Source of the DNA: Blastochloris sulfoviridis
GTDB taxonomy: Bacteria; Pseudomonadota; Alphaproteobacteria; Rhizobiales; Xanthobacteraceae
Direction: 5' to 3'
DNA: 64,000 nt
Assembly: GCF_008630065.1 (NCBI RefSeq)
Contig: NZ_VWPL01000015.1
Span: 22,449-86,448, forward strand
This document shows, in pieces, positions 1 through 64,000 of the stretch. The first letter of the stretch is position 1. Every line of letters begins with the position of its first letter. Under the pieces are notes generated by a model. The model worked only from the letters and a program-made list of their open reading frames with translations. It searched no databases and had not been told where the DNA came from. Made by a program: the position numbers and the translations under genes.

Positions 1-78
1 GTCGTCACCCGCAATATCGCCGACTTCGACCAGCTGGGCGTACGGACACTGAACCCATTCGAGGCCCGGACGCCGTGA
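1..78 (+). CDS. PIN-domain (VapC-type) toxin, C-terminal end
   Basis: Only the last 25 codons lie in the window, reading in frame 1 to a TGA at 76-78. The residues VTRNIADFDQLGV and then LNPFE match the usual C-terminus of PIN-domain ribonucleases of the VapC/FitB type, where the TRN..DF segment carries part of the acidic metal-binding site. These enzymes act as toxins of type II toxin-antitoxin pairs by cleaving RNA. The antitoxin, if present, would lie upstream outside the window. The assignment rests on a short tail only, so the exact subfamily is open. Confidence 0.6.
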   Translation, partial: VVTRNIADFDQLGVRTLNPFEARTP

Positions 79-482
79 GGCGCCAGCCGTCCTGCGCCAG
101 CCGTCCTGCGCCGAAACAGAAACGGATCAACTCAACCGCTGCCCTGGCCGGGGCCGCCTCTGCGTGCCGGCCATCCCAACATCCTGGCCATCAGCGCCTG
201 CGCTGCCCCAAGCCTGCGCTGCCCCAAGCCTGCGCTGCCCCAAGCCTGCGCTGCCCCAAGCCTGCGCTGCCCCAAGCCTGCGCTGCCCCAAGCCTGCGCT
301 GCCCCAAGCCTGCGCTGCCCCAAGCCTGCGCGCCTGCGAGGCAGCGCGGGGTGGCAGTTCGCCCTACTGCGCTACCCCAAACATGCGCTGCCACAAGCCT
401 GCGCCCCCCCATCGAGATCGCCAGGATGAGCCCGGCGACGACGCCGGGGATTGCAGGCCCGGCATGGCGCCACGTGCCGGCC
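79..482. other. Intergenic region between toxin-gene tail and dnaE 3' end
   Basis: About 400 bases without a gene I can support. It holds the 16-bp tandem array at 199-330 and degenerate copies of the same unit to about 405. The rest is GC-rich spacer running up to the dnaE stop codon at 483-485. Confidence 0.6.
199..330. repeat. 16-bp tandem repeat, about 8 copies
   Basis: The unit CTGCGCTGCCCCAAGC is repeated head to tail with an exact 16-bp period; the CGCT core starts at 201, 217, 233, 249, 265, 281, 297 and 313 with no mismatch between copies. Two degenerate copies follow at about 364-405. The period is not a multiple of three and open frames run through it on both strands, so it does not look like coding repeats. 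It lies just downstream of the dnaE stop codon. Confidence 0.95.
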
Positions 483-3992
<3,510 letters not shown>

Positions 3993-4255
3993 CCCGTCCC
4001 TCCCTGCGGCCGATGAGTCCACAGTGCGCACTCCCGCCCCCCGCTGTCGAGCCGACCCGGCCGACCGTCCACAGCCTGCCGACGCCGGCTTCCGCAGATG
4101 GCGACCCGCCCCGCGATTGCCGCCCGCGATGTGGGGCCGCGCCCGATGAACGACCTTCGCCGGGCGAGGTGCAGCCGCGCGCGGGATCCCGCGGGATCCT
4201 GTGCAGGTTCCTCAGCGGCCGAACCGCGGCCCGCCGGCTCCCGAAGGGGCCTTCC

Positions 4256-4360
4256 TCAGAAACTGCCGGCGCCGAGCAGCTGCGCCCACACCACAACGGT
4301 GGCGGCGAACAGGCCGAGCGAGGCAAGGGCGGCGGCTTCTGTGACGAACGCGCGGATCAT
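4256..4360 (-). CDS. 34-residue single-helix membrane protein under LexA-type boxes
   Basis: A short gene starting at the ATG of 4358-4360 and ending with TGA at 4256-4258. A strong ribosome-binding site (GGAGG) lies five bases before the ATG. The peptide has a short polar head (MIRAFVTEAA), one hydrophobic helix of about 20 residues ending in VVVWAQLLG, and a short tail. Codon third positions are mostly G or C, as in neighbouring genes. Two GTTC-N7-GTTC-type boxes lie 20-58 bases upstream, so SOS control is likely. SidA of Caulobacter is a comparable tiny SOS-induced inner-membrane protein that blocks division; the similarity here is size, topology and control, not proven homology. The function is unknown. 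Confidence 0.7.
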   Translation of the reverse strand: MIRAFVTEAAALASLGLFAATVVVWAQLLGAGSF

Positions 4361-4380
4361 GGCGACCTCCGTGGTGACCG

Positions 4381-4395
4381 GAACAAACCCGGAAC
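4381..4395 (-). promoter_or_regulatory. LexA box (SOS operator) 1
   Basis: GAAC at 4381-4384, seven bases, then GAAC at 4392-4395. On the minus strand this reads GTTC-N7-GTTC, the LexA operator described in alphaproteobacteria such as Caulobacter, Rhodobacter and Sinorhizobium. It lies 21 bases before the start codon of the 34-residue gene, at the expected transcription start. Confidence 0.75.
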
Positions 4396-4398
4396 TCA

Positions 4399-4427
4399 AC
4401 CATGTTCGATTTTTGTTCTCGCGTCAA
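4399..4427 (-). promoter_or_regulatory. Predicted promoter of the 34-residue gene
   Basis: Read on the minus strand there is TTGACG (4427-4422), a 17-base spacer, and CATGGT (4404-4399). The -35 match is good and the -10 is weak. LexA box 2 fills the spacer and box 1 covers the expected start point. Confidence 0.4.
4404..4418 (-). promoter_or_regulatory. LexA box (SOS operator) 2
   Basis: A perfect GTTC-N7-GTTC (GTTC at 4404-4407 and 4415-4418), eight bases from box 1. On the minus strand it falls in the spacer of the predicted promoter of the 34-residue gene, a position suited to repression. It could also act on rightward transcription. Confidence 0.75.
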
Positions 4428-4655
4428 CACGCGATGCGCGCAGTCGTGCTCCAGCTTGAATTTTGGGGCGCGGCGATGCCGAGTTGTGAGGGGCAACCGA
4501 GGCCAGCTTGAGGCTGAAAAAGGGTTGCGCGTAGTGCGAGCGAGTGACCGGCTACTCGCGCGAATCGAAAACGCCAGCAGACTGGCCGGGAGACACTGCA
4601 GCGCGACAATCGCGAATGCACCAGCACGTCGAATTATTCAACGGAGACGAATCGG

Positions 4656-4677
4656 CGTAAGCTTACGACGCTATACT
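4656..4677 (+). promoter_or_regulatory. Palindrome and -10-like element upstream of the dcd-like islet
   Basis: A perfect 12-bp palindrome CGTAAGCTTACG (4656-4667) is followed by TATACT (4672-4677), a good -10 hexamer. No clear -35 is visible. The predicted transcription start falls at the LexA box at 4686-4700. Confidence 0.4.
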
Positions 4678-4685
4678 AACGTGCA

Positions 4686-4700
4686 GTTCCGTTTTTGTTC
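4686..4700 (+). promoter_or_regulatory. LexA box (SOS operator) 3
   Basis: Perfect GTTC-N7-GTTC: GTTC at 4686-4689 and 4697-4700 with a T-rich seven-base spacer. It begins nine bases after the TATACT -10 hexamer, covering the expected start of transcription of the 88-residue and dCTP-deaminase-like genes. This suggests that the pair is induced by DNA damage. Confidence 0.75.
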
Positions 4701-4822
4701 CGAATATGATAATGAGTTATCAACTCAAAAAAGTTGAGGATACTCAATATGTGGCGGTTGTGCCGCGGGAACAACGGTATGGTCGCGAGCGTCTAGATTC
4801 CACGCTTGCCGGAGGCACAACC

Positions 4823-5089
4823 ATGATGCGCGTCAAAGTGGAGCGGGTGAGCAGGGGGCTGCATCCGAGCGAGGTCGTAGTGGCCGTTACAACGAAGAGC
4901 GGCAAGGAGGAGCTTGCCGTCGATGGACGGTCTTTGCAGGACTCAACTCTTGGGATAGGTTGGCCGGTAGGCCAAGAGGATGGCTACTACTTGGTAGAGC
5001 TACCCAACGAAACTTTTCGAGGATTTTGGCGCGTTTGGGTGCCAAAAACTGACGTGATTTGCAACGACGCCGCAAGGATCCCTGCGTGA
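4823..5089 (+). CDS. Hypothetical protein paired with dCTP deaminase-like gene
   Basis: I do not recognise this 88-residue protein. The start is the ATG at 4823, which has GGAGG seven bases upstream; the same frame is open from an ATG at 4706, giving 127 residues, but that start has no ribosome-binding site. The product has no membrane helix or signal peptide and looks like a small beta-rich domain with alternating hydrophobic residues (SEVVVAVTTKSG, YYLVELPNETFRGFWRVWV). Its stop codon overlaps the next gene's start by three bases (GTGA), which implies translational coupling. Base composition is lower in GC than in the flanking operons, suggesting acquisition. Confidence 0.6.
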   Translation: MMRVKVERVSRGLHPSEVVVAVTTKSGKEELAVDGRSLQDSTLGIGWPVGQEDGYYLVELPNETFRGFWRVWVPKTDVICNDAARIPA

Positions 5090-5643
5090 TTCTCACCGAT
5101 CGCGAGATCAAAAACTCATTGGTGAGCGGGCTTATCGAAATTATCCCGCTCCCTGCGGCAGATGCGTATTCTTCGACTTCGGTCGATCTGAAGTTGGGGC
5201 CGATAATCCGTGTCTTTAAACAGCACACGGTGGGCCTTACGGCTGCGATTGACCCAACCGTTCCCGGTTATAGCGTCGTCAAGCTGATCGAGAACGAAAC
5301 CGAGGCGATAGACATATCGACGTCCGGATACGTTCTCCCTGGCAAGACGCTCATTCTCGGTTGGACGCGAGAAGCGATCGCGCTGCATGAACGTGGCCGT
5401 GTCGCGGCCCGGGTTGAAGGCAAGAGTTCGCTGGCGCGCATCGGGCTGGCCGTGCATGTCACCGCGCCGACCATTCATGCCGGATTCAAGGCGCCATCGA
5501 TCCAGCTCGAAATCGTGAACCACGGGCCGCTGCCGATCAGGCTCAGCCAAGGGATGCCGATCTGCCAGCTCATTTTTGAGCAGACACTCGGCATGCCGGA
5601 CAAGGCCTATCAGGGACAGTTCCTCGGCCAGACGCCGACGTAG
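5086..5643 (+). CDS. dCTP deaminase / dUTPase-superfamily protein
   Basis: A 185-residue member of the dCTP deaminase/dUTPase fold, which converts dCTP to dUTP, or dUTP to dUMP, as a trimer. The N-terminus ILTDREI is typical of Dcd. GKSSLARIGL at 112-121 matches the nucleotide-binding GRSSxARxGL motif, and Glu142 in IQLEIVNHG fits the Dcd catalytic glutamate. The usual PGFxGxITLE segment is altered to AGFKAPSIQLE. The start is GTG at 5086, overlapping the upstream stop; an in-frame ATG at 5059 lies inside the upstream gene. Whether it makes dUTP for repair, alters pools as defence, or is a housekeeping copy cannot be told. An SOS box lies upstream of the pair. Confidence 0.8.
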   Translation: MILTDREIKNSLVSGLIEIIPLPAADAYSSTSVDLKLGPIIRVFKQHTVGLTAAIDPTVPGYSVVKLIENETEAIDISTSGYVLPGKTLILGWTREAIALHERGRVAARVEGKSSLARIGLAVHVTAPTIHAGFKAPSIQLEIVNHGPLPIRLSQGMPICQLIFEQTLGMPDKAYQGQFLGQTPT

Positions 5644-6018
5644 CAGGTCCACGCCCGCCGCAGGTCATGGGTCCCCTTCCCTCGCGCGGCCAGGGCCGCG
5701 CTCGCCGGGGACGACGGGTGGCTGCTGAAAGCTGCGGTGGTCCAAGGACGCGCGGAGCCCCCTCACCCGCCCTCTCCCTCCACCGCCATCAACTATCGCA
5801 TCCAGGGGACTGGTGTCCTCACCCGCCCTCGCTGCGCTCGGGCACCCTCTCCCGCAAGAGCCTGCGCCCGGGCGCGCGCAAGCGCGGCCCGGGTGGGAGA
5901 GGCAAGAAGGTGCGTCGCTCACTTCGAGAGTTGCCTCCCCCGGCGCCCGCTCACCCCAAGCGCGCTCTCACCCCAAGCGCGCTCTCACCCCGAGGGCTCC
6001 CTCACACCAAGCGCGCCC
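5644..6018. repeat. Intergenic repeats between dcd-like gene and lolD
   Basis: No gene is supported here. About 5810-5905 is a copy of a repeat rich in CCTCACCCG and CCCTCTCCC blocks that also appears at 39906-40075. About 5950-6025 holds four to five imperfect direct copies of a unit like CACCCCAAGCGCGCTCT, about 19 bases each, running into the lolD stop codon. Confidence 0.6.
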
Positions 6019-6711
<693 letters not shown>

Positions 6712-6712
6712 C

Positions 6713-8020
6713 TCACTCGTAGCGCAGGGCTTCGACCGGATCGAGCCGGGCGGCCCGCCAGGACGGATAGAGCGTCGCCAGCACCGACAGCGTCAGCGAC
6801 ATCACCACCACCGCCGTGGTCTCGCGCACGTCGAGCTCGGCCGGCAGCTTGGACAGGAAATAGAGCTCCGGCGCAAACAGCTGGGTGTTGGTGAGCCAGG
6901 AGACGAAGCGCCGGATCTCCTCGACATTGAGGCTGACCGCCAGTCCCACCATCAGCCCGGTGAGCGTGCCGATGATGCCGATGGTCGAGCCGGTGATGAG
7001 GAAGATGCGCATCACCGCGCCCTGCGTCGCCCCCATGGTGCGCAGGATGGCGATGTCGTGGCTCTTGTCCTTCACCAGCATGATGAGGCCGGAGATGATG
7101 TTGAGCGCCGCCACCAGCACGATGAGGGTGAGGATCAGGAACATCACGTTGCGCTCGACCTGCAGCGCCCCGAAGAAGGTGGCGTTGCGCTGGCGCCAGT
7201 CGACCATGAAGATCGGCCGCTCGGCCGCCGCGTCCAGTGCCTTGCGGAACTGCGGCATGGCGTCTGGATTGTCGGTGTAGACCTCGATGAAGTTCACATC
7301 GCCCTTGCGGTTGAAATAGGCCTGCGCCTCGGGCAAGGGCATGAAGATGAAGATCTGGTCGTACTCCGACATGCCGACTTCGAAGATCGCCGCCACCTTG
7401 TAGGATTTCAGCCGCGGCATGGTGCCCATCGGCGTCACCGCGCCGCGCGGCGACACCAGCGTCACGAGGTCTCCGGGCCCGACCGCGAGCTGGTCGGCCA
7501 GCCGCTTGCCGAGCGCGATGCCCTCGCCCTTGTCGAAGGCGCTGAGGCTGCCGGCCCTGATGTTGCCGCTGACCGAGGGAAGGCGCGCGAGGTCGCTTTC
7601 GCGGATGCCGCGCACCAGCGCGCCGGCCGCGGCATAGGGGCTGGAGGCCAGCGCCTGCCCCTCGACCAGGGGCACGGCCATCTTGACGCCCGGCACCTTC
7701 GACAGCTTCTGGGCCAGCTCGGCGAAGTCGGTCATCGGCTTGTCGACCGCCTGCACCAGCACGTGGCCGTTGATGCCGAGGATCTTGCCGAGCAGCTCCT
7801 TGCGGAAGCCGTTCATCACCGCCATCACGATGATCAGCGTGGCGACGCCGAGCATGATGCCGGTGAAGGAGAAGCCGGCGATGACCGAGATGAAGCCTTC
7901 CTTGCGGCGCGCCCGCAGATAGCGGCCCGCCATCATCCATTCGAACGGCGAGAACGCCCGGGTTCCGCTCGAAACCTTGCCGGATGACGCCTTCTTCTTC
8001 GCGGCCACGGCCTGTTCCAT
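6713..8020 (-). CDS. lolE: Lipoprotein-releasing ABC transporter permease LolC/E
   Basis: The inner-membrane permease partner of LolD. The 435-residue product has a cytoplasmic head, a first membrane helix in the [17 protein letters not shown] region, a large periplasmic domain, and three C-terminal helices of the FtsX type, including the coupling segment [13 protein letters not shown]. The start is the ATG at 8018-8020, preceded by AAGAGGGGA; an upstream in-frame alternative lies in repeat DNA. Hyphomicrobiales carry a single LolC/E-type permease that presumably acts as a homodimer, so the C versus E label is arbitrary. Confidence 0.93.
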
Positions 8021-8041
8021 TCCCCTCTTGCCTGCTTCCTC

Positions 8042-8142
8042 TAGAGCGTCCGGTCTGACCACGTCAGATCGGGCGCTCTAGGCTTTCGAGAACTCGCATT
8101 TTCGTGTGCAAAGCCGGTTCCCCCCTTTGCGGAAAATGCGCC
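8042..8142. repeat. Palindromic intergenic repeats (families C and B)
   Basis: Two adjacent imperfect palindromes. 8042-8080 begins TAGAGCGTCCGG and ends GGGCGCTCTA. 8095-8142 pairs CGCATTTTCGTGTGCAAAG with CTTTGCGGAAAATGCG around a CCGGTT core. Related copies occur at 12200-12363, 30105-30150, 39561-39608, 39748-39788, 48055-48152 and 53606-53653. Confidence 0.8.
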
Positions 8143-8151
8143 AGTCCGCCC

Positions 8152-9474
8152 TCAGCCGGCGAAGCGCGCCAGCGCGTCGGACGGGCTCACCAGCTCGCGC
8201 GCGCCATCGGCGCGGCGCTTCAGCTCCACCTTGCCCTCGGCCAGTCCCTTGGGCCCCACCAGGATCTGGTGGGGGATGCCGATCAGGTCGGCCTTGGCGA
8301 ACTTGGCGCCCGGCCGCTCGTCGGTGTCGTCATAGAGCACGTCCACCCCCTTGGCCTTCAGCGCCGTATAGAGCGCGCCGCAGGCGGCGTCGGTGGCGCT
8401 GTCGCCGGCCTTCAGATTCAGCACCGCCACCGTGAACGGCGCCACCGCCTCCGGCCAGATGATGCCGGCCTCGTCATGGCCGGCCTCGATCAGCGCGGCG
8501 ACGAGGCGCGACGGGCCGATGCCGTAGGAGCCCATGTGCACGGGGCGCTCGACGCCGTCCGGTCCGGCCACGGTCGCATTCATCGGCGCCGAATACTTGG
8601 TTCCGAAGTAGAAAATATGGCCGACCTCGATGCCGCGCGCCGAAACCCGCCGATCCTCCGGCACCGCGGCGAACGCCGCCGCGTCGTGCTTCTCGCTGGT
8701 GGCGGCATAGAGCGAGGTCCAGCGGTCGAAGATCCCCTGCAGCCCCGCGACGTCCTCGAAATCGGTTTCGGCCCCGGGTACGTCGAAGTCGAGGAAGTCC
8801 TTGTGGCAATAGACCTCGCTCTCGCCGGTCGAGGCCAGGATGATGAATTCGTGGGAGAGGTTGCCGCCGATCGGCCCGGTGTCGGCGACCATCGGGATCG
8901 CCTTCAGCCCCATCCGCGCGAAGGTGCGCAGGTAGGCCACGAACATCCGGTTGTAGGAATGGCGGGCGCCGGCCTGGTCGATGTCGAAGGAATAGGCGTC
9001 CTTCATCAGGAACTCGCGCGAGCGCATGGTGCCGAAGCGCGGCCGGATCTCGTCGCGGAACTTCCACTGCAGATGATAGAGATTGAGCGGCAGCGACTTG
9101 TAGGACTTCACATAGCTGCGGAAGATCGAGGTGATCATCTCCTCATTGGTCGGCCCGAACAGCATGTCGCGCTCGTGCCGGTCCTTGATGCGCAGCATCT
9201 CCTTGCCATAGTCGTCGTAGCGGCCGCTCTCGCGCCACAGATCCGCCGACTGGATGGTGGGCATCAGGAGTTCGATGGCGCCGGCGCGGTCCTGCTCCTC
9301 GCGCACGATGCGGCAGACCTTCTGCAGCACCCGGTGGCCGAGCGGCAGCCAGGCATAGATGCCGGCCGACTGCTGCTGCACCAGGCCGGCGCGCAGCATC
9401 AGCCGGTGCGAAACGATCTCCGCTTCCTTCGGGGTTTCGCGAAGGATCGGCACGAAATAGCGGGACAGACGCAT
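8152..9474 (-). CDS. proS: Prolyl-tRNA synthetase (short, type 2)
   Basis: Charges tRNA-Pro with proline. The 440-residue product is the short form typical of alphaproteobacteria, lacking the long editing insertion. The start is the ATG at 9472-9474, giving [13 protein letters not shown] with a GGAGC-like ribosome-binding site; the frame stays open further upstream. Class II features include the motif-2 region ([10 protein letters not shown]), motif-3 residues ([13 protein letters not shown]), and a C-terminal anticodon-binding domain with [16 protein letters not shown]. Confidence 0.95.
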
Positions 9475-10012
9475 GGGAGGAGCTCGCGAGTCGGTCGGCG
9501 GCGCGGTCGGAAGGCGCGACAGAACCCGGAACACCACGAAAAGACAAGCCCCCGCCCGCCATTCGGTGCCGGCGGCGGGCGTCACCCGGCCGGGCGACGC
9601 GGCGAACGCCCGCCTTCCGCAAGAGGAACTGCCCCGCGCAATTCGCAGGTGACACGCAATTTCGCGTTCTGTACTCTAGCCTTGCGAGAAGGGACCGCCT
9701 CCGGTTGAATCCGGGGTGATGTGGGTCCAGGTCTCGGGGGGAAATTCGAGGGCAAGGCGGTGGCGGCGGTCCTGCAGGGGCCTCAAGGCAATGCCTGAAC
9801 GCCGTCCAGAAATCCCGCCGCCAAAACACAAGGCCGTCAGGATAGGCGGCCACCTCAGGGCGCTGCGCGGGCGGGATTGGATCCCGCCCGTTGTCGTTTT
9901 CACGACAATTCCTTCCCGCCGCCGGCGCCCGCTCCCGCGCGGCCTGGATCGACACGGTCCGCAGATCAGGTCAGCTCCCGCCTTCCCTCTCGGTCCGCGT
10001 GCATCCTGAAGG
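9475..10012. other. Spacer between proS and the epimerase gene
   Basis: No convincing gene. In related genomes a small DUF1467 membrane protein often sits here; I see no such hydrophobic frame on either strand. A GTG-started minus-strand frame (9676-9903, 75 codons) has AAGGA six bases before it, but the peptide is Arg/Pro-rich and unrecognised. Confidence 0.5.
9868..9890. terminator. Perfect 10-bp hairpin, possible terminator
   Basis: CGGGCGGGAT (9868-9877), loop TGG, then ATCCCGCCCG (9881-9890): a perfect stem followed on the plus strand by TTGTCGTTTTC. The T-run is short, so termination is uncertain; it could instead be a repeat remnant. Confidence 0.35.
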
Positions 10013-10417
10013 TCACGCCTGCTCCAGCTCCACCAGCGTGCCGAGGAAATCCTTGGGATGCAGGAACAGCACCGGCTTGCCGTGGGCGCCGATCTTGGGA
10101 TCGCCATTGCCCAGCACCCGCGCGCCCTGCGCCTTCAGCTGGTCGCGGGCGGCGAGAATGTCGTCGACCTCGTAGCAGATGTGGTGGATGCCGCCGTCGG
10201 GGCTCTTCTCCAGGAACTTGGCGATCGGCGAGTTCTCGCCCAGCGGCTCCAGCAGCTCCACCTTGGTGTTGGGAAGCTTGATGAACACCACATTCACGCC
10301 GTGCTCGGGCTGCGGCAGCACGTCGGACACCTCGGCGCCGAGCGTATCGCGGTAGACGGCGGACGCGGCCTTGATGTCCTTGACCGCGATGGCGACGTGA
10401 TTCAACCGGCCGATCAT
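10013..10417 (-). CDS. mce: Methylmalonyl-CoA epimerase
   Basis: A vicinal-oxygen-chelate (glyoxalase-fold) enzyme of 134 residues that interconverts the R and S forms of methylmalonyl-CoA in propionyl-CoA use. Metal ligands are visible: His near residue 7 (LNHVAIAV), His near 78 (GIHHICYEV) and a glutamate near the C-terminus (GTLVELEQA). Length and N-terminus MIGRLNHVAIAVKD fit the family. It lies between rnj and proS, as in many Hyphomicrobiales. Confidence 0.93.
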   Translation of the reverse strand: MIGRLNHVAIAVKDIKAASAVYRDTLGAEVSDVLPQPEHGVNVVFIKLPNTKVELLEPLGENSPIAKFLEKSPDGGIHHICYEVDDILAARDQLKAQGARVLGNGDPKIGAHGKPVLFLHPKDFLGTLVELEQA

Positions 10418-10514
10418 GCATTCCTCCAGCGATGGTCAAAGACCGTCATACGAAGAATAGTCTGCGAAAATAAGTCACGAAGATCGTTGCCTGGAGATCG
10501 TCCTGCAAAGACTG

Positions 10515-12185
10515 TCATACCTGGACAACCATCACCCGGACAATCGGCTTCTTTCCCCAGGCCTCTGCGACCGTACCGCGCACGCCGCGCAGGATCGATT
10601 CCTCGACGGCGCGCGGATCGCGCCGGCGCGCCCGCGGCAGGGTGTCGAAGGTTTCGAGCACCGCGTCGTCGACGATCGAATCGAAGGTGCGGCCGTCGGC
10701 CGTGCGCTCGGGCAGGCCGAGCGACTCGATGCGGACGTCGCCGGCCAGTTCGCCCTTGTCGGTGAGCGCCAGCGCCACCGCGACGATGCCGACGAAGGAC
10801 AGCTTGCGGCGGTCGGCGATGGTGCGCGAGGCATCCTCGATCAGCACCTTGCCGTCCTTGTAGAGGCGCGCCGCCGGCACTTCGTCGACCACCTCGGCCG
10901 GCCCCGGCGCCAGCCGCACCACGTCGCCATTGCCGCACCGCACCACCTCGGGAACGCCGACTTCCTCGGCCAGCACGGCATGCTCGTGCATGTGCAGCGC
11001 CTCGCCATGCACCGGCAGCAGGATGCGCGGGCGCACCCAGCGCAGCAGGTCGGCCATCTCGCTGCGGCGCGGGTGGCCGGAGACGTGGATCATGTGGGTG
11101 CGGTCGGTGATCACCTCGACGCCCTGGCGGATCAGCGCATTGATGATGCGGCCGATGCCGACCTCGTTGCCGGGGATGGCCCGGGCCGAGAACACCACCG
11201 TGTCGCCGGGCGACAGCGCGATGTCGGGGTGCTCGTCGAGCGCGATGCGCGACAGCGCCGCGCGCGGCTCGCCCTGGCTGCCGGTGATCAGCGCCACCAC
11301 CTTGTCGCGCGGCAGGTAGCCGTAGGTATCGACCGAGCGGAATTCGCGCACGCCATCCAGATAGCCGAGCTCGCGCGCCACCATGGAGACGCGCTCCATG
11401 GCGCGGCCGACCAGCACCACCTCGCGGCCGGCCGCCTCGGCGGCCTTGGCCACCGACACCATGCGCGCCACGTTGGAGGCAAAGGTGGTGACCGCCACCC
11501 GCCCGCGCGCCTCGGCGATCACCTTGGCGAGGTTGGCGCCGGCATCGGCCTCGGAGGGCGAGCGCCCTTCCCGCACCGCATTGGTCGAATCGGCCACCAT
11601 CGCCAGCACGCCGGCATCGCCCAGCGCACGGAAGCGCGCCTCGTCGGTGATGGAGCCGACCACCGGCGTGGGGTCCATCTTCCAGTCGCCGGTGTGCAGC
11701 ACGGTGCCGAACGGCGTGCCGATCGCCAGCGCGTGGCTTTCGGGGATCGAGTGGGCGACGGGAATGAAATCGACCTCGAACGGCCCGAGCGAGACGTGGC
11801 CGCCGACCGGCACGACCTCGATCGGAATGTCCGGCGCGCCCGGCTCCTGCAGGCGGCGCACGGTGATGAGCTGCGCCGTGAACGGCGTGGTGTAGACCGG
11901 CGCCCGCAGGCGCGGCCACAGATCGGCCAGCGCGCCGATATGGTCCTCGTGGCCGTGGCTGATGACGATACCGAGGAGGTTCTTGCGCTCCTCCTCGATG
12001 AAGCGGACATCGGGCAGAATGATATCGATGCCCGGCAACTGGTCGTTGGCGAAGCCGACGCCGCAGTCCACCGCCAGCCACTGGCGCTTGCGCCCCTGGC
12101 CGATGCCATAGAGCGCGAAATTCATGCCGATCTCGCCGACACCGCCGAGCGGCACGAACACCAGTTCGGCTTCGCCCTTGGTCAT
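10515..12185 (-). CDS. rnj: Ribonuclease J
   Basis: A 556-residue metallo-beta-lactamase/beta-CASP nuclease that processes and degrades RNA with endo- and 5'-exonuclease activity. The metal site HGHEDHIG is near residue 77, and further catalytic histidines appear in VAHSIPES, the HTGDWKMD region and SGHP. The start is the ATG at 12183-12185, giving MTKGEAELVFVPLGGVGEIGMN; the open frame continues 30 codons upstream into repeat DNA. The C-terminal domain ends in IVRVMVVQV. Confidence 0.95.
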   Translation of the reverse strand: MTKGEAELVFVPLGGVGEIGMNFALYGIGQGRKRQWLAVDCGVGFANDQLPGIDIILPDVRFIEEERKNLLGIVISHGHEDHIGALADLWPRLRAPVYTTPFTAQLITVRRLQEPGAPDIPIEVVPVGGHVSLGPFEVDFIPVAHSIPESHALAIGTPFGTVLHTGDWKMDPTPVVGSITDEARFRALGDAGVLAMVADSTNAVREGRSPSEADAGANLAKVIAEARGRVAVTTFASNVARMVSVAKAAEAAGREVVLVGRAMERVSMVARELGYLDGVREFRSVDTYGYLPRDKVVALITGSQGEPRAALSRIALDEHPDIALSPGDTVVFSARAIPGNEVGIGRIINALIRQGVEVITDRTHMIHVSGHPRRSEMADLLRWVRPRILLPVHGEALHMHEHAVLAEEVGVPEVVRCGNGDVVRLAPGPAEVVDEVPAARLYKDGKVLIEDASRTIADRRKLSFVGIVAVALALTDKGELAGDVRIESLGLPERTADGRTFDSIVDDAVLETFDTLPRARRRDPRAVEESILRGVRGTVAEAWGKKPIVRVMVVQV

Positions 12186-12199
12186 CGCCGTTTCTCCCG

Positions 12200-12363
12200 C
12201 ATTCTCACGAAATCTGCGCATCCGCAAAAACCGGCTTTGCGCAGCAAAAACCCGGTCCGTTCGAGCATCCGCCAATCATACTGAAACGGCCGGATGCTCT
12301 AACTCCTTGAATTGTCGCATTCTCTTCCGCAAAACCGGTTCCCGCTTCTGCGGAGAATGCTCT
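12200..12363. repeat. Cluster of palindromic repeats (families B and C)
   Basis: Three imperfect palindromes lie upstream of rnj: one at about 12200-12255 (CGCATTCTCACG with a CCGGCTTTGCG core), one at 12263-12300 (GAGCATCCG to CGGATGCTCT), and one at 12317-12363 (GCATTCTCTTCCGC to GCGGAGAATGCTCT). They resemble those at 8042-8142 and elsewhere. Confidence 0.75.
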
Positions 12364-12487
12364 TATGCGAAATCCGGACGATTGGGCCGGATTTCGCATT
12401 CCGGTCGCCGAAAAACCCTTTTCATATCAAGGATTTTTTCGGCGAAACCGTTTCCGGTATCCCGAAGGGATCAACCGGAAACCGTAT
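12364..12487 (+). repeat. Three-hairpin intergenic element (family A, copy 1)
   Basis: About 124 bp with three stem-loops: GCGAAATCCGG/CCGGATTTCGC, a CGCCGAAAAA/TTTTTTCGGCG stem, and TTTCCGGTATCC/CCGGAAA. It ends ACCGTAT at 12487, the first base of the birA stop codon (TAA on the minus strand). Related copies are at 44198, 47281, 52111 and, inverted, 61143. Confidence 0.75.
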
Positions 12488-13296
12488 TAGGACCCATGCC
12501 GAACCTGATCCGGCGGCGAAGGGTCGGGGATGGTCGTCACCAGCGGCAGAATCTCGCCGGTGCCGATTCGCGTCCTGGTGCCGTCGCCGCGCAGCAGAAC
12601 CAGCGCGCCATCGCCGTCCAGCGTCTCGAACCGGCCGTCGACCACCTCCGCGCCGGTGCGCACCGTGATCGGCTGGCCGAGCGTGCCGGCCCGCGCCAGC
12701 CAGCCTGCCCGGATCGCCGGGAAGCCGTCGCCGCCCCGCCACTCGGCGAAGCGGACCGCCAGCGCCGCATCCAGCGCCGACAGCAGCAGCGCCGGCGTCA
12801 CCGTGCAGCCCGCCGCCGAGAGATGCGTCGCCGGATACGACGTGCCCTGCGGATGGTGGGCGCAATTGACGCCGAAGCCGATGACCGCCGCCAGCGGCCG
12901 GCCGGCCGGCGCCACCTCGCCCTCCACCAGGATGCCGGCGCACTTGGCGCCGTCGAGCATCAGGTCGTTTGGCCATTTCAGCGACAGGCGCGGCACGTCG
13001 AGGCCGCACACCGCCCCCACCGCGTCGAACAGCGCCAGCCCGGCGACGAAGCACAGTTGCGGGCAGGCTTCCGAGGGCGCCGGATCGGTGAGCAGGATGC
13101 TGGCGTAGAGATTGCCGGGCTCGGACGCCCACGTCCGCCCACGCCGGCCGCGACCCTCGCTCTGCCGCTCGGCGGTGATCCAGAACGGCCCGAACTCGCC
13201 ACGCCTCGCCCGCGCCAGCGCCTCGGCATTGGTGGAGCCCACAAGGTCGAGGGCGATGACGGGCGCGCTCCCGCCCGCGAACTCACCAACACCCAT
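12487..13296 (-). CDS. birA: Biotin-[acetyl-CoA-carboxylase] ligase
   Basis: Attaches biotin to carboxylase carrier domains through biotinyl-AMP. The 269-residue protein has the catalytic BPL domain only, without the DNA-binding repressor domain of Escherichia coli BirA. Visible motifs are STNAEALARA, the GRGRRGRTW loop that binds biotinyl-AMP, LKWPNDL, and GILVEGE. It follows nuoN by 26 bases in the same direction, the usual arrangement in this order. Confidence 0.93.
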   Translation of the reverse strand: MGVGEFAGGSAPVIALDLVGSTNAEALARARRGEFGPFWITAERQSEGRGRRGRTWASEPGNLYASILLTDPAPSEACPQLCFVAGLALFDAVGAVCGLDVPRLSLKWPNDLMLDGAKCAGILVEGEVAPAGRPLAAVIGFGVNCAHHPQGTSYPATHLSAAGCTVTPALLLSALDAALAVRFAEWRGGDGFPAIRAGWLARAGTLGQPITVRTGAEVVDGRFETLDGDGALVLLRGDGTRTRIGTGEILPLVTTIPDPSPPDQVRHGS

Positions 13297-13322
13297 CGAC
13301 GCGACTCATCCCTCGGCGTGGT

Positions 13323-14783
13323 TCAGAACAGCGATTTCGCCGCCGCCGCTGCGGCGTTGTTCAGTCCCGAGGGATACACGATATAGAACGAGACAAACAG
13401 CCCCGCCGCGCCCAGCACCGCCTTGAGCTCCCCGCTCATCGGCACGAACGCCCCCTTCGGCTCGTCGAAATACATGATCTTGACGATGCGCAAGTAGTAG
13501 TAGGCGCCGACCACGCTGGCCAGCACGCCGATCACCGCCAGCACATAGAGCTTGGCCTCGATGGCCGCCAGAAACACGTAGAACTTGGCGAAGAAGCCCG
13601 CGAACCACGGCACCCCGGCCAGCGAGAACAGCAGCGTGCCGAACAGCAGCGCCATCAACGGCTTGGTGCGGGCGAGGCCGGCGAGATCGGAAATGTCCTC
13701 GACCGGCCCCTCGGGGCGGCGCATCGCCAGGATGCAGGCGAACGAGCCCAGCGTCATCACCACATAGATCGACATGTAGATCAGCACGCCGCTGACCCCG
13801 TCCGCCGTGCCGGCGGCGAGCCCGGTGAGAGCGAAGCCCATGTGGCTGATCGACGAATAGGCCATCAGCCGCTTGATGTTGCTCTGGCCGATGGCGGCGA
13901 ACGCACCGAGCGTCATTGAGGCGATGGCGACGAACACCACGATCTGCTGCCAGGCCGGGACGATGCCGGGGAAGGCATCGAGCGCCACCCGCACGAAGAT
14001 CGCCATGCCCGCCGCCTTGGGCGCCGCGGCGAAGAAGGCGGTCACCGGCGTCGGCGCGCCCTCATAGACGTCCGGCGTCCACATGTGGAACGGCACCGCC
14101 GACACCTTGAAGCACAGGCCGGCGAACACGAAGACGAGGCCGACGACGACGCCGATGCTCGACGCCGACGCCTCGGCGCCCGGCCGCATGGCCTCCGCCG
14201 TGACCTGGGCGATGCCGGGGAAGCTCACCGTGCCGGCGAAGCCATAGATCAGCGACGCGCCATACAGCAGCATCCCCGAGGACAGCGCGCCGAGCACGAA
14301 ATACTTCAGGCCGGCCTCGGTCGAGCGCAGCGAGTCGCGGTCGATCGCCGCCACGACGTAGAGCGCGAGGCTCATCAGCTCCAGGCCGAGATAGAGCGCG
14401 ATCAGGTCGTTGGCCGAAATGATCATGCCCATGCCGCAAGCCGCGAGCAGCACCAGCACCGGAAATTCGAAGCGCGCATTGGGCCCGGCGCAGAAATGCT
14501 CGCCCGCCATGGCCAGCGCGACGGCCGAAGCGGCGAACGTCAGCACCTTGAGGAAGCGCGCAAAATCGTCGAGCACGAAGGCGCCGCCGAAGGTCTCGAT
14601 GCGTCCCGGCTCGCCCGCCAGCACCAGCAGGGCGGCCATCGCCAGCAGCGCCATCGACGCGCCATTGATGAAGCCGGCGCGCCGCGCGCCGCCGAAGGCG
14701 CCGACCATCAGCAGCCCGAGCGCGCCGAGCGCCAGCGTGATCTCCGGCACCGCCGGCAGCAGAGAGGGGATCGCGGCAACCAT
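13323..14783 (-). CDS. nuoN: NADH-quinone oxidoreductase subunit N
   Basis: A proton-pumping antiporter-like membrane subunit of complex I, 486 residues with about 13-14 hydrophobic helices. The proton_antipo_M core includes [16 protein letters not shown], and conserved charged residues sit in broken helices. It is the last nuo gene; birA follows. The product reads [20 protein letters not shown] at the N-terminus. Confidence 0.95.
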
Positions 14784-14796
14784 GGACGAATCTCCC

Positions 14797-16305
14797 TCAG
14801 AAGCCGGCGACCAGCGTCGCGGTGGCGCCGAGCGCCTGCAGATAGCCCTCGACGAGGCCCTTGACCGCGGCGGCCGAGGTGTCCAGCACCGGCATCGGCC
14901 AGAACCCGAACAGGATGGTGAGCACGATCAGCGGAGCGAGGCTCGCCACCTCGCGCCCGTTCAGATCGGCGATCGTTGCCAATGACGGCTTGTCGAGAAC
15001 CCCGAAGATCACCCGGCGATAGAGCCACAGCGCGTAGCACGCCGACAGGATGAGGCCGAGGGCTGCGGCGAACGCCACCAGCGTATTGGCGCGGAAGGCG
15101 CCGACCAGCGTCAGGAACTCGCCGACGAAACCCGACGTGCCGGGCAGGCCGACATTGGCCAGCGTGAACACCATGAACGCCGCGGCATAGAGCGGCATGC
15201 GGTTGACCAGCCCGCCATAGGCGGCGATGTCGCGGGTGTGCATGCGGTCGTAGATGACGCCCACGCACAGAAACAGCGCGCCCGACACCAGCCCGTGCGA
15301 CACCATCTGGAACACCGCGCCCTGCATGCCCTGCTCGGTGGCCGAGAAGATGCCGAGCGTGACGAAGCCCATGTGCGCCACCGACGAATAGGCGATGAGC
15401 TTCTTCATGTCCTCCTGCACCAGCGCGACCAGGGAGGTGTAGACGATGGCGATCACCGACAGCGTGAAGACCAGCGGCGTGAAGAACTCGCTGGCGTCGG
15501 GGAACATCGGGATCGAGAAGCGGATGAAGCCGTAGCCGCCCATCTTCAGCAGGATCGCCGCCAGCACCACCGAGCCGGCGGTCGGCGCCTCGACATGGGC
15601 ATCCGGCAGCCAGGTGTGCACCGGCCACATCGGCAGCTTGACCGCGAAGGAGGCGAAGAAGGCGAGCCACAGCCACGTCTGCATCCCCGGCGGGAAGCCG
15701 TAGGCTTGCAAAGCCCGGATGTCGGTGGTGCCGGCCTGCCAGTACATCGCCATGATGGCGAGCAGCATCAGCACCGCGCCGAGGAAGGTGTAGAGGAAGA
15801 ACTTGAACGCCGCGTAGATGCGCCGCTTGCCGCCCCACACGCCGATGATCAGGAACATCGGGATCAGGCCGCCCTCGAAGAAGACGTAGAACAGCACGAG
15901 ATCGAGCGCGCAGAAGGTGCCGATCATCAGCGTTTCGAGCACCAGGAAGGCGACCAGATATTCCTTCACCCGCTGGCTGATCGACGTCCAGCTGGCGATG
16001 ATGCAGATCGGCATCAGGAAGGTGGTGAGGATGACGAACGGCAGCGCGATGCCGTCGATGCCCATCCGGTACTGGATGTTGGGACCGAGCCACGCCCGCG
16101 TCTCGACGAACTGGAACTCGGGCGAGCCCGGATCGAACTCGACGAGCAGGATCAGCGAGATCGCGAAGGTGACGACCGTGGTCCACAGCGCCACCCAGCG
16201 GGCATTGCTGAAGGTCCTTTCATCGTCGCCGCGCAGGGCGAAAATGAACAGCGCGCCGACCAGCGGCAGGAAGGTGATGACGGAAAGAATCGGCCAGCCC
16301 GACAT
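14797..16305 (-). CDS. nuoM: NADH-quinone oxidoreductase subunit M
   Basis: An antiporter-like membrane subunit of complex I, 502 residues. The start [20 protein letters not shown] is the ATG at 16303-16305, which overlaps the nuoL stop by one base (TGATG); a longer upstream frame is spurious. Core motifs include [17 protein letters not shown] and [15 protein letters not shown]. It lies 13 bases upstream of nuoN. Confidence 0.96.
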
Positions 16306-18335
16306 CAGCGCACCCCCCCGGCGAACATGAACCACGTCACCAGCGCCGCGACGCCGATCAGCATCGCGAAGGCATAGTGGTAGAGATAGCCGGTCTGCAG
16401 CCGCACCACGCGGTTGGTGGTGTCCATCACCCGCGCGGCGACGCCGTCCGGCCCCAGCCCGTCGATCACCGCGCCGTCGCCCTGCTTCCACAGGAGACGG
16501 CCGAGCCGCTTGGCCGAATTGACGAACACAACCTCGTAGAGCTCGTCGAAGTACCACTTGTTGAGCAGGAACAGATAGAGCGGCCGCAGGCGTTGCGCGA
16601 ACAGCGCGGGAAGATGCGGCGAGACGATGTAGAACAGCACCGCCACCGCGAAGCCGGCGGCCATGGCGATGGTCGGCGCGAACACCACCAGCGGCGGCAG
16701 ATGGTGCATCTCTTCGAGCAGGCCGTCCTTGGCGAGCGAGATCGACTGGCGGAAGAACTCGCCCACGCCGTGCGCATCGACGAACGCCGTTTTGAAGGCG
16801 AAGCCGGCGCCGAGCGCGCCCACGGCCAGCACCAGGAGCGGCAGCAACATCGTCTTGGGCGCCTCGTGCACATCCTCGAGGCGGGTGATGGCGTGGTGCC
16901 CGTGGTTGCCGTGCGCGTGATCGTCATGCGCATGAGTGTCGTGCGCGTGAGCGTCGTGGCCATGGGCATGCCCGTGGCCCTCGGCGACGAAGCGCGGCTT
17001 GCCGTGGAAGGTGAGCAGGATCAGCCGCCAGGAATAGAACGAGGTCAGCGCCGCCGCGATCACCAGCATCCAGAAGCCGTAGCCCGACAGCGCCGCGTGC
17101 GAGGCGAAGGCGGATTCGACGATCGCGTCCTTGGAATAGAAGCCGGCGGTGAAAGGGAAGCCGGTGAGCGCCAGCGTGCCGATCACCATCATCGCATAGG
17201 TGAAGGGCAGCGCCTTCCAAAGCCCACCCATCTTCCGGATGTCCTGCTCGTGGTGCATGGCGATGATCACCGCCCCCGAGCCGAGGAACAGCAGCGCCTT
17301 GAAGAAGGCGTGGGTGAACAGGTGGAACATGCCCACCGAATAGGCCCCCACCCCCATGGCGACGAACATGTAGCCGAGCTGCGAGCAGGTCGAATAGGCG
17401 ATCACCCGCTTGATGTCGTTCTGGACGAGACCCACCGTCGCGGCGAAGAAGGCGGTGGTGGCGCCGACCAGGATCACCACCTCCTGGGCGGTGGGCGCCA
17501 GCTCGAACAGCGGCGACAGCCGCGCCACCATGAACACGCCCGCCGTGACCATGGTCGCGGCATGGATCAGGGCGGAGACCGGGGTCGGGCCCTCCATCGC
17601 GTCCGGCAGCCAGGTGTGCAGCAGGAACTGCGCCGACTTGCCCATCGCCCCCATGAACAGCAGCAGGCAGATCAGGGTCAGCGCGTCGAACCACGTGCCG
17701 CCGAGCGGGATCACCTTGCCCTGCAGCGACGGCGCCTGGGCGAAGATGGTGTCGAAATCGATCGACCCCACCATCCAGTAGGTGGCGAAGATGCCGAGCG
17801 CGAAGCCGAAATCGCCGACGCGGTTGACCACGAAGGCCTTGATGGCGGCGGCGTTGGCCGAGGGCTTGAGATACCAGAAGCCGATGAGCAGGTAGCTGGC
17901 GAGGCCCACGCCCTCCCAGCCGAAGTACATCTGCACCAGATTGTCGGCGGTCACCAGCGCCAGCATGGCGAAGGTGAACAGCGACAGATACGAGAAGAAG
18001 CGCTGGCGGTGCGGATCGTCGGCCATGTAGCCGATCGAATAGAGGTGCACCAGCGCCGAGACGGTGTTGACCACCACCAGCATGACGGCGGTGAGCGTGT
18101 CGATGCGCAGCGCCCAGTCGACCTTGAAGGTGCCGACCTCGAACCAGGTGAACAGCATCACCCGCGTGGTCTCGCCGCCATAGCCGACATTGAAGAAGGC
18201 GACCCACGACAGCGCCGCCGACACGAAGACCAGGGCGGTGGTGATCACCTCCGAATTGCGTGCGCCGATGAAGCGGCCGAACAGGCCGGCGATCAGGCAG
18301 CCGAGGAGCGGGAGCAGGACGATGGCTTGATACAT
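16305..18335 (-). CDS. nuoL: NADH-quinone oxidoreductase subunit L
   Basis: The largest antiporter-like subunit, 676 residues, with the long lateral helix at the C-terminus that couples the pump modules. Family motifs include [39 protein letters not shown] and [17 protein letters not shown] His/Asp/Ala/Gly-rich insert at about residues 450-482, on the hydrophilic loop before the C-terminal region, is not part of the usual family alignment. The stop overlaps the nuoM start. Confidence 0.96.
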
Positions 18336-18339
18336 CCCC

Positions 18340-18648
18340 TCAGCCCTTCATCATGTTGACGTCTTCGACCGCGATCGAGCCGCGGTTGCGGAAGAACACC
18401 ACGAGGATGGCCAGACCGATGGCCGCCTCGGCGGCGGCCACGGTCAGCACGAACAGCGCGAACACCTGGCCGACGAGGTCGCCGAGAAAGGCCGAGAACG
18501 CCACGAAATTGATGTTCACCGACAACAGGATCAGCTCGATCGACATCAGGATGACGATGACGTTCTTGCGGTTGAGGAAGATCCCGACCGTGCCGATGGT
18601 GAACAGGATGGCGGCCAGGATGAGGAAGTGCGACAGACCGACGGTCAT
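18340..18648 (-). CDS. nuoK: NADH-quinone oxidoreductase subunit K
   Basis: A 102-residue subunit with three membrane helices that forms part of the proton path beside NuoA, J and N. The conserved membrane glutamates are present in [10 protein letters not shown] and [11 protein letters not shown]. It lies four bases from nuoL and three bases from nuoJ, in the standard J-K-L order. Confidence 0.95.
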
Positions 18649-18651
18649 GGC

Positions 18652-19263
18652 TCAGATCCCCCGCCGCGACTTGACTTTGCGAAGCTCGACCGCCGTGGCC
18701 GGCCCGCGCGCCACCTGCCGGGCGATGTCCTGGCGCTTGACGCCCTCCTTGTGGTGGAGCGTCAGCACGATGGCGCCGATCATCGCCACCAGCAGCACGA
18801 GGCCGGCCGCCTGGAAGAAATAGACGTACTGGGTGTAGAGCACCTGGCCCAGCGCCACGGTGTTGGACACCTCGGCCGGCTGCAGCGGCATCTTCACGGC
18901 GCCGGACACCCCCGGCCCCACCGCCCAGGTGCCGAGCACCAGCACCAGCTCCACCAGGAACACCAGCCCGACGATGCCGCCGATCGGCAGGTATTGCAGC
19001 GCCCCCTGCTTCAGCTCGGCGAAATCGACGTCGAGCATCATCACCACGAACAGGAACAGCACGGCGACGGCGCCGACATAGACCACCACCAGGATCATCG
19101 CCAGGAACTCGGCGCCAAGCAGCAGGAACAGCCCGGCCCCGTTGACGAAGGTCAGGATCAGCCACAGCACCGAGTGCACGGGGTTGCGCGCCGCCACCAC
19201 CATGAAGGCGGAAGCGACGGCGACGCCCGCAAATAGATAGAAGAACGCTGCGGCAACCCCCAT
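18652..19263 (-). CDS. nuoJ: NADH-quinone oxidoreductase subunit J
   Basis: A membrane subunit of 203 residues with five hydrophobic helices. The highly conserved third helix appears as LAMILVVVYVGAVAVLFLFV, which contains the pi-bulge helix of the coupling region. The C-terminal tail (KVKSRRGI) is cytosolic and basic. Confidence 0.94.
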   Translation of the reverse strand: MGVAAAFFYLFAGVAVASAFMVVAARNPVHSVLWLILTFVNGAGLFLLLGAEFLAMILVVVYVGAVAVLFLFVVMMLDVDFAELKQGALQYLPIGGIVGLVFLVELVLVLGTWAVGPGVSGAVKMPLQPAEVSNTVALGQVLYTQYVYFFQAAGLVLLVAMIGAIVLTLHHKEGVKRQDIARQVARGPATAVELRKVKSRRGI

Positions 19264-19323
19264 CCCAGTCCCCCGTGTCCGGCGCCCGGCGCCGGGCCCA
19301 CTTGTCCCGCGTGACCTGCGACC

Positions 19324-19812
19324 TTACCGGTAAGGCGCGTCCAGGCCGATATTGCGGGCGATTTCCCGTTCCCAGCGCTCGCCATTGGCGAGCAGCCGTT
19401 CCTTGTCGAAATAAAGCTCTTCGCGCGTCTCGGTGGCGTACTCGAAGTTCGGCCCCTCGACGATGGCATCCACCGGGCACGCCTCCTGGCAGAAGCCGCA
19501 ATAGATGCATTTCACCATGTCGATGTCGTAACGCGTGGTGCGGCGCGTGCCGTCGTTGCGGCGCGGCCCGGCCTCGATGGTGATGGCCTGGGCCGGGCAG
19601 ATCGCCTCGCACAGCTTGCAGGCGATGCAGCGCTCCTCGCCGTTCGGGTAGCGGCGCAGCGCGTGCTCGCCGCGGAAGCGCGGGCTCAGCGCCCCCTTCT
19701 CGAACGGATAGTTGATGGTCGCCTTCGGCCGGAACAGGTAGCGCATCGACAGGAAGAAGGCCGAGACGAACTCGGTGAGAAACAGCGCACGGGCCGCCTG
19801 GTCGAGTTTCAT
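19324..19812 (-). CDS. nuoI: NADH-quinone oxidoreductase subunit I
   Basis: A ferredoxin-like subunit (162 residues) that holds clusters N6a and N6b and passes electrons toward NuoB. Two CxxCxxCxxxCP motifs are visible, [12 protein letters not shown] and [12 protein letters not shown]. The start [15 protein letters not shown] is the ATG at 19810-19812, matching alphaproteobacterial NuoI; the upstream extension is not family-like. A short amphipathic N-terminal helix anchors it to the membrane arm. Confidence 0.96.
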
Positions 19813-19855
19813 GATCCGCTCCCTCCCCGCCAGCCCGCACGCACCCATCCCGCGC

Positions 19856-20110
19856 TCACGACAGGCCACCGGCAATGGTCTGCCCGAACAGATAGCCGAC
19901 CGCCGAGAACGCCACGATATCCAGAACCAGCATGGTGCGGCGCATCAGGGTGATGCGCCGCTCGAAGTCCGCCTTCTCGGCCGCGTTGGTCGAACGGTCG
20001 AGCGCCCGCAGCCGCGTCTCCACGAAGCTGACGACAACGCCGAAGTTCAGGAGCCCCAGCGCGAGGCCCATGGCGGCGCCGATCAGTCCCGGCAGGGAGA
20101 GTGAGAGCAT
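19856..20110 (-). CDS. Small two-helix membrane protein inside nuo operon (1)
   Basis: An 84-residue protein of unknown function between nuoH and nuoI. It has an N-terminal hydrophobic helix (about residues 5-28), a charged middle ([20 protein letters not shown]) and a second helix (about 60-80, ending [10 protein letters not shown]). The layout resembles the neighbouring 85-residue protein: helix, polar charged loop, helix, with a glycine-rich first helix. Spacing of 15 and 43 bases to its neighbours implies cotranscription. It could be an assembly or accessory factor for complex I, which is inference from position. Confidence 0.75.
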
Positions 20111-20125
20111 GGTCAGGCTCCGCCG

Positions 20126-20383
20126 TCATTGCATCAGTCCCCAGAGGCGGGTGCCGAGGTCGTACCCCACCACGCCGCAAACCACCGGAAACGCCAGCCG
20201 GTAGGCCAGGGTCGTGATTCTGGTCAGACGGGCGATGTCGCCGCCGGAACCACCGGCGCTCTCACGCTGCGCGTGCGTCTGGCGCTGCGCCTCCAGCACC
20301 CGCGGCAGCACCGCCATGTTGGCGAACAGCGCAAACGCGAGTCCCACCCCAACGCCGAACAGGCCGGCAACGAGCTCCGTCAT
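20126..20383 (-). CDS. Small two-helix membrane protein inside nuo operon (2)
   Basis: An 85-residue protein whose ATG (20381-20383) overlaps the nuoH stop codon by ATGA. It has a first hydrophobic helix ([20 protein letters not shown]), a charged loop ([16 protein letters not shown]) and a second hydrophobic segment ([18 protein letters not shown]). It is similar in size and layout to the next gene, so the two may be distant paralogs. Translational coupling to nuoH suggests a role with the membrane arm of complex I, but no function is known to me. Confidence 0.75.
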
Positions 20384-21441
20384 GGCGCCCACCCCATGGT
20401 CTGCAGAACGCCGGCCACCGCCACCACCATGAACAGGGACAGCGGCAGGAACACCTTCCAGCCCAGCCGCATCAACTGGTCGTAGCGGTAGCGCGGCACG
20501 AACGCCTTGACCATCGCGAACATGAAGAACACCAGCGACAGCTTGAGGATGAACCACACCACCCCCGGCACCCAGGTGAAGGGCGCCACGTCGAACGGCG
20601 GCAGCCACCCGCCCAGGAACAGGATGGTGGTCAGCGCGCACATGGTCATGATCGCCACATACTCGGCCAGCATGAACAGCAGATAGGGCGTGGACGAGTA
20701 TTCGACCATGAAGCCGGCGACGAGTTCGGATTCGGCCTCCGGCAGGTCGAAGGGCGGCCGGTTGGTCTCCGCCAGCGCCGAGATGAAGAACACCACGAAC
20801 ATCGGGAACAGCGGCAGCCAGAACCAGTTCAGCATCGTCGCCCAGGGGATGCCGAGCATCGTGGCAAAGCCGCGCTCGCGCTGGGCGAACACGATGTCCT
20901 GCAGGTTCAGCGACCCCACGCACAAGAGCACGGTGATGATGACGAAGCCGATCGACACCTCGTAGCTCACCATCTGCGCTGCCGAGCGCAGGCTGCCCAG
21001 GAACGGATATTTCGAGTTCGACGCCCAGCCGCCCATGATGATGCCGTACACGCCGAGCGAGGAGATGGCGAAGATATAGAGGATGCCGACATTGATGTCG
21101 GCCACCGCCCAGCCGGCATCGGCCGGGATCACCGCCCAGGCGGCCAGCGCCAGCACGCACGACACCAGCGGCGCGATCAGGAACACGACCTTGTTGGCGC
21201 CGGAGGGGATCACCGGCTCCTTGGTCATGAACTTGATAAAGTCGGCGAACGATTGCCACAGCCCGACCGGGCCGACCACGTTCGGCCCCTTGCGCAGCTG
21301 CACCGCCGCCCAGACCTTGCGGTCGGCGAGCAGGACGAAGGCGATGAAGACCAGCAGCGCCACCAGCACCGCCAGGCTGTGCAGGGCGATGACGATAAGA
21401 TGGAGGGCGGTGTCCAGCCACGCACTATCAAGCCAGCTCAT
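20380..21441 (-). CDS. nuoH: NADH-quinone oxidoreductase subunit H
   Basis: The membrane subunit that forms the quinone-binding chamber with NuoB and NuoD. The 353-residue product has about eight helices and the family motifs [31 protein letters not shown] and [20 protein letters not shown]. It is followed, with a four-base overlap, by a small membrane protein not found in the classical operon. Confidence 0.96.
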
Positions 21442-21448
21442 GTCGCCC

Positions 21449-23527
21449 TCACTCCGCCGCCGCCTGGACGCGCCCGGCCGCCAGGCTTGAGCAGTCCGCC
21501 ATGACGGCGGAGGCCCGGGCGATCGGGTTGGTCAGATAGAAATCGCCGACCGCGCCGACGAACGGCGCCTTGTCCGGCACCCCGCTTTGGGCCGCAAGCG
21601 CAGCGATGGTCCCGGCATCGGCCGGCTCGGCGACGCCGAGGCGGGCCATGTGCGGATGGGCGGCCACCAGCGCCGACCGGAGCGCGGCAAGCGAGTCATA
21701 GGGCAGCGTCTCGCCGAGCCGCTCCGACAGCGCCCGCAGGATCGCCCAGTCCTCGCGCGCATCGCCAGGCGGGAAGCCGCCGCGCTGGCCGAGCTGCACC
21801 CGCCCCTCGGTATTGACCCAGATGCCCGACTTTTCGGTGTAGGCCGCGCCGGGCAGGATGACGTCGGCGCGGTGGGCGCCACGGTCGCCATGGGTGCCGA
21901 CATAGACCACGAAGGCGCCGGCCGGCACCGTGACCTCGTCCGCCCCGAGCAGGACCAGCACGTCGAGCGCGCCGGGCTTGAGCATGTCGTTGGTCGAAAG
22001 CCCGTCCGGCCCCGGCACGCAGCCGACGTCGAGCGCGCCCACCCGGCTGGCCGCGGTGTGCAGCACCGAAAAGCCGTTCCAGCCGTCCTTGACCGCGCCG
22101 ATGGCCAGCGCCGCCTTGGCCGCCGCTGCGGCCACCGCCGCGCCGTCGGGCCGCGCCAGCGCGCCCTGCCCCACCAGCACCATCGGCCGCGCCGCGGCCT
22201 TGAGCACGCTGGCGAAGGGATGGCGGCCGCCAGCGATCTCCGCCAGCGTGTCCGGCCCGGCGCCGAGATGCTGGGCGTCATAGGTGAGGTCCGCCGCCTC
22301 GCCGATCAGCCCGATCGGGAAGCCACCCATGCGCCAGCGCTTGCGGATGCGGGCGTTCAGCACCGCCGCCTCCGCCCGCGGATTGGAGCCGACGATCAGC
22401 AGCGCGTCGGCCTGCTCGAGTCCGGCGATGCCGGGATTGAACAGATAGCTTGCCCGCCCCAGTGCCGGATCGAGCGCCGCACCGTCCTGCCGGCAGTCGA
22501 GACTGGCGACGCCGAGGCGGTCCAGCAGGCCCTTCAGCGCGAACGCCTCCTCCACCGAGGCGAGATCGCCGACCAGCGCGCCGACGCGCCCGGCCGAAGT
22601 CGCGTCCATCTTGGCCTTGATCGCCGCGAACGCCTCGCCCCACGTCGCAGGCGCGAGCTTGCCATCGCGGCGCACATAGGGGCGGTCCAGCCGCTGGGTC
22701 TTGAGGCCGTCCCAGATGAAGCGGCTCTTGTCGGAGATCCACTCCTCGTTCACCGCCTCGTTGACGCGCGGCAGGATGCGCATCACCTCGCGGCCGCGCG
22801 TGTCGATGCGGATCGCCGCGCCAACCGCGTCCATCACGTCGACCGATTCGGTCTTGGTCAACTCCCACGGCCGGGCGTGGAAGGCGTAGGGCTTCGAGGT
22901 CAGCGCGCCGACCGGGCACAAATCGATGACGTTGCCCTGCAGCTCCGAGCGCATGGCGCGCTCAAGATAGGTGGTGATCTCCATGTCCTCGCCGCGGCCG
23001 ATGGCGCCGAGATCGGGCACGCCCGCCACCTCGGTGATGAAGCGGATGCAGCGCGTGCAATGGATGCAGCGGTTCATCGCCGTCTTGACCAGCGGGCCGA
23101 TATATTTGTCCTCGACCGCCCGCTTGTTCTCCGCGAAGCGCGAGGTGTCGACGCCATAGGCCATCGCCTGGTCCTGCAGGTCGCACTCCCCGCCCTGGTC
23201 GCAGATCGGGCAGTCGAGCGGGTGATTGATGAGCAAAAACTCCATCACCCCTTCGCGCGCCTTCTTCACCATCGGCGACTTGGTGCTGATCACCGGCGGC
23301 TCGCCATTGGGGCCGGGGCGCAGGTCGCGCACATTGACCGAGCACGAGGCCTGCGGCTTGGGCACGCCCTTCACCTCGACCAGGCACATGCGGCAATTGC
23401 CGGCCACCGACAGCCGCTCGTGGTAGCAGAAGCGCGGGATCTCGGCCCCGGCCTCCTCGCACGCCTGCAGCAGCGTGTCGTCGGGCGACACGTCGACCTC
23501 GGTGCCATCGATGATCAGCTTGGCCAT
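21449..23527 (-). CDS. nuoG: NADH-quinone oxidoreductase subunit G
   Basis: The largest peripheral-arm subunit (692 residues), carrying one 2Fe-2S and at least two 4Fe-4S clusters. Cysteine motifs appear in order: [15 protein letters not shown], the His-Cys motif with [15 protein letters not shown], and [16 protein letters not shown]. The rest is the molybdopterin-oxidoreductase-like scaffold without a cofactor. The N-terminus [20 protein letters not shown] is typical of the alphaproteobacterial form. Confidence 0.96.
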
Positions 23528-23542
23528 GCGTAATCTTCCAGC

Positions 23543-23746
23543 CTATGCGTCCGAGAGTTCGAGGCGGCGCCCGATGCGCTCGACCCACTGCTCCAGCCGG
23601 TCGAGCCGGCGATTCACGCCCGCCAGACCGTCCTCAAGAGCCGTCACCCGCACTTTGACGTCATGCAGTTCCTGCGCCATGCGTTCGGTTCGCTCGTCGA
23701 TCCGGCGCACCAGGACGAAAACGACGTTGTCGGACACCGCGGCCAT
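23543..23746 (-). CDS. 67-residue coiled-coil protein between nuoF and nuoG
   Basis: A short gene with its ATG at 23744-23746, five bases after the nuoF stop, and 15 bases before nuoG. The product is almost wholly helical with heptad hydrophobics (VVFVLVRRIDERTERMAQEL, then VKVRVTALEDGLAGVNRRLD) and has no membrane segment, so a parallel coiled-coil oligomer is likely. It is not a classical complex I subunit. Tight packing inside the operon suggests real expression; the function is unknown. Confidence 0.65.
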   Translation of the reverse strand: MAAVSDNVVFVLVRRIDERTERMAQELHDVKVRVTALEDGLAGVNRRLDRLEQWVERIGRRLELSDA

Positions 23747-23751
23747 CGCGC

Positions 23752-25074
23752 TCACTCCGCCGCCACGGCGATGTCGGACGGCTCGCGCACCGCCGCCGCC
23801 ACATCCGGCCGCGCCGCATAAGCGTCGATGCGCGCCTCGATCTCGTGGCGGAAATGGCGGATCAGGCCCTGCACCGGCCACGCCGCGGCATCGCCCAGCG
23901 CGCAGATGGTGTGGCCCTCGACCTGATAGGACACGTCGAGAAGCAGGTCGATCTCGCGCTTGGTGGCGCGCCCCTCGGCCATGCGGCTCACCACCCGCCA
24001 CATCCAGCCGGTGCCTTCGCGGCACGGCGTGCACTGGCCGCAGCTCTCGTGCTTGTAGAAATAGCTGAGGCGAGCGATGGCGCGGATGATGTCGGTGGAC
24101 TTGTCCATCACGATCACCGCCGCGGTGCCCAGCCCCGAGCGCAGCGCCTTCAGCGAATCGAAGTCCATCGGCGAGTCGATGATCTCCGCTGCCGGCACGC
24201 ACGGCACCGATGAGCCGCCGGGGATGACGGCCAGCAGATTGTCCCAGCCGCCACGCACGCCGCCGGCGTGCTTGTCGATCAGCTCGCGGAACGGCACGCC
24301 CATCGCCTCCTCGACATTGCAGGGCGTGTTCACGTGGCCGGAGATGCAGAACAGCTTGGTGCCGGTGTTGTTGGGCCGGCCGATGCCGGCGAACCACGCG
24401 CCGCCGCGGCGCAGGATGTCCGGCACCACCGCGATGGATTCGACATTGTTGACCGTGGTCGGGCAGCCATAGAGGCCGACATTGGCCGGGAATGGCGGCT
24501 TCATCCGCGGCATGCCCTTCTTGCCCTCGATGCTCTCCAGCATCGCGGTCTCTTCGCCGCAGATATAGGCGCCGGCACCGTGGACGACGTAGAGGTCGAA
24601 ATCCCAGCCGTGAATATTGTTCTTGCCGAGCAGCCGCGCCTCATAGGCCTGGTCGACCGCCGCCTGCAGCCGCTCGCGCTCACGGATGAACTCGCCACGC
24701 ACATAGATGTAGCCGGTGTGCGCGCCCATGGCGAAGCCGGCGATCAGCGAGCCCTCGACCAACAGATGCGGGTCGTGGCGCAGGATTTCGCGGTCCTTGC
24801 AGGTGCCGGGCTCGGATTCGTCGGCGTTCACCACGAGATAGGACGGCCGCCCGTCCGAGCCCTTGGGCATGAACGACCATTTGAGCCCGGTCGGGAAGCC
24901 GGCGCCGCCGCGCCCGCGCAGGCCCGAGGCCTTGACCTCGTTGATGATCCAGTCGCGGCCCTTCTCCAGCAACACCCGCGTGCCGTCCCAGCCGCCACGC
25001 GCGCGGGCGCCCTTCAGCCCCCAGTCGTGGAGGCCGTAGAGATTGGTGAAGATGCGGTCCTTGTCGGCGAGCAT
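23752..25074 (-). CDS. nuoF: NADH-quinone oxidoreductase subunit F
   Basis: The NADH-oxidising subunit that holds FMN and cluster N3; 440 residues. The FMN site [13 protein letters not shown] and the NADH site ([16 protein letters not shown]) are visible, as is the 4Fe-4S motif [12 protein letters not shown] near the C-terminus. The start [14 protein letters not shown] is the ATG at 25072-25074. The gene sits six bases from nuoE. Confidence 0.96.
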
Positions 25075-25079
25075 GGCTT

Positions 25080-25718
25080 TCACTCCGCCGGAGTCTTGTC
25101 GTCGGCGCCCGGCGCCGGATCGCCAGTCAGCGTGGTCAGGCCGCCGGCCGGCGCCGAGAACTGGCGCTCGACCTGCGGCCCCGGCTTGACCGGACGGCCG
25201 GCGGCGAGGTTGTCCAGCAGCTTCGCCAGGGTTTCGGGCGTGAGGTCCTCGTAATAGTCGGCGCCGATCTGCACCATCGGCGCGTTCACGCAGGCGCCCA
25301 GGCACTCGACCTCCGCCCAGGAGAACTTGCCGTCGGCGGTGACGTGGCGCTCGTGGCCGATCTTGTCGTGGCAGACCTTCTTCAGCGCCTCGGCGCCGCG
25401 CAGCATGCACGGCGTCGTGCCGCACACCTGCACGAAATGCTGGCCGACCGGCTCAAGGTTGAACATCGTGTAGAAGGTCGCGACCTCCAGCACCCGGATA
25501 GGGGGCATGGCGAGCAGCTCGGCCACATGCTCGATCGCCTTCTGCGGCAGCCAGCCGCCGGCCTGCTCCTGGGCGCGCCACAGCAGCGCGATCACCGCGG
25601 ACGCCTGCCGCCCTTCCGGATATTTGGCGATCTGGGTCTGGGCCCAGGCCGCGTTCTCCGCCGTGAAGGCGAAGGCGTCGGGCTGCTGCTCGGCAGGCGC
25701 GAGACGACGGACACTCAT
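25080..25718 (-). CDS. nuoE: NADH-quinone oxidoreductase subunit E
   Basis: A thioredoxin-fold subunit (212 residues) carrying the 2Fe-2S cluster N1a. The ligand pattern is [10 protein letters not shown], then [11 protein letters not shown]. An unstructured Pro/Ala-rich tail of about 40 residues follows the core, common in alphaproteobacteria. It lies three bases after the Uma2-family gene. Confidence 0.95.
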
Positions 25719-25721
25719 GAC

Positions 25722-26300
25722 TCAATTCTCTCCCTGCGCAGCGGCGGGGCCGAGCAGCGCCTCGAAGGCAACCGTCATGCCGGGCGGATCGAGCACGATC
25801 TCCCCCTCATGCACGATGCGGGTGGCGATGGCCTCGCCGGTCTTGTGGTGATGCACCACCGCGCGCTTCTCCGGCAGCACGATGAGATAATGGCGGATGC
25901 TGGGAACCGAGAAATACTCGACCAGCAGCACCTGCTGATCGTCACGCTCGCTCGACGGCGAGGTGACCTCGACCACGATCACCGGTGCCTCGATCAGCTT
26001 GGCGTCGAGGTCGGCCGGCACCCCGCACTGCACCGAGGCATCCGGCTCGCGCACCGTATCCTTATTGACGGCGATCCCCACCCCGTCGGTGAACACCGTG
26101 CAGGGTAGCCCCGCCGCACGGACGGCATTCTGCAGAGCAACCGCAACGGCGAGCTTCACCAGATTGTGCCGCACCCGCTCCGGCGACATCGCCACCACCC
26201 GACCCTCGACCAGTTCGAAGCGGCCGGGCGGCCGGGCTTCGCCCCAGGCGAGGTAGTCGGTGACGGTCATCCGCCGGTCCGGACAGGGCGCTGCGGTCAT
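25722..26300 (-). CDS. Uma2-family (DUF820, PD-(D/E)XK-like) protein inside nuo operon
   Basis: A 192-residue protein of the Uma2/DUF820 restriction-endonuclease-like fold. Recognisable segments are [14 protein letters not shown], the motif EPDASVQ and the strand [11 protein letters not shown]. The lysine usual in the following helix (pattern K..Y near D) appears replaced: the segment reads [11 protein letters not shown], so nuclease activity is doubtful. Its ATG (26298-26300) overlaps the nuoD stop by ATGA, so it is translated with complex I genes. Uma2 proteins are usually stand-alone accessory genes with unclear roles, which makes this position odd. A second Met ten residues in is an alternative start. 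Confidence 0.85.
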
Positions 26301-27490
26301 CGGTCGACCTCGCCGAACACAACGTCGATGGTGGCGATGACGGCGGGAATGTCCGCCAGCATGTGGCCCTTGGACAGGAACTCCATGGCCTGCAGGTGGA
26401 CGAAGCCAGGCGAACGGATCTTGCAGCGATAGGGCTTGTTGGTGCCGTCGGCCACCAGATAGACGCCGAACTCGCCCTTGGGCGCCTCGACCGCGGCATA
26501 GACCTCGCCGGCCGGCACGTGGAAGCCCTCGGTGTAGAGCTTGAAGTGCTGGATCAGCGCCTCCATCGAGCGCTTCATCTCGCTGCGGCGCGGCGGCACC
26601 ACCTTGTGGTCGGGCGCCAGCACCGGGCCGGCGCCGGCAACGCTGCTGAGCTTGTCGCAGCACTGCTTGATGAGGCGCACCGACTCCCGCATCTCCAGCA
26701 TGCGGCAGAGGTAGCGGTCGTAGCAGTCGCCGTTCTTGCCGACCGGAATGTCGAATTCGAGATCCTCGTAGCACTCGTAGGGCTGCGCCTTGCGCAGATC
26801 CCAGGCGATGCCCGAGCCGCGTACCATGATGCCAGAGAAGCCGCGCGCCCAGACATCCTCCGGCTTGATCACGCAGATGTCGACATTGCGCTGCTTGAAG
26901 ATGCGGTTGCCGGTGAGCAGCCGGTCGAGGTCGTCGACCACGCCCAGGAACGGATCGCACCACGCCCGGATGTCCTCGATCAGCGCCGGCGGCAGGTCCT
27001 GGTGCACGCCGCCGACCCGGAAATAGTTGGCGTGCATGCGCGCGCCGGAGGCCCGCTCGTAGAAGCAGAAGATCTTCTCGCGCTCCTCGTAGACCCACAG
27101 CGGCGGGGTCAGCGCGCCGACGTCGAGCGCGTGCGAGCCGATATTGATCAGGTGGTTGGCGATTCGCGTCAGCTCCGAATAGAGCACGCGGATCAGCTGG
27201 GCGCGGTAGGGCACGGCGAGGCCGAGCAGCCGCTCGATCGCCAGCACGAAGGCGTGCTCGCAATTCATCGGCGACACATAGTCGAGCCGGTCGAAATACG
27301 GCACCGCCTGGGCGTAGGTCTTGTACTCGATCAGCTTCTCGGTGCCGCGGTGCAACAGGCCGATATGCGGATCGGCGCGGGTGATCACCTCGCCGTCGAG
27401 ATCGAGGATCAGCCGCAGCACGCCGTGCGCGGACGGGTGCTGCGGGCCGAGATTGATGGTGAAATCGCGAGCCGTGGCGTCGGCGCCCAT
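26297..27490 (-). CDS. nuoD: NADH-quinone oxidoreductase subunit D
   Basis: A 49-kDa-type subunit (397 residues) related to the large subunit of NiFe hydrogenases; it lines the quinone pocket with NuoB. The segment [13 protein letters not shown] near residue 14 carries the quinone-contact histidine loop, and CDPFLG and the C-terminal DVVFGEVDR fit the family. NuoC and NuoD are separate genes here, not fused. Confidence 0.96.
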
Positions 27491-27502
27491 GTCCTTCCCC
27501 CC

Positions 27503-28141
27503 TCAGCCCGCCCGATTGGCCTTCTCGTCGCCGGGCAGCACATAGTCGGTGCCTTCCCAGGGCGAGAGGAAGTCGAAGTTGCGGAACTCCTGCATCAGCC
27601 GCACCGGCTCGTAGACCACGCGCTTCTGCTCGTCGTCCCAGCGCAGCTCGACATAGCCGCTGAGCGGGAAGTCCTTGCGCAGCGGGTGGCCGTCGAAGCC
27701 ATAGTCGGTGAGGATGCGGCGCAGGTCCGGATTGCCGTCGAACAGCACGCCGTAGAGATCGTAGGCCTCGCGCTCGAACCAGCCGGCGCCGGGATAGAGC
27801 CCGACGATGGAGGGCACCGGCGTCGTCTCGTCGGTCTCCACCTTCACCCGCACCCGCAGGTTCTGCTGCGGCGACAGCAGGTGGTAGACGACGTCGAAAC
27901 GCTTCTCGCGCGCCGGCCAGTCGACGCCGCACAGATCGACGAAGGCGATGAACCGGCAGGCCGGATCGTCGTGCAGGAAGCGCAGCACCTCGACGATCCG
28001 CGCCGCCTCGGCCCGAACGGTCAACTCGCCCAGCGCAATGTCGAAGCCCGTCACGGCCCCGGGCAGCGCCGCTGCCGCCGCCGCGCCGATCTCCCGCAAC
28101 GCCGTGTCGAGGAGACCGCCATCCCCGTAATATCTGGTCAC
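27503..28141 (-). CDS. nuoC: NADH-quinone oxidoreductase subunit C
   Basis: A 30-kDa-type peripheral subunit, 212 residues. The start is a GTG at 28139-28141 that overlaps the nuoB stop (GTGA); no later ATG leaves an intact N-terminus. The family signature is visible as [20 protein letters not shown] followed by [13 protein letters not shown]. Confidence 0.93.
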
Positions 28142-28716
28142 CGCTCGATGGTCCCCGTCCGACGAATCTTCTTTTGCAGCAGCATCACGCCGTAGAGCAG
28201 CGCCTCCGCCGTCGGCGGGCAGCCCGGAACGTAGATGTCGACCGGCACGATGCGATCGCAGCCGCGCACAACCGAATACGAATAGTGGTAGTAGCCGCCG
28301 CCATTGGCACAGGAGCCCATGGAGATGACGTATCGCGGCTCCGGCATCTGGTCGTAGACCTTGCGCAGCGCGGGCGCCATCTTGTTGGTCAGGGTGCCGG
28401 CGACGATCATGCAGTCCGACTGGCGCGGCGAGGCGCGCGGCGCGAAGCCGAATCGCTCGAAATCGTAGCGCGGCATGGCGCCGTGGATCATCTCGACCGC
28501 GCAGCAGGCGAGCCCGAAGGTCATCCACATCAGCGAGCCGGTGCGCGCCCAGTTGATGATCTCGTCGGTGGCGGTGACGAGGAAGCCCTTGTCGGCCAGC
28601 TCGTCATTGATGCCGGTGAAGAAGGGATCGTCCGAGCCGATCGGCTTGCCGGTGCGCGGGTCGAGAATGCCTCTGGGCGCCGGGGCGATGGCCGCAGACT
28701 TGTCCATCAGTCCCAT
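28138..28716 (-). CDS. nuoB: NADH-quinone oxidoreductase subunit B
   Basis: The subunit with cluster N2, the last iron-sulfur centre before quinone. Cysteine ligands are in [20 protein letters not shown] and [14 protein letters not shown] chose the ATG at 28714-28716 ([10 protein letters not shown]), which overlaps the nuoA stop by ten bases; a second ATG at 28705-28707 overlaps it by one base and is nearly as likely. The protein is 192 or 189 residues. Confidence 0.94.
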
Positions 28717-29072
28717 TCCAGGGCCCCCTTCTTCCACTCATAGACGAAGCCGACCGTCAGCACGCCCAGAAACACCATCATTGACCAGAACCCGAACACG
28801 CCGACATCGCCGAACGCCACCGCCCACGGAAACAGGAACGCCACTTCGAGATCGAAGATAATGAACAGGATCGACACCAGATAGAAGCGGATGTCGAATT
28901 TCATGCGGGCATCGCCGAAGGCGTTGAACCCGCATTCATAGGCCGAGAGCTTCTCGGGATCCGGCTGCTGATAGGCCACCACGAACGGCGCGATCAGCAG
29001 CACCAGCCCGATCACCAGCGACAGGCCGATGAAGATGACGAGCGGGAGATAGGCGACAAGCAGCTCGGTCAT
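28707..29072 (-). CDS. nuoA: NADH-quinone oxidoreductase subunit A
   Basis: The first gene of the complex I operon; 121 residues with three membrane helices. The family loop is seen as [20 protein letters not shown], followed by the second helix ([20 protein letters not shown]). The start [14 protein letters not shown] has AAGAGGTGA upstream. The operon promoter should lie in 29073-29728, but I could not pick out a clear one. Confidence 0.95.
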
Positions 29073-29728
29073 CGTCCAGTTCACCTCTTGAGGCGTGCGC
29101 GCGGATGAGACCGACGCGCGCGGAGAAGCCCGGCGCGTCGGCGGCCCGGCACCCCGGACCCATCCGATAGTCGAATGGTTAGCGCACGGCCTCACCCCCC
29201 GCAAGCTCGCCGGCACGCGTTATTCGGATATCGGGGGCGTAATGACCGACAGATCTGCAGACTTGGCCTACAATTGAGGCAGCCGCGCCAAATCCCTGGG
29301 CACGCAGTTGCAGCATTTTTGACTTCGCTGCTGCGAAATCCTGCCGGTTCAACCGTTACGTCGACTCTCCATTGCCATTCCTGCCGGCCAGGACAAGGTC
29401 TCCCGGCGGTTTGCATCAGTCCACCATTACGCAACCGCGAAAGTTCTTGCCGCAGTCGCGGCCATCACTGCGCAGTCATCCACAGAAGCCGATATGGTGC
29501 GCGCTCTGCCGGCGGCAATGCCCGGCCCGTCCGCCCCCTGGCACCGGCCCATTCCACGGGGCCATCCACAGGAGAATGCGGTCGGAGACGGCCGCGCGCC
29601 CGGCGCCCGAGCCGGAACCGGATGCGCGGACGCCGGCAAACGATCCTGATCGCGACCTCGCCAACGGACGGGCTTGACGAGGGCAGGGTTGGGCCTTATG
29701 TCCGCGCTCTCGCTTGCGATGAGCACGC
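29073..29728. other. Intergenic region upstream of nuo operon and tRNA-Asp
   Basis: About 650 bases that separate the leftward nuo operon from the rightward tRNA gene. I see no supported gene. The segment should contain both promoters, but no strong -35/-10 pair is evident on either strand. Confidence 0.5.
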
Positions 29729-29805
<77 letters not shown>

Positions 29806-30272
29806 CTTTGTGCCCGCCGGTTTTCCGGCGCCGGGCGGCGAAAGACCAAACGCCCGAACTCAAGCTCCCAACCCAAGTTCCCAACCCAACCCAAATTCCC
29901 AACCCATTCCGTGCGCCCAACCCAAGCGTCCGGCAGCGAATACCCTTGAATCCCCAGTCCGACCCGTTGCTCCGCCTGCTGGGGCGGTCTGCCGCGGCCC
30001 GGAGTCGGGAGTAGTGGGAGTCGCACCGCCCTAAGTCCGGGCCGCGGCGCGCACGCACCGCGCCGACCCACCTCCATCCCCTCCCCTAACGTGTTGTCCT
30101 GACGCGCTCTCTTGCGCAGAACCGGTTTCCGTTTGGACCGGGAATGCTCTAAACCTGAACCATTCAGCCAAACGGCCGCCAGCCCCAGGGCGGCGGCGGG
30201 AACGGGACACGCCGCCCCGGATGTGCCGCCACAGGCGCTCGGCGCGGCGGCGGGACGAGAGCGGAGGGTCCG
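29806..30272. repeat. Intergenic region with CCCAACCCAA repeats and a family B palindrome
   Basis: No gene is supported. 29866-29930 is low-complexity sequence built from TTCCCAACCCAA-like units. 30105-30150 holds a degenerate family B palindrome (GCGCTCTCTTGCGCAGA, CCGGTTTCC core, GGAATGCTCT). The remainder is the leader of the permease gene. Confidence 0.55.
29815..29830 (+). terminator. Short hairpin after tRNA-Asp
   Basis: CGCCGG (29815-29820), loop TTTT, CCGGCG (29825-29830), ten bases after the tRNA. There is no T-run after the stem, so it is only a candidate processing or termination signal. Confidence 0.3.
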
Positions 30273-31607
30273 ATGGACACGGCCAGGATGGACACGCCCA
30301 AGCCGGCGCGCCTGTCTTTCCTCGATCGCTGGTTCGGGGTGACGGCCAGCGGCTCCACGGTGCGCACCGAGGCGATCGCCGGCGTCACCACCTTCCTCAC
30401 GATGGTCTACATCGTGTTCGTCAACCCGACGATCCTCGCCAGCACCGGCATGGACAAGGGCGCGGTGTTCGCCGCCACCTGCATCGCGGCGGCGGTCAGC
30501 ACGATGGTGATGGCGCTTTACGCCAAATACCCCATCGCGCTGGCGCCGGGCATGGGGCTCAACGCCTTCTTCGCCTTCACCGTGGTTCTGTCCTACCACT
30601 ACTCCTGGCAGCAGGCGCTGGCGGCGGTGTTCTGCTCGGGCGTGCTGTTCTTCCTGATCTCGGTGTTCCGCCTGCGCGAATACGTCATCAACGCCATTCC
30701 GCGGAACCTCAAGCTCGCCATCTCCGCCGGCGTCGGCCTGTTTCTCGGCATCATCGCCCTGGAGCAGGCGAAGATCGTGGTCGCCCACCCGGTGACGCTG
30801 GTGACGCTCGGCAGCCTGCGCGAGCCGGCGGCGATTCTCTGCCTCGTCGGCTTCGTGCTGATCGCCGCGCTGAATTCCCGCCGCCTGCTCGGCGGCACGC
30901 TGGTCGGCATCCTCGCCGTCACCCTGGCCGGCCTGCCGCTCGGGCTGACGACCTATGGCGGCGTGGTGGCCATGCCGCCCTCGCTGGCCCCGACCTTCCT
31001 GCAGCTCGATTTCTCGCGAATCTACGAGACCGCGTTCCTGGCGGTGGTGATCAGCTTCCTGTTCATCGACGTGTTCGACAATGCCGGCACCCTGATCGGC
31101 GTCGCCCACCAGGCCGGGCTCCTGGACAAGGACGGGCGCTTGCCGCGCATGAAGCAGGCGCTGGTCGCCGACAGCTTCGCCGCCATGTTCGGCGCGCTGA
31201 TCGGCACCTCGACCACCACCAGCTACATCGAGAGCACGGCGGGCGTGGCGGCGGGCGGCCGCACCGGCCTCACCGCGGCGGTGGTGGCGATTCTGTTCCT
31301 GCTGGCGCTGTTCTTCGCCCCGCTCGCCGGCATGATTCCCGCCTATGCCTCGGCGGCGGCGCTGCTCTATGTCGCCTGCCTGATGACCCGCGGCCTCGCC
31401 GAGATCGACTGGGACGACGCCACCGAATTTGCCCCGGCGGTGGTGGCGGCGGTCACCATGCCGCTGACCTATTCCATCGCCACCGGCATCGGGCTGGGCT
31501 TCATCACCTTCGTGGCCTGCAAGCTCGCCGCCGGCCGGTTCCGCGAGGTGAACGTCGCCGCCGTCCTGCTCGCGCTGGTGTTCGTGGTGAAGTTCGCGGT
31601 GCCGTGA
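30273..31607 (+). CDS. NCS2-family purine permease (AzgA/GhxP-like)
   Basis: A 444-residue inner-membrane transporter with about 13 hydrophobic segments, of the hypoxanthine/guanine/adenine branch of NCS2. The early segment AGVTTFLTMVYIVFVNP and the motif ALAPGMGLNAFFAF are typical, as is FLFIDVFDNAGTLIGVA, which carries a conserved acidic residue in the substrate site, and GTSTTTSYIESTAGVAAGGR. GGAGGG lies seven bases before the ATG at 30273; a second ATG five codons later is possible. The exact base transported cannot be read from sequence alone. Confidence 0.9.
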   Translation: MDTARMDTPKPARLSFLDRWFGVTASGSTVRTEAIAGVTTFLTMVYIVFVNPTILASTGMDKGAVFAATCIAAAVSTMVMALYAKYPIALAPGMGLNAFFAFTVVLSYHYSWQQALAAVFCSGVLFFLISVFRLREYVINAIPRNLKLAISAGVGLFLGIIALEQAKIVVAHPVTLVTLGSLREPAAILCLVGFVLIAALNSRRLLGGTLVGILAVTLAGLPLGLTTYGGVVAMPPSLAPTFLQLDFSRIYETAFLAVVISFLFIDVFDNAGTLIGVAHQAGLLDKDGRLPRMKQALVADSFAAMFGALIGTSTTTSYIESTAGVAAGGRTGLTAAVVAILFLLALFFAPLAGMIPAYASAAALLYVACLMTRGLAEIDWDDATEFAPAVVAAVTMPLTYSIATGIGLGFITFVACKLAAGRFREVNVAAVLLALVFVVKFAVP

Positions 31608-31781
31608 CCGGCTCTTGCGCCGCGGACGCAGCAGAATCAGGGCCGGTCGGGCGTATTTCGCGCCCGCCGGCATCGCCAGCGGCGCTGGATACCTCCAGAA
31701 CGACAAATCCCGCGTGAGGGGTGACCCGCCGCGCCCAACGAGGCTTTGACCGCGGAGGGACTTGGCCTTTACGTTCCGGGC

Positions 31782-34700
31782 ATGGCGATATTAGCGGCTC
31801 TTCATCACGTCACCCGTTACGTTTACGACCGTCCCGTCCACCTCGGGCCGCAGCTCATCCGACTCAGGCCGGCACCGCACTGCCGAACGCGCATTCCTTC
31901 CTATTCGCTGAAGGTGGTCCCCGAGACCCACTTCGTGAACTGGCAGCAGGATCCGTTCGGCAACTGGGTGGCGCGCTTCGTCTTCCCGGAGAAGACCACC
32001 GAATTCTCGATCACCGTCGACCTCGTGGCCGAGCTCACGGTGTTCAACCCGTTCGACTTCTTCGTCGAGCCGTGGGCCGACATCTACCCCTTCGTCTATC
32101 CACCCGAGATGGCGCTGGAACTTGCGCCCTGTCTCGAATGCGAGCCGACCGGCCCGGCCTTCGAGGCCTATCTCGCTGCGCTGCCCAAGGGGCCGGTCAA
32201 CACTGTCGATTTCCTGGTCGACCTCAACGCCCGCCTGCAGCGCGACATCCGCTACGTCATCCGCATGGAGCCGGGCGTGCAGGCGCCCGACGAGACGCTG
32301 GAGCTCAGGTCCGGCTCATGCCGCGACACCGGCTGGCTTCTGGTGCAGATCCTGCGCCGGCTCGGCCTCGCCGCCCGCTTCGTCTCGGGCTACCTCGTGC
32401 AGCTCAAGCCCGACCTGAAGTCGCTCGACGGCCCGTCGGGCACCGACCACGACTTCACCGACCTCCATGCCTGGGCCGAGGTCTACATCCCCGGCGCCGG
32501 CTGGATCGGCCTCGACCCGACCTCCGGCCTGTTCTGCGGCGAGGGCCATTTCCCGCTGTGCGCAGCGCCGCACTATCGCTCGGCCGCGCCGATCTCCGGC
32601 ACCGTCGACCCCGCCGAGGTGTCGTTCGCCTTCGAGATGAAGGTCACCCGCGTCGATGAGAAGCCGCGCGTCACATTGCCGTTCTCCGACGAGGCGTGGG
32701 CGGCGCTCGACCGGCTGGGCGAGGCGGTGGATGCCGACCTCGCCGCCCAGGATGTCCGTCTCACGCTGGGTGGTGAGCCAACCTTCGTCTCGATCGACGA
32801 CTACCAGTCGGCCGAGTGGAACACCGACGCGGTCGGCCCCACCAAGCGTAGCCGCGCCGATGATCTGATCCGCCGCCTGCGCGCGCGCTTCGCGCCGGCC
32901 GGCCTGCTGCACTACGGCCAGGGCAAGTGGTACCCGGGCGAGAGCCTGCCGCGCTGGTCGTTCGCGCTCTACTGGCGCAAGGATGGCAAGCCGATCTGGC
33001 GCAATCCGGACCTGATCGCCCGCGAGAACGCGCCCGCCCGCTGCTCGCCCGAAGACGCCAGGGACGTCGCCTGCGGCATCGCCGAGCGGCTCGGCCTTGA
33101 GGCCGATTACGTCGTCCCGGCATTCGAGGATCCGGCGCATTGGCTGCTGCAGGAGGCGAAGCTGCCGCCCAATGTCGATACTCAGGATTCGAAACTGGAG
33201 GACGCCGAGGCGCGCGCCCGCATCGCCAAGGTGTTCGACCGCGGGCTTGGCACGCCGGTCGGCTACGTGCTGCCGGTGCAGCGCTGGAACGCCGATGGCC
33301 GGCGCTGGCGCAGCGAGCATTGGGCGCTGCGGCGCGAGAAGCTGTTCCTGATGCCGGGCGACAGCCCGGTCGGCTTCCGCCTGCCGCTGGCGACGCTGCC
33401 ATGGGTGCCGCCGGCCTCCTATCCCTACGTGGTGCCGGCCGACCCGGTCGAGCCGAGGGGCGAGCTGCCTGATCCCGACGTGCTGCACCAGCGCGTCGTG
33501 CGGGCCGGCGGCGGTGCCCTCCCTGCCGGCAGGAGCGAGCAGGTCGGCCAGATCGCCTCGACCGGCGACGACGACGACGCGGTGCGCGCCGCGCTCGCGG
33601 TCGAGCCGCGCGACGGCCGCATCACCGTGTTCCTGCCGCCGACCGAGACGCTGGAGGATTGGCTGGAGCTGATCGCCTGCGTCGAGCGCACCGCCGAGGA
33701 TCTCGGCCTGCCGGTGCATGTCGAGGGCTACCCGCCGCCGGTCGATCCGCGGCTTATGGTGTTGAAGGTGACGCCCGACCCCGGCGTGATCGAGGTCAAC
33801 GTCCAGCCGGCGGCGAGCTGGCACGAATGCGTCGAGATCACCCGCGAACTCTATGCCGAGGCGCGGCTCGCCCGGCTCGGCACCGACAAGTTCATGATCG
33901 ATGGCCGCCACACCGGCACCGGCGGCGGCAACCACGTGGTGATCGGCGGCGCCACCCCGGCCGACAGCCCGTTCCTGCGCCGGCCCGACGTGCTGAAGAG
34001 CCTCATCGTCTATTGGCAGCGCCATCCCGCGCTGTCCTATCTGTTCTCGGGCCTGTTCATCGGTCCGACCAGCCAAGCGCCGCGCATCGATGAGGCGCGC
34101 CATGATTCGCTCTACGAGCTGGAGATCGCGCTGGCCAACATTCCCGCCCCGGGCTGTGGCCACATCCCGCTGTGGCTGATCGACCGGCTGCTGCGCAATC
34201 TGCTCGTCGATTCGAGCGGCAACACCCACCGCACCGAGATCTGCATCGACAAGCTGTTCTCGCCGGAAGGACCGACCGGCCGGCTCGGCCTCGTCGAGTT
34301 CCGCTCCTTCGAGATGCCGCCGGACTGGCGCATGAGCCTCGCACAGCAGCTCCTCCTGCGGGCGCTGATCGCGTGGTTCTGGCGCGAGCCGCAGGACGGA
34401 GCGCTGGTGCGCTGGGGCACCGTGCTGCACGATCGCTTCATGCTGCCCCATTTCGTGTGGGAGGACTTCCTCGGCGTGCTCGACGACCTTGCGCGCGCCG
34501 GCTACCCGTTCGAGCCCACCTGGTTCGCCGCCCAGCGCGAGTTCCGCTTCCCGTTCTACGGCCGGGTCGAGCACGGCGGCGTGCGGCTGGACCTGCGCCA
34601 GGCGTTGGAGCCCTGGCACGTGATGGGCGAGGAAGGCACCGTCGGCGGCACCGTGCGCTTCGTCGATTCCGCGGTCGAACGGCTTGAGGTGCGGGTGGAG

Positions 34701-35093
34701 GGCGTGCAGCCCGAGCGCCACGTCATCGCCTGCAACGGCCGCCGCGTGCCGCTGGTCTCCACCGGCCGGAACGGCGAGTATGTCGGCGGCGTGCGCTTCA
34801 AGGCGTGGCAGCCGGCTTCCGGCCTGCACCCGACGATTCCCGTGCACGCGCCGCTGACCTTCGACATCCTGGATTCGTGGAACCGCCGCTCGTTCGGCGG
34901 CTGCGTTTACCACGTCGCCCATCCGGGCGGCCGCAACTACGACACCTTCCCGGTCAATTCCTACGAGGCCGAGGCGCGCCGCCTCGCCCGCTTCCAGGAC
35001 CACGGTCATTCGCCGGGCTATGTCGCCGTGCCGCCGGATGAGGCGACCGGCGAGTTCCCGTCCACCCTCGATCTGCGCCGGCCACCGCCGTGA
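31782..35093 (+). CDS. Transglutaminase-like protein with DUF2126 (putative amidoligase) domain
   Basis: A two-part protein of 1103 residues. The N-terminal third is a bacterial transglutaminase-like protease fold with its triad visible: Cys in SGSCRDTGW near 180, His in DLHAWAEVY near 229, and Asp in GLDPTSG near 245. The remaining roughly 800 residues match the DUF2126 family, described by Pfam as a putative amidoligase, with segments such as [26 protein letters not shown] and [21 protein letters not shown] chose the ATG at 31782; an in-frame TTG lies 36 bases upstream. Its stop overlaps the next gene (GTGA). The substrate is unknown; the group is thought to join or modify peptides. Confidence 0.92.
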
Positions 35094-37591
35094 GCACCGC
35101 CGTGACCGGCCGCGCGCCCCACGAGCCCGATCTCGCCGGCTGCCGCCAGGCGCTCATCGACGGCTACCGGCCGCTGCCCGGCGTGCGCGACGAGATGATG
35201 GACGAAGGCGGCGCGGTGCGTCCGCACTGGCTGCCGGTGCTCGACGGGCTTGCCGCGCTGGGGCCGGCCGAGGTCGGCCGGCGGTTCCAGAACGCCGACC
35301 GCTATTTGCGCGATTCCGGCGTGTTCTACCGGCTCTATGACGATGCCGCCGGTGTCGAGCGGCCCTGGCCGCTGTCGCACCTGCCGCTGGTGATCGACCC
35401 CAAGGAATGGCAGGCGCTGGCCTCGGGCCTCGCCCAGCGCGCCACCCTGCTGGAGCGCCTTTTCGCCGACATCTACGGCCGCGGCCGGCTGGTCGCCGAA
35501 GGCCGCCTGCCAGCCGCCGCGGTGGCCGGCAGCCGCGAGTTCCTGCGCCCGCTGGTCGGCACCCTGCCGGAGGACGGCACGGGCCTCGGCATCTATGCCG
35601 CGGACCTCGGGCGCGGGCCGGACGGCCGCTGGTGGGTGCTCAACGACCGCACCCAGTCGCCCTCCGGCGCCGGCTATGCGCTGGAGAACCGCATCACCAT
35701 GGGCCGCGCGCTGCCCGAGCTGTTCGAGCAGCTTCACGTCGTGCGCCTCGCCGGCTTCTTCCAGACGCTGCGCGCCGGGCTGACCTCGCTCTGCCGCAGC
35801 GTCGATTCGCGCGTGTGCCTGCTCACCCCCGGTCCGCTCAACGAGACCTATTTCGAGCACGCCTACCTCGCCCGCTATCTCGGCTTCGTGCTGGTCGAGG
35901 GCGCCGATCTCACGGTGCGCGGCGGCGACGTCCACATCCGCACCATCGAGGGGCTGGAGCGCACCGACGTGCTGTTGCGCCGGCTCGACTCCGACTGGGC
36001 CGACCCGCTGGAGCTCAATCCCGCCTCGCGCATCGGCGTGCCGGGCCTGGTGCAGGCGGTGCGCTCGGGCAATGTCACGGTGGCCAACGCACTGGGGTCG
36101 GGCGTGCTGGAATCGCGCGCTCTGCTCGGCTTCGTGCCGGCGCTGGCGCGCCACCTCGTCGGCCGCGAGCTGGAGATTCCCAACGTCGCGACCTGGTGGT
36201 GCGGCCAGCCGCTGGAGCGCGAGGCGGTGATCGCCGACCTCGACGCCTTCGTGATCGCCCCGGCATTCGAGCCGACGCTGCCGCCGCTTCTGCGCAGCGG
36301 ATCGGTGGTCGCCGCCGAGCTCGACGCGCCCGAGCGCGACGCGCTGATCGAGCTGGTGCGCCGGCGCGGCGTCGATCTCGTCGCCCACGAGGCGGTGAAG
36401 CTCTCCACCACGCCGGTTTGGCGCGACGGCAGGCTGGAGCCGCGGCCGTTCGTGCTGCGGGTCTATCTCGCCCGCACCCGGGACGGCTGGGCGGTGATGC
36501 CGGGCGGCCTGTGCCGCATCGCCGACCATATCGACGCCCGCGCGGTGTCGATGCAGCGCGGCGGTCGCGCCGCCGATGTGTGGGTGCCCTCCGAGGCGCC
36601 GGTGGCGCCGGTCTCGCTGCTGCCGGCGCCCGGCCACGTGCCGATCCGCCGCAATGTCGGACCGCTCACCAGCCGGGTCGCCGACAATCTGTTCTGGCTC
36701 GGCCGCTACGTCGAGCGCGCCGAGGCGGCGCTGCGCCTCGCCCGCCTGCTCGCCGCCCGCGCCGCCGAGCGCGAGCGCCGCGGCACCGTCACCACCCGCC
36801 TGATCGAGGAACTGCTGCTGGCGTGGGAGGTGGTCGACACCCCGCCCGGCACGATGGACCTCATCCGCCTCTCGGTGCGGGCGCTCAACCACCACGACGC
36901 GCAGGGCTCGATCCTGGCGCTGGCGTCGGCGGCGCGGCGGGCGGCTTCGGTCATCCGCGACCGCTTCTCGCCCGACGCCTGGCGGGCGCTGACCGAGCTT
37001 GAGATGGCGCTGTCGCGCACCGTGCCGGCCGACGTCACCGGCGCCACCGTGCTCGCCCGCATCAACCAGGCGCTGCGCATCACCGCCTCCTTCGCCGGCC
37101 TCGCCCAGGAGAACATGAACCAGCTCGCCGGCTGGCGCTTCCTGGAGTTCGGCCGGCGCATCGAGCGGGCGATCAACACCTGCCGCTTCGTGCGGCAGTT
37201 CGGTGTTGCCGGCGCGCCGGACGAGGCGCTCGATGTGCTGCTGGAACTCGCCGACAGCCAGATCACCTACCGCATGCGCTATGTGATGGTGGCGGCGCGC
37301 GCGCCGGTGCTCGACACCGTGGTGCTCGACTCCTCCAACCCGCGCTCGGTGACGTTCCAGATCGAGCGCATGCGCGAACACATGGCGGTGCTCACCACGC
37401 GCCTGGTGCGCGAGCCGACCTCGCCGCCCGAGCGGCTGCTGCTGCGGCTCGATTCCGGCATCGCCACGCTGGACGCCTCCGACATCGACATGCTCGACAT
37501 GATCCGCGCCGAGCAGACGCTGATGGATCTGTCGGACGCCATCTCCGACCGCTGGTTCACCCATCGCGGCGAGGCCGACGAGACGCCATGA
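35090..37591 (+). CDS. Circularly permuted ATP-grasp protein fused to alpha-E domain
   Basis: An 833-residue fusion. Residues about 60-470 are the circularly permuted ATP-grasp family (formerly DUF404/DUF407), with [20 protein letters not shown] and [19 protein letters not shown]. Residues about 515-830 are the helical alpha-E domain (DUF403), with [20 protein letters not shown]. In many genomes these are two separate genes; here they are one. It starts with GTG at 35090 overlapping the upstream stop and ends overlapping the next ATG, so the three genes form a translationally coupled unit. Predicted to ligate an amine to a carboxylate with ATP. Confidence 0.92.
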
Positions 37592-38490
37592 TCTACGACG
37601 TGCGGCAGGTGACGACCTATCGCTATGCGGCGCCGGTCGCCACGGCAAGCCACGTGCTCAGGCTGTCGCCGGTCGACCGGCCCGGCCAGCGCGTGCTGTC
37701 GATGGCGCTCGACGTCGAGCCGTGGCCGGCCGAACGCTCGGAGGCGCGCGACTTCTTCGGCAACGGCCTCACCCGCATCGCCTTGCACACCCGCCACGAG
37801 GCGCTGGTGCTGCGTACCACCGCGCGCATCGACGTCACCCCGCCGCCGGTCCCCGAGCCCGAGGTGACGCCGCCCTGGGAGACGGTGCGCGAACTCGCCT
37901 GGGCCTCGGCCGACCTCACCCCCACCGCGCCCGTCCACCATCTCTTTCCCAGCCGGCGGGTGCCGGTGGTGGCGGACATCACCGCCTACGCCGCCGAAAG
38001 CTTCGCGCGCGGACGGCCGATCCTGGCGTCGGCCTTCGAGCTGGCCTGCCGCATCAAGGCCGACTTCGCCTATGAGCCCGGCGCCACCGACGTGACCACG
38101 CCGGTCGCGACGGCCTTCGCGCTGAAGCGCGGCGTCTGCCAGGATTTCAGCGAGATCATGATCGCCGGCCTGCGCGGGCTGGGCCTCGCTGCGGGGTATG
38201 TCTCGGGCTTCCTGCGCACCGAGCCGCCGCCGGGGCAGGAGCGCCTGGAAGGGGCGGACGCCACCCACGCCTGGGTGTCGCTGTGGTGCGGCCCGCGCGC
38301 CGGCTGGATCGGCCTCGACCCCACCAACGCCATGCTTGCCGGGCTCGACCACATCGTGCTGGCGGTGGGCCGCGACTATGCCGACGCCGCGCCGGTCGAC
38401 GGCGTGATCATCGCCACCGGCGACCATGCGCTCGACGTTGCCGTCGACGTGGTGCCGGTGGACGCGCCCGCGGCCTCGGGGCCTGTGTGA
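37588..38490 (+). CDS. Transglutaminase-like cysteine protease-fold protein
   Basis: A 300-residue protein with an N-terminal beta domain ([16 protein letters not shown]) and a transglutaminase core. The triad is intact: Cys in KRGVCQDFSEI near 184, His in ATHAWVSLW near 227, and Asp in GLDPTNA near 242. There is no signal peptide. The ATG overlaps the upstream stop by ATGA. With the two preceding genes it makes the conserved transglutaminase/ATP-grasp/alpha-E set; it may cleave or transfer the amide bonds that the ligase makes, which is inference. Confidence 0.92.
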   Translation: MIYDVRQVTTYRYAAPVATASHVLRLSPVDRPGQRVLSMALDVEPWPAERSEARDFFGNGLTRIALHTRHEALVLRTTARIDVTPPPVPEPEVTPPWETVRELAWASADLTPTAPVHHLFPSRRVPVVADITAYAAESFARGRPILASAFELACRIKADFAYEPGATDVTTPVATAFALKRGVCQDFSEIMIAGLRGLGLAAGYVSGFLRTEPPPGQERLEGADATHAWVSLWCGPRAGWIGLDPTNAMLAGLDHIVLAVGRDYADAAPVDGVIIATGDHALDVAVDVVPVDAPAASGPV

Positions 38491-38529
38491 GACGCGGCGG
38501 ACCCTGCTGTGAGACGCGGCGGACCCTGC
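38486..38529. repeat. 22-bp direct tandem duplication
   Basis: Two identical adjacent copies of 22 bp (38486-38507 and 38508-38529), each beginning TGTGAGACGCGG. The first copy contains the TGA stop of the upstream transglutaminase gene. Confidence 0.85.
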
Positions 38530-38555
38530 CCGCAGTTTTCGGCGAGTGCCGCGTC

Positions 38556-38975
38556 CTACAAAGTACGCAACGTCGTGGAGAACACCTCGATCCCGTCGAC
38601 ACTGATGCTCAGCACCACCGTCAACTGATCCTTCTCGTCGAGATTGATCGTGGTCGTCGACAGGGGCTGGCTCTCGCCGGCCTGCAGCTTGAATTCCCCG
38701 CCCTGCTTGGTTTCCGACTTGCCGCCCTTGCTGCTGCGTGTCAGCGCCAGCGTGAACCGGCCTGCCGCATCGGTGAGGGCAAGGACGTGGCCGCGAAGGG
38801 TAATGTGGTCCCTGCCCTTGGCAGACGGCTGCACCTCGACCCAACCGATCACGGACGCTGCGCCGGCAGCCATGGCATGTCCTCCCTGTGGGATGGTTGC
38901 TTGGATCACGAGGCCCGTGACACCGCCTGCGGCCGATTGCAGGACGGACCTGCGCGTGGGTGCTGTCGAAGTCAT
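38556..38975 (-). CDS. csgH: CsgH-like curli assembly inhibitor
   Basis: A 139-residue exported protein resembling CsgH, the alphaproteobacterial periplasmic chaperone that stops curlin from forming amyloid early. It has a leader with TRRSVLQSAAGG (twin arginines), followed by a single Ig-like beta domain. Typical CsgH features are the serine/lysine-rich strand SSKGGKSETKQGGEF and the segment AGESQPLSTTTINL. Its ATG overlaps the stop of an upstream secreted protein gene (ATGA). It lies downstream of the curlin genes in the same direction. Similarity is at the level of fold pattern and context, so the symbol is tentative. Confidence 0.7.
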   Translation of the reverse strand: MTSTAPTRRSVLQSAAGGVTGLVIQATIPQGGHAMAAGAASVIGWVEVQPSAKGRDHITLRGHVLALTDAAGRFTLALTRSSKGGKSETKQGGEFKLQAGESQPLSTTTINLDEKDQLTVVLSISVDGIEVFSTTLRTL

Positions 38976-39538
38976 CGCATTCTCCCGGGATGGAGCGGGA
39001 ACGTTGGGCCGAAAAAGCCCGGCGCGGGGCGGCGCTTCTGATTGACGGTGACGATCGGCGGGACGCCATCGACGGCTGGAATCCCAAGCCGGTCGAGCAC
39101 CGGCAGCGTGTCCGGGTTCGGCTCCTGCAGCAGCGCGCCCGGCAGGGAGTCCGCCTGCGAGACCAGCGCGCAGCGCGCGGTCGGACGCGCGGACGGACAG
39201 CGGGCCGAAAGGCGCTTGCTGGAGGCGGCAAGCTTGGCATAGGTCGTGCCGTCTCGCACGCTTCCCCGTTTCGGAATCTGGCGGATGTTGGAGGACATCC
39301 CCGTCGCGGGGCGCCGCTTCGCCTGCGCGTGGCGGCGCGGCGCCGAGGCGAACCGCGCGATCTGGGGGACTGCAACGGACCTTGTCTCAGTGGACGTGGC
39401 GGCGCGGCGCGTGCGCGTCTCGGCCGCCGCCCGGTCGATAGCCGACAGGCTCAAGACGGCGACACTCGCCAGCGCGACAAGCCGCAGCAGCAAGCGCGGC
39501 CGCCGACACCTCGAAACCGGCTTGTCGGTCACATTCAC
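38972..39538 (-). CDS. Secreted protein of unknown function, coupled to csgH
   Basis: A 188-residue product starting at GTG (39536-39538), preceded by GGAAGGCGGGAAG; a second in-frame GTG lies two codons on. Residues about 14-37 form a signal peptide (LLLRLVALASVAVLSLSA, then AAA-ET as a likely cleavage site). The mature part is basic and low in hydrophobics, with a Pro/Arg-rich tail. I do not recognise the family. The stop overlaps the csgH start by four bases, so the two are made together, and the curli context suggests an export or assembly role. The long frame upstream of this start is repeat DNA. Confidence 0.55.
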   Translation of the reverse strand: MNVTDKPVSRCRRPRLLLRLVALASVAVLSLSAIDRAAAETRTRRAATSTETRSVAVPQIARFASAPRRHAQAKRRPATGMSSNIRQIPKRGSVRDGTTYAKLAASSKRLSARCPSARPTARCALVSQADSLPGALLQEPNPDTLPVLDRLGIPAVDGVPPIVTVNQKRRPAPGFFGPTFPLHPGRMR

Positions 39539-39560
39539 GACTTCCCGCCTTCCGTGGGCT

Positions 39561-39608
39561 AGAGCATTCTCCGCAAAAGTGGGTACCGGTTTTGCGGAAG
39601 AGAATGCG
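39561..39608. repeat. Palindromic repeat, family B
   Basis: AGAGCATTCTCCGCAAAAG pairs with TTTTGCGGAAGAGAATGC around a GGTACC-containing core. This is the best-preserved family B copy in the window. Confidence 0.8.
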
Positions 39609-39623
39609 ACAAACCAAGAACTT

Positions 39624-39747
39624 ATACCAACGGCAGCGAAAGCTGACCGTTGGTTCCGGTCGCGGATTTTCGGAAATCTCTGATTTCCGGAGAGAAAATC
39701 CGCGAGTGTCGGCGGCCCCACGCGTCAGCGTTTGGGGCCGTTGGTAT
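39624..39747. mobile_element. MITE-like 124-bp element
   Basis: Perfect 11-bp terminal inverted repeats, ATACCAACGGC at 39624-39634 and GCCGTTGGTAT at 39737-39747. Inside are nested inverted repeats, CGCGGATTTTC/GAAAATCCGCG and GGAAATC/GATTTCC. There is no coding capacity. The ends and size fit a non-autonomous miniature transposon; no second copy is seen in the window. Confidence 0.55.
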
Positions 39748-39788
39748 TAGAGCATCCGCTTGATCCAATCAGATCGGCGGATGCTCTA
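39748..39788. repeat. Palindromic repeat, family C
   Basis: TTAGAGCATCCGC and GCGGATGCTCTAAG form the arms, with TGATCC/TCAGATC between. It abuts the MITE-like element directly. Confidence 0.8.
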
Positions 39789-39905
39789 AGCGTCACCGCA
39801 GGGCGGTCATCCTTGCCGCGCCATGCCGAACGCCAAATCGCCAACCCGCCGCGCGCAGCCCGAGTTCCGGCACCGGCTCATAGGGTTTCCGGTTGATTGG
39901 CTCGG

Positions 39906-40075
39906 CCTCTTCTTCCCTCTCCCCTTGCGGGAGAGGGTGCCGAGCGATCGTCAGGTCGCGAGGCGGGTGAGGGGCGAATCTTCCAGCATCCGCTCGTATG
40001 CACCCCTCACCCGGCTCGACCTCGCTTCGCTCGGTCTCGCCACCCTCTCCCACAAGGGGAGAGGGAAGAACGCGG
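39906..40075. repeat. CCCTCTCCC-type inverted repeat
   Basis: Imperfect long inverted repeat of about 170 bp, from TTCCCTCTCCCCTTGCGGG to CACAAGGGGAGAGGGAA, with internal CCCCTCACCCG and GGCGGGTGAGGGG arms. A diverged copy is seen at about 5810-5905. Such elements are common between genes in Hyphomicrobiales. Confidence 0.7.
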
Positions 40076-40116
40076 CTCCTGGCCCTCAGTTGATCCCTTC
40101 GAGTTCCGGCACCATC

Positions 40117-40548
40117 TCAGAACTGATTGACGATGAGCGGCAGGCCGTTGCCGACGCCCATCTGGTGGATCTCGACGGCGTGACCCGAGCCGAACTGGCC
40201 GACAACGGCTTTCAGGTTTGCCCCGCTCTGGTCGACCACGGCCGAATTGCCGGCCCCGGCCTGCCCGACGACCGCGCCGAGATCGGCACCCTCCTGGCGC
40301 ACCGTGGCCTGGTTGTCGCTGCCGAACTGACCGACCAGCGCCGCATTGCCGCCCGCCAGCGCCCCGGCGGCGATCGCCGACTGTTCGACGGTGGCGCCAT
40401 TGTTGCTGCCGGCCTGATAGGTCGTCTGCAGATTGCCGGTGATCTGCTCGATCTCCAGGCCGCCCGCATTGGCGGCGGAGACGGCACCAACGAGAAGCCC
40501 CCCTGCCGCCCAGAATCGCCAACCCGGTCGCCGTGCCATGGCGTTCAT
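40117..40548 (-). CDS. csgB: CsgB-like minor curlin
   Basis: A 143-residue exported protein with a signal peptide (WRFWAAGGLLVGAVSAANA) and about five imperfect curlin repeats of 19-22 residues, with the Gln/Asn/Gly pattern such as GSDNQATVRQEG and GAGNSAVVDQSG. The shorter repeat length, fewer copies and last position after two longer curlins fit the nucleator CsgB that anchors fibres at the surface. The last repeats (HQMGVGNGLPLIVNQF) differ from the rest, as in CsgB. It could also be a third fibre subunit. Confidence 0.75.
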   Translation of the reverse strand: MNAMARRPGWRFWAAGGLLVGAVSAANAGGLEIEQITGNLQTTYQAGSNNGATVEQSAIAAGALAGGNAALVGQFGSDNQATVRQEGADLGAVVGQAGAGNSAVVDQSGANLKAVVGQFGSGHAVEIHQMGVGNGLPLIVNQF

Positions 40549-40647
40549 TCGATGTCCCCGCGAAGCGCTGGTCTGCGGTCGAACCGGCGGGGCGCGCTCG
40601 GATGCGGCGCTCCCGCCGGCCGTCGTGTCACGGGCCTGCGCCCGCGG

Positions 40648-41799
40648 TCAGTTCTGCGTCACGTTCGCGGCGTTGCTGCCGCCGTTCTGGTTAATGGTCG
40701 AGGTGTTCACCAGGGAGGTGCCGGACTGCGACACGATTGCCTCGTTGCCGCCGCCAAATCCCCATTGGTGGATATCCGACGTGTTCGAAGTGCCGGTGCC
40801 GGACTGGGTGACTTCGGCCGTCTGATGGCCGTCGTCCTCCTGCATGATCGTCGAGAGGTTCGTGTTGTTCGTGCCGTACTGCCACACCATGACGTCATTG
40901 TAGCCGCCGGCATCACGCTGCGTGATGGTGGAAATGCTCCGGCTATTGACCGCCTCCTGCGTGACATCGGTCACGTTGAACCCGTTGCCGCCAGTCTGCG
41001 TGATCGCTGACCGGTTGCGCAGTGAGCCGCCCGAATTGCCGGACCCGCGTTGGATCACGGTGGTGTCATTGCTGCCACCGGCTCCGTTCTGGGTGAGGGT
41101 CGAGATGTTCTCGTTGGATGACCCTTCCTGGGTCACGCTCGTCCAGTTGTTCCCGCCACCGCCGCTTTGGTTGATCGTGGAGGTGTTGGTGTTGTCGTTG
41201 CCCTGCTGGGTGACGCTGAACACCTCATTGTCGCCGCCACCGCCATTCTGGGTGATGGTGGAGGTGTTGAGGTTGTCCTGCCCTCGCTGATAGACATTGG
41301 CAAGATTGCCACCACCTACGCCAAGCTGGTTGATGGTCGATGTATTCAGGTTGTCCGACCCCTCCTGGGTGACGCTGGTCTCGTTGCCCCCGCCCGTTCC
41401 GTTCTGGGTGATGGTGGAATTATTGGAGTTGCGATCGCCGCGCTGGGTCACGCTGTTGACGGTGTTTCCACCACCGGTGCCAAGCTGGTCGATAATGGAG
41501 GTGTTGGAGTTCTCCGATCCTTCCTGCAAGACTTTTGCATTGTTTCCGCCGGCATCGTGCTGGCTGATCGTCGAGGAGTTGAGATTGTCCGTCCCCCTCT
41601 GAGTGACGTCTGCGGTGTTGCCGCCCACGCCGTATTGCGTGATGGTCGAGTCGTTGCCGTTGCCGCCGGTCGCCGTCTGGGCGACGGTGGCCTTGTTGCC
41701 GGTGCCGATCTGCTCGATGGACGAATCGCTGGACTGGGCGAGGGCCGAAGCCGACATCCCCAGGAGCAGAGCTCCAGCGACCGCGAATTGCCGTTTCAT
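40648..41799 (-). CDS. csgA: Major curlin (CsgA-like), 14 repeats
   Basis: A 383-residue secreted amyloid subunit. A signal peptide (QFAVAGALLLGMSASALA) precedes about 14 repeats of 23-27 residues with the pattern STITQxGxGGxNxxxVTQxG, the strand-loop-strand curlin unit. Escherichia coli CsgA has five repeats, so this subunit is nearly three times longer. The start is the ATG at 41797-41799 with AGGAG eight bases upstream; the frame is open 15 codons further. It would be exported through CsgG and form surface fibres used in adhesion and biofilm. Confidence 0.9.
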   Translation of the reverse strand: MKRQFAVAGALLLGMSASALAQSSDSSIEQIGTGNKATVAQTATGGNGNDSTITQYGVGGNTADVTQRGTDNLNSSTISQHDAGGNNAKVLQEGSENSNTSIIDQLGTGGGNTVNSVTQRGDRNSNNSTITQNGTGGGNETSVTQEGSDNLNTSTINQLGVGGGNLANVYQRGQDNLNTSTITQNGGGGDNEVFSVTQQGNDNTNTSTINQSGGGGNNWTSVTQEGSSNENISTLTQNGAGGSNDTTVIQRGSGNSGGSLRNRSAITQTGGNGFNVTDVTQEAVNSRSISTITQRDAGGYNDVMVWQYGTNNTNLSTIMQEDDGHQTAEVTQSGTGTSNTSDIHQWGFGGGNEAIVSQSGTSLVNTSTINQNGGSNAANVTQN

Positions 41800-41905
41800 C
41801 ACTCTTCTCCTGCGGACTGTTGTCCCGGGCGAACGTGCGCGCAATCGCTCCCGAAAACGGGAGGCGGGCGAACGTCACGCCCGCCTCCGCTCCCGGCGCG
41901 CTGCG

Positions 41906-42469
41906 TCAGTTCTGAGTGACGGTGGCGGTGTTGAGATTGCCCTGCTGGAGCACGGTCGAGGTGTTGGTGACCTCAGTGCCGCTCTGGCCGATGGTGGCGG
42001 TGTTGCCGTCGCCCGTTTGGGTCACGGTCGAGGTGTTCATGTTGCCATCACCGCCCTGGATGACCGTTGCGATATTTCCGGCGCCGCCGCTCTGGTCGAT
42101 AGTGGAGTCGTTAGTGCTTCCATCGCCGCTCTGGGTCACGTCAGCCGTGTTGGCGCCGTCCTGCGTGATCGTGGAGGTGTTGATCGTGGCGCCGCTGCCG
42201 CTCTGATCCACATCCGCAATGCTGCCGTCACCGGTCTGCGTCACGGTCGAGTCATTTTCGGCACCCGTGCCGCCCTGAACGACGGTCGCCTGGCCGTTAG
42301 TGACCTGATCGATGTCCGACGTATTCGTGTTGCCGCCGGTCGCGGTCTGAGTGACGCCGGCCGTGTTGCCGTCGCCAATCTGGTCAATGGTCGACGTGCT
42401 GCTTCCAGCAAACGCCGGCGCGGACAAAGCGAGAACGAGGGCGACGGCCGTCGCGGTCATCCTGGTCAT
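41906..42469 (-). CDS. csgA: Curlin (CsgA-like), 7 repeats
   Basis: A 187-residue secreted curlin with signal peptide (MTATAVALVLALSAPAFA) and seven repeats of about 24 residues, such as NTSTVTQTGDGNTATIGQSG. It is highly acidic and Thr-rich, and lacks most aromatic residues. The start is the ATG at 42467-42469 with GGGAG upstream; a further ATG 15 bases earlier has no site. It lies 106 bases before the long curlin gene and likely polymerises with it. Confidence 0.88.
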   Translation of the reverse strand: MTRMTATAVALVLALSAPAFAGSSTSTIDQIGDGNTAGVTQTATGGNTNTSDIDQVTNGQATVVQGGTGAENDSTVTQTGDGSIADVDQSGSGATINTSTITQDGANTADVTQSGDGSTNDSTIDQSGGAGNIATVIQGGDGNMNTSTVTQTGDGNTATIGQSGTEVTNTSTVLQQGNLNTATVTQN

Positions 42470-42870
42470 TGTTGAGTCTCCCATGTATTTTGGGGTGGTC
42501 CGCTGTCCAGGCCCCTTCGGGGGTGGTCAGCGTATTGCCAAGGAGAGCGTTGCGGACCGGAGTTGCATCCCCGCCACGCCCTTTGCGAAACGGACCTGTC
42601 GCCGATGCCAGTCGGCCGGCAGGTCCGCCCCCCGTCGTCAGACGGAGCCCGTGTGGCCCTTGCGGGCCGAAACTGCGATATCGGCGATCCGCCCGCGGCG
42701 CGGCCAACGCGCCCCCAGGCGAACACGGCCACGACTCCGGCGCCCGACCCCGCTGCGGGGCGTTCGCGCTCGGCGCTCGTGACATAGCGGACCAGCACAC
42801 TCCGCCCCTGGTCCCGGTGCTTGCGGAGACCGGCGGCGTGCGCGGCGGACTGTCGGATCGCGCGCCTCAT
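42466..42870 (-). CDS. Doubtful 134-residue ORF coupled to csgG and csgA
   Basis: An open frame that begins with ATGA at the csgG stop and ends with ATGA at the start of the 187-residue curlin gene. Both junctions would allow coupled translation. The predicted peptide is Arg/Gly/Pro-rich with no signal peptide, helix or known motif, and codon third positions are gene-like only in the first half. It may be chance in GC-rich DNA, in which case this is a 400-base spacer with no other visible gene. Confidence 0.25.
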   Translation of the reverse strand: MRRAIRQSAAHAAGLRKHRDQGRSVLVRYVTSAERERPAAGSGAGVVAVFAWGRVGRAAGGSPISQFRPARATRAPSDDGGRTCRPTGIGDRSVSQRAWRGCNSGPQRSPWQYADHPRRGLDSGPPQNTWETQQ

Positions 42871-44144
42871 TGGACCGTCTCCGCGACACGTGGCGCGTCC
42901 TCGCTCGTCTCCGTCGCGGCCTCCGCGCGCAACTCGGACGCTGTGAAAGGCGTCTCCCACTGGCTCTGCGATGTGATGGCCAGCGCCCGGCCCTTGCCGT
43001 CCTTCGCCACCTTGGCGGGTGTCGCCGGCTGTCGCGTGCTCGCCTGCTTTGCCGTCCTGCCGGCTGCGCCCGAGGTTGGTGCCGGCGTGGTGCGCGCACC
43101 ATTGCTAACGGCCGGCTGCGGCGCGGCTGCGGGCGGGTTTGCCGGCGCCGCGGCCGTGGCGGCAGCGGGTGCAGGCGCCGTCGTGCCAGCGACGTCGGAC
43201 GCCGCTTTCTCCCCACCGGCATCGGCGGCGTCCGCCGGCTGTTCGCCCTCGCTCTGGTTCGCCTGCGGGTGCACCGTGCTGGAGACCAGCCACTGCTCGG
43301 TATCGAGATCCTGGATCGCCTGCGACTGGAACGCCTTGTCGCGGAAGGACCACACGTTCCGCGCCGCCCCTTCGACGATCATGGCGTAGACGGCCTTCTC
43401 GATCGCCTGCTGCACGGCGATCTGCTTCGGCTCGTTGGTCGAGAAGCCGGCTTCCGCGTCCAGGATCTTGTCGATCGCCACGTACTTGAATGCGCCGCCA
43501 CGCACCGCGATCGACACGATCGTCTTGTGCGACACCACCGACAGCAGGACCTCGCCGGTCTTGGTGCTGACAACCCGCAGATAGACCGTGACCGTGTCCT
43601 CGCGGTATTGAACGTCGCCGCCCACGCCCAGGTATTTCGCCCCGATCCCGCCGGTACGCACATTGCTGTCGAAGCCGATGATGCCGCCTTCGAGCAGCAC
43701 GCCCGCGAACAGCAGCGGCGGCAAGGCCTTCGGATTGACCGAGCGCTCGCCGAGATACAGGTTGCGCATATCGGCGATGATGCGGCGTTCCTTCAGCAGG
43801 TTGTCGAGCTTCTCGCGCTCCACCACCATGAACCAGCTGCCATTGCCGGCATCCTGCAGGGACTTGATGATGACCGACGTCGCGCCCTGCGTGACGGCGC
43901 GCGACAGCTGCTGGACCGTCTCGGCCGGTTTGAACTGGCCCGTCTGGTCCGTATAGGAATAGACGGCGACGGCGACCTTCTGCGCCGGCGGCGGCAACTC
44001 GCGCAGCTTGGCGTTGATCCGCGTGACCGGGTTGAGGACAGGCGGCAGGATGCCTTCATTCGGCTTGGCAAGGGTCTCGGCGACCGGCCCGGCGCAGCCG
44101 CCAGCCACCAGAAGACACAGCAAAGCCGCCATTAGACGCCCCAT
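42867..44144 (-). CDS. csgG: Curli secretion channel CsgG with long C-terminal tail
   Basis: The outer-membrane lipoprotein pore that exports curlins. The ATG at 44142-44144 gives a lipoprotein signal ending in AGGC near residue 17. The mature domain matches CsgG: KVAVAVYSYTDQTGQFKP, the segment GSWFMVVEREKLDNLLKERR, GGIIGFDSNVRTGGIGAKYLG and VTVYLRVVSTKTGEVLLSV. The core ends near residue 280. A Pro/Ala/Ser-rich extension of about 130 residues follows (425 in total), while the usual CsgG is about 277 residues. The tail could be a periplasmic linker; that is inference. It lies between csgF and the curlins. Confidence 0.92.
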   Translation of the reverse strand: MGRLMAALLCLLVAGGCAGPVAETLAKPNEGILPPVLNPVTRINAKLRELPPPAQKVAVAVYSYTDQTGQFKPAETVQQLSRAVTQGATSVIIKSLQDAGNGSWFMVVEREKLDNLLKERRIIADMRNLYLGERSVNPKALPPLLFAGVLLEGGIIGFDSNVRTGGIGAKYLGVGGDVQYREDTVTVYLRVVSTKTGEVLLSVVSHKTIVSIAVRGGAFKYVAIDKILDAEAGFSTNEPKQIAVQQAIEKAVYAMIVEGAARNVWSFRDKAFQSQAIQDLDTEQWLVSSTVHPQANQSEGEQPADAADAGGEKAASDVAGTTAPAPAAATAAAPANPPAAAPQPAVSNGARTTPAPTSGAAGRTAKQASTRQPATPAKVAKDGKGRALAITSQSQWETPFTASELRAEAATETSEDAPRVAETVQ

Positions 44145-44197
44145 CCCTACACCTGCAACGACTGACAAGAGTTCGGTTCACCCGTTCGTTCGGCCTC

Positions 44198-44320
44198 ATA
44201 CGGTTTCCGGCCGATCAGGCCGGAGAACCGCATTCCGATCGCCGAAAATCCCGTTTCTGAACAAAGGGTTTTCGGCGAGATCGTTTCCGGTATCCCGAAG
44301 GGATCGACCGGAAACCGTAT
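44198..44320 (+). repeat. Three-hairpin intergenic element (family A, copy 2)
   Basis: 123 bp between csgF and csgG, from ATACGGTTTCCGG (44198) to CCGGAAACCGTAT (44320), which form 13-bp terminal inverted repeats. Inside are a CGCCGAAAATCCC/GGGTTTTCGGCG stem and a TTTCCGGTATCCC/GGGATCGACCGGAAA stem. Confidence 0.85.
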
Positions 44321-44368
44321 CAAAGGCGCGCGCACCCGTGCTTGGCCGTGGCGCGCCTCTGCCGCCGT

Positions 44369-44845
44369 CTACTGCGTGATCGTCGGGATGATGATTTCGC
44401 TGATCTGGCCGGTTTGCAGGTCGGTGACCAGCAAGCGGACTTCCGTGCCGGTATTGGTCCAGCTCACTTCCTGGTCATCGAACTTGATGCGCCCCTGGTC
44501 CTGGGCGTTCTCGCCGAAAATCGCCTCCGAGACCTGCGACGCCAGGCTCGAATAGAGCCGAGTCTGCAGCATCTGGATGAAACGATCCGACATCGAAGTC
44601 GCGGTTTGCCGAGCGGCCGCCGCATCAGCCTTGGCCTTATACTCGTTCTGCGCGTTCGCGAGACCGAAGAGATGAGACGAATTGAGCGGACTGCCGCCGA
44701 ATGACGGACTGGTGGGCGTGTAAACAAGCTCCGAGGCGAGAGCGCTCGGAGCGCTGATCGAGAGGACAACTCCACCTGCGACCGCAACGCCGGCAATAAG
44801 GTGCCGCAACGAGTAGCCCCGCAACGAAAAGCTCCGTAACGACAT
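44369..44845 (-). CDS. csgF: Curli assembly factor CsgF
   Basis: A 158-residue exported protein that in Escherichia coli binds the CsgG pore mouth and helps nucleate fibres. A signal peptide (LIAGVAVAGGVVLSISA, cleavage near ALA-SEL) is followed by the CsgF hallmark ELVYTPTSPSFGGSPLNSS, the pore-binding N-terminal peptide. A helical middle (RFIQMLQTRLYSSLASQVSE) and a C-terminal strand region (VRLLVTDLQTGQISEIIIP) complete the family pattern. It is the first gene of the leftward curli operon. Confidence 0.9.
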   Translation of the reverse strand: MSLRSFSLRGYSLRHLIAGVAVAGGVVLSISAPSALASELVYTPTSPSFGGSPLNSSHLFGLANAQNEYKAKADAAAARQTATSMSDRFIQMLQTRLYSSLASQVSEAIFGENAQDQGRIKFDDQEVSWTNTGTEVRLLVTDLQTGQISEIIIPTITQ

Positions 44846-45958
44846 GCTTCCCCCCGTTTGGCCGCAGTGATCGGTTGCGCGAATCTTGATTAAACGTAAC
44901 CAATGCGTGCGAAACCGATCAACGCGTTAGTGTTTCGTTAGCCAATTAATGTTGCGTCGATACTAAAAAGTTTAAGTGTCGCATATTTGCCACGCCTATG
45001 TTCGCACTTGCACTCCGCCTAGACAGTCGAATGCGCGCGGCGCAACCTCGAAGTATTTAATTTATACAAAAATAACTAATATAAGTTGCCTACATCAACA
45101 TATGGTTGCAGCCGAAGATGGTTCGCCCAGAGGATCGGGCGATCGGGCGATCGGGTCATGCTGCGCACAGCGAGACGCCTCGCAGAGGGGCCGGCCTGCT
45201 GCCGTCTATTCGGGCGGGGTCGCCGAGATGCCAGATCCTCCCCGCCGAGCGCAAAGTCCGCGAGCAGGCCGCTGAAATCTCCATGCGGACGCGGCGCCTT
45301 TCGCAATGCTGTGTGGGGATGCTGGGCGTGGTGGCCGCCTTCGCCGGCCATGCCGAGTTGGACATCCGCGCCGGGCACAGGGCGATCCTCATCACCACAT
45401 GTGTCCGCCGTGCTGGTCTGCATGGTGCTGGCGGCGCCGAATCCGGCGAACGGCGTCCGTCCCAGCATACCGCCGTTCGATGCCCGCCGGACAGGCGCCG
45501 TCACCAAGTCCACAACCAAATCATGTAGATTTTATGCGCCGCGCGTTCAATTCGCCGACGTGACGCTCAGTTTCCTGCGGGAAAAGGCTCCCCGGAACTG
45601 AACCGCCTTCCGTGATTTAGTCACCGACAATTATCGGCGCGATATGTTGTGTTGGACAGGATGCCTTTTCAATTCCGCAACTGCCCCCTTGTCCAAGGAC
45701 TTTTGCGTCATGATGTGAACGGGGAATGGTCGCGTTGGCTGCGGATGTTGACGTGATGGACGGGCGCAGGGTGGCGACGGTCTCCACCGGCGTAACCGAT
45801 CCGACCGCCGCTGCGCTCGCATCCGGCGGCTGGCCCCGGTCCTGCCGCTACGGCACCACGCCCGCGACCACGGCAGCGACGTCTGCCGCTGCGGGGCCTG
45901 TTCCTGACCTTGCCCCATCCCCACATCTCCCACTCTGCACGCCCCGAAGGAGCCCCCG
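44846..45958. other. Long intergenic region upstream of csgF
   Basis: About 1.1 kb between two divergent genes. 44880-45110 is markedly AT-rich for this genome and is the likely regulatory region of the curli operon. 45133-45156 has three tandem GATCGGGC units. A plus-strand frame at 45283-45528 starts with a signal-peptide-like stretch (VGMLGVVAAFAGHA), but the rest is unrecognised and Arg-rich, so it may be a remnant. No CsgD, CsgE or other curli gene is visible. Confidence 0.55.
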
Positions 45959-47281
45959 ATGCCTCAACGTAAGATCGTCACCAAGGCCCTGCCCGTGCCC
46001 ACGTCGCGCCTGTCGCGCATGGCCAGGCTGGGCGGGCTCGCCTCCTCCATCGCGGGCAACGTTGCCACCGAAGCCGCGCGGCAGTTGGCGCGCGGCCAGC
46101 GCCCGCGCATGGAGAACCTGCTGCTCACCCCCGCCAATGCGATGAAGGTCGCCGACCAGCTCGCGCGGATGCGCGGGGCGGCGATGAAGGTGGGCCAGCT
46201 GATGTCGATGGACGCAGGCGACGTGCTGCCGCCGGAACTGGCGCAGATCTTCGCCCGCCTGCGCGCCGACGCCCATCACATGCCCTGGCCGCAACTGAAG
46301 CGAGTGCTGGCCCAGGCTTGGGGCCCCGACTGGCGGAGCCGGTTCGAGACCTTCGATGTCCATCCCCTCGCTGCGGCCTCGATCGGCCAGGTCCACCGGG
46401 CGCGAACCAAGGATGGCCGCGACCTGGCGATCAAGGTGCAGTACCCCGGCGTCCGCCGCAGCATCGATTCCGACGTGGACAACGTCGCCTCGCTGATCCG
46501 CGTCGCCGGGATGCTGCCGCGGCACGTGGATATCGCCCCCATGCTGGCCGAGGCCAAGCGCCAGCTGCACGAGGAGGCGGATTACGAGCGCGAGGGCCGC
46601 TGCCTCTCGCAATTCGGCGCGCTGCTCGCCGACCGGCCCGAGTTCCGCGTGCCCGAGCTGCACCCCGACCTGACGACGCAGAACGTGCTGGCGATGGCCT
46701 ATGTCGAGGGCAGTCCGGTGGACGACCTCGCCACCGCGTCGCAGGCCGAGCGCAACCGGGTGATGACGCTGCTGATCGACCTGCTCTTCCGCGAGCTGTT
46801 CGAGTTCCGCTTGATGCAGACCGACCCGAACTTCGCCAACTACCGTTATGTGCCCGGGACCGGGCAGGTGATCCTTCTCGACTTCGGAGCCACCCGCGCC
46901 TTCCCCGACGATTTCGCCAACCACTTCCGCCGCCTCGTGCGCGCAGGGCTCGCGGGCGACCGCGACGGCATCCGCGCGGCCGCGATGGAGATCGGCTTCC
47001 TGGCCGACGACACGCCCGCGCGCCTGGAGCAGGCCATGCTGGAGATGTTCGAGATGTCGCTCGAACCGCTGCGGCGAAATGCGCCCTTCGACTTCGGCGC
47101 CACGGACCTGGCGATGCGGATGCGCCAGTCGGGCATGGCCATGGCCGAGGATCACAGGCATGTCCGCATCCCGCCGATGGACACGTTCTTCCTGCAGCGC
47201 AAGTTCGGCGGCATCTACCTGCTTGCCACGCGGATGCGGGCGCAGGTCAATTTGCGCGCCCAGCTCGAACCGCTTCTTTGA
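45959..47281 (+). CDS. ABC1/UbiB/AarF-family atypical kinase
   Basis: A 440-residue protein of the ABC1 (UbiB/Coq8) atypical kinase-like family; members support ubiquinone synthesis or lipid handling. Family motifs are KVGQLMSMD (the KxGQ motif), AAASIGQVHRA (the A-rich nucleotide loop), LAIKVQYPG (catalytic-type Lys), TDPNFANYRY and ILLDFGATRAF (metal-binding Asp). There is no C-terminal membrane pair as in UbiB. AAGGAG lies before the ATG at 45959. A methyltransferase gene follows in the same direction. The first base of a family A repeat supplies the last base of its stop codon. Confidence 0.9.
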   Translation: MPQRKIVTKALPVPTSRLSRMARLGGLASSIAGNVATEAARQLARGQRPRMENLLLTPANAMKVADQLARMRGAAMKVGQLMSMDAGDVLPPELAQIFARLRADAHHMPWPQLKRVLAQAWGPDWRSRFETFDVHPLAAASIGQVHRARTKDGRDLAIKVQYPGVRRSIDSDVDNVASLIRVAGMLPRHVDIAPMLAEAKRQLHEEADYEREGRCLSQFGALLADRPEFRVPELHPDLTTQNVLAMAYVEGSPVDDLATASQAERNRVMTLLIDLLFRELFEFRLMQTDPNFANYRYVPGTGQVILLDFGATRAFPDDFANHFRRLVRAGLAGDRDGIRAAAMEIGFLADDTPARLEQAMLEMFEMSLEPLRRNAPFDFGATDLAMRMRQSGMAMAEDHRHVRIPPMDTFFLQRKFGGIYLLATRMRAQVNLRAQLEPLL

Positions 47282-47400
47282 TACGAGATCCGGCTGATCG
47301 AGCCGGGGTTTCGCATTCCGTTCGCCGGGATCCCGGTCTCCACGACGGGTTTTCGGCGAGTCTGCGTCCGGGGATCACGGCGTGATCACCCGGAAACCGT
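47281..47400 (+). repeat. Three-hairpin intergenic element (family A, diverged copy 3)
   Basis: A degenerate copy: ATACGAGATCCGGCTG at the left, a CGCCGGGATCCC/GGGTTTTCGGCG middle stem and CCGGAAACCGT at the right end (47400). It fills the gap between the kinase-like and methyltransferase genes. Confidence 0.65.
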
Positions 47401-47427
47401 CTGATGATACGTCGGGAGCGACCCGCA

Positions 47428-48102
47428 ATGGCCAAGGCCGGACACGTCAAGTTCTGGGACAGGATCGCCGACCGCTACGCCGCGCGGCCGGTCAAGGATC
47501 CGGCGGCCTATGAGGCGATGCTGGCCGACGCCGCCGGTCGGCTCGGACCTACCGACCGGGTGCTGGAGATCGGCTGCGGCACGGGCTCGACCGCGATCCG
47601 CCTTGCGCCCCACGTGGCGGCGTGGACGGCGACGGACTTCTCGCCCGAAATGCTGCGCATCGCCCGCGCCAAGCCCGCGCCGGAGAACCTCCGCTTCGTG
47701 CTCGCCGACGCCGGGAACGCCTTCGACGGCGGCCCCTTCGACGCCATCTGCGCCTTCCAGGTGCTGCATCTGGTGGGCGACCTCCCCGGCACGCTCTCCG
47801 GCATCCACGCGAACCTGAAGCCCGGCGGCCTGATGATCGCCAAGACCTGGTGCTTCGCCGAAATGGGGCTCAAGCTGCGCAGCCTGTTCCTGGCCTTGCG
47901 CGTGCTCGGCATGTTTCCGTCCGCCAAGGCGCTGACGAAGATCGCGCTGCGCCAGGCCATCCGCGACGCCGGCTTCGAGATCGAGGACGAGCGCGTCTTC
48001 GGCACGAACCCCCACGGCCCCTACATCGTCGCCCGCAAGCCCAGCCGTTTTGAGGGTGCCATCCGATCCGATCGCATCGGGTCGGACGCTCCAAGCCTCT
48101 GA
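47428..48102 (+). CDS. Class I SAM-dependent methyltransferase
   Basis: A 224-residue Rossmann-fold methyltransferase. Motif I is VLEIGCGTGSTAIRLA near residue 45, followed by an acidic residue (ATDFSPEML) and the post-I segment FVLADAGNAFDGGPFDAICAF. The substrate is unknown; pairing with an ABC1 kinase hints at quinone or lipid methylation, but this is inference. The start is the ATG at 47428 with GGGAG nine bases upstream; an earlier ATG at 47404 is inside repeat DNA. The last 15 or so codons run into a family C palindrome (48055-48096), so the C-terminus is repeat-derived. Confidence 0.88.
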   Translation: MAKAGHVKFWDRIADRYAARPVKDPAAYEAMLADAAGRLGPTDRVLEIGCGTGSTAIRLAPHVAAWTATDFSPEMLRIARAKPAPENLRFVLADAGNAFDGGPFDAICAFQVLHLVGDLPGTLSGIHANLKPGGLMIAKTWCFAEMGLKLRSLFLALRVLGMFPSAKALTKIALRQAIRDAGFEIEDERVFGTNPHGPYIVARKPSRFEGAIRSDRIGSDAPSL

Positions 48103-48152
48103 GTTGGCGCAGTCTCCGCGAAGCCGGTTGCCGGTTCTGCGGCGCATGCCCT
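48055..48152. repeat. Palindromic repeats (families C and B) at a gene 3' end
   Basis: 48055-48096 has GTGCCATCCGATC and GGTCGGACGCTCC arms and overlaps the methyltransferase stop. 48105-48152 is a family B copy with GCGCAGTCTCCGCG, a CCGGTT core and CTGCGGCGCATGC. Confidence 0.6.
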
Positions 48153-48271
48153 GGCCCATCCGACGAAAGTCTTTCGGCTCGTCGCTTGCGGTGCACAACG
48201 CGCTGGCCTAGTCGTCGCCGGTCGATAGTTTCACCCGGTTTCGTGCGCAAAGCGACCCAAGGAATTCCAGC

Positions 48272-48877
48272 ATGGCAGAACAGAAACTCGGCAATCCGGC
48301 CGTCGTCGGATTGGCCGGATTTGGCCTCACGACGATGGTCCTGCAGTTCCACAATGTCGGCTGGATGGGCCTCGGCCCGGTGATCTGGCTCGGCCTGATC
48401 TTCGGCGGGCTGGCGCAGATGATTGCCGGTCTGCAGGAGATGAAGACCGGCAACAATTTCGGCTATTGCGCCTTCACGGCCTATGGCTGCTTCTGGATCG
48501 CGCTGGCGGCCATGCTGATCGGCAACCAATACAATCTCTACGTCTCCAGCAAGACCGACGTGGGCTGGTTCCTGATCGCCTGGACGCTGTTCACCGCGAT
48601 CCTCTGGATCGGCTCGATGCGGATCTCGAGCGCGCTCGCCCTCACCTTCACGCTGCTGCTCGTCGGCTTCATCCTGCTCGACCTCGCCCATTTCGGCTTC
48701 CCGGCGCTCACCGTGGTGGCCGGCTACGAGCTGATGGCCTGCGCCGCGATGGCCTGGTACATCATGGCCCACCTGATCTTCGCCGACGTGTTCGGCCGCG
48801 ACGTCCTCCCCGTCGGCAAGCCGTGGCTGCGCCCGCGCAGCACGCCTGCCGCCACCCTGAAGGCCGCCCAAGCCTGA
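48272..48877 (+). CDS. GPR1/FUN34/YaaH (SatP)-family acetate/succinate permease
   Basis: A 201-residue inner-membrane protein with six hydrophobic helices. The family motif appears near the N-terminus as NPAVVGLAGFGLTTMVL (NPAPxGL type), and later GGLAQMIAGLQEMKTGNNFG matches the conserved second region. SatP-type proteins form hexameric channels for acetate, succinate or related acids. A periplasmic cache-domain protein follows 39 bases later, suggesting joint use. Confidence 0.85.
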   Translation: MAEQKLGNPAVVGLAGFGLTTMVLQFHNVGWMGLGPVIWLGLIFGGLAQMIAGLQEMKTGNNFGYCAFTAYGCFWIALAAMLIGNQYNLYVSSKTDVGWFLIAWTLFTAILWIGSMRISSALALTFTLLLVGFILLDLAHFGFPALTVVAGYELMACAAMAWYIMAHLIFADVFGRDVLPVGKPWLRPRSTPAATLKAAQA

Positions 48878-48916
48878 GCGGCCCCGAGTCGCACACTCGA
48901 TCATCGGAGAATCATC

Positions 48917-49468
48917 ATGGGTGCAGGAAAACTGGTCGCGGCGCTCACCGTGGCCTCGACCCTCGCAATGGGCGGCATCGCCGCCGCCGGCGAGGATGCC
49001 GCAACGCCGGAGGAGGTGGTCGCCAAGGTGTCGGCGGCCTCGCGCTTCCTCCACGACAAGGGCGCGTCCGGCCTCGCCGAGTTCAACAGCAAGGACGGCC
49101 AGTGGGTGTGGAAGGACTCCTACGTGTTCGTCTACGACTGCCGTCTCGACCGGATGGTGGCGCACCCGCTGCGTCCGGATCTCGTCGGAAGGTCGGTGAT
49201 GCAGATCACCGACAACAACGGCAAGTTCATCTTCAAGGAACTGTGCAAGGCCGGCGACAACAAGCGCGGCGGCTGGGTCGAGTATCTGTGGACCCGCCCG
49301 GGTGCCGGCAATGTCTCGCGCAAGATCACCTACGCGCTCGGCGCCGAAATGGCGTTCTCGAGCGGCCTCCAGGTGGCTGCCGGCGTGTACGACGACAAGG
49401 CGACCGCTGCCGAGCTCCTGGAACTGACCCAAAAGATGACGGACCCGACGAAATACCCGGCGCACTGA
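48917..49468 (+). CDS. Periplasmic cache-domain protein
   Basis: A 183-residue secreted protein with a signal peptide (KLVAALTVASTLAMGGIAAA, cleavage near AAG) and a single cache-like ligand-binding domain. Typical features are a helix with VSAASRFLHDKG, KDSYVFVYDCRLDRMVAHP, a short glycine turn and GGWVEYLWTRPG. Soluble single-cache proteins bind small carboxylates or similar ligands. It follows the permease gene with a GGAGA-like site before the ATG at 48917. It is not attached to a signalling domain. Confidence 0.8.
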   Translation: MGAGKLVAALTVASTLAMGGIAAAGEDAATPEEVVAKVSAASRFLHDKGASGLAEFNSKDGQWVWKDSYVFVYDCRLDRMVAHPLRPDLVGRSVMQITDNNGKFIFKELCKAGDNKRGGWVEYLWTRPGAGNVSRKITYALGAEMAFSSGLQVAAGVYDDKATAAELLELTQKMTDPTKYPAH

Positions 49469-49479
49469 CGCGCAGCCAG

Positions 49480-49558
49480 AGCGGCGTCCGATCTGATCGG
49501 AATACGGCTCGAAGGCTTGATCAGCCGGAAACCGTATGACCGCTTCAGATCGGACGCG
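49480..49558. repeat. Nested repeat: family A hairpin inside a family C palindrome
   Basis: Outer arms GAGCGGCGTCCGATCTGA (from 49480) and TCAGATCGGACGCG (to 49558) are family C-like. Between them, 49502-49536 is a hairpin starting ATACGGCTCGAAGG and ending CCGGAAACCGTAT, with the family A terminal sequence. Confidence 0.65.
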
Positions 49559-49642
49559 TCCCAAGTCGTCGCGCCGGCGCCGCGTGCGTGCCGGCCGCCC
49601 CCCTGCCCGGCCTGCAATGCGCAACGTGCGGCACCCGCGGCG

Positions 49643-50167
49643 TCATTCTTCCGGTGGGGACCCGCCGATCAGCAGAATCGGGTCGCCGAGGGCGTCGCCG
49701 ACAGGCGTTTGGTTCGGCTCTTGCAGCGCCTCGTCGGCGATCTGGCTTGCGGCGACCGCCGGCAGAGAGACGTGCGTCGCCTCGTCTATGCGGATGTTTC
49801 TGGCGCTGGAGAGCGGGCGCCCGGGCGCATAGCCCAATTTCGGCGGTGTCCAGAAATTGACCTGGATGCCGGTCCAGTCGACCTGCACGGGGTCAATTCC
49901 GATGCGGCGACCTGCATTGGCGTGGCTCGCGGGGCCGACGCCGACAGACTGTCCGATGGCGAAGTCGTAATGGTCTGACGAGGGCGACCACCAGGGGCGC
50001 ACTTCGACGATGGCGCCACGACGCTCAAGCTCGGCTTTAAGCTGGAAGAGCGGGCCTGCGAACAATTCGTCACCGAGGCCCATATACAGGACACCGCGCG
50101 GGGCAGCGCCGGCAGGCATTGGCCACAACGCGGCAAGCACGGCGACGACAGCAGCCCCCCGCATCAT
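49643..50167 (-). CDS. Secreted protein, possibly a degenerate alpha/beta-hydrolase
   Basis: A 174-residue exported protein with signal peptide (RGAAVVAVLAALWPMPAGAA). After it comes a strand-turn segment (RGVLYMGLGDELFAG), then YDFAIGQSVGVGPASHANAG, where GQSVG fits a GxSxG nucleophile elbow. IDPVQVDWTG and DEATHVSLP could supply the acid and the histidine. The protein is much shorter than common lipases and the usual GHSLGG is altered, so activity is doubtful. A second Met adds one residue of start uncertainty. Confidence 0.65.
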   Translation of the reverse strand: MMRGAAVVAVLAALWPMPAGAAPRGVLYMGLGDELFAGPLFQLKAELERRGAIVEVRPWWSPSSDHYDFAIGQSVGVGPASHANAGRRIGIDPVQVDWTGIQVNFWTPPKLGYAPGRPLSSARNIRIDEATHVSLPAVAASQIADEALQEPNQTPVGDALGDPILLIGGSPPEE

Positions 50168-50436
50168 TTCAGCACCTCATACGTCATACGTACCACGCCC
50201 AGGCCGATCATGCCGAGGCCGCGCACCGCGGCCAGTATAGCAGTTCGCGAGCTTGCGCCACGGTCGTCAATACGCACCGCAACGCCCCACCCATTCGCCA
50301 GCGCGACCCCTGGGAGCACGGCGGCCCCAGTCCCGCCGGCGGCCCGTCGCCCCCGCGGCGACGATCCCTCGCCGGCCTGCCCTCAGTGGCCGGCAGACCG
50401 TCCCCGTGTGCGCCGAGAAACTGCCGGCGACTGAGA
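50168..50436. other. Short spacer between two leftward genes
   Basis: About 270 bases with no recognisable gene. It should contain the promoter of the secreted protein gene, but no clear signal is seen. Confidence 0.4.
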
Positions 50437-51939
50437 TCAACCCGCAAGCCGCTCGACCGCTCCGTCCCGGGCGGGGGCGGCGGGATCGCCGGCCAGCGTC
50501 TCCCAGCCGAGATCGGGAAGAACGGCGATGCGCGCGCCCTTCATGGTGTTGCGCAGCACGATCGCGCCCTGCCGGTCGAGCTGCTGGAGGCGGTTGCGGG
50601 CACGGCCGACCGATCGGGTGCCGCACATGCGCGCCACGTCGAGGTCGGACGGACAGGGCTCGCCGCGCATCGCGGCGTGCGCGAACAGCACGAACACGCC
50701 GCGCAGATCCGAAGGCACCGTGCGCGCCACATCGACGACGCGCCGCCACGCCTCGGTCGCGGCCTCCTCCGGCGTCACGCCTGCCCGGCCGTCCTCCAGC
50801 CAGCCGCGGAATTCGTCCAGCCCCGGCAGCGCGCCCGGCAGGCGCTGGATCCGGCAGCGGATCTGGAAATCCTGATAGAGTGCGCCCTCGGGACGCGAGC
50901 CGGTCTCGTCCGACACCATCTCGTGGACGATCTGCCGGCAGCGGTGGTCGCGCTCCTCGGCCGAGAGCATCGGCGTTGCGGATTCCTCGTCCGGGGCCGC
51001 GGCCTCCTCGGCCCGCGCGATCTCGGCGAAGATGTCGGTGGTGGACGGCGCCGGCGGCGGCTTGCGTTCGACGATTCGCGGCGCCGACACCGGCGCCGGC
51101 GCCAGGATCTCCTCGCTGTCGGCATCGGACATGTCGGGCGGCGGCATCAGTCGCGGCGTCACGCCGCGCGAGGCCGTCTCGACGCTGCCCACCTTGATCT
51201 GCACCGCGCGCCGGGCGATCGCCGGGCCGAGGCCGACGAAGCTGCCGCGCGGCAGGTCGCGGAACATCTCGGCCTGGCGGCGCTCCATGCCGAGAAGATC
51301 GGCGGCCCGCGCCATGTCGATGTCGAGCATGGTGCGCCCCATCAGGAAGTTCGAGGCTTCGGCGGCCACGTTCTTCGCCAGCTTGGCGAGGCGCTGGGTG
51401 GCGATGATGCCGGCGAGGCCGCGCTTGCGCCCCCGGCACATCAGATTGACCATCGCCGTCAAGGACACGCGCCGCGCCTCGTCGGACACGTCGCCCGAGG
51501 CCATCGGCGCGAACAACTGGGCCTCGTCGACCACGACCAGGGCGGGATACCAGTGGGCGCGCGGCGCCTCGAACAGCCCGTCGAGGAAGATCGCCGCCGC
51601 CCGCAATTGCAGGCTCTGCTCCAGATTTTCGAGATTGAGCACGACCGACACGCGGCGCTCGCGCACGCGCGCGGCAATGCAGTCGAGGTCCGCCTCGCTC
51701 CGATTGGCGTCGACGACGATGTGCTGGAACTTGTCCGCCAGAGAAACGAAGTCGCCCTCCGGGTCGATCACGATCTGCTGGACGTGCGGCGCGCTCTGCT
51801 CAAGAATTCGGCGCAGGAGGTGGGATTTTCCGGATCCGGAATTTCCTTGCACGAGCAGGCGGGTGGCCAGCAACTCTTCCAGGTCGATCGTTGCCGCCGC
51901 GCCACCGGCCGACGCCCCAAGAACAATTTCCAACGACAC
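50437..51939 (-). CDS. HerA/FtsK-like P-loop ATPase
   Basis: A hexameric-type motor ATPase of the HerA/DUF87 class, 500 residues from the GTG at 51937-51939. This start gives VSLEIVLG, the usual beginning of close relatives as I recall them; an ATG at 52032 would add 31 low-complexity residues. Walker A is [13 protein letters not shown], Walker B is [11 protein letters not shown], and [13 protein letters not shown] carries the sensor/arginine region. The C-terminal 200 residues contain an acidic Pro-rich linker and a winged-helix-like segment ([15 protein letters not shown]). No nuclease partner (NurA) is adjacent. The role in DNA processing is not defined. Confidence 0.85.
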
Positions 51940-52328
51940 TCTCCCAGCACCGAAGGCCCATTGCCCGCGGAGCGCGGGACTTTGCCCCCGGGCGGGTGCC
52001 ATCGGCAAGGCGTCGGGCCGGCTCATCCCCATCTGTGCGCCGATGTGACGCCCCAGCCGGCTTCATCGGATACCGCTGGCCGGTTCCAGAACGTCGCCTT
52101 GCGGCAGGTGATACGGTTTCCGGCCGATCGGGCCTTCGAGCCGTATTCCGATCGCCGAAAACCCCGTTATCGAACAAGGGTTTTCGGCGAGACCGTTTCC
52201 GGTATCCCGTAGGGATCAACCGGAAACCGTATGAAGCCCGCCCCTGTGGTCAGATCGGCAAAGCGTGTTCCGCACAGAATGTGCCTCGGCTATGGTCCGG
52301 CCGCGTGCTGATCGGGGGTGGGCCGGCC
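51940..52328. other. Divergent intergenic region with family A element
   Basis: Separates the leftward ATPase gene from rightward purT. It contains the family A element at 52111-52232 and otherwise GC-rich spacer; neither promoter is evident. Confidence 0.5.
52111..52232 (+). repeat. Three-hairpin intergenic element (family A, copy 4)
   Basis: 122 bp, from ATACGGTTTCCGGCCG to AACCGGAAACCGTAT, with the CGCCGAAAACCCC/GGGTTTTCGGCG stem in the middle and TTTCCGGTATCCCG before the end. Nearly identical to copy 2. Confidence 0.85.
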
Positions 52329-53510
52329 ATGGCTTCCGTTGCGAAGGTTCTTCTGCTGGGCTCGGGCGAACTCGGCCGGGAATTCGTGATTTCCATCAAA
52401 CGCCTGGGCGCCCATGTCGTCGCCTGCGATGCGTATGCCGGTGCGCCCGCCATGCAGGTCGCCGACGAGGCCGAGGTGTTCTCGATGCTCGACGGCGCGG
52501 CGCTGACCGCGGCGATCGACAAGCATCGGCCCGATCTGATCGTGCCGGAGGTCGAGGCCATCCGCACCGAGGTGCTGAGGGATTTCGAGGAAAAGGGCTT
52601 CAGCGTGGTGCCGTCGGCGCGGGCCACCATCATGACCATGAACCGCGACCGCATCCGCGAGGTGGCTGCCACCGAGCTCAAGCTGCCGACCTCCAGATAC
52701 CGCTACGCCGAAACGCTTCCCGAGATGCGGGCAGCCGTCGACGAGATCGGCATCCCATGCGTGGTCAAGCCGGTGATGTCGTCATCGGGCAAGGGCCAGA
52801 GCACCGTGCGCAGCGCGGACGCCGTCGATGCCGCCTGGGCTTACGCCGTGGAGGGCATGCGCGGCGACCGCCAGCGGGTGATCGTCGAATCGTTCATCCC
52901 GTTCGACTACGAGATCACGCTGCTCACCATCCGCACCCGCGACGGCGTGATGTTCTGCCCGCCGATCGGCCACCGCCAGGAGCGCGGCGACTACCAGGAA
53001 AGCTGGCAGCCGGCGGCGATGTCGGCCGCGGCCATCGCCTCGGCTGAGGCCATGGCCAAGGCGGTGGTGGACAATCTCGGCGGCTATGGGCTGTTCGGCG
53101 TCGAATTCTTCGTCAAGGGCGAGGAGGTGATCTTCTCCGAGCTGTCGCCGCGCCCGCACGACACCGGCATGGTGACGCTGATCTCGCAGAACCTCACCGA
53201 GTTCGACCTGCACGCCCGCGCCATCCTCGGCCTGCCGATTCCCTCCATCACCCAGCACGGCCCCGCCGCCTCGGCGGTGATCCTGGCCGACCGCGACGCC
53301 GCCGACTTCTCGATCTCGGGGCTGGAGGCGGCGCTGCGCCCCACCGCACCGGGGGTGGATGTCGACGTGCGCATCTTCAACAAGCCGACCACCCGGCCCT
53401 ACCGCCGCATGGGGGTGGCGTTGGCGTTGGCGCGGCACGGCGATGTCACGCTCGCCCGCGCCGCCGCCTGCGCGGCGGCGACAAAGGTGGCGCTGACCTA
53501 TAGCGACTGA
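52329..53510 (+). CDS. purT: Formate-dependent phosphoribosylglycinamide formyltransferase
   Basis: An ATP-grasp enzyme of 393 residues that makes formyl-GAR from GAR, formate and ATP in purine synthesis, as an alternative to the folate-dependent PurN. The N-terminal dinucleotide-like fold is [17 protein letters not shown]-grasp motifs include [16 protein letters not shown] and the metal-binding [15 protein letters not shown]. The ATG at 52329 follows GGGGGTGGG; the open frame upstream lies in repeat DNA. Length agrees with PurT. Confidence 0.95.
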
Positions 53511-53605
53511 TCCGCCGGCCGCCGAAAGATGCCGCTGCCAAGGCGGCCCGAGCCTTGTCCGATCCGGCCGCATCCGGTCGGATGATACTCTAGGCCTTTG
53601 AATTT

Positions 53606-53653
53606 CCGCATTTTCTCCCGCAGGATCGGTTCCCCCTCCTGCGGAAAATGCTC
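53606..53653. repeat. Palindromic repeat, family B
   Basis: CCGCATTTTCTCCCGCAGG and CCTGCGGAAAATGCTC form the arms around CGGTTCC. It lies 34 bases before the ppc start codon. Confidence 0.75.
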
Positions 53654-53686
53654 TACGGTTGAAGCCTGAATCGGAGCCCGCCCACC

Positions 53687-56446
53687 ATGACCCGCGACGC
53701 CAACGCCCGCGACGCCAGTGCCAACAACGGCTCGATATCCGGCGGCTTCGCCAAGGTCGGCACCGACTTCGCCTATCTGCTCGACCTGTTCTGCCAGGTC
53801 GCCGACGAATCCAGCACGGCCGCCGGCGTCTCCGCCTTCATCCGCCAGTGTTTCGCGCCGGACCAGCCGGCGCCGCCGGCCGAGGCCGACGACAATGCCG
53901 AGCGGCGCTGCCAGGCGCTGTCGATCGCGTTCCAGCTCCTCAACATCGTCGAGGAGAACGCCGCCAACCAGATCCGCCGCAGCCGCGACGGCCAGCAGCG
54001 CGAGAGCGAGCCCGGGCTGTGGCTGACCGACCTGCGCGATCTTCTCGACCGCGGCTATTCGGAGGATGCCGTGCGCGGCGTGATCGCCGACGCCGCGCTC
54101 GAGCCGGTGCTCACCGCCCACCCCACCGAGGCCAAGCGCACCACGGTGCTGGAGCATCACCGCGCGCTCTATCTCCTGCTCTTGGAGCGCGAGGGCCGGG
54201 CCTTCACCGACGTCGAGTTCGCGATGTTCCAGCACCGCGTCAAGGCGGCGCTGGAACGGCTGTGGCGCACCGGCGAAATCTCGCTCGACCGCACCAAGCT
54301 GGAGAGCGAGATCCGCAACGTGCTGCACTATTTCGAGCACGTGTTCCCCGATGTCGTCGAGCTCTTGGACCAGCGCTTCCAGCAGGCGTGGCGCGCCACC
54401 TTCGCCAGCGACGCGCCGCCGATGCCGCAGATCGAATTCGGCACCTGGGTCGGCGGCGACCGCGACGGCCACCCGCTGGTGACGCCCGAGGTCACGCAAT
54501 CCATGCTCGGCCGGCTGCGCCGCGGCGCGCTCGACGTGCTGCAGGCGCGGCTGGTCCAGCTCGCGGTGAAGCTGTCGTTCGCCGTGGATGACGGGCAGGC
54601 CCTGCCGCCCATGCTCCGTGCCCGTATCGACGAGCTTGCCGCGCTCCTGGGCGATGACGCCCCGCCCGCCTTGGCGCGCAATCCCGGCGAGCCGTGGCGG
54701 CAACTGATCAATCTGATGGTCGCGCGGCTGGAGCGCACCCGGGCTGCGCCCAATGACCCGGCGGCCTATGCCGCGGCCGCGGCGCTGGTTGCCGATCTCG
54801 GCATCCTCGAGGAGGCGGTGCGGCAGGCCGGCGCCCCGCACGTCGCCGAAACCGACGTGCGCCCGCTCGCCGCGCTGGCGCGCGCCTTCGGCTTCCATCT
54901 GGCGCGGCTCGATATCCGCCAGAACAGCGCCTATCACGACCGCGCCATCGCCGGGCTGCTCGGTGCCGCCGGCTTCGAGCGCACCGATTATCCCGACTGG
55001 AGCGAGGCGGAGAAGCTGGCGTTCCTCGAGCGCGAACTCTCGAGCCCGCGGCCATTCGCCTGCGTGCACCGCCAACTCGCCGGCGAGGCGGAGCTCACGG
55101 TGCGGCTGTTCCGGGCGTTGAGGAGCCACGCGGCCACGTTCGGCTATGCCGGCATCGGTCCGGTGATCGTCAGCATGACGCGCGGCGCGTCTGACCTGCT
55201 CGCGGTCTATCTGCTGGCGCGCGAGGCGGGGCTGATGGTCGACACGCCGGCCGGCGCGGCGTGCGAGCTGAGGGTGGCGCCGCTGTTCGAGACCATCGAC
55301 GACCTCGACCGCAGCGATGGCATCCTTGATGCGTTCCTGGCCCACCCGATGACGCGGCGCACGCTCGATCACATCCGCATCCGCGACGGACGGCCGACGC
55401 CCGAATGCCTGGTGATGCTGGGCTACAGCGACAGCAACAAGGATGGCGGCATTCTCGCCAGCCAGTGGCACCTGCATCAGGCCGAAAGCCGCCTGATGCG
55501 CGTCGCCCGCCGCCATGGCGTCAGGCTCGAATTCTTCCACGGCCGCGGCGGCACCATCGGCCGTGGCGCCGGGCCGAGCCACGCCTTCCTCAAGGCGCTG
55601 CCTTCGGGCTCGCTCAGCGGGCGCATGGGCGTCACCGAGCAGGGCGAGGTGATCGCCCAGCGCTACGCCAACCGCGTCACTGCCACCTTCCACCTGGAGC
55701 GCATGATCGCCGGCCTGGTGCGCACCTCGCTGCTGCATCAGGCGGGCGAGGCGCCGCCGCACCCGCTGCACGGCGTGTGGGACGGCGTGGTGGCGCGCAG
55801 CCTTGCGGCCTATCGCAGCCTCGTCGAGGCGCCGGGCTTCATCACCTTCTTCCGGCAGGCGACGCCGATCGACGCCATCGAGGAGAGCCGCATCGGCTCG
55901 CGCCCGCCGCGCCGCACCGGCTCGGCGGGGCTTGCGGATCTGCGGGCGATTCCCTGGGTGTTCAGCTGGAGCCAGGCGCGTTTCCATCTGCCCGGCTGGT
56001 TCGGCGTCGGCAGCGCGCTGGCCGGGCTGGAAGCGGAGCAGCCGGAGGATTGGGCGGCGCTCAAGGCCGCGGCCGCCGACTGGCCGTTCTTGTCCTACGT
56101 GCTGCGCAACGTCGAGGCCAGCCTGCTGATGGCCGACCGCGAGATCATGACGCTCTATGCCGGCCTCGTCGAGGACGAGCGCCTGCGGCAAGACACGCTG
56201 GCGCGCATCTTCGCCGAGTTCGAGCGGGCACGCGCCCAGGTCGGCGCGCTGCTCGGCCAGCCTCTCGGCGAGGGCCGCCCCCGCCTCGTGCGCACGCGCC
56301 ACACCCGGACGAGCGGGCTCGCCTGGCTGTCGGGCGAGCAGGTACGGCTGCTGCGCGCGTGGCGCCGGACCCGGGACGAAGACGCGCTGCAGGCGCTGCT
56401 GCTCACCGTCAACGCCATCGCCATGGGCCAGAAGACGACCGGCTGA
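53687..56446 (+). CDS. ppc: Phosphoenolpyruvate carboxylase
   Basis: Converts PEP and bicarbonate to oxaloacetate, refilling the TCA cycle. The 919-residue length is standard. Catalytic histidine lies in VLTAHPTEAKRTTV near residue 145, the second signature is VMLGYSDSNKDGG near 580, and FHGRGGTIGRG, carrying catalytic arginines, follows. The C-terminus NAIAMGQKTTG fits the family end with a changed penultimate part. The ATG at 53687 begins a low-complexity N-terminal stretch of about 20 residues before the conserved part. Confidence 0.96.
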   Translation: MTRDANARDASANNGSISGGFAKVGTDFAYLLDLFCQVADESSTAAGVSAFIRQCFAPDQPAPPAEADDNAERRCQALSIAFQLLNIVEENAANQIRRSRDGQQRESEPGLWLTDLRDLLDRGYSEDAVRGVIADAALEPVLTAHPTEAKRTTVLEHHRALYLLLLEREGRAFTDVEFAMFQHRVKAALERLWRTGEISLDRTKLESEIRNVLHYFEHVFPDVVELLDQRFQQAWRATFASDAPPMPQIEFGTWVGGDRDGHPLVTPEVTQSMLGRLRRGALDVLQARLVQLAVKLSFAVDDGQALPPMLRARIDELAALLGDDAPPALARNPGEPWRQLINLMVARLERTRAAPNDPAAYAAAAALVADLGILEEAVRQAGAPHVAETDVRPLAALARAFGFHLARLDIRQNSAYHDRAIAGLLGAAGFERTDYPDWSEAEKLAFLERELSSPRPFACVHRQLAGEAELTVRLFRALRSHAATFGYAGIGPVIVSMTRGASDLLAVYLLAREAGLMVDTPAGAACELRVAPLFETIDDLDRSDGILDAFLAHPMTRRTLDHIRIRDGRPTPECLVMLGYSDSNKDGGILASQWHLHQAESRLMRVARRHGVRLEFFHGRGGTIGRGAGPSHAFLKALPSGSLSGRMGVTEQGEVIAQRYANRVTATFHLERMIAGLVRTSLLHQAGEAPPHPLHGVWDGVVARSLAAYRSLVEAPGFITFFRQATPIDAIEESRIGSRPPRRTGSAGLADLRAIPWVFSWSQARFHLPGWFGVGSALAGLEAEQPEDWAALKAAAADWPFLSYVLRNVEASLLMADREIMTLYAGLVEDERLRQDTLARIFAEFERARAQVGALLGQPLGEGRPRLVRTRHTRTSGLAWLSGEQVRLLRAWRRTRDEDALQALLLTVNAIAMGQKTTG

Positions 56447-56465
56447 GCCCGGGTCGGCCGCCTCG

Positions 56466-57473
56466 TCAGATCGCCGGTCGCGCGGTCCGCTCGCGCGCCG
56501 CGGACGAGCCTCGCACCACCAGCCGCGCGGCCAGCACCACCTGCCGCCGCGCCATGTCCGGCGTCCTGAGCCGCTCGAAGACCAGGTCCATCGCCGCCCG
56601 GCCGATCTCGGCCACCGGCTGCTCGATCACCGTCAGGCCCGGGCCGACCAGCTCCGTCCAGGTCTCGTTGTCGAAGCCGGCGATGGCGATGTCGCGCGGC
56701 GACTCGAGTCCGGCGCGCCGGGCCGCGCGATAGAGCCCGAGCAGCAAGAGGCCGTTCGACACCATCACCGCATCGGGCCGCGCGCCGGCCGCAAGCCGGC
56801 GCGTCAACTCGGCCTCGGCCGCCTCGGCCGTGGGGGGCAGGAAGCGGACGTCGGTGTCGAGCCCGTGCCGCGCCATCGCCGCCGCATAGCCGTCATGGCG
56901 CAGTTCGGCCGTCGACGATGTGTTGCCGAACAGCCCGAGGATCCGCCGATGCCCCTGGCCGACGAGATGATCGACGAGGACGCCTGCGGCCGACGCATTG
57001 TCGATCGTCACCGCATCGTGCGCCCCCGCTGGTCCCATGCGATCGACCAGCACGACGGGAAAGCTGAACTCCATGCGGCCGAGGCGTTCCGCCGTCGTGC
57101 GCGTCGGCGCGTAGATGAGGCCGGTGATCCGCTCTTCCTGCATCATGCGCAGGTACATCGCCTCGCGGGCCGGGTTCTCGTCGGTGTTGCACAGCACCAC
57201 CCGCATGTCGGCGCCATAGGCCGCGTCCTCCACCGCCCGGCTGAGGGTGGTGAAGAACGGGTTGCGGATGTCGGAGACGATCAGCCCGATGGTGCGCGAA
57301 TGCTGCGACCTGAGCCGCCGCGCCGCGAGGTTGGGGCGATATTGCGTGGCCTTGATCGCCGCCTCGACCTTCTGCCGGAGGTCGTCGCTCACCGGCCCGT
57401 TGCCGAGCACCCGCGACACGGTCGCCGGCGAGACCCCCGCCACGCGGGCCACGTCCTTGATCCCTACCGTCAT
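56466..57473 (-). CDS. fruR: LacI-family repressor of the fructose operon (FruR-like)
   Basis: A 335-residue LacI/GalR regulator. The N-terminal helix-turn-helix and hinge helix are visible as IKDVARVAGVSPATVSRVL followed by LAARRLRSQHSRTIGLIV. The rest is the periplasmic-binding-protein-like effector domain. It is divergent from fruB with 167 bases between start codons, and the gap holds two palindromes of the LacI type (AAAACGTTTT core). This points to fructose phosphate-responsive control of fruBKA and of itself; the symbol is by context. Confidence 0.88.
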   Translation of the reverse strand: MTVGIKDVARVAGVSPATVSRVLGNGPVSDDLRQKVEAAIKATQYRPNLAARRLRSQHSRTIGLIVSDIRNPFFTTLSRAVEDAAYGADMRVVLCNTDENPAREAMYLRMMQEERITGLIYAPTRTTAERLGRMEFSFPVVLVDRMGPAGAHDAVTIDNASAAGVLVDHLVGQGHRRILGLFGNTSSTAELRHDGYAAAMARHGLDTDVRFLPPTAEAAEAELTRRLAAGARPDAVMVSNGLLLLGLYRAARRAGLESPRDIAIAGFDNETWTELVGPGLTVIEQPVAEIGRAAMDLVFERLRTPDMARRQVVLAARLVVRGSSAARERTARPAI

Positions 57474-57477
57474 ATTC

Positions 57478-57489
57478 TGAAAACGTTCC
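57478..57489. promoter_or_regulatory. LacI-type operator near the regulator gene
   Basis: TGAAAACGTTCC lies five bases before the regulator start codon. It matches the left half and centre of the perfect site at 57589-57602. Likely autoregulation. Confidence 0.6.
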
Positions 57490-57576
57490 CAATCGACAGA
57501 CCCTGAAACGTCAGGGAACTGTGCATTTCAACATCAATACTGACAAGAGATTCCCATCTTGGCAATGCGATGGCCG

Positions 57577-57605
57577 TTGACAGCCACGTGAAAACGTTTT
57601 CAAAT
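57577..57605 (+). promoter_or_regulatory. fruB promoter
   Basis: A consensus -35 TTGACA (57577-57582), a 17-base spacer and TCAAAT (57600-57605) as -10. The repressor palindrome lies inside the spacer, so bound repressor would block polymerase. Confidence 0.6.
57589..57602. promoter_or_regulatory. LacI-type operator of fruBKA
   Basis: A perfect 14-bp palindrome TGAAAACGTTTTCA centred between the -35 and -10 of the fruB promoter. The central CG and A/T arms are typical of LacI/FruR-family operators. Confidence 0.8.
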
Positions 57606-57640
57606 CCGTTTCAACAATGAACCCACGGGAGGGCTCGTCC

Positions 57641-60190
57641 ATGGCCAACGCCACCATCACGAGCGCCACCGGCGCGACTGCCGCCACCTCGGCGCCGATC
57701 CTGTCGGCCGAACTGGTCCGCCTCGCCGCCCGCCCCGCCACCAAGGAGGCGGCGATCCGCGAGGCCGCCCAGATGCTGGTCGCCAGCGGCCGCATCGACC
57801 CCGCCTATGTCGACTCGATGATGCGCCGCGAGGCGGTGGCCAACACCTTCCTCGGCCACGGCGTGGTCATCCCCCACGGCATGGTCGAGGACCGCGGCCT
57901 TGTCCGGGAGAACGGCCTCGCCATCCTCCAGGTTCCGGACGGCGTCGCCTGGAACGAGGGCCAGACCGCCCGCCTCGTCGTCGCCATCGCCGCCCGCTCC
58001 GACGCCCACATCACCGTCCTGCGCCGCCTCACCAATCTGCTGCAGGACGAAGCCGCGCTCGACGCCCTGACGCGCACCACCGACGCGCGCGACATCATTG
58101 CCGCGCTCACCAGCGCCCCTGCGGAGGCGTCCGCTCCCGCCGCGCCGGCCATCGATCTCGCCAATCGTTTCGACTGGATCTGCGACTATCCGAGCGGCCT
58201 CCACGCCCGGCCGGCCGCCCATTGGGTCGACACCGCCCGCCGCAGCCGCGCCCGCATCCAGATCCGCGCCGGCGACGAGGTCGCCGACCCGCGCAATCTC
58301 GTCTCGCTGCTCCGGCTTGGCATCCGCAGCGGCGACCGCATCGTCGTCTCGGCGGAGGGCGACGGCGCCGCCGAGGCGCTCGCCGCGATGAAGGCCGCGA
58401 TCACCGGCCTCACCCTCCAGGAGAAGACCGACGCCGCCAAGGCCGCGGCCAAGGCTGCCGCGGGCGCTGGCGCCGCGGCATGGACCCCGCCCGCCCCCAT
58501 GCCGTCGATCCCCGGCATGTCCGCCGCGCCCGGCCTCGCCATCGGCCGCGTCCACGTGGTGCGCCCGGCCGAGGTGGCGGTCCCGGACCTGCCGCTCCCG
58601 CTCATCGAATCCGGCCGCCAGCTCGACGAGGCGATCATCGCCACCCGGCAGAAGCTCACCGTCCTGGCCGACGACACCGCCCGCCGGCTGGGCGCCTCGG
58701 AGGCCGGCATCTTCAAGGCCCAGGCCGAGTTCCTGGCCGACACCGACCTCATCACCCTCGCCTGCCAGCTCATGGTCGACGGCCACGGCCCGGCCTGGGC
58801 GTGGCAGGAGGCGGTGAGCCGCACCGCGGGCCGCCTCGCCGCCATGGGCAATCCGCTGCTCGCCGCCCGCGCCGCCGACCTACGCGACGTCGGCAACCGG
58901 GTGCTCGCCCATCTCGTGCCGGACCTCGCGACCACCGAAGCGCCACTTCCCGACGGCGACGTGCTCCTGATCGCCGACGACCTCACGCCGTCCGACACCG
59001 TCGGCCTCGACACCACCCGCATCGTCGGCCTCGTCACCGCGCGCGGCGGCCCGACCTCGCACACCGCCATCCTCGCCCGCACGCTCGGCCTGCCGGCCTT
59101 GGTCGCGGCCGGCGACGCGGCGCTCGACGTCGCCGAGGGCACCACCGCCATTCTCGACGGCGGCGGCGCCCGCCTCTGGCTCGACCCCAACGACGCGGCG
59201 ATCGCGGCGGCCCGCACCCGTATCGAAGCCGACACCGAGCGCCGCCGTCGCGAGGCGGCGGACCGCGCCGCGCCGGCCGTCACCACCGACGGCCAGCGCA
59301 TCGAGATCGCCGCCAACGCCAACACCCCCGACCAGGTCGCGCTCGCGCTCGATCTCGGCGCCGAGGGCGTCGGCCTGATGCGCACCGAGTTCCTGTTCCT
59401 TGAGCGCGGCGCCACGCCCACCGAGGACGAACAGGCCGAGATCTATACCGCCATGCTCGATGCGCTCGGCGACCGGCCGCTGATCGTGCGCGCCCTCGAC
59501 ATCGGCGGCGACAAGCAGGTCGCCCATCTCGACCTGCCGCACGAGGCGAACCCGTTCCTCGGCGTGCGCGGCGCCCGCCTGCTGCTGCGCCGCCCCGAGC
59601 TGATCGAGCCGCAACTGCGTGCGCTCTATCGCGCCGCGAAGAGCGGCCGCAAGCTGTCGATCATGTTCCCGATGATCACCTCGCTGCAGGAGATCGTCGC
59701 GCTGCGGGCCATCTGCGAGCGCATCCGCGCCGATCTCGATGCGCCTGGGGTGCCGCTCGGCATCATGGTCGAGGTGCCCTCGGCGGCGGTGCTCGCCGAC
59801 GTCTTCGCCGCCCACGTCGACTTCTTCTCGATCGGCACCAACGACCTCACCCAATACGCGCTGGCCATCGACCGCCAGCATCCGGATCTGGCGGCGGAGG
59901 CCGACAGCCTCCACCCGGCGGTGCTGCGCCTGATCGCCGCCACCGTGAAGGGCGCGGCCGCCCACGGCCGCTGGGTCGGCGTCTGCGGCGGCATTGCCGG
60001 CGATCCGTTCGGCGCGTGCCTGCTCGCCGGCCTCGGCGTCGACGAGCTGTCGATGACCCCGCGCGACGTGCCCGCCGTCAAGGCGCGGCTGCGCTCCGCG
60101 ACCTTTTCCGACCTGCAGCGCCTCGCCGCCGAAGCCCTGGCGGCGGACACCGCCGACCGCGTCCGCGCCCTCGACGGAGAACGGCGATGA
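57641..60190 (+). CDS. fruB: Fructose PTS EIIA-HPr-EI multiphosphoryl transfer protein
   Basis: A three-part protein of 849 residues that takes phosphate from PEP and hands it to FruA. Domains in order are EIIA(Fru) with active His79 in GVVIPHGM, HPr with active His188 in GLHARPAAHW, and Enzyme I with active His474 in GGPTSHTAI. The EI PEP-binding part includes VGLMRTEFLFL and FFSIGTNDLTQYALA. An Ala/Pro-rich linker (about 262-292) joins HPr to EI. I chose the ATG at 57641 with GGGAGG upstream; an ATG 24 bases earlier has no ribosome-binding site. Confidence 0.96.
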   Translation: MANATITSATGATAATSAPILSAELVRLAARPATKEAAIREAAQMLVASGRIDPAYVDSMMRREAVANTFLGHGVVIPHGMVEDRGLVRENGLAILQVPDGVAWNEGQTARLVVAIAARSDAHITVLRRLTNLLQDEAALDALTRTTDARDIIAALTSAPAEASAPAAPAIDLANRFDWICDYPSGLHARPAAHWVDTARRSRARIQIRAGDEVADPRNLVSLLRLGIRSGDRIVVSAEGDGAAEALAAMKAAITGLTLQEKTDAAKAAAKAAAGAGAAAWTPPAPMPSIPGMSAAPGLAIGRVHVVRPAEVAVPDLPLPLIESGRQLDEAIIATRQKLTVLADDTARRLGASEAGIFKAQAEFLADTDLITLACQLMVDGHGPAWAWQEAVSRTAGRLAAMGNPLLAARAADLRDVGNRVLAHLVPDLATTEAPLPDGDVLLIADDLTPSDTVGLDTTRIVGLVTARGGPTSHTAILARTLGLPALVAAGDAALDVAEGTTAILDGGGARLWLDPNDAAIAAARTRIEADTERRRREAADRAAPAVTTDGQRIEIAANANTPDQVALALDLGAEGVGLMRTEFLFLERGATPTEDEQAEIYTAMLDALGDRPLIVRALDIGGDKQVAHLDLPHEANPFLGVRGARLLLRRPELIEPQLRALYRAAKSGRKLSIMFPMITSLQEIVALRAICERIRADLDAPGVPLGIMVEVPSAAVLADVFAAHVDFFSIGTNDLTQYALAIDRQHPDLAAEADSLHPAVLRLIAATVKGAAAHGRWVGVCGGIAGDPFGACLLAGLGVDELSMTPRDVPAVKARLRSATFSDLQRLAAEALAADTADRVRALDGERR

Positions 60191-61143
60191 CCGAAGACCT
60201 CGCGCCCGATGTCGTCACGGTGACGCTCAACCCGGCGATCGACCTCACCGTCACGCTCGACCGCTTCGTCGTCGGCACCGTGCAGCGCGCCACCGCCGCC
60301 GTCTCGACCTGCGGCGGCAAGGGCATCAACGTCGCCGGCTGCCTCGCCGACTGGGGCGTCCGCGTCACTGCCACCGGCGTGCTCGGCCGCGCCAATGACG
60401 GCACCTTCGCCGAGTTCTTTGCCAGGAAGGGCATCGCCGACCGCTTCGTGCGCACCTCCGGCGAGACCCGCACCAACATCAAGATCGCCGACCGCACGAG
60501 CGGCGAAACCACCGACGTCAACCTGCCCGGCCTCATCATCCCGGACGCCGTCTTCGAGTCGGTGCGCAAGGCCCTGATGGACTCGGTCGCCCCCGGCCGC
60601 CCGGTGGTGCTCGCCGGCTCGCTGCCCGAGACGCTGCCCGCCACGGCGTGGGCCGAGATTGCCAATGACCTCAGCGGCCCCGGCGCCCGCGTCGTGCTCG
60701 ACACCTCCGGCGCGCCGCTCGCCGCCGCGCTCAAGGCGGGCGTGCCGATCCACGCGGTGAAGCCCAACCGCGCCGAGCTTGAAGCGCTGGTCGGCCATCC
60801 GCTTGCCGGCGCTGGCGAACTGGTCGAGGCGGCACGCGCCCTGCTCGCCCGCGGCCTTGCGCTGGTGGTGGTCTCGCTCGGCGCCGAGGGCGCGCTGTTC
60901 GTCGATCGCGAGACGGCGCTCGCCGCGCGCCTGCCGGCCAGGACCGTGCTGTCCACGGTCGGCGCTGGCGACGCCATGGTGGCCGGCATCGTCGCAGCCC
61001 TCGTCGAAGACGCGCCGCTCGAACGCGTCGCCCGGCTCTCGACGGCGTTCGCCGCCTCGAAGCTCGATCGCATCGGCCCCTATCTCGGACCGGCCGAGGA
61101 CATCGAGCGCCTCGCCACCGCCGTCAGCGTGACGTTGATCTGA
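60187..61143 (+). CDS. fruK: 1-phosphofructokinase
   Basis: A PfkB-family kinase of 318 residues that turns fructose 1-phosphate from FruA into fructose 1,6-bisphosphate. Family motifs are TLNPAIDLTVTL, STCGGKGINVAG near residue 40 and the C-terminal STVGAGDAMVAGI with the catalytic Asp. The ATG overlaps the fruB stop by ATGA. A repeat element separates it from fruA. Confidence 0.95.
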   Translation: MTEDLAPDVVTVTLNPAIDLTVTLDRFVVGTVQRATAAVSTCGGKGINVAGCLADWGVRVTATGVLGRANDGTFAEFFARKGIADRFVRTSGETRTNIKIADRTSGETTDVNLPGLIIPDAVFESVRKALMDSVAPGRPVVLAGSLPETLPATAWAEIANDLSGPGARVVLDTSGAPLAAALKAGVPIHAVKPNRAELEALVGHPLAGAGELVEAARALLARGLALVVVSLGAEGALFVDRETALAARLPARTVLSTVGAGDAMVAGIVAALVEDAPLERVARLSTAFAASKLDRIGPYLGPAEDIERLATAVSVTLI

Positions 61144-61265
61144 TACGGTTTCCGGTTGATCCCTTCGGGATACCGGAAACGATCTCGCCGAAAATCCCTT
61201 GTTCGATAACGGGATTTTCGACGATCGGAATGCGGTTCTCCGGCCTTGCAGGCCGGAAACCGCAT
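61143..61265 (-). repeat. Three-hairpin intergenic element (family A, copy 5, inverted)
   Basis: 123 bp inserted between fruK and fruA, opposite in orientation to copies 1-4: it begins ATACGGTTTCCGGTTGATCC and ends GGCCGGAAACCGCAT. Its first base is the last base of the fruK stop codon. It may cut fruA expression relative to fruBK or stabilise the transcript; that is inference. Confidence 0.85.
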
Positions 61266-61315
61266 GAACCGCCCAACCCGCAGCAAACGCGGGACCGAAC
61301 GAACCGGAGGAGCCC

Positions 61316-63073
61316 ATGTCGCCGTTGCCGTTGACGTCGCCCTTGATCGCGGTTGTCGGCGCGACCGACCGCCCCACCCAAGCGATGCTCGCCGCCCAGG
61401 CGTTGAAGAAGGCGGCCGCCACGCTCGGCCGCCCGCTCACCGTCGAGCTGCACGCCGGCGGCACCGTGTCCGGCGCCCTCGGTCCGGAGGCGATCGCCGC
61501 CGCCGGCACCGTGCTCCTGATCGGCGACGTCACCGGCGACGGACGCTTCGCCGGCAAGGAGACCGTGCACGTCACCTTGGACGCCGTGCTCACCGATCCC
61601 GGCGCCGTACTGTCCGGTGCTGCCGCCCCGGCCGCCGGCACCGCGAGCGGCCCCAGGAAGATCGTCGCCATCACCTCCTGCCCGACCGGCATCGCCCACA
61701 CCTTCATGGCCGCCGAGGGCATCGAGCAGGGCGCCAAGGCGCTGGGCCACGCCGTCCGTGTCGAGACCCAGGGCTCGGTCGGCGCCCAGAACGCGCTGAC
61801 ATCTGAGGAGATCGCAGCGGCCAATGTCGTCATCATCGCCGCCGACACCAATGTCGATCTCGCCCGCTTCGCCGGCAAGCCGGTCTATTCGACCAACACC
61901 AAGGCCGCCATCGGCGACGGCAGGGCTTTGGTCGCCCGCGCCTTCGAAGAGGCCAGCATCCAAGGGGCGTCTGCCGCCGTCTCCGCCGATCTCGCCGGCC
62001 AGGTGGCCGCCGAGAAGTCCGCCCGCGCCACCGAGCGCAGCGGCGTCTACAAGCACCTGATGACCGGCGTCAGCTACATGCTGCCCTTCGTCATCGCCGG
62101 TGGCCTGCTCATCGCCATCGCCTTCGCGCTGGGCGGCATCTACGTCTATGACGACGCCCACAAGGACACGCTCGGCCACGCGCTGTTCGTCATCGGCGCC
62201 AAGGCCGGCTTCGCCCTGATGGTGCCGATGCTCGCCGGCTTCATTGCCTATTCGATCGCCGACCGGCCGGGCATCGCGCCGGGCGCCATCGGCGGCATGC
62301 TCGCCGGCATGATCGGCGCGGGCTTCCTCGGCGGCATCGTCGCCGGCTTCCTCGCCGGCTATGTCGTCAAGCTGCTCAACGACAACATCCACCTCGGCCG
62401 CAATCTCGACGGCCTGAAGCCGGTCCTGGTCCTGCCGCTCGCCGGCTCGGCCATTGTCGGCCTCTTGATGATCTACGTCATCGGCCAGCCGGTCGCCACG
62501 GCGCTGGCGGCGATGACCGCCTGGCTCAAGACCATGCAGACCGCCAACGCCGTGCTGCTGGGCGGGATCATCGGCGCGATGATGGCGTTCGACATGGGCG
62601 GCCCGGTCAACAAGGCGGCCTACACCTTCGCGACCGGCCTGATCGCCTCGGCCGACAACGCCGTCTACGGCCCGATGGCCGCCGCCATGGCCGCCGGCAT
62701 GACCCCGCCGCTGGCGCTGGCGCTGGCCACCAAGGTATTCCCCGACCGTTTCTCGCCCGACGAGCGCGAGGCCGGCAACGCCGCCTTCTTCCTCGGCATC
62801 TCCTTCATCACCGAAGGCGCCATCCCCTTTGCCGCCAAGGATCCGGTCCGCGTCATCCCGGCCCTGATGGCGGGCTCGGCGACGGCCGGCATGATCTCGA
62901 TGTATGTCGGCGCCGAGCTGAAGGTGCCGCATGGCGGCATCTTCGTGCTGCCGATCCCCAACGCCGTGACCCATGTCGGCGGCTACCTCGTCGCCCTCAT
63001 CGCGGGGACCGTCATCTCGGCCTTGCTGCTGCGCGTCCTCAAGCCCAGGATGGAGGTGGCTCCGGCAATCTGA
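61316..63073 (+). CDS. fruA: Fructose PTS permease, EIIB'BC
   Basis: The membrane transporter of the fructose PTS, 585 residues. An N-terminal degenerate EIIB' part without active cysteine (about 1-105) is followed by the working EIIB with Cys122 in [13 protein letters not shown]. Then comes the EIIC domain of eight or more helices, with [19 protein letters not shown] and [24 protein letters not shown] lies before the ATG at 61316. The stop codon TGA at 63071-63073 marks the edge of a truncated insertion sequence. Confidence 0.95.
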
Positions 63074-63380
63074 ACAGGTCCGATGAGTGGCGTTTTCGCC
63101 TGTGAGCAGCCAAGCTGGCTTGGCGAACAGGAGAGACGATGCCGAGACGACCGCGCCGGAACCACGCCCCGGCTTTCAAAGCGAAGGTGGCGCTGGCCGC
63201 CATCAAGGGCGAGAAGACGCTCGCCGAGCTGGCGCAAGCGTTCGACGTCCACCCCAACCAGATCACGGCCTGGAAGGCTCAGCTTCTTGAAGGGGCTTCC
63301 GGGGTGTTCGGTGCGGAGCGCAAGACCGATCCGGCGACGCCGGCGCCGACCGTCGCCGCCGGCATCAAGGCGCGGCGGCG
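63071..63380 (+). mobile_element. Truncated IS3-family insertion sequence
   Basis: Left end of an IS3-type element: about 65 bases of non-coding left end starting TGAACAGGTCCG at the fruA stop, then an orfA fragment. OrfB and the right end are absent, and the HU-like gene begins on the other strand where the fragment stops being family-like. The exact edges are estimates. Confidence 0.6.
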
Positions 63381-63387
63381 GACTTGA
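63139..63387 (+). pseudogene. IS3-family transposase OrfA, truncated
   Basis: An 82-codon frame. Residues 1-60 (RRNHAPAFKAKVALAAIKGE, then ELAQAFDVHPNQITAWKAQL) are the helix-turn-helix part of IS3-type OrfA. After GVFGAERK the family match is lost and the frame reads into the end of the HU-like gene on the other strand. There is no orfB downstream, so the element is dead. Confidence 0.8.
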
Positions 63388-63781
63388 GCTTCGACAGCGC
63401 CCGGATCTTCACGCGCATGCTCGCCGGCTTCGCGGCGCCCTTCACCATTTCGCCGGTGGCCGGGTTGCGGACCAGCGTTCCAGCCCGGCGGGCCGGCACC
63501 TTGCGCAGAGTCACCTTGAGGAGACCCGGCAGGGTGAACTCGCCGACGCCGCGCGGATGGAGGGAGCCGAGCATCACGCTCTCCAGCGTGGCATAGACGG
63601 CGGCCGCGGTCTTGCGCGGCAGATCGTTCTGCTCCGCGAGGAGGTTGATCAGCGCCGCCTTCGTCATGGTCTCCTTGACTGGACGAATGGTCGATGCCGC
63701 CGGCTTGGCCCGCGTGCTCTTCGCGGCAGGCTTGCTGGTCTTCCGCGCCGCCGCCGGCTTCGTCGTCTTCGCCTTTGCCAC
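63365..63781 (-). CDS. HU-family DNA-binding protein with basic N-terminal tail
   Basis: A 138-residue histone-like protein. Residues 1-36 form a Lys/Ala/Pro-rich tail (for example KPAAARKTSKPAAKSTRAKP) like eukaryotic histone H1. Residues about 40-138 are the HU fold: MTKAALINLLAEQNDLPRKT is the first helix pair, and RNPATGEMVKG is the DNA-binding arm, with GVGEFTLPGLLKVTLRK before it. The start is GTG at 63779-63781 with AAGGAG seven bases upstream; a TTG one codon earlier is less likely. The 3' end overlaps the truncated transposase frame. Confidence 0.88.
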   Translation of the reverse strand: MAKAKTTKPAAARKTSKPAAKSTRAKPAASTIRPVKETMTKAALINLLAEQNDLPRKTAAAVYATLESVMLGSLHPRGVGEFTLPGLLKVTLRKVPARRAGTLVRNPATGEMVKGAAKPASMRVKIRALSKLKSAAAP

Positions 63782-63784
63782 CAA

Positions 63785-64000
63785 AGCTCTCCTTTGACTG
63801 AGGCGTCAAGCGCCTGGATGTCGAATCGAACGCGCGTCGTCTGCTATCGATACTTCGACAAAAGCGCAACAAGGAAGACTTGCATCATCAGGGCGATCGG
63901 GTGAAGAAAGGCGTGACAAGGTCCTGAAGTGCTGAATCTGTCGGTTCCTTCGATTCGGATGCGGAGGATGGGCGATGGAGCCAGCGGAACCGGACTTTGC
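63785..64000. other. Window end, upstream of HU-like gene
   Basis: Holds the promoter region of the HU-like gene. At 63975 an ATG preceded by GGAGG (63963-63967) opens a rightward frame (MEPAEPDFA) that runs off the window, so a gene may begin here; nine codons are too few to identify it. Confidence 0.3.

Follow-up and report, generated by a model that had tools for sequence, protein, structure and literature searches.

A short SOS-type membrane peptide gene conserved upstream of dnaE is a probable counterpart of Caulobacter SidA

In Blastochloris sulfoviridis, two LexA-type boxes and a reading frame of only 34 codons precede dnaE. Is this short frame a gene, and if so, what would its product do after DNA damage? 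We analyzed it within a 64,000-nt stretch of contig NZ_VWPL01000015.1 (hereafter the window), together with its counterparts in related genomes. The sidA-like ORF occupies 4256..4360 on the minus strand, stop codon included, and reads from an ATG as MIRAFVTEAAALASLGLFAATVVVWAQLLGAGSF (34 aa). A Shine-Dalgarno motif, GGAGG, can be read five bases 5' of that ATG (4366..4370, minus strand); both elements had been named in a sequence-only reading of this DNA, and both were found. Purine-rich sites also precede the peptide ATG in relatives (by eye). Across 20 loci, pairwise differences in codons 2-29 numbered 1605, 694, and 2922 at codon positions 1, 2, and 3, respectively. Because most changes fall on the third position, the ORF is evidently translated and under selection. 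AlphaFold2, run on 20 sequences, predicted one helix spanning residues 2-30 (mean pLDDT 93.4, pTM 0.55), in line with the single-helix membrane peptide proposed earlier. The product would thus be a very short one-helix membrane peptide, for which membrane insertion is predicted. Neither NCBIfam nor Pfam contained a model matching the window peptide, and the plasmid collection yielded no match to it.

Both LexA-type boxes of the alphaproteobacterial form (GTTC-N7-GTTC) attributed to the promoter are present and exact. Box 2 (4381..4395; GTTCCGGGTTTGTTC on the minus strand) lies over the expected transcription start, and the oppositely oriented box 1 (4404..4418; GTTCGATTTTTGTTC on the plus strand, GAACAAAAATCGAAC when read on the minus strand) sits within the putative -35/-10 spacer. 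The hexamers bracketing box 1, assigned by eye on the minus strand, are a putative -35 TTGACG (4422..4427; CTTGAC in many relatives) and a weak putative -10 ATGGTT (4398..4403; TATGTT in several relatives), and the spacing from TTGACG (4427-4422) to ATGGTT (4403-4398) is 18 nt. The previously suggested layout, with one box in the spacer and one at the start, agrees with these hexamers, but a sigma-70 consensus scan of 3900-4800 called no promoter. The window contains three exact boxes (the third at 4686-4700) against 1.19 expected, with three or more in 14 of 100 shuffles, and the whole genome contains 74, compared with 53 matches to the reversed pattern. Box number by itself is unremarkable and was rejected as evidence; the arrangement stands above chance because box, peptide, and dnaE are conserved together. 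The genome encodes one LexA over the profile cut-off, and the first base of a GAAC-N7-GAAC box lies 73 nt before the lexA ORF start. A further exact box (G000:C7:44976-44990, L449) stands just before an ORF that, by eye, resembles ComM/YifB.

Downstream of the peptide gene lies dnaE1, encoding DNA polymerase III alpha (483..3992, minus strand; NF004226, 1472.9 bits), whose ATG follows 263 bp past the peptide stop on the same strand. A terminator scan of the window detected no terminator-like site between the two genes on the minus strand; two weak ones occur upstream of the promoter (4573-4589), with 1.1 expected by chance. The gene order is lolD - peptide - dnaE, with lolD set apart from the peptide by additional genes not carried by the same-genus relative G001. 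This extra stretch (~4430-6018, ends not mapped), situated between the peptide promoter and lolD and absent in G001 (L002, L434), contains the third box, an 88-aa ORF (4823-5089), and a dCTP deaminase-like gene (5086-5643; TIGR02274 at 1.7e-32). Among 453 loci, neither protein had a relative besides the window's own. Relatives of the 88-aa protein (53-54% identity) occur on five plasmids of Mesorhizobium and Sinorhizobium, in four cases at a place where no gene is listed, and distant relatives of the deaminase (<60% identity) occur in 64 phage-collection records, many of them from archaeal viruses. Possibly they are a mobile pair of nucleotide-pool genes with a link to the SOS response. A repetitive stretch past the dnaE 3' end (~127-412) has reading frames with a repeated peptide motif.

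The arrangement of boxes, peptide, and dnaE recurs in relatives. Of 61 genomes searched with the peptide (own genome included throughout), 27 gave a match at E ≤ 1e-3, and relaxing the threshold to E ≤ 1 raised this to 35. All 20 fetched loci, which were the best-matching ones, carried an exact box directly upstream of the peptide ATG, 18 carried two, and dnaE lay downstream on the same strand in every case, within 1.5 kb in 19 and ~2 kb away in the twentieth. The orientation and place of box 1 were kept in most of them; L007 is arranged otherwise, and box 1 of L017 has no exact form. A scan of named genomes, from which the best 80 of 270 relatives were used, included Bradyrhizobium, Nitrobacter, Rhodoplanes, and Pseudorhodoplanes. 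Within these best 80, an exact box occurred within 150 nt of the peptide in 78 loci, two or more boxes in 74, and dnaE downstream in 77. Two of the three loci without dnaE reach the contig end no more than 352 bases from the start of the peptide, and the third (L390) has 2.6 kb free of dnaE. Conservation of the peptide and its upstream boxes in relatives, the check suggested by the sequence-only reading, is therefore found in both sets (20/20 fetched and 78/80 named loci boxed). In G031 (L429 5811-7834), the peptide and dnaE stand ~2 kb apart, with other sequence in between. Both boxes are retained there, which hints that the peptide keeps SOS control of its own even away from dnaE.

We also approached the locus from dnaE, a design that avoids choosing by peptide. 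Regions of 700 nt upstream of the approximate dnaE start were taken from 119 genomes of the order sample, comprising all genomes with a dnaE match among 120 searched. A short membrane ORF was counted if it encoded 22-50 aa with a mean hydropathy of at least 1.7 over 17 residues, followed a purine-rich site, and started no more than 130 nt from an exact box. The rule was set after some of the loci had already been examined, and it misses peptides lying further off (L089) as well as L099, which has no exact box. An exact box was present in 66/119 regions and a box together with such an ORF in 57/119, leaving 62 genomes that lacked the combination as defined. Dinucleotide shuffles, which skipped N-containing regions, produced a box in 1-9 regions and the combination in none (10/10 repeats). 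When the sequence was shuffled around the real box positions, 0-2 of the 66 regions acquired an ORF. A one-mismatch box with an ORF was found in four of 53 box-less order regions (shuffles 0). The peptides of the order are 24-40 aa long (median 32) and are separated from dnaE by a median of 127 nt (range 26-300 across the 57 loci, dnaE start approximate); 52 of them gave the consensus xxxxxxDxAALxxxxxFxxxxxxWxxxxxxxx. Outside the order, a box was detected in 16 and a box with ORF in 11 of 62 class genomes, a non-random set of 27 drawn from the best-matching loci and 35 picked by hand from 185 matches.

Caulobacter SidA is a LexA-controlled peptide of 29 aa in the inner membrane and is reported to block division through FtsW (PMC4211646). 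Are genes recognized by the SidA model found at this position too? The curated model (NCBIfam NF033228, cut-off 35 bits) matched 47 of 200 genomes of the order of genome G112 at E ≤ 0.05. The 25 that exceeded the cut-off all belong to one family (f78), which we infer to be Caulobacteraceae, the Caulobacter family. Among 14 control genomes, one exceeded the cut-off and three, including Caulobacter vibrioides, had any match. None of the 241 genomes of the class-wide sample passed the cut-off; 92 had matches at E ≤ 1, mostly to fragments of longer frames. We compiled 32 SidA-like loci, 30 from the 200-genome search plus L139 and L142, of which 25 are over and seven below the cut-off. In all 32, dnaE follows closely on the same strand; in 24, lolD lies upstream within the fetched stretch, which is the order of the window's neighbours. 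An exact box occurred within 150 nt in 23 of the 32, and a box with at most one mismatch in 32/32, the latter count carrying no chance control.

Judged against column permutations, profile comparison favours co-linear homology of the peptide profiles with SidA. With hhalign, the order-wide profile aligned co-linearly with SidA over 27-30 columns (score 28.4), a score reached by none of 150 permutations of the transmembrane columns (maximum 19.0) and none of 60 permutations of all columns (12.6). The profile of the window's close relatives scored 18.4, likewise above 150 transmembrane-column (maximum 15.5) and 60 all-column permutations (17.5). The probabilities assigned by HH-suite itself were low: 6.5% with the close relatives' profile and 51% with the order-wide one. 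Single-sequence scores were low: the window peptide had no match to NF033228 and scored -0.7 and 1.6 bits, equal to background, against custom SidA profiles. When the order peptides were ranked against 413 real short membrane ORFs, a decoy set that excludes true relatives from named loci, separation was moderate (AUC 0.74-0.79); 8-10 of 57 peptides lay above the decoys' 99th percentile, and for one SidA profile the best decoy (18.3 bits) outscored every peptide. The class group reached AUC 0.64-0.69. The SidA model matched 2 of the 20 loci peptides at noise level (best E 0.024) and 1 of the 52 order peptides (0.067), among which three unrelated families also found one each. The window peptide should accordingly not be filed in the curated SidA family NF033228, and the case for orthology is built from genomic place, box, size, predicted topology, and a permutation-tested profile match, not from a pairwise match.

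How closely does the window peptide resemble SidA and other known division inhibitors? Like SidA, it is very short (34 vs 29 aa), has one predicted hydrophobic helix, follows a LexA-type box, and is encoded just upstream of dnaE on the dnaE strand, with lolD further upstream; the co-linear profile match includes a shared acidic residue and shared A-L, S, and F positions. Unlike SidA, it falls under the curated score and has a helix of the LFVGMIAVWAQ type (GFVWMMCSVAQ type in SidA), and its group mostly carries two opposite boxes, whereas SidA-like loci have none to two exact ones. That SidA is the closest analogue in size, topology, and control had been proposed before; the common place of 32/32 SidA-like loci and a profile score above 150/150 permutations strengthen this view, and the shared locus just upstream of dnaE extends the resemblance beyond that proposal. 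The own genome had no SulA match and encodes an FtsW over the cut-off. YneA and ChiZ are larger than the window peptide. Like SosA, these Gram-positive inhibitors are small membrane proteins induced by the SOS response, and they stop division at a late stage. YneA binds FtsW, and both YneA and ChiZ contain a LysM domain; the 2026 study that describes this also modelled SidA and similar peptides, with low confidence, on FtsW TM7 (PMC13396833). SulA of gammaproteobacteria is likewise an SOS-induced division inhibitor but is reported to act on FtsZ, and DidA of Caulobacter, which also inhibits division as a small one-helix protein produced upon DNA damage, differs in its 71 aa, its SOS-independent activation by DriD, and its action on FtsN (PMC4211646).

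We consider the conserved gene before dnaE to be probably this group's counterpart of SidA, a likely SOS-induced, FtsW-directed division inhibitor, and three other explanations were weighed against this. A chance ORF with chance boxes is hardly credible: finding three exact boxes in 64 kb is not unusual, as the shuffles show, but neither the conservation nor the shuffle controls fit an accident. A quite unlikely explanation is that the ORF is a leader peptide acting in cis on dnaE, through its translation or its transcript, and that LexA controls dnaE from the promoter ahead of the ORF. DnaE is among the alphaproteobacterial LexA targets, it is the next gene in nearly all loci at a median gap of 127 nt, and the window has no terminator-like site in between. 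Against a leader, the amino-acid sequence itself is under selection, with changes mostly at third positions, the product is predicted to form a membrane helix, and the gap varies, dnaE lying 0.7 to 2 kb away in some loci; moreover, Caulobacter SidA is reported to act on division as a protein (PMC4211646).

Would an SOS-induced membrane peptide with a different target, such as a TisB-like depolariser or a regulator of another membrane enzyme, explain the locus equally well, having only place and control in common with SidA? Some short hydrophobic peptides of the SOS response do act differently, single-sequence similarity to SidA is weak, and the window's group has an invariant W near the helix end where SidA has none. 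This explanation is nevertheless unlikely, as locus, size, predicted topology, and box are all as in SidA and the SidA profile match beats every permutation tried. The window peptide is therefore best read as a divergent, positional orthologue of SidA, and by analogy it likely works as SidA does, halting division after DNA damage.

For a SidA counterpart, the following course can be proposed. LexA bound to the spacer box and the start-site box would repress the peptide gene; upon DNA damage, activated RecA would lead to LexA cleavage and the peptide would be made, possibly from a transcript shared with dnaE. Its helix would enter the inner membrane and bind the septal peptidoglycan synthase complex (FtsW/FtsI/FtsN) at FtsW. 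As reported for Caulobacter SidA, and presumably here, the bound FtsW complex would be held inactive until repair ends. Activity of the SidA kind would also entail FtsN binding, arrested septal synthesis, and filamentous cells.

More tentatively, and at somewhat less than an even chance, we hypothesize that a sidA-dnaE unit is ancestral to Caulobacterales and Hyphomicrobiales. In such a unit, one LexA-controlled promoter would serve both a divisome-blocking peptide and the replicative polymerase, coupling the arrest of division to the restart of replication. The SidA checkpoint would then be an ancient device of alphaproteobacteria rather than something peculiar to Caulobacter, overlooked because the gene has only ~30 codons and evolves fast. 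The peptides before dnaE would make up a broad SidA-like family with rapid sequence evolution. Among the literature matches listed, no title or abstract opening dealt with SidA homologues in Hyphomicrobiales or with sidA-dnaE adjacency. The locus provides a candidate peptide at a fixed genomic place in Bradyrhizobium, Nitrobacter, Rhodoplanes, and others, and the LexA boxes found before dnaE may in part belong to the peptide gene.
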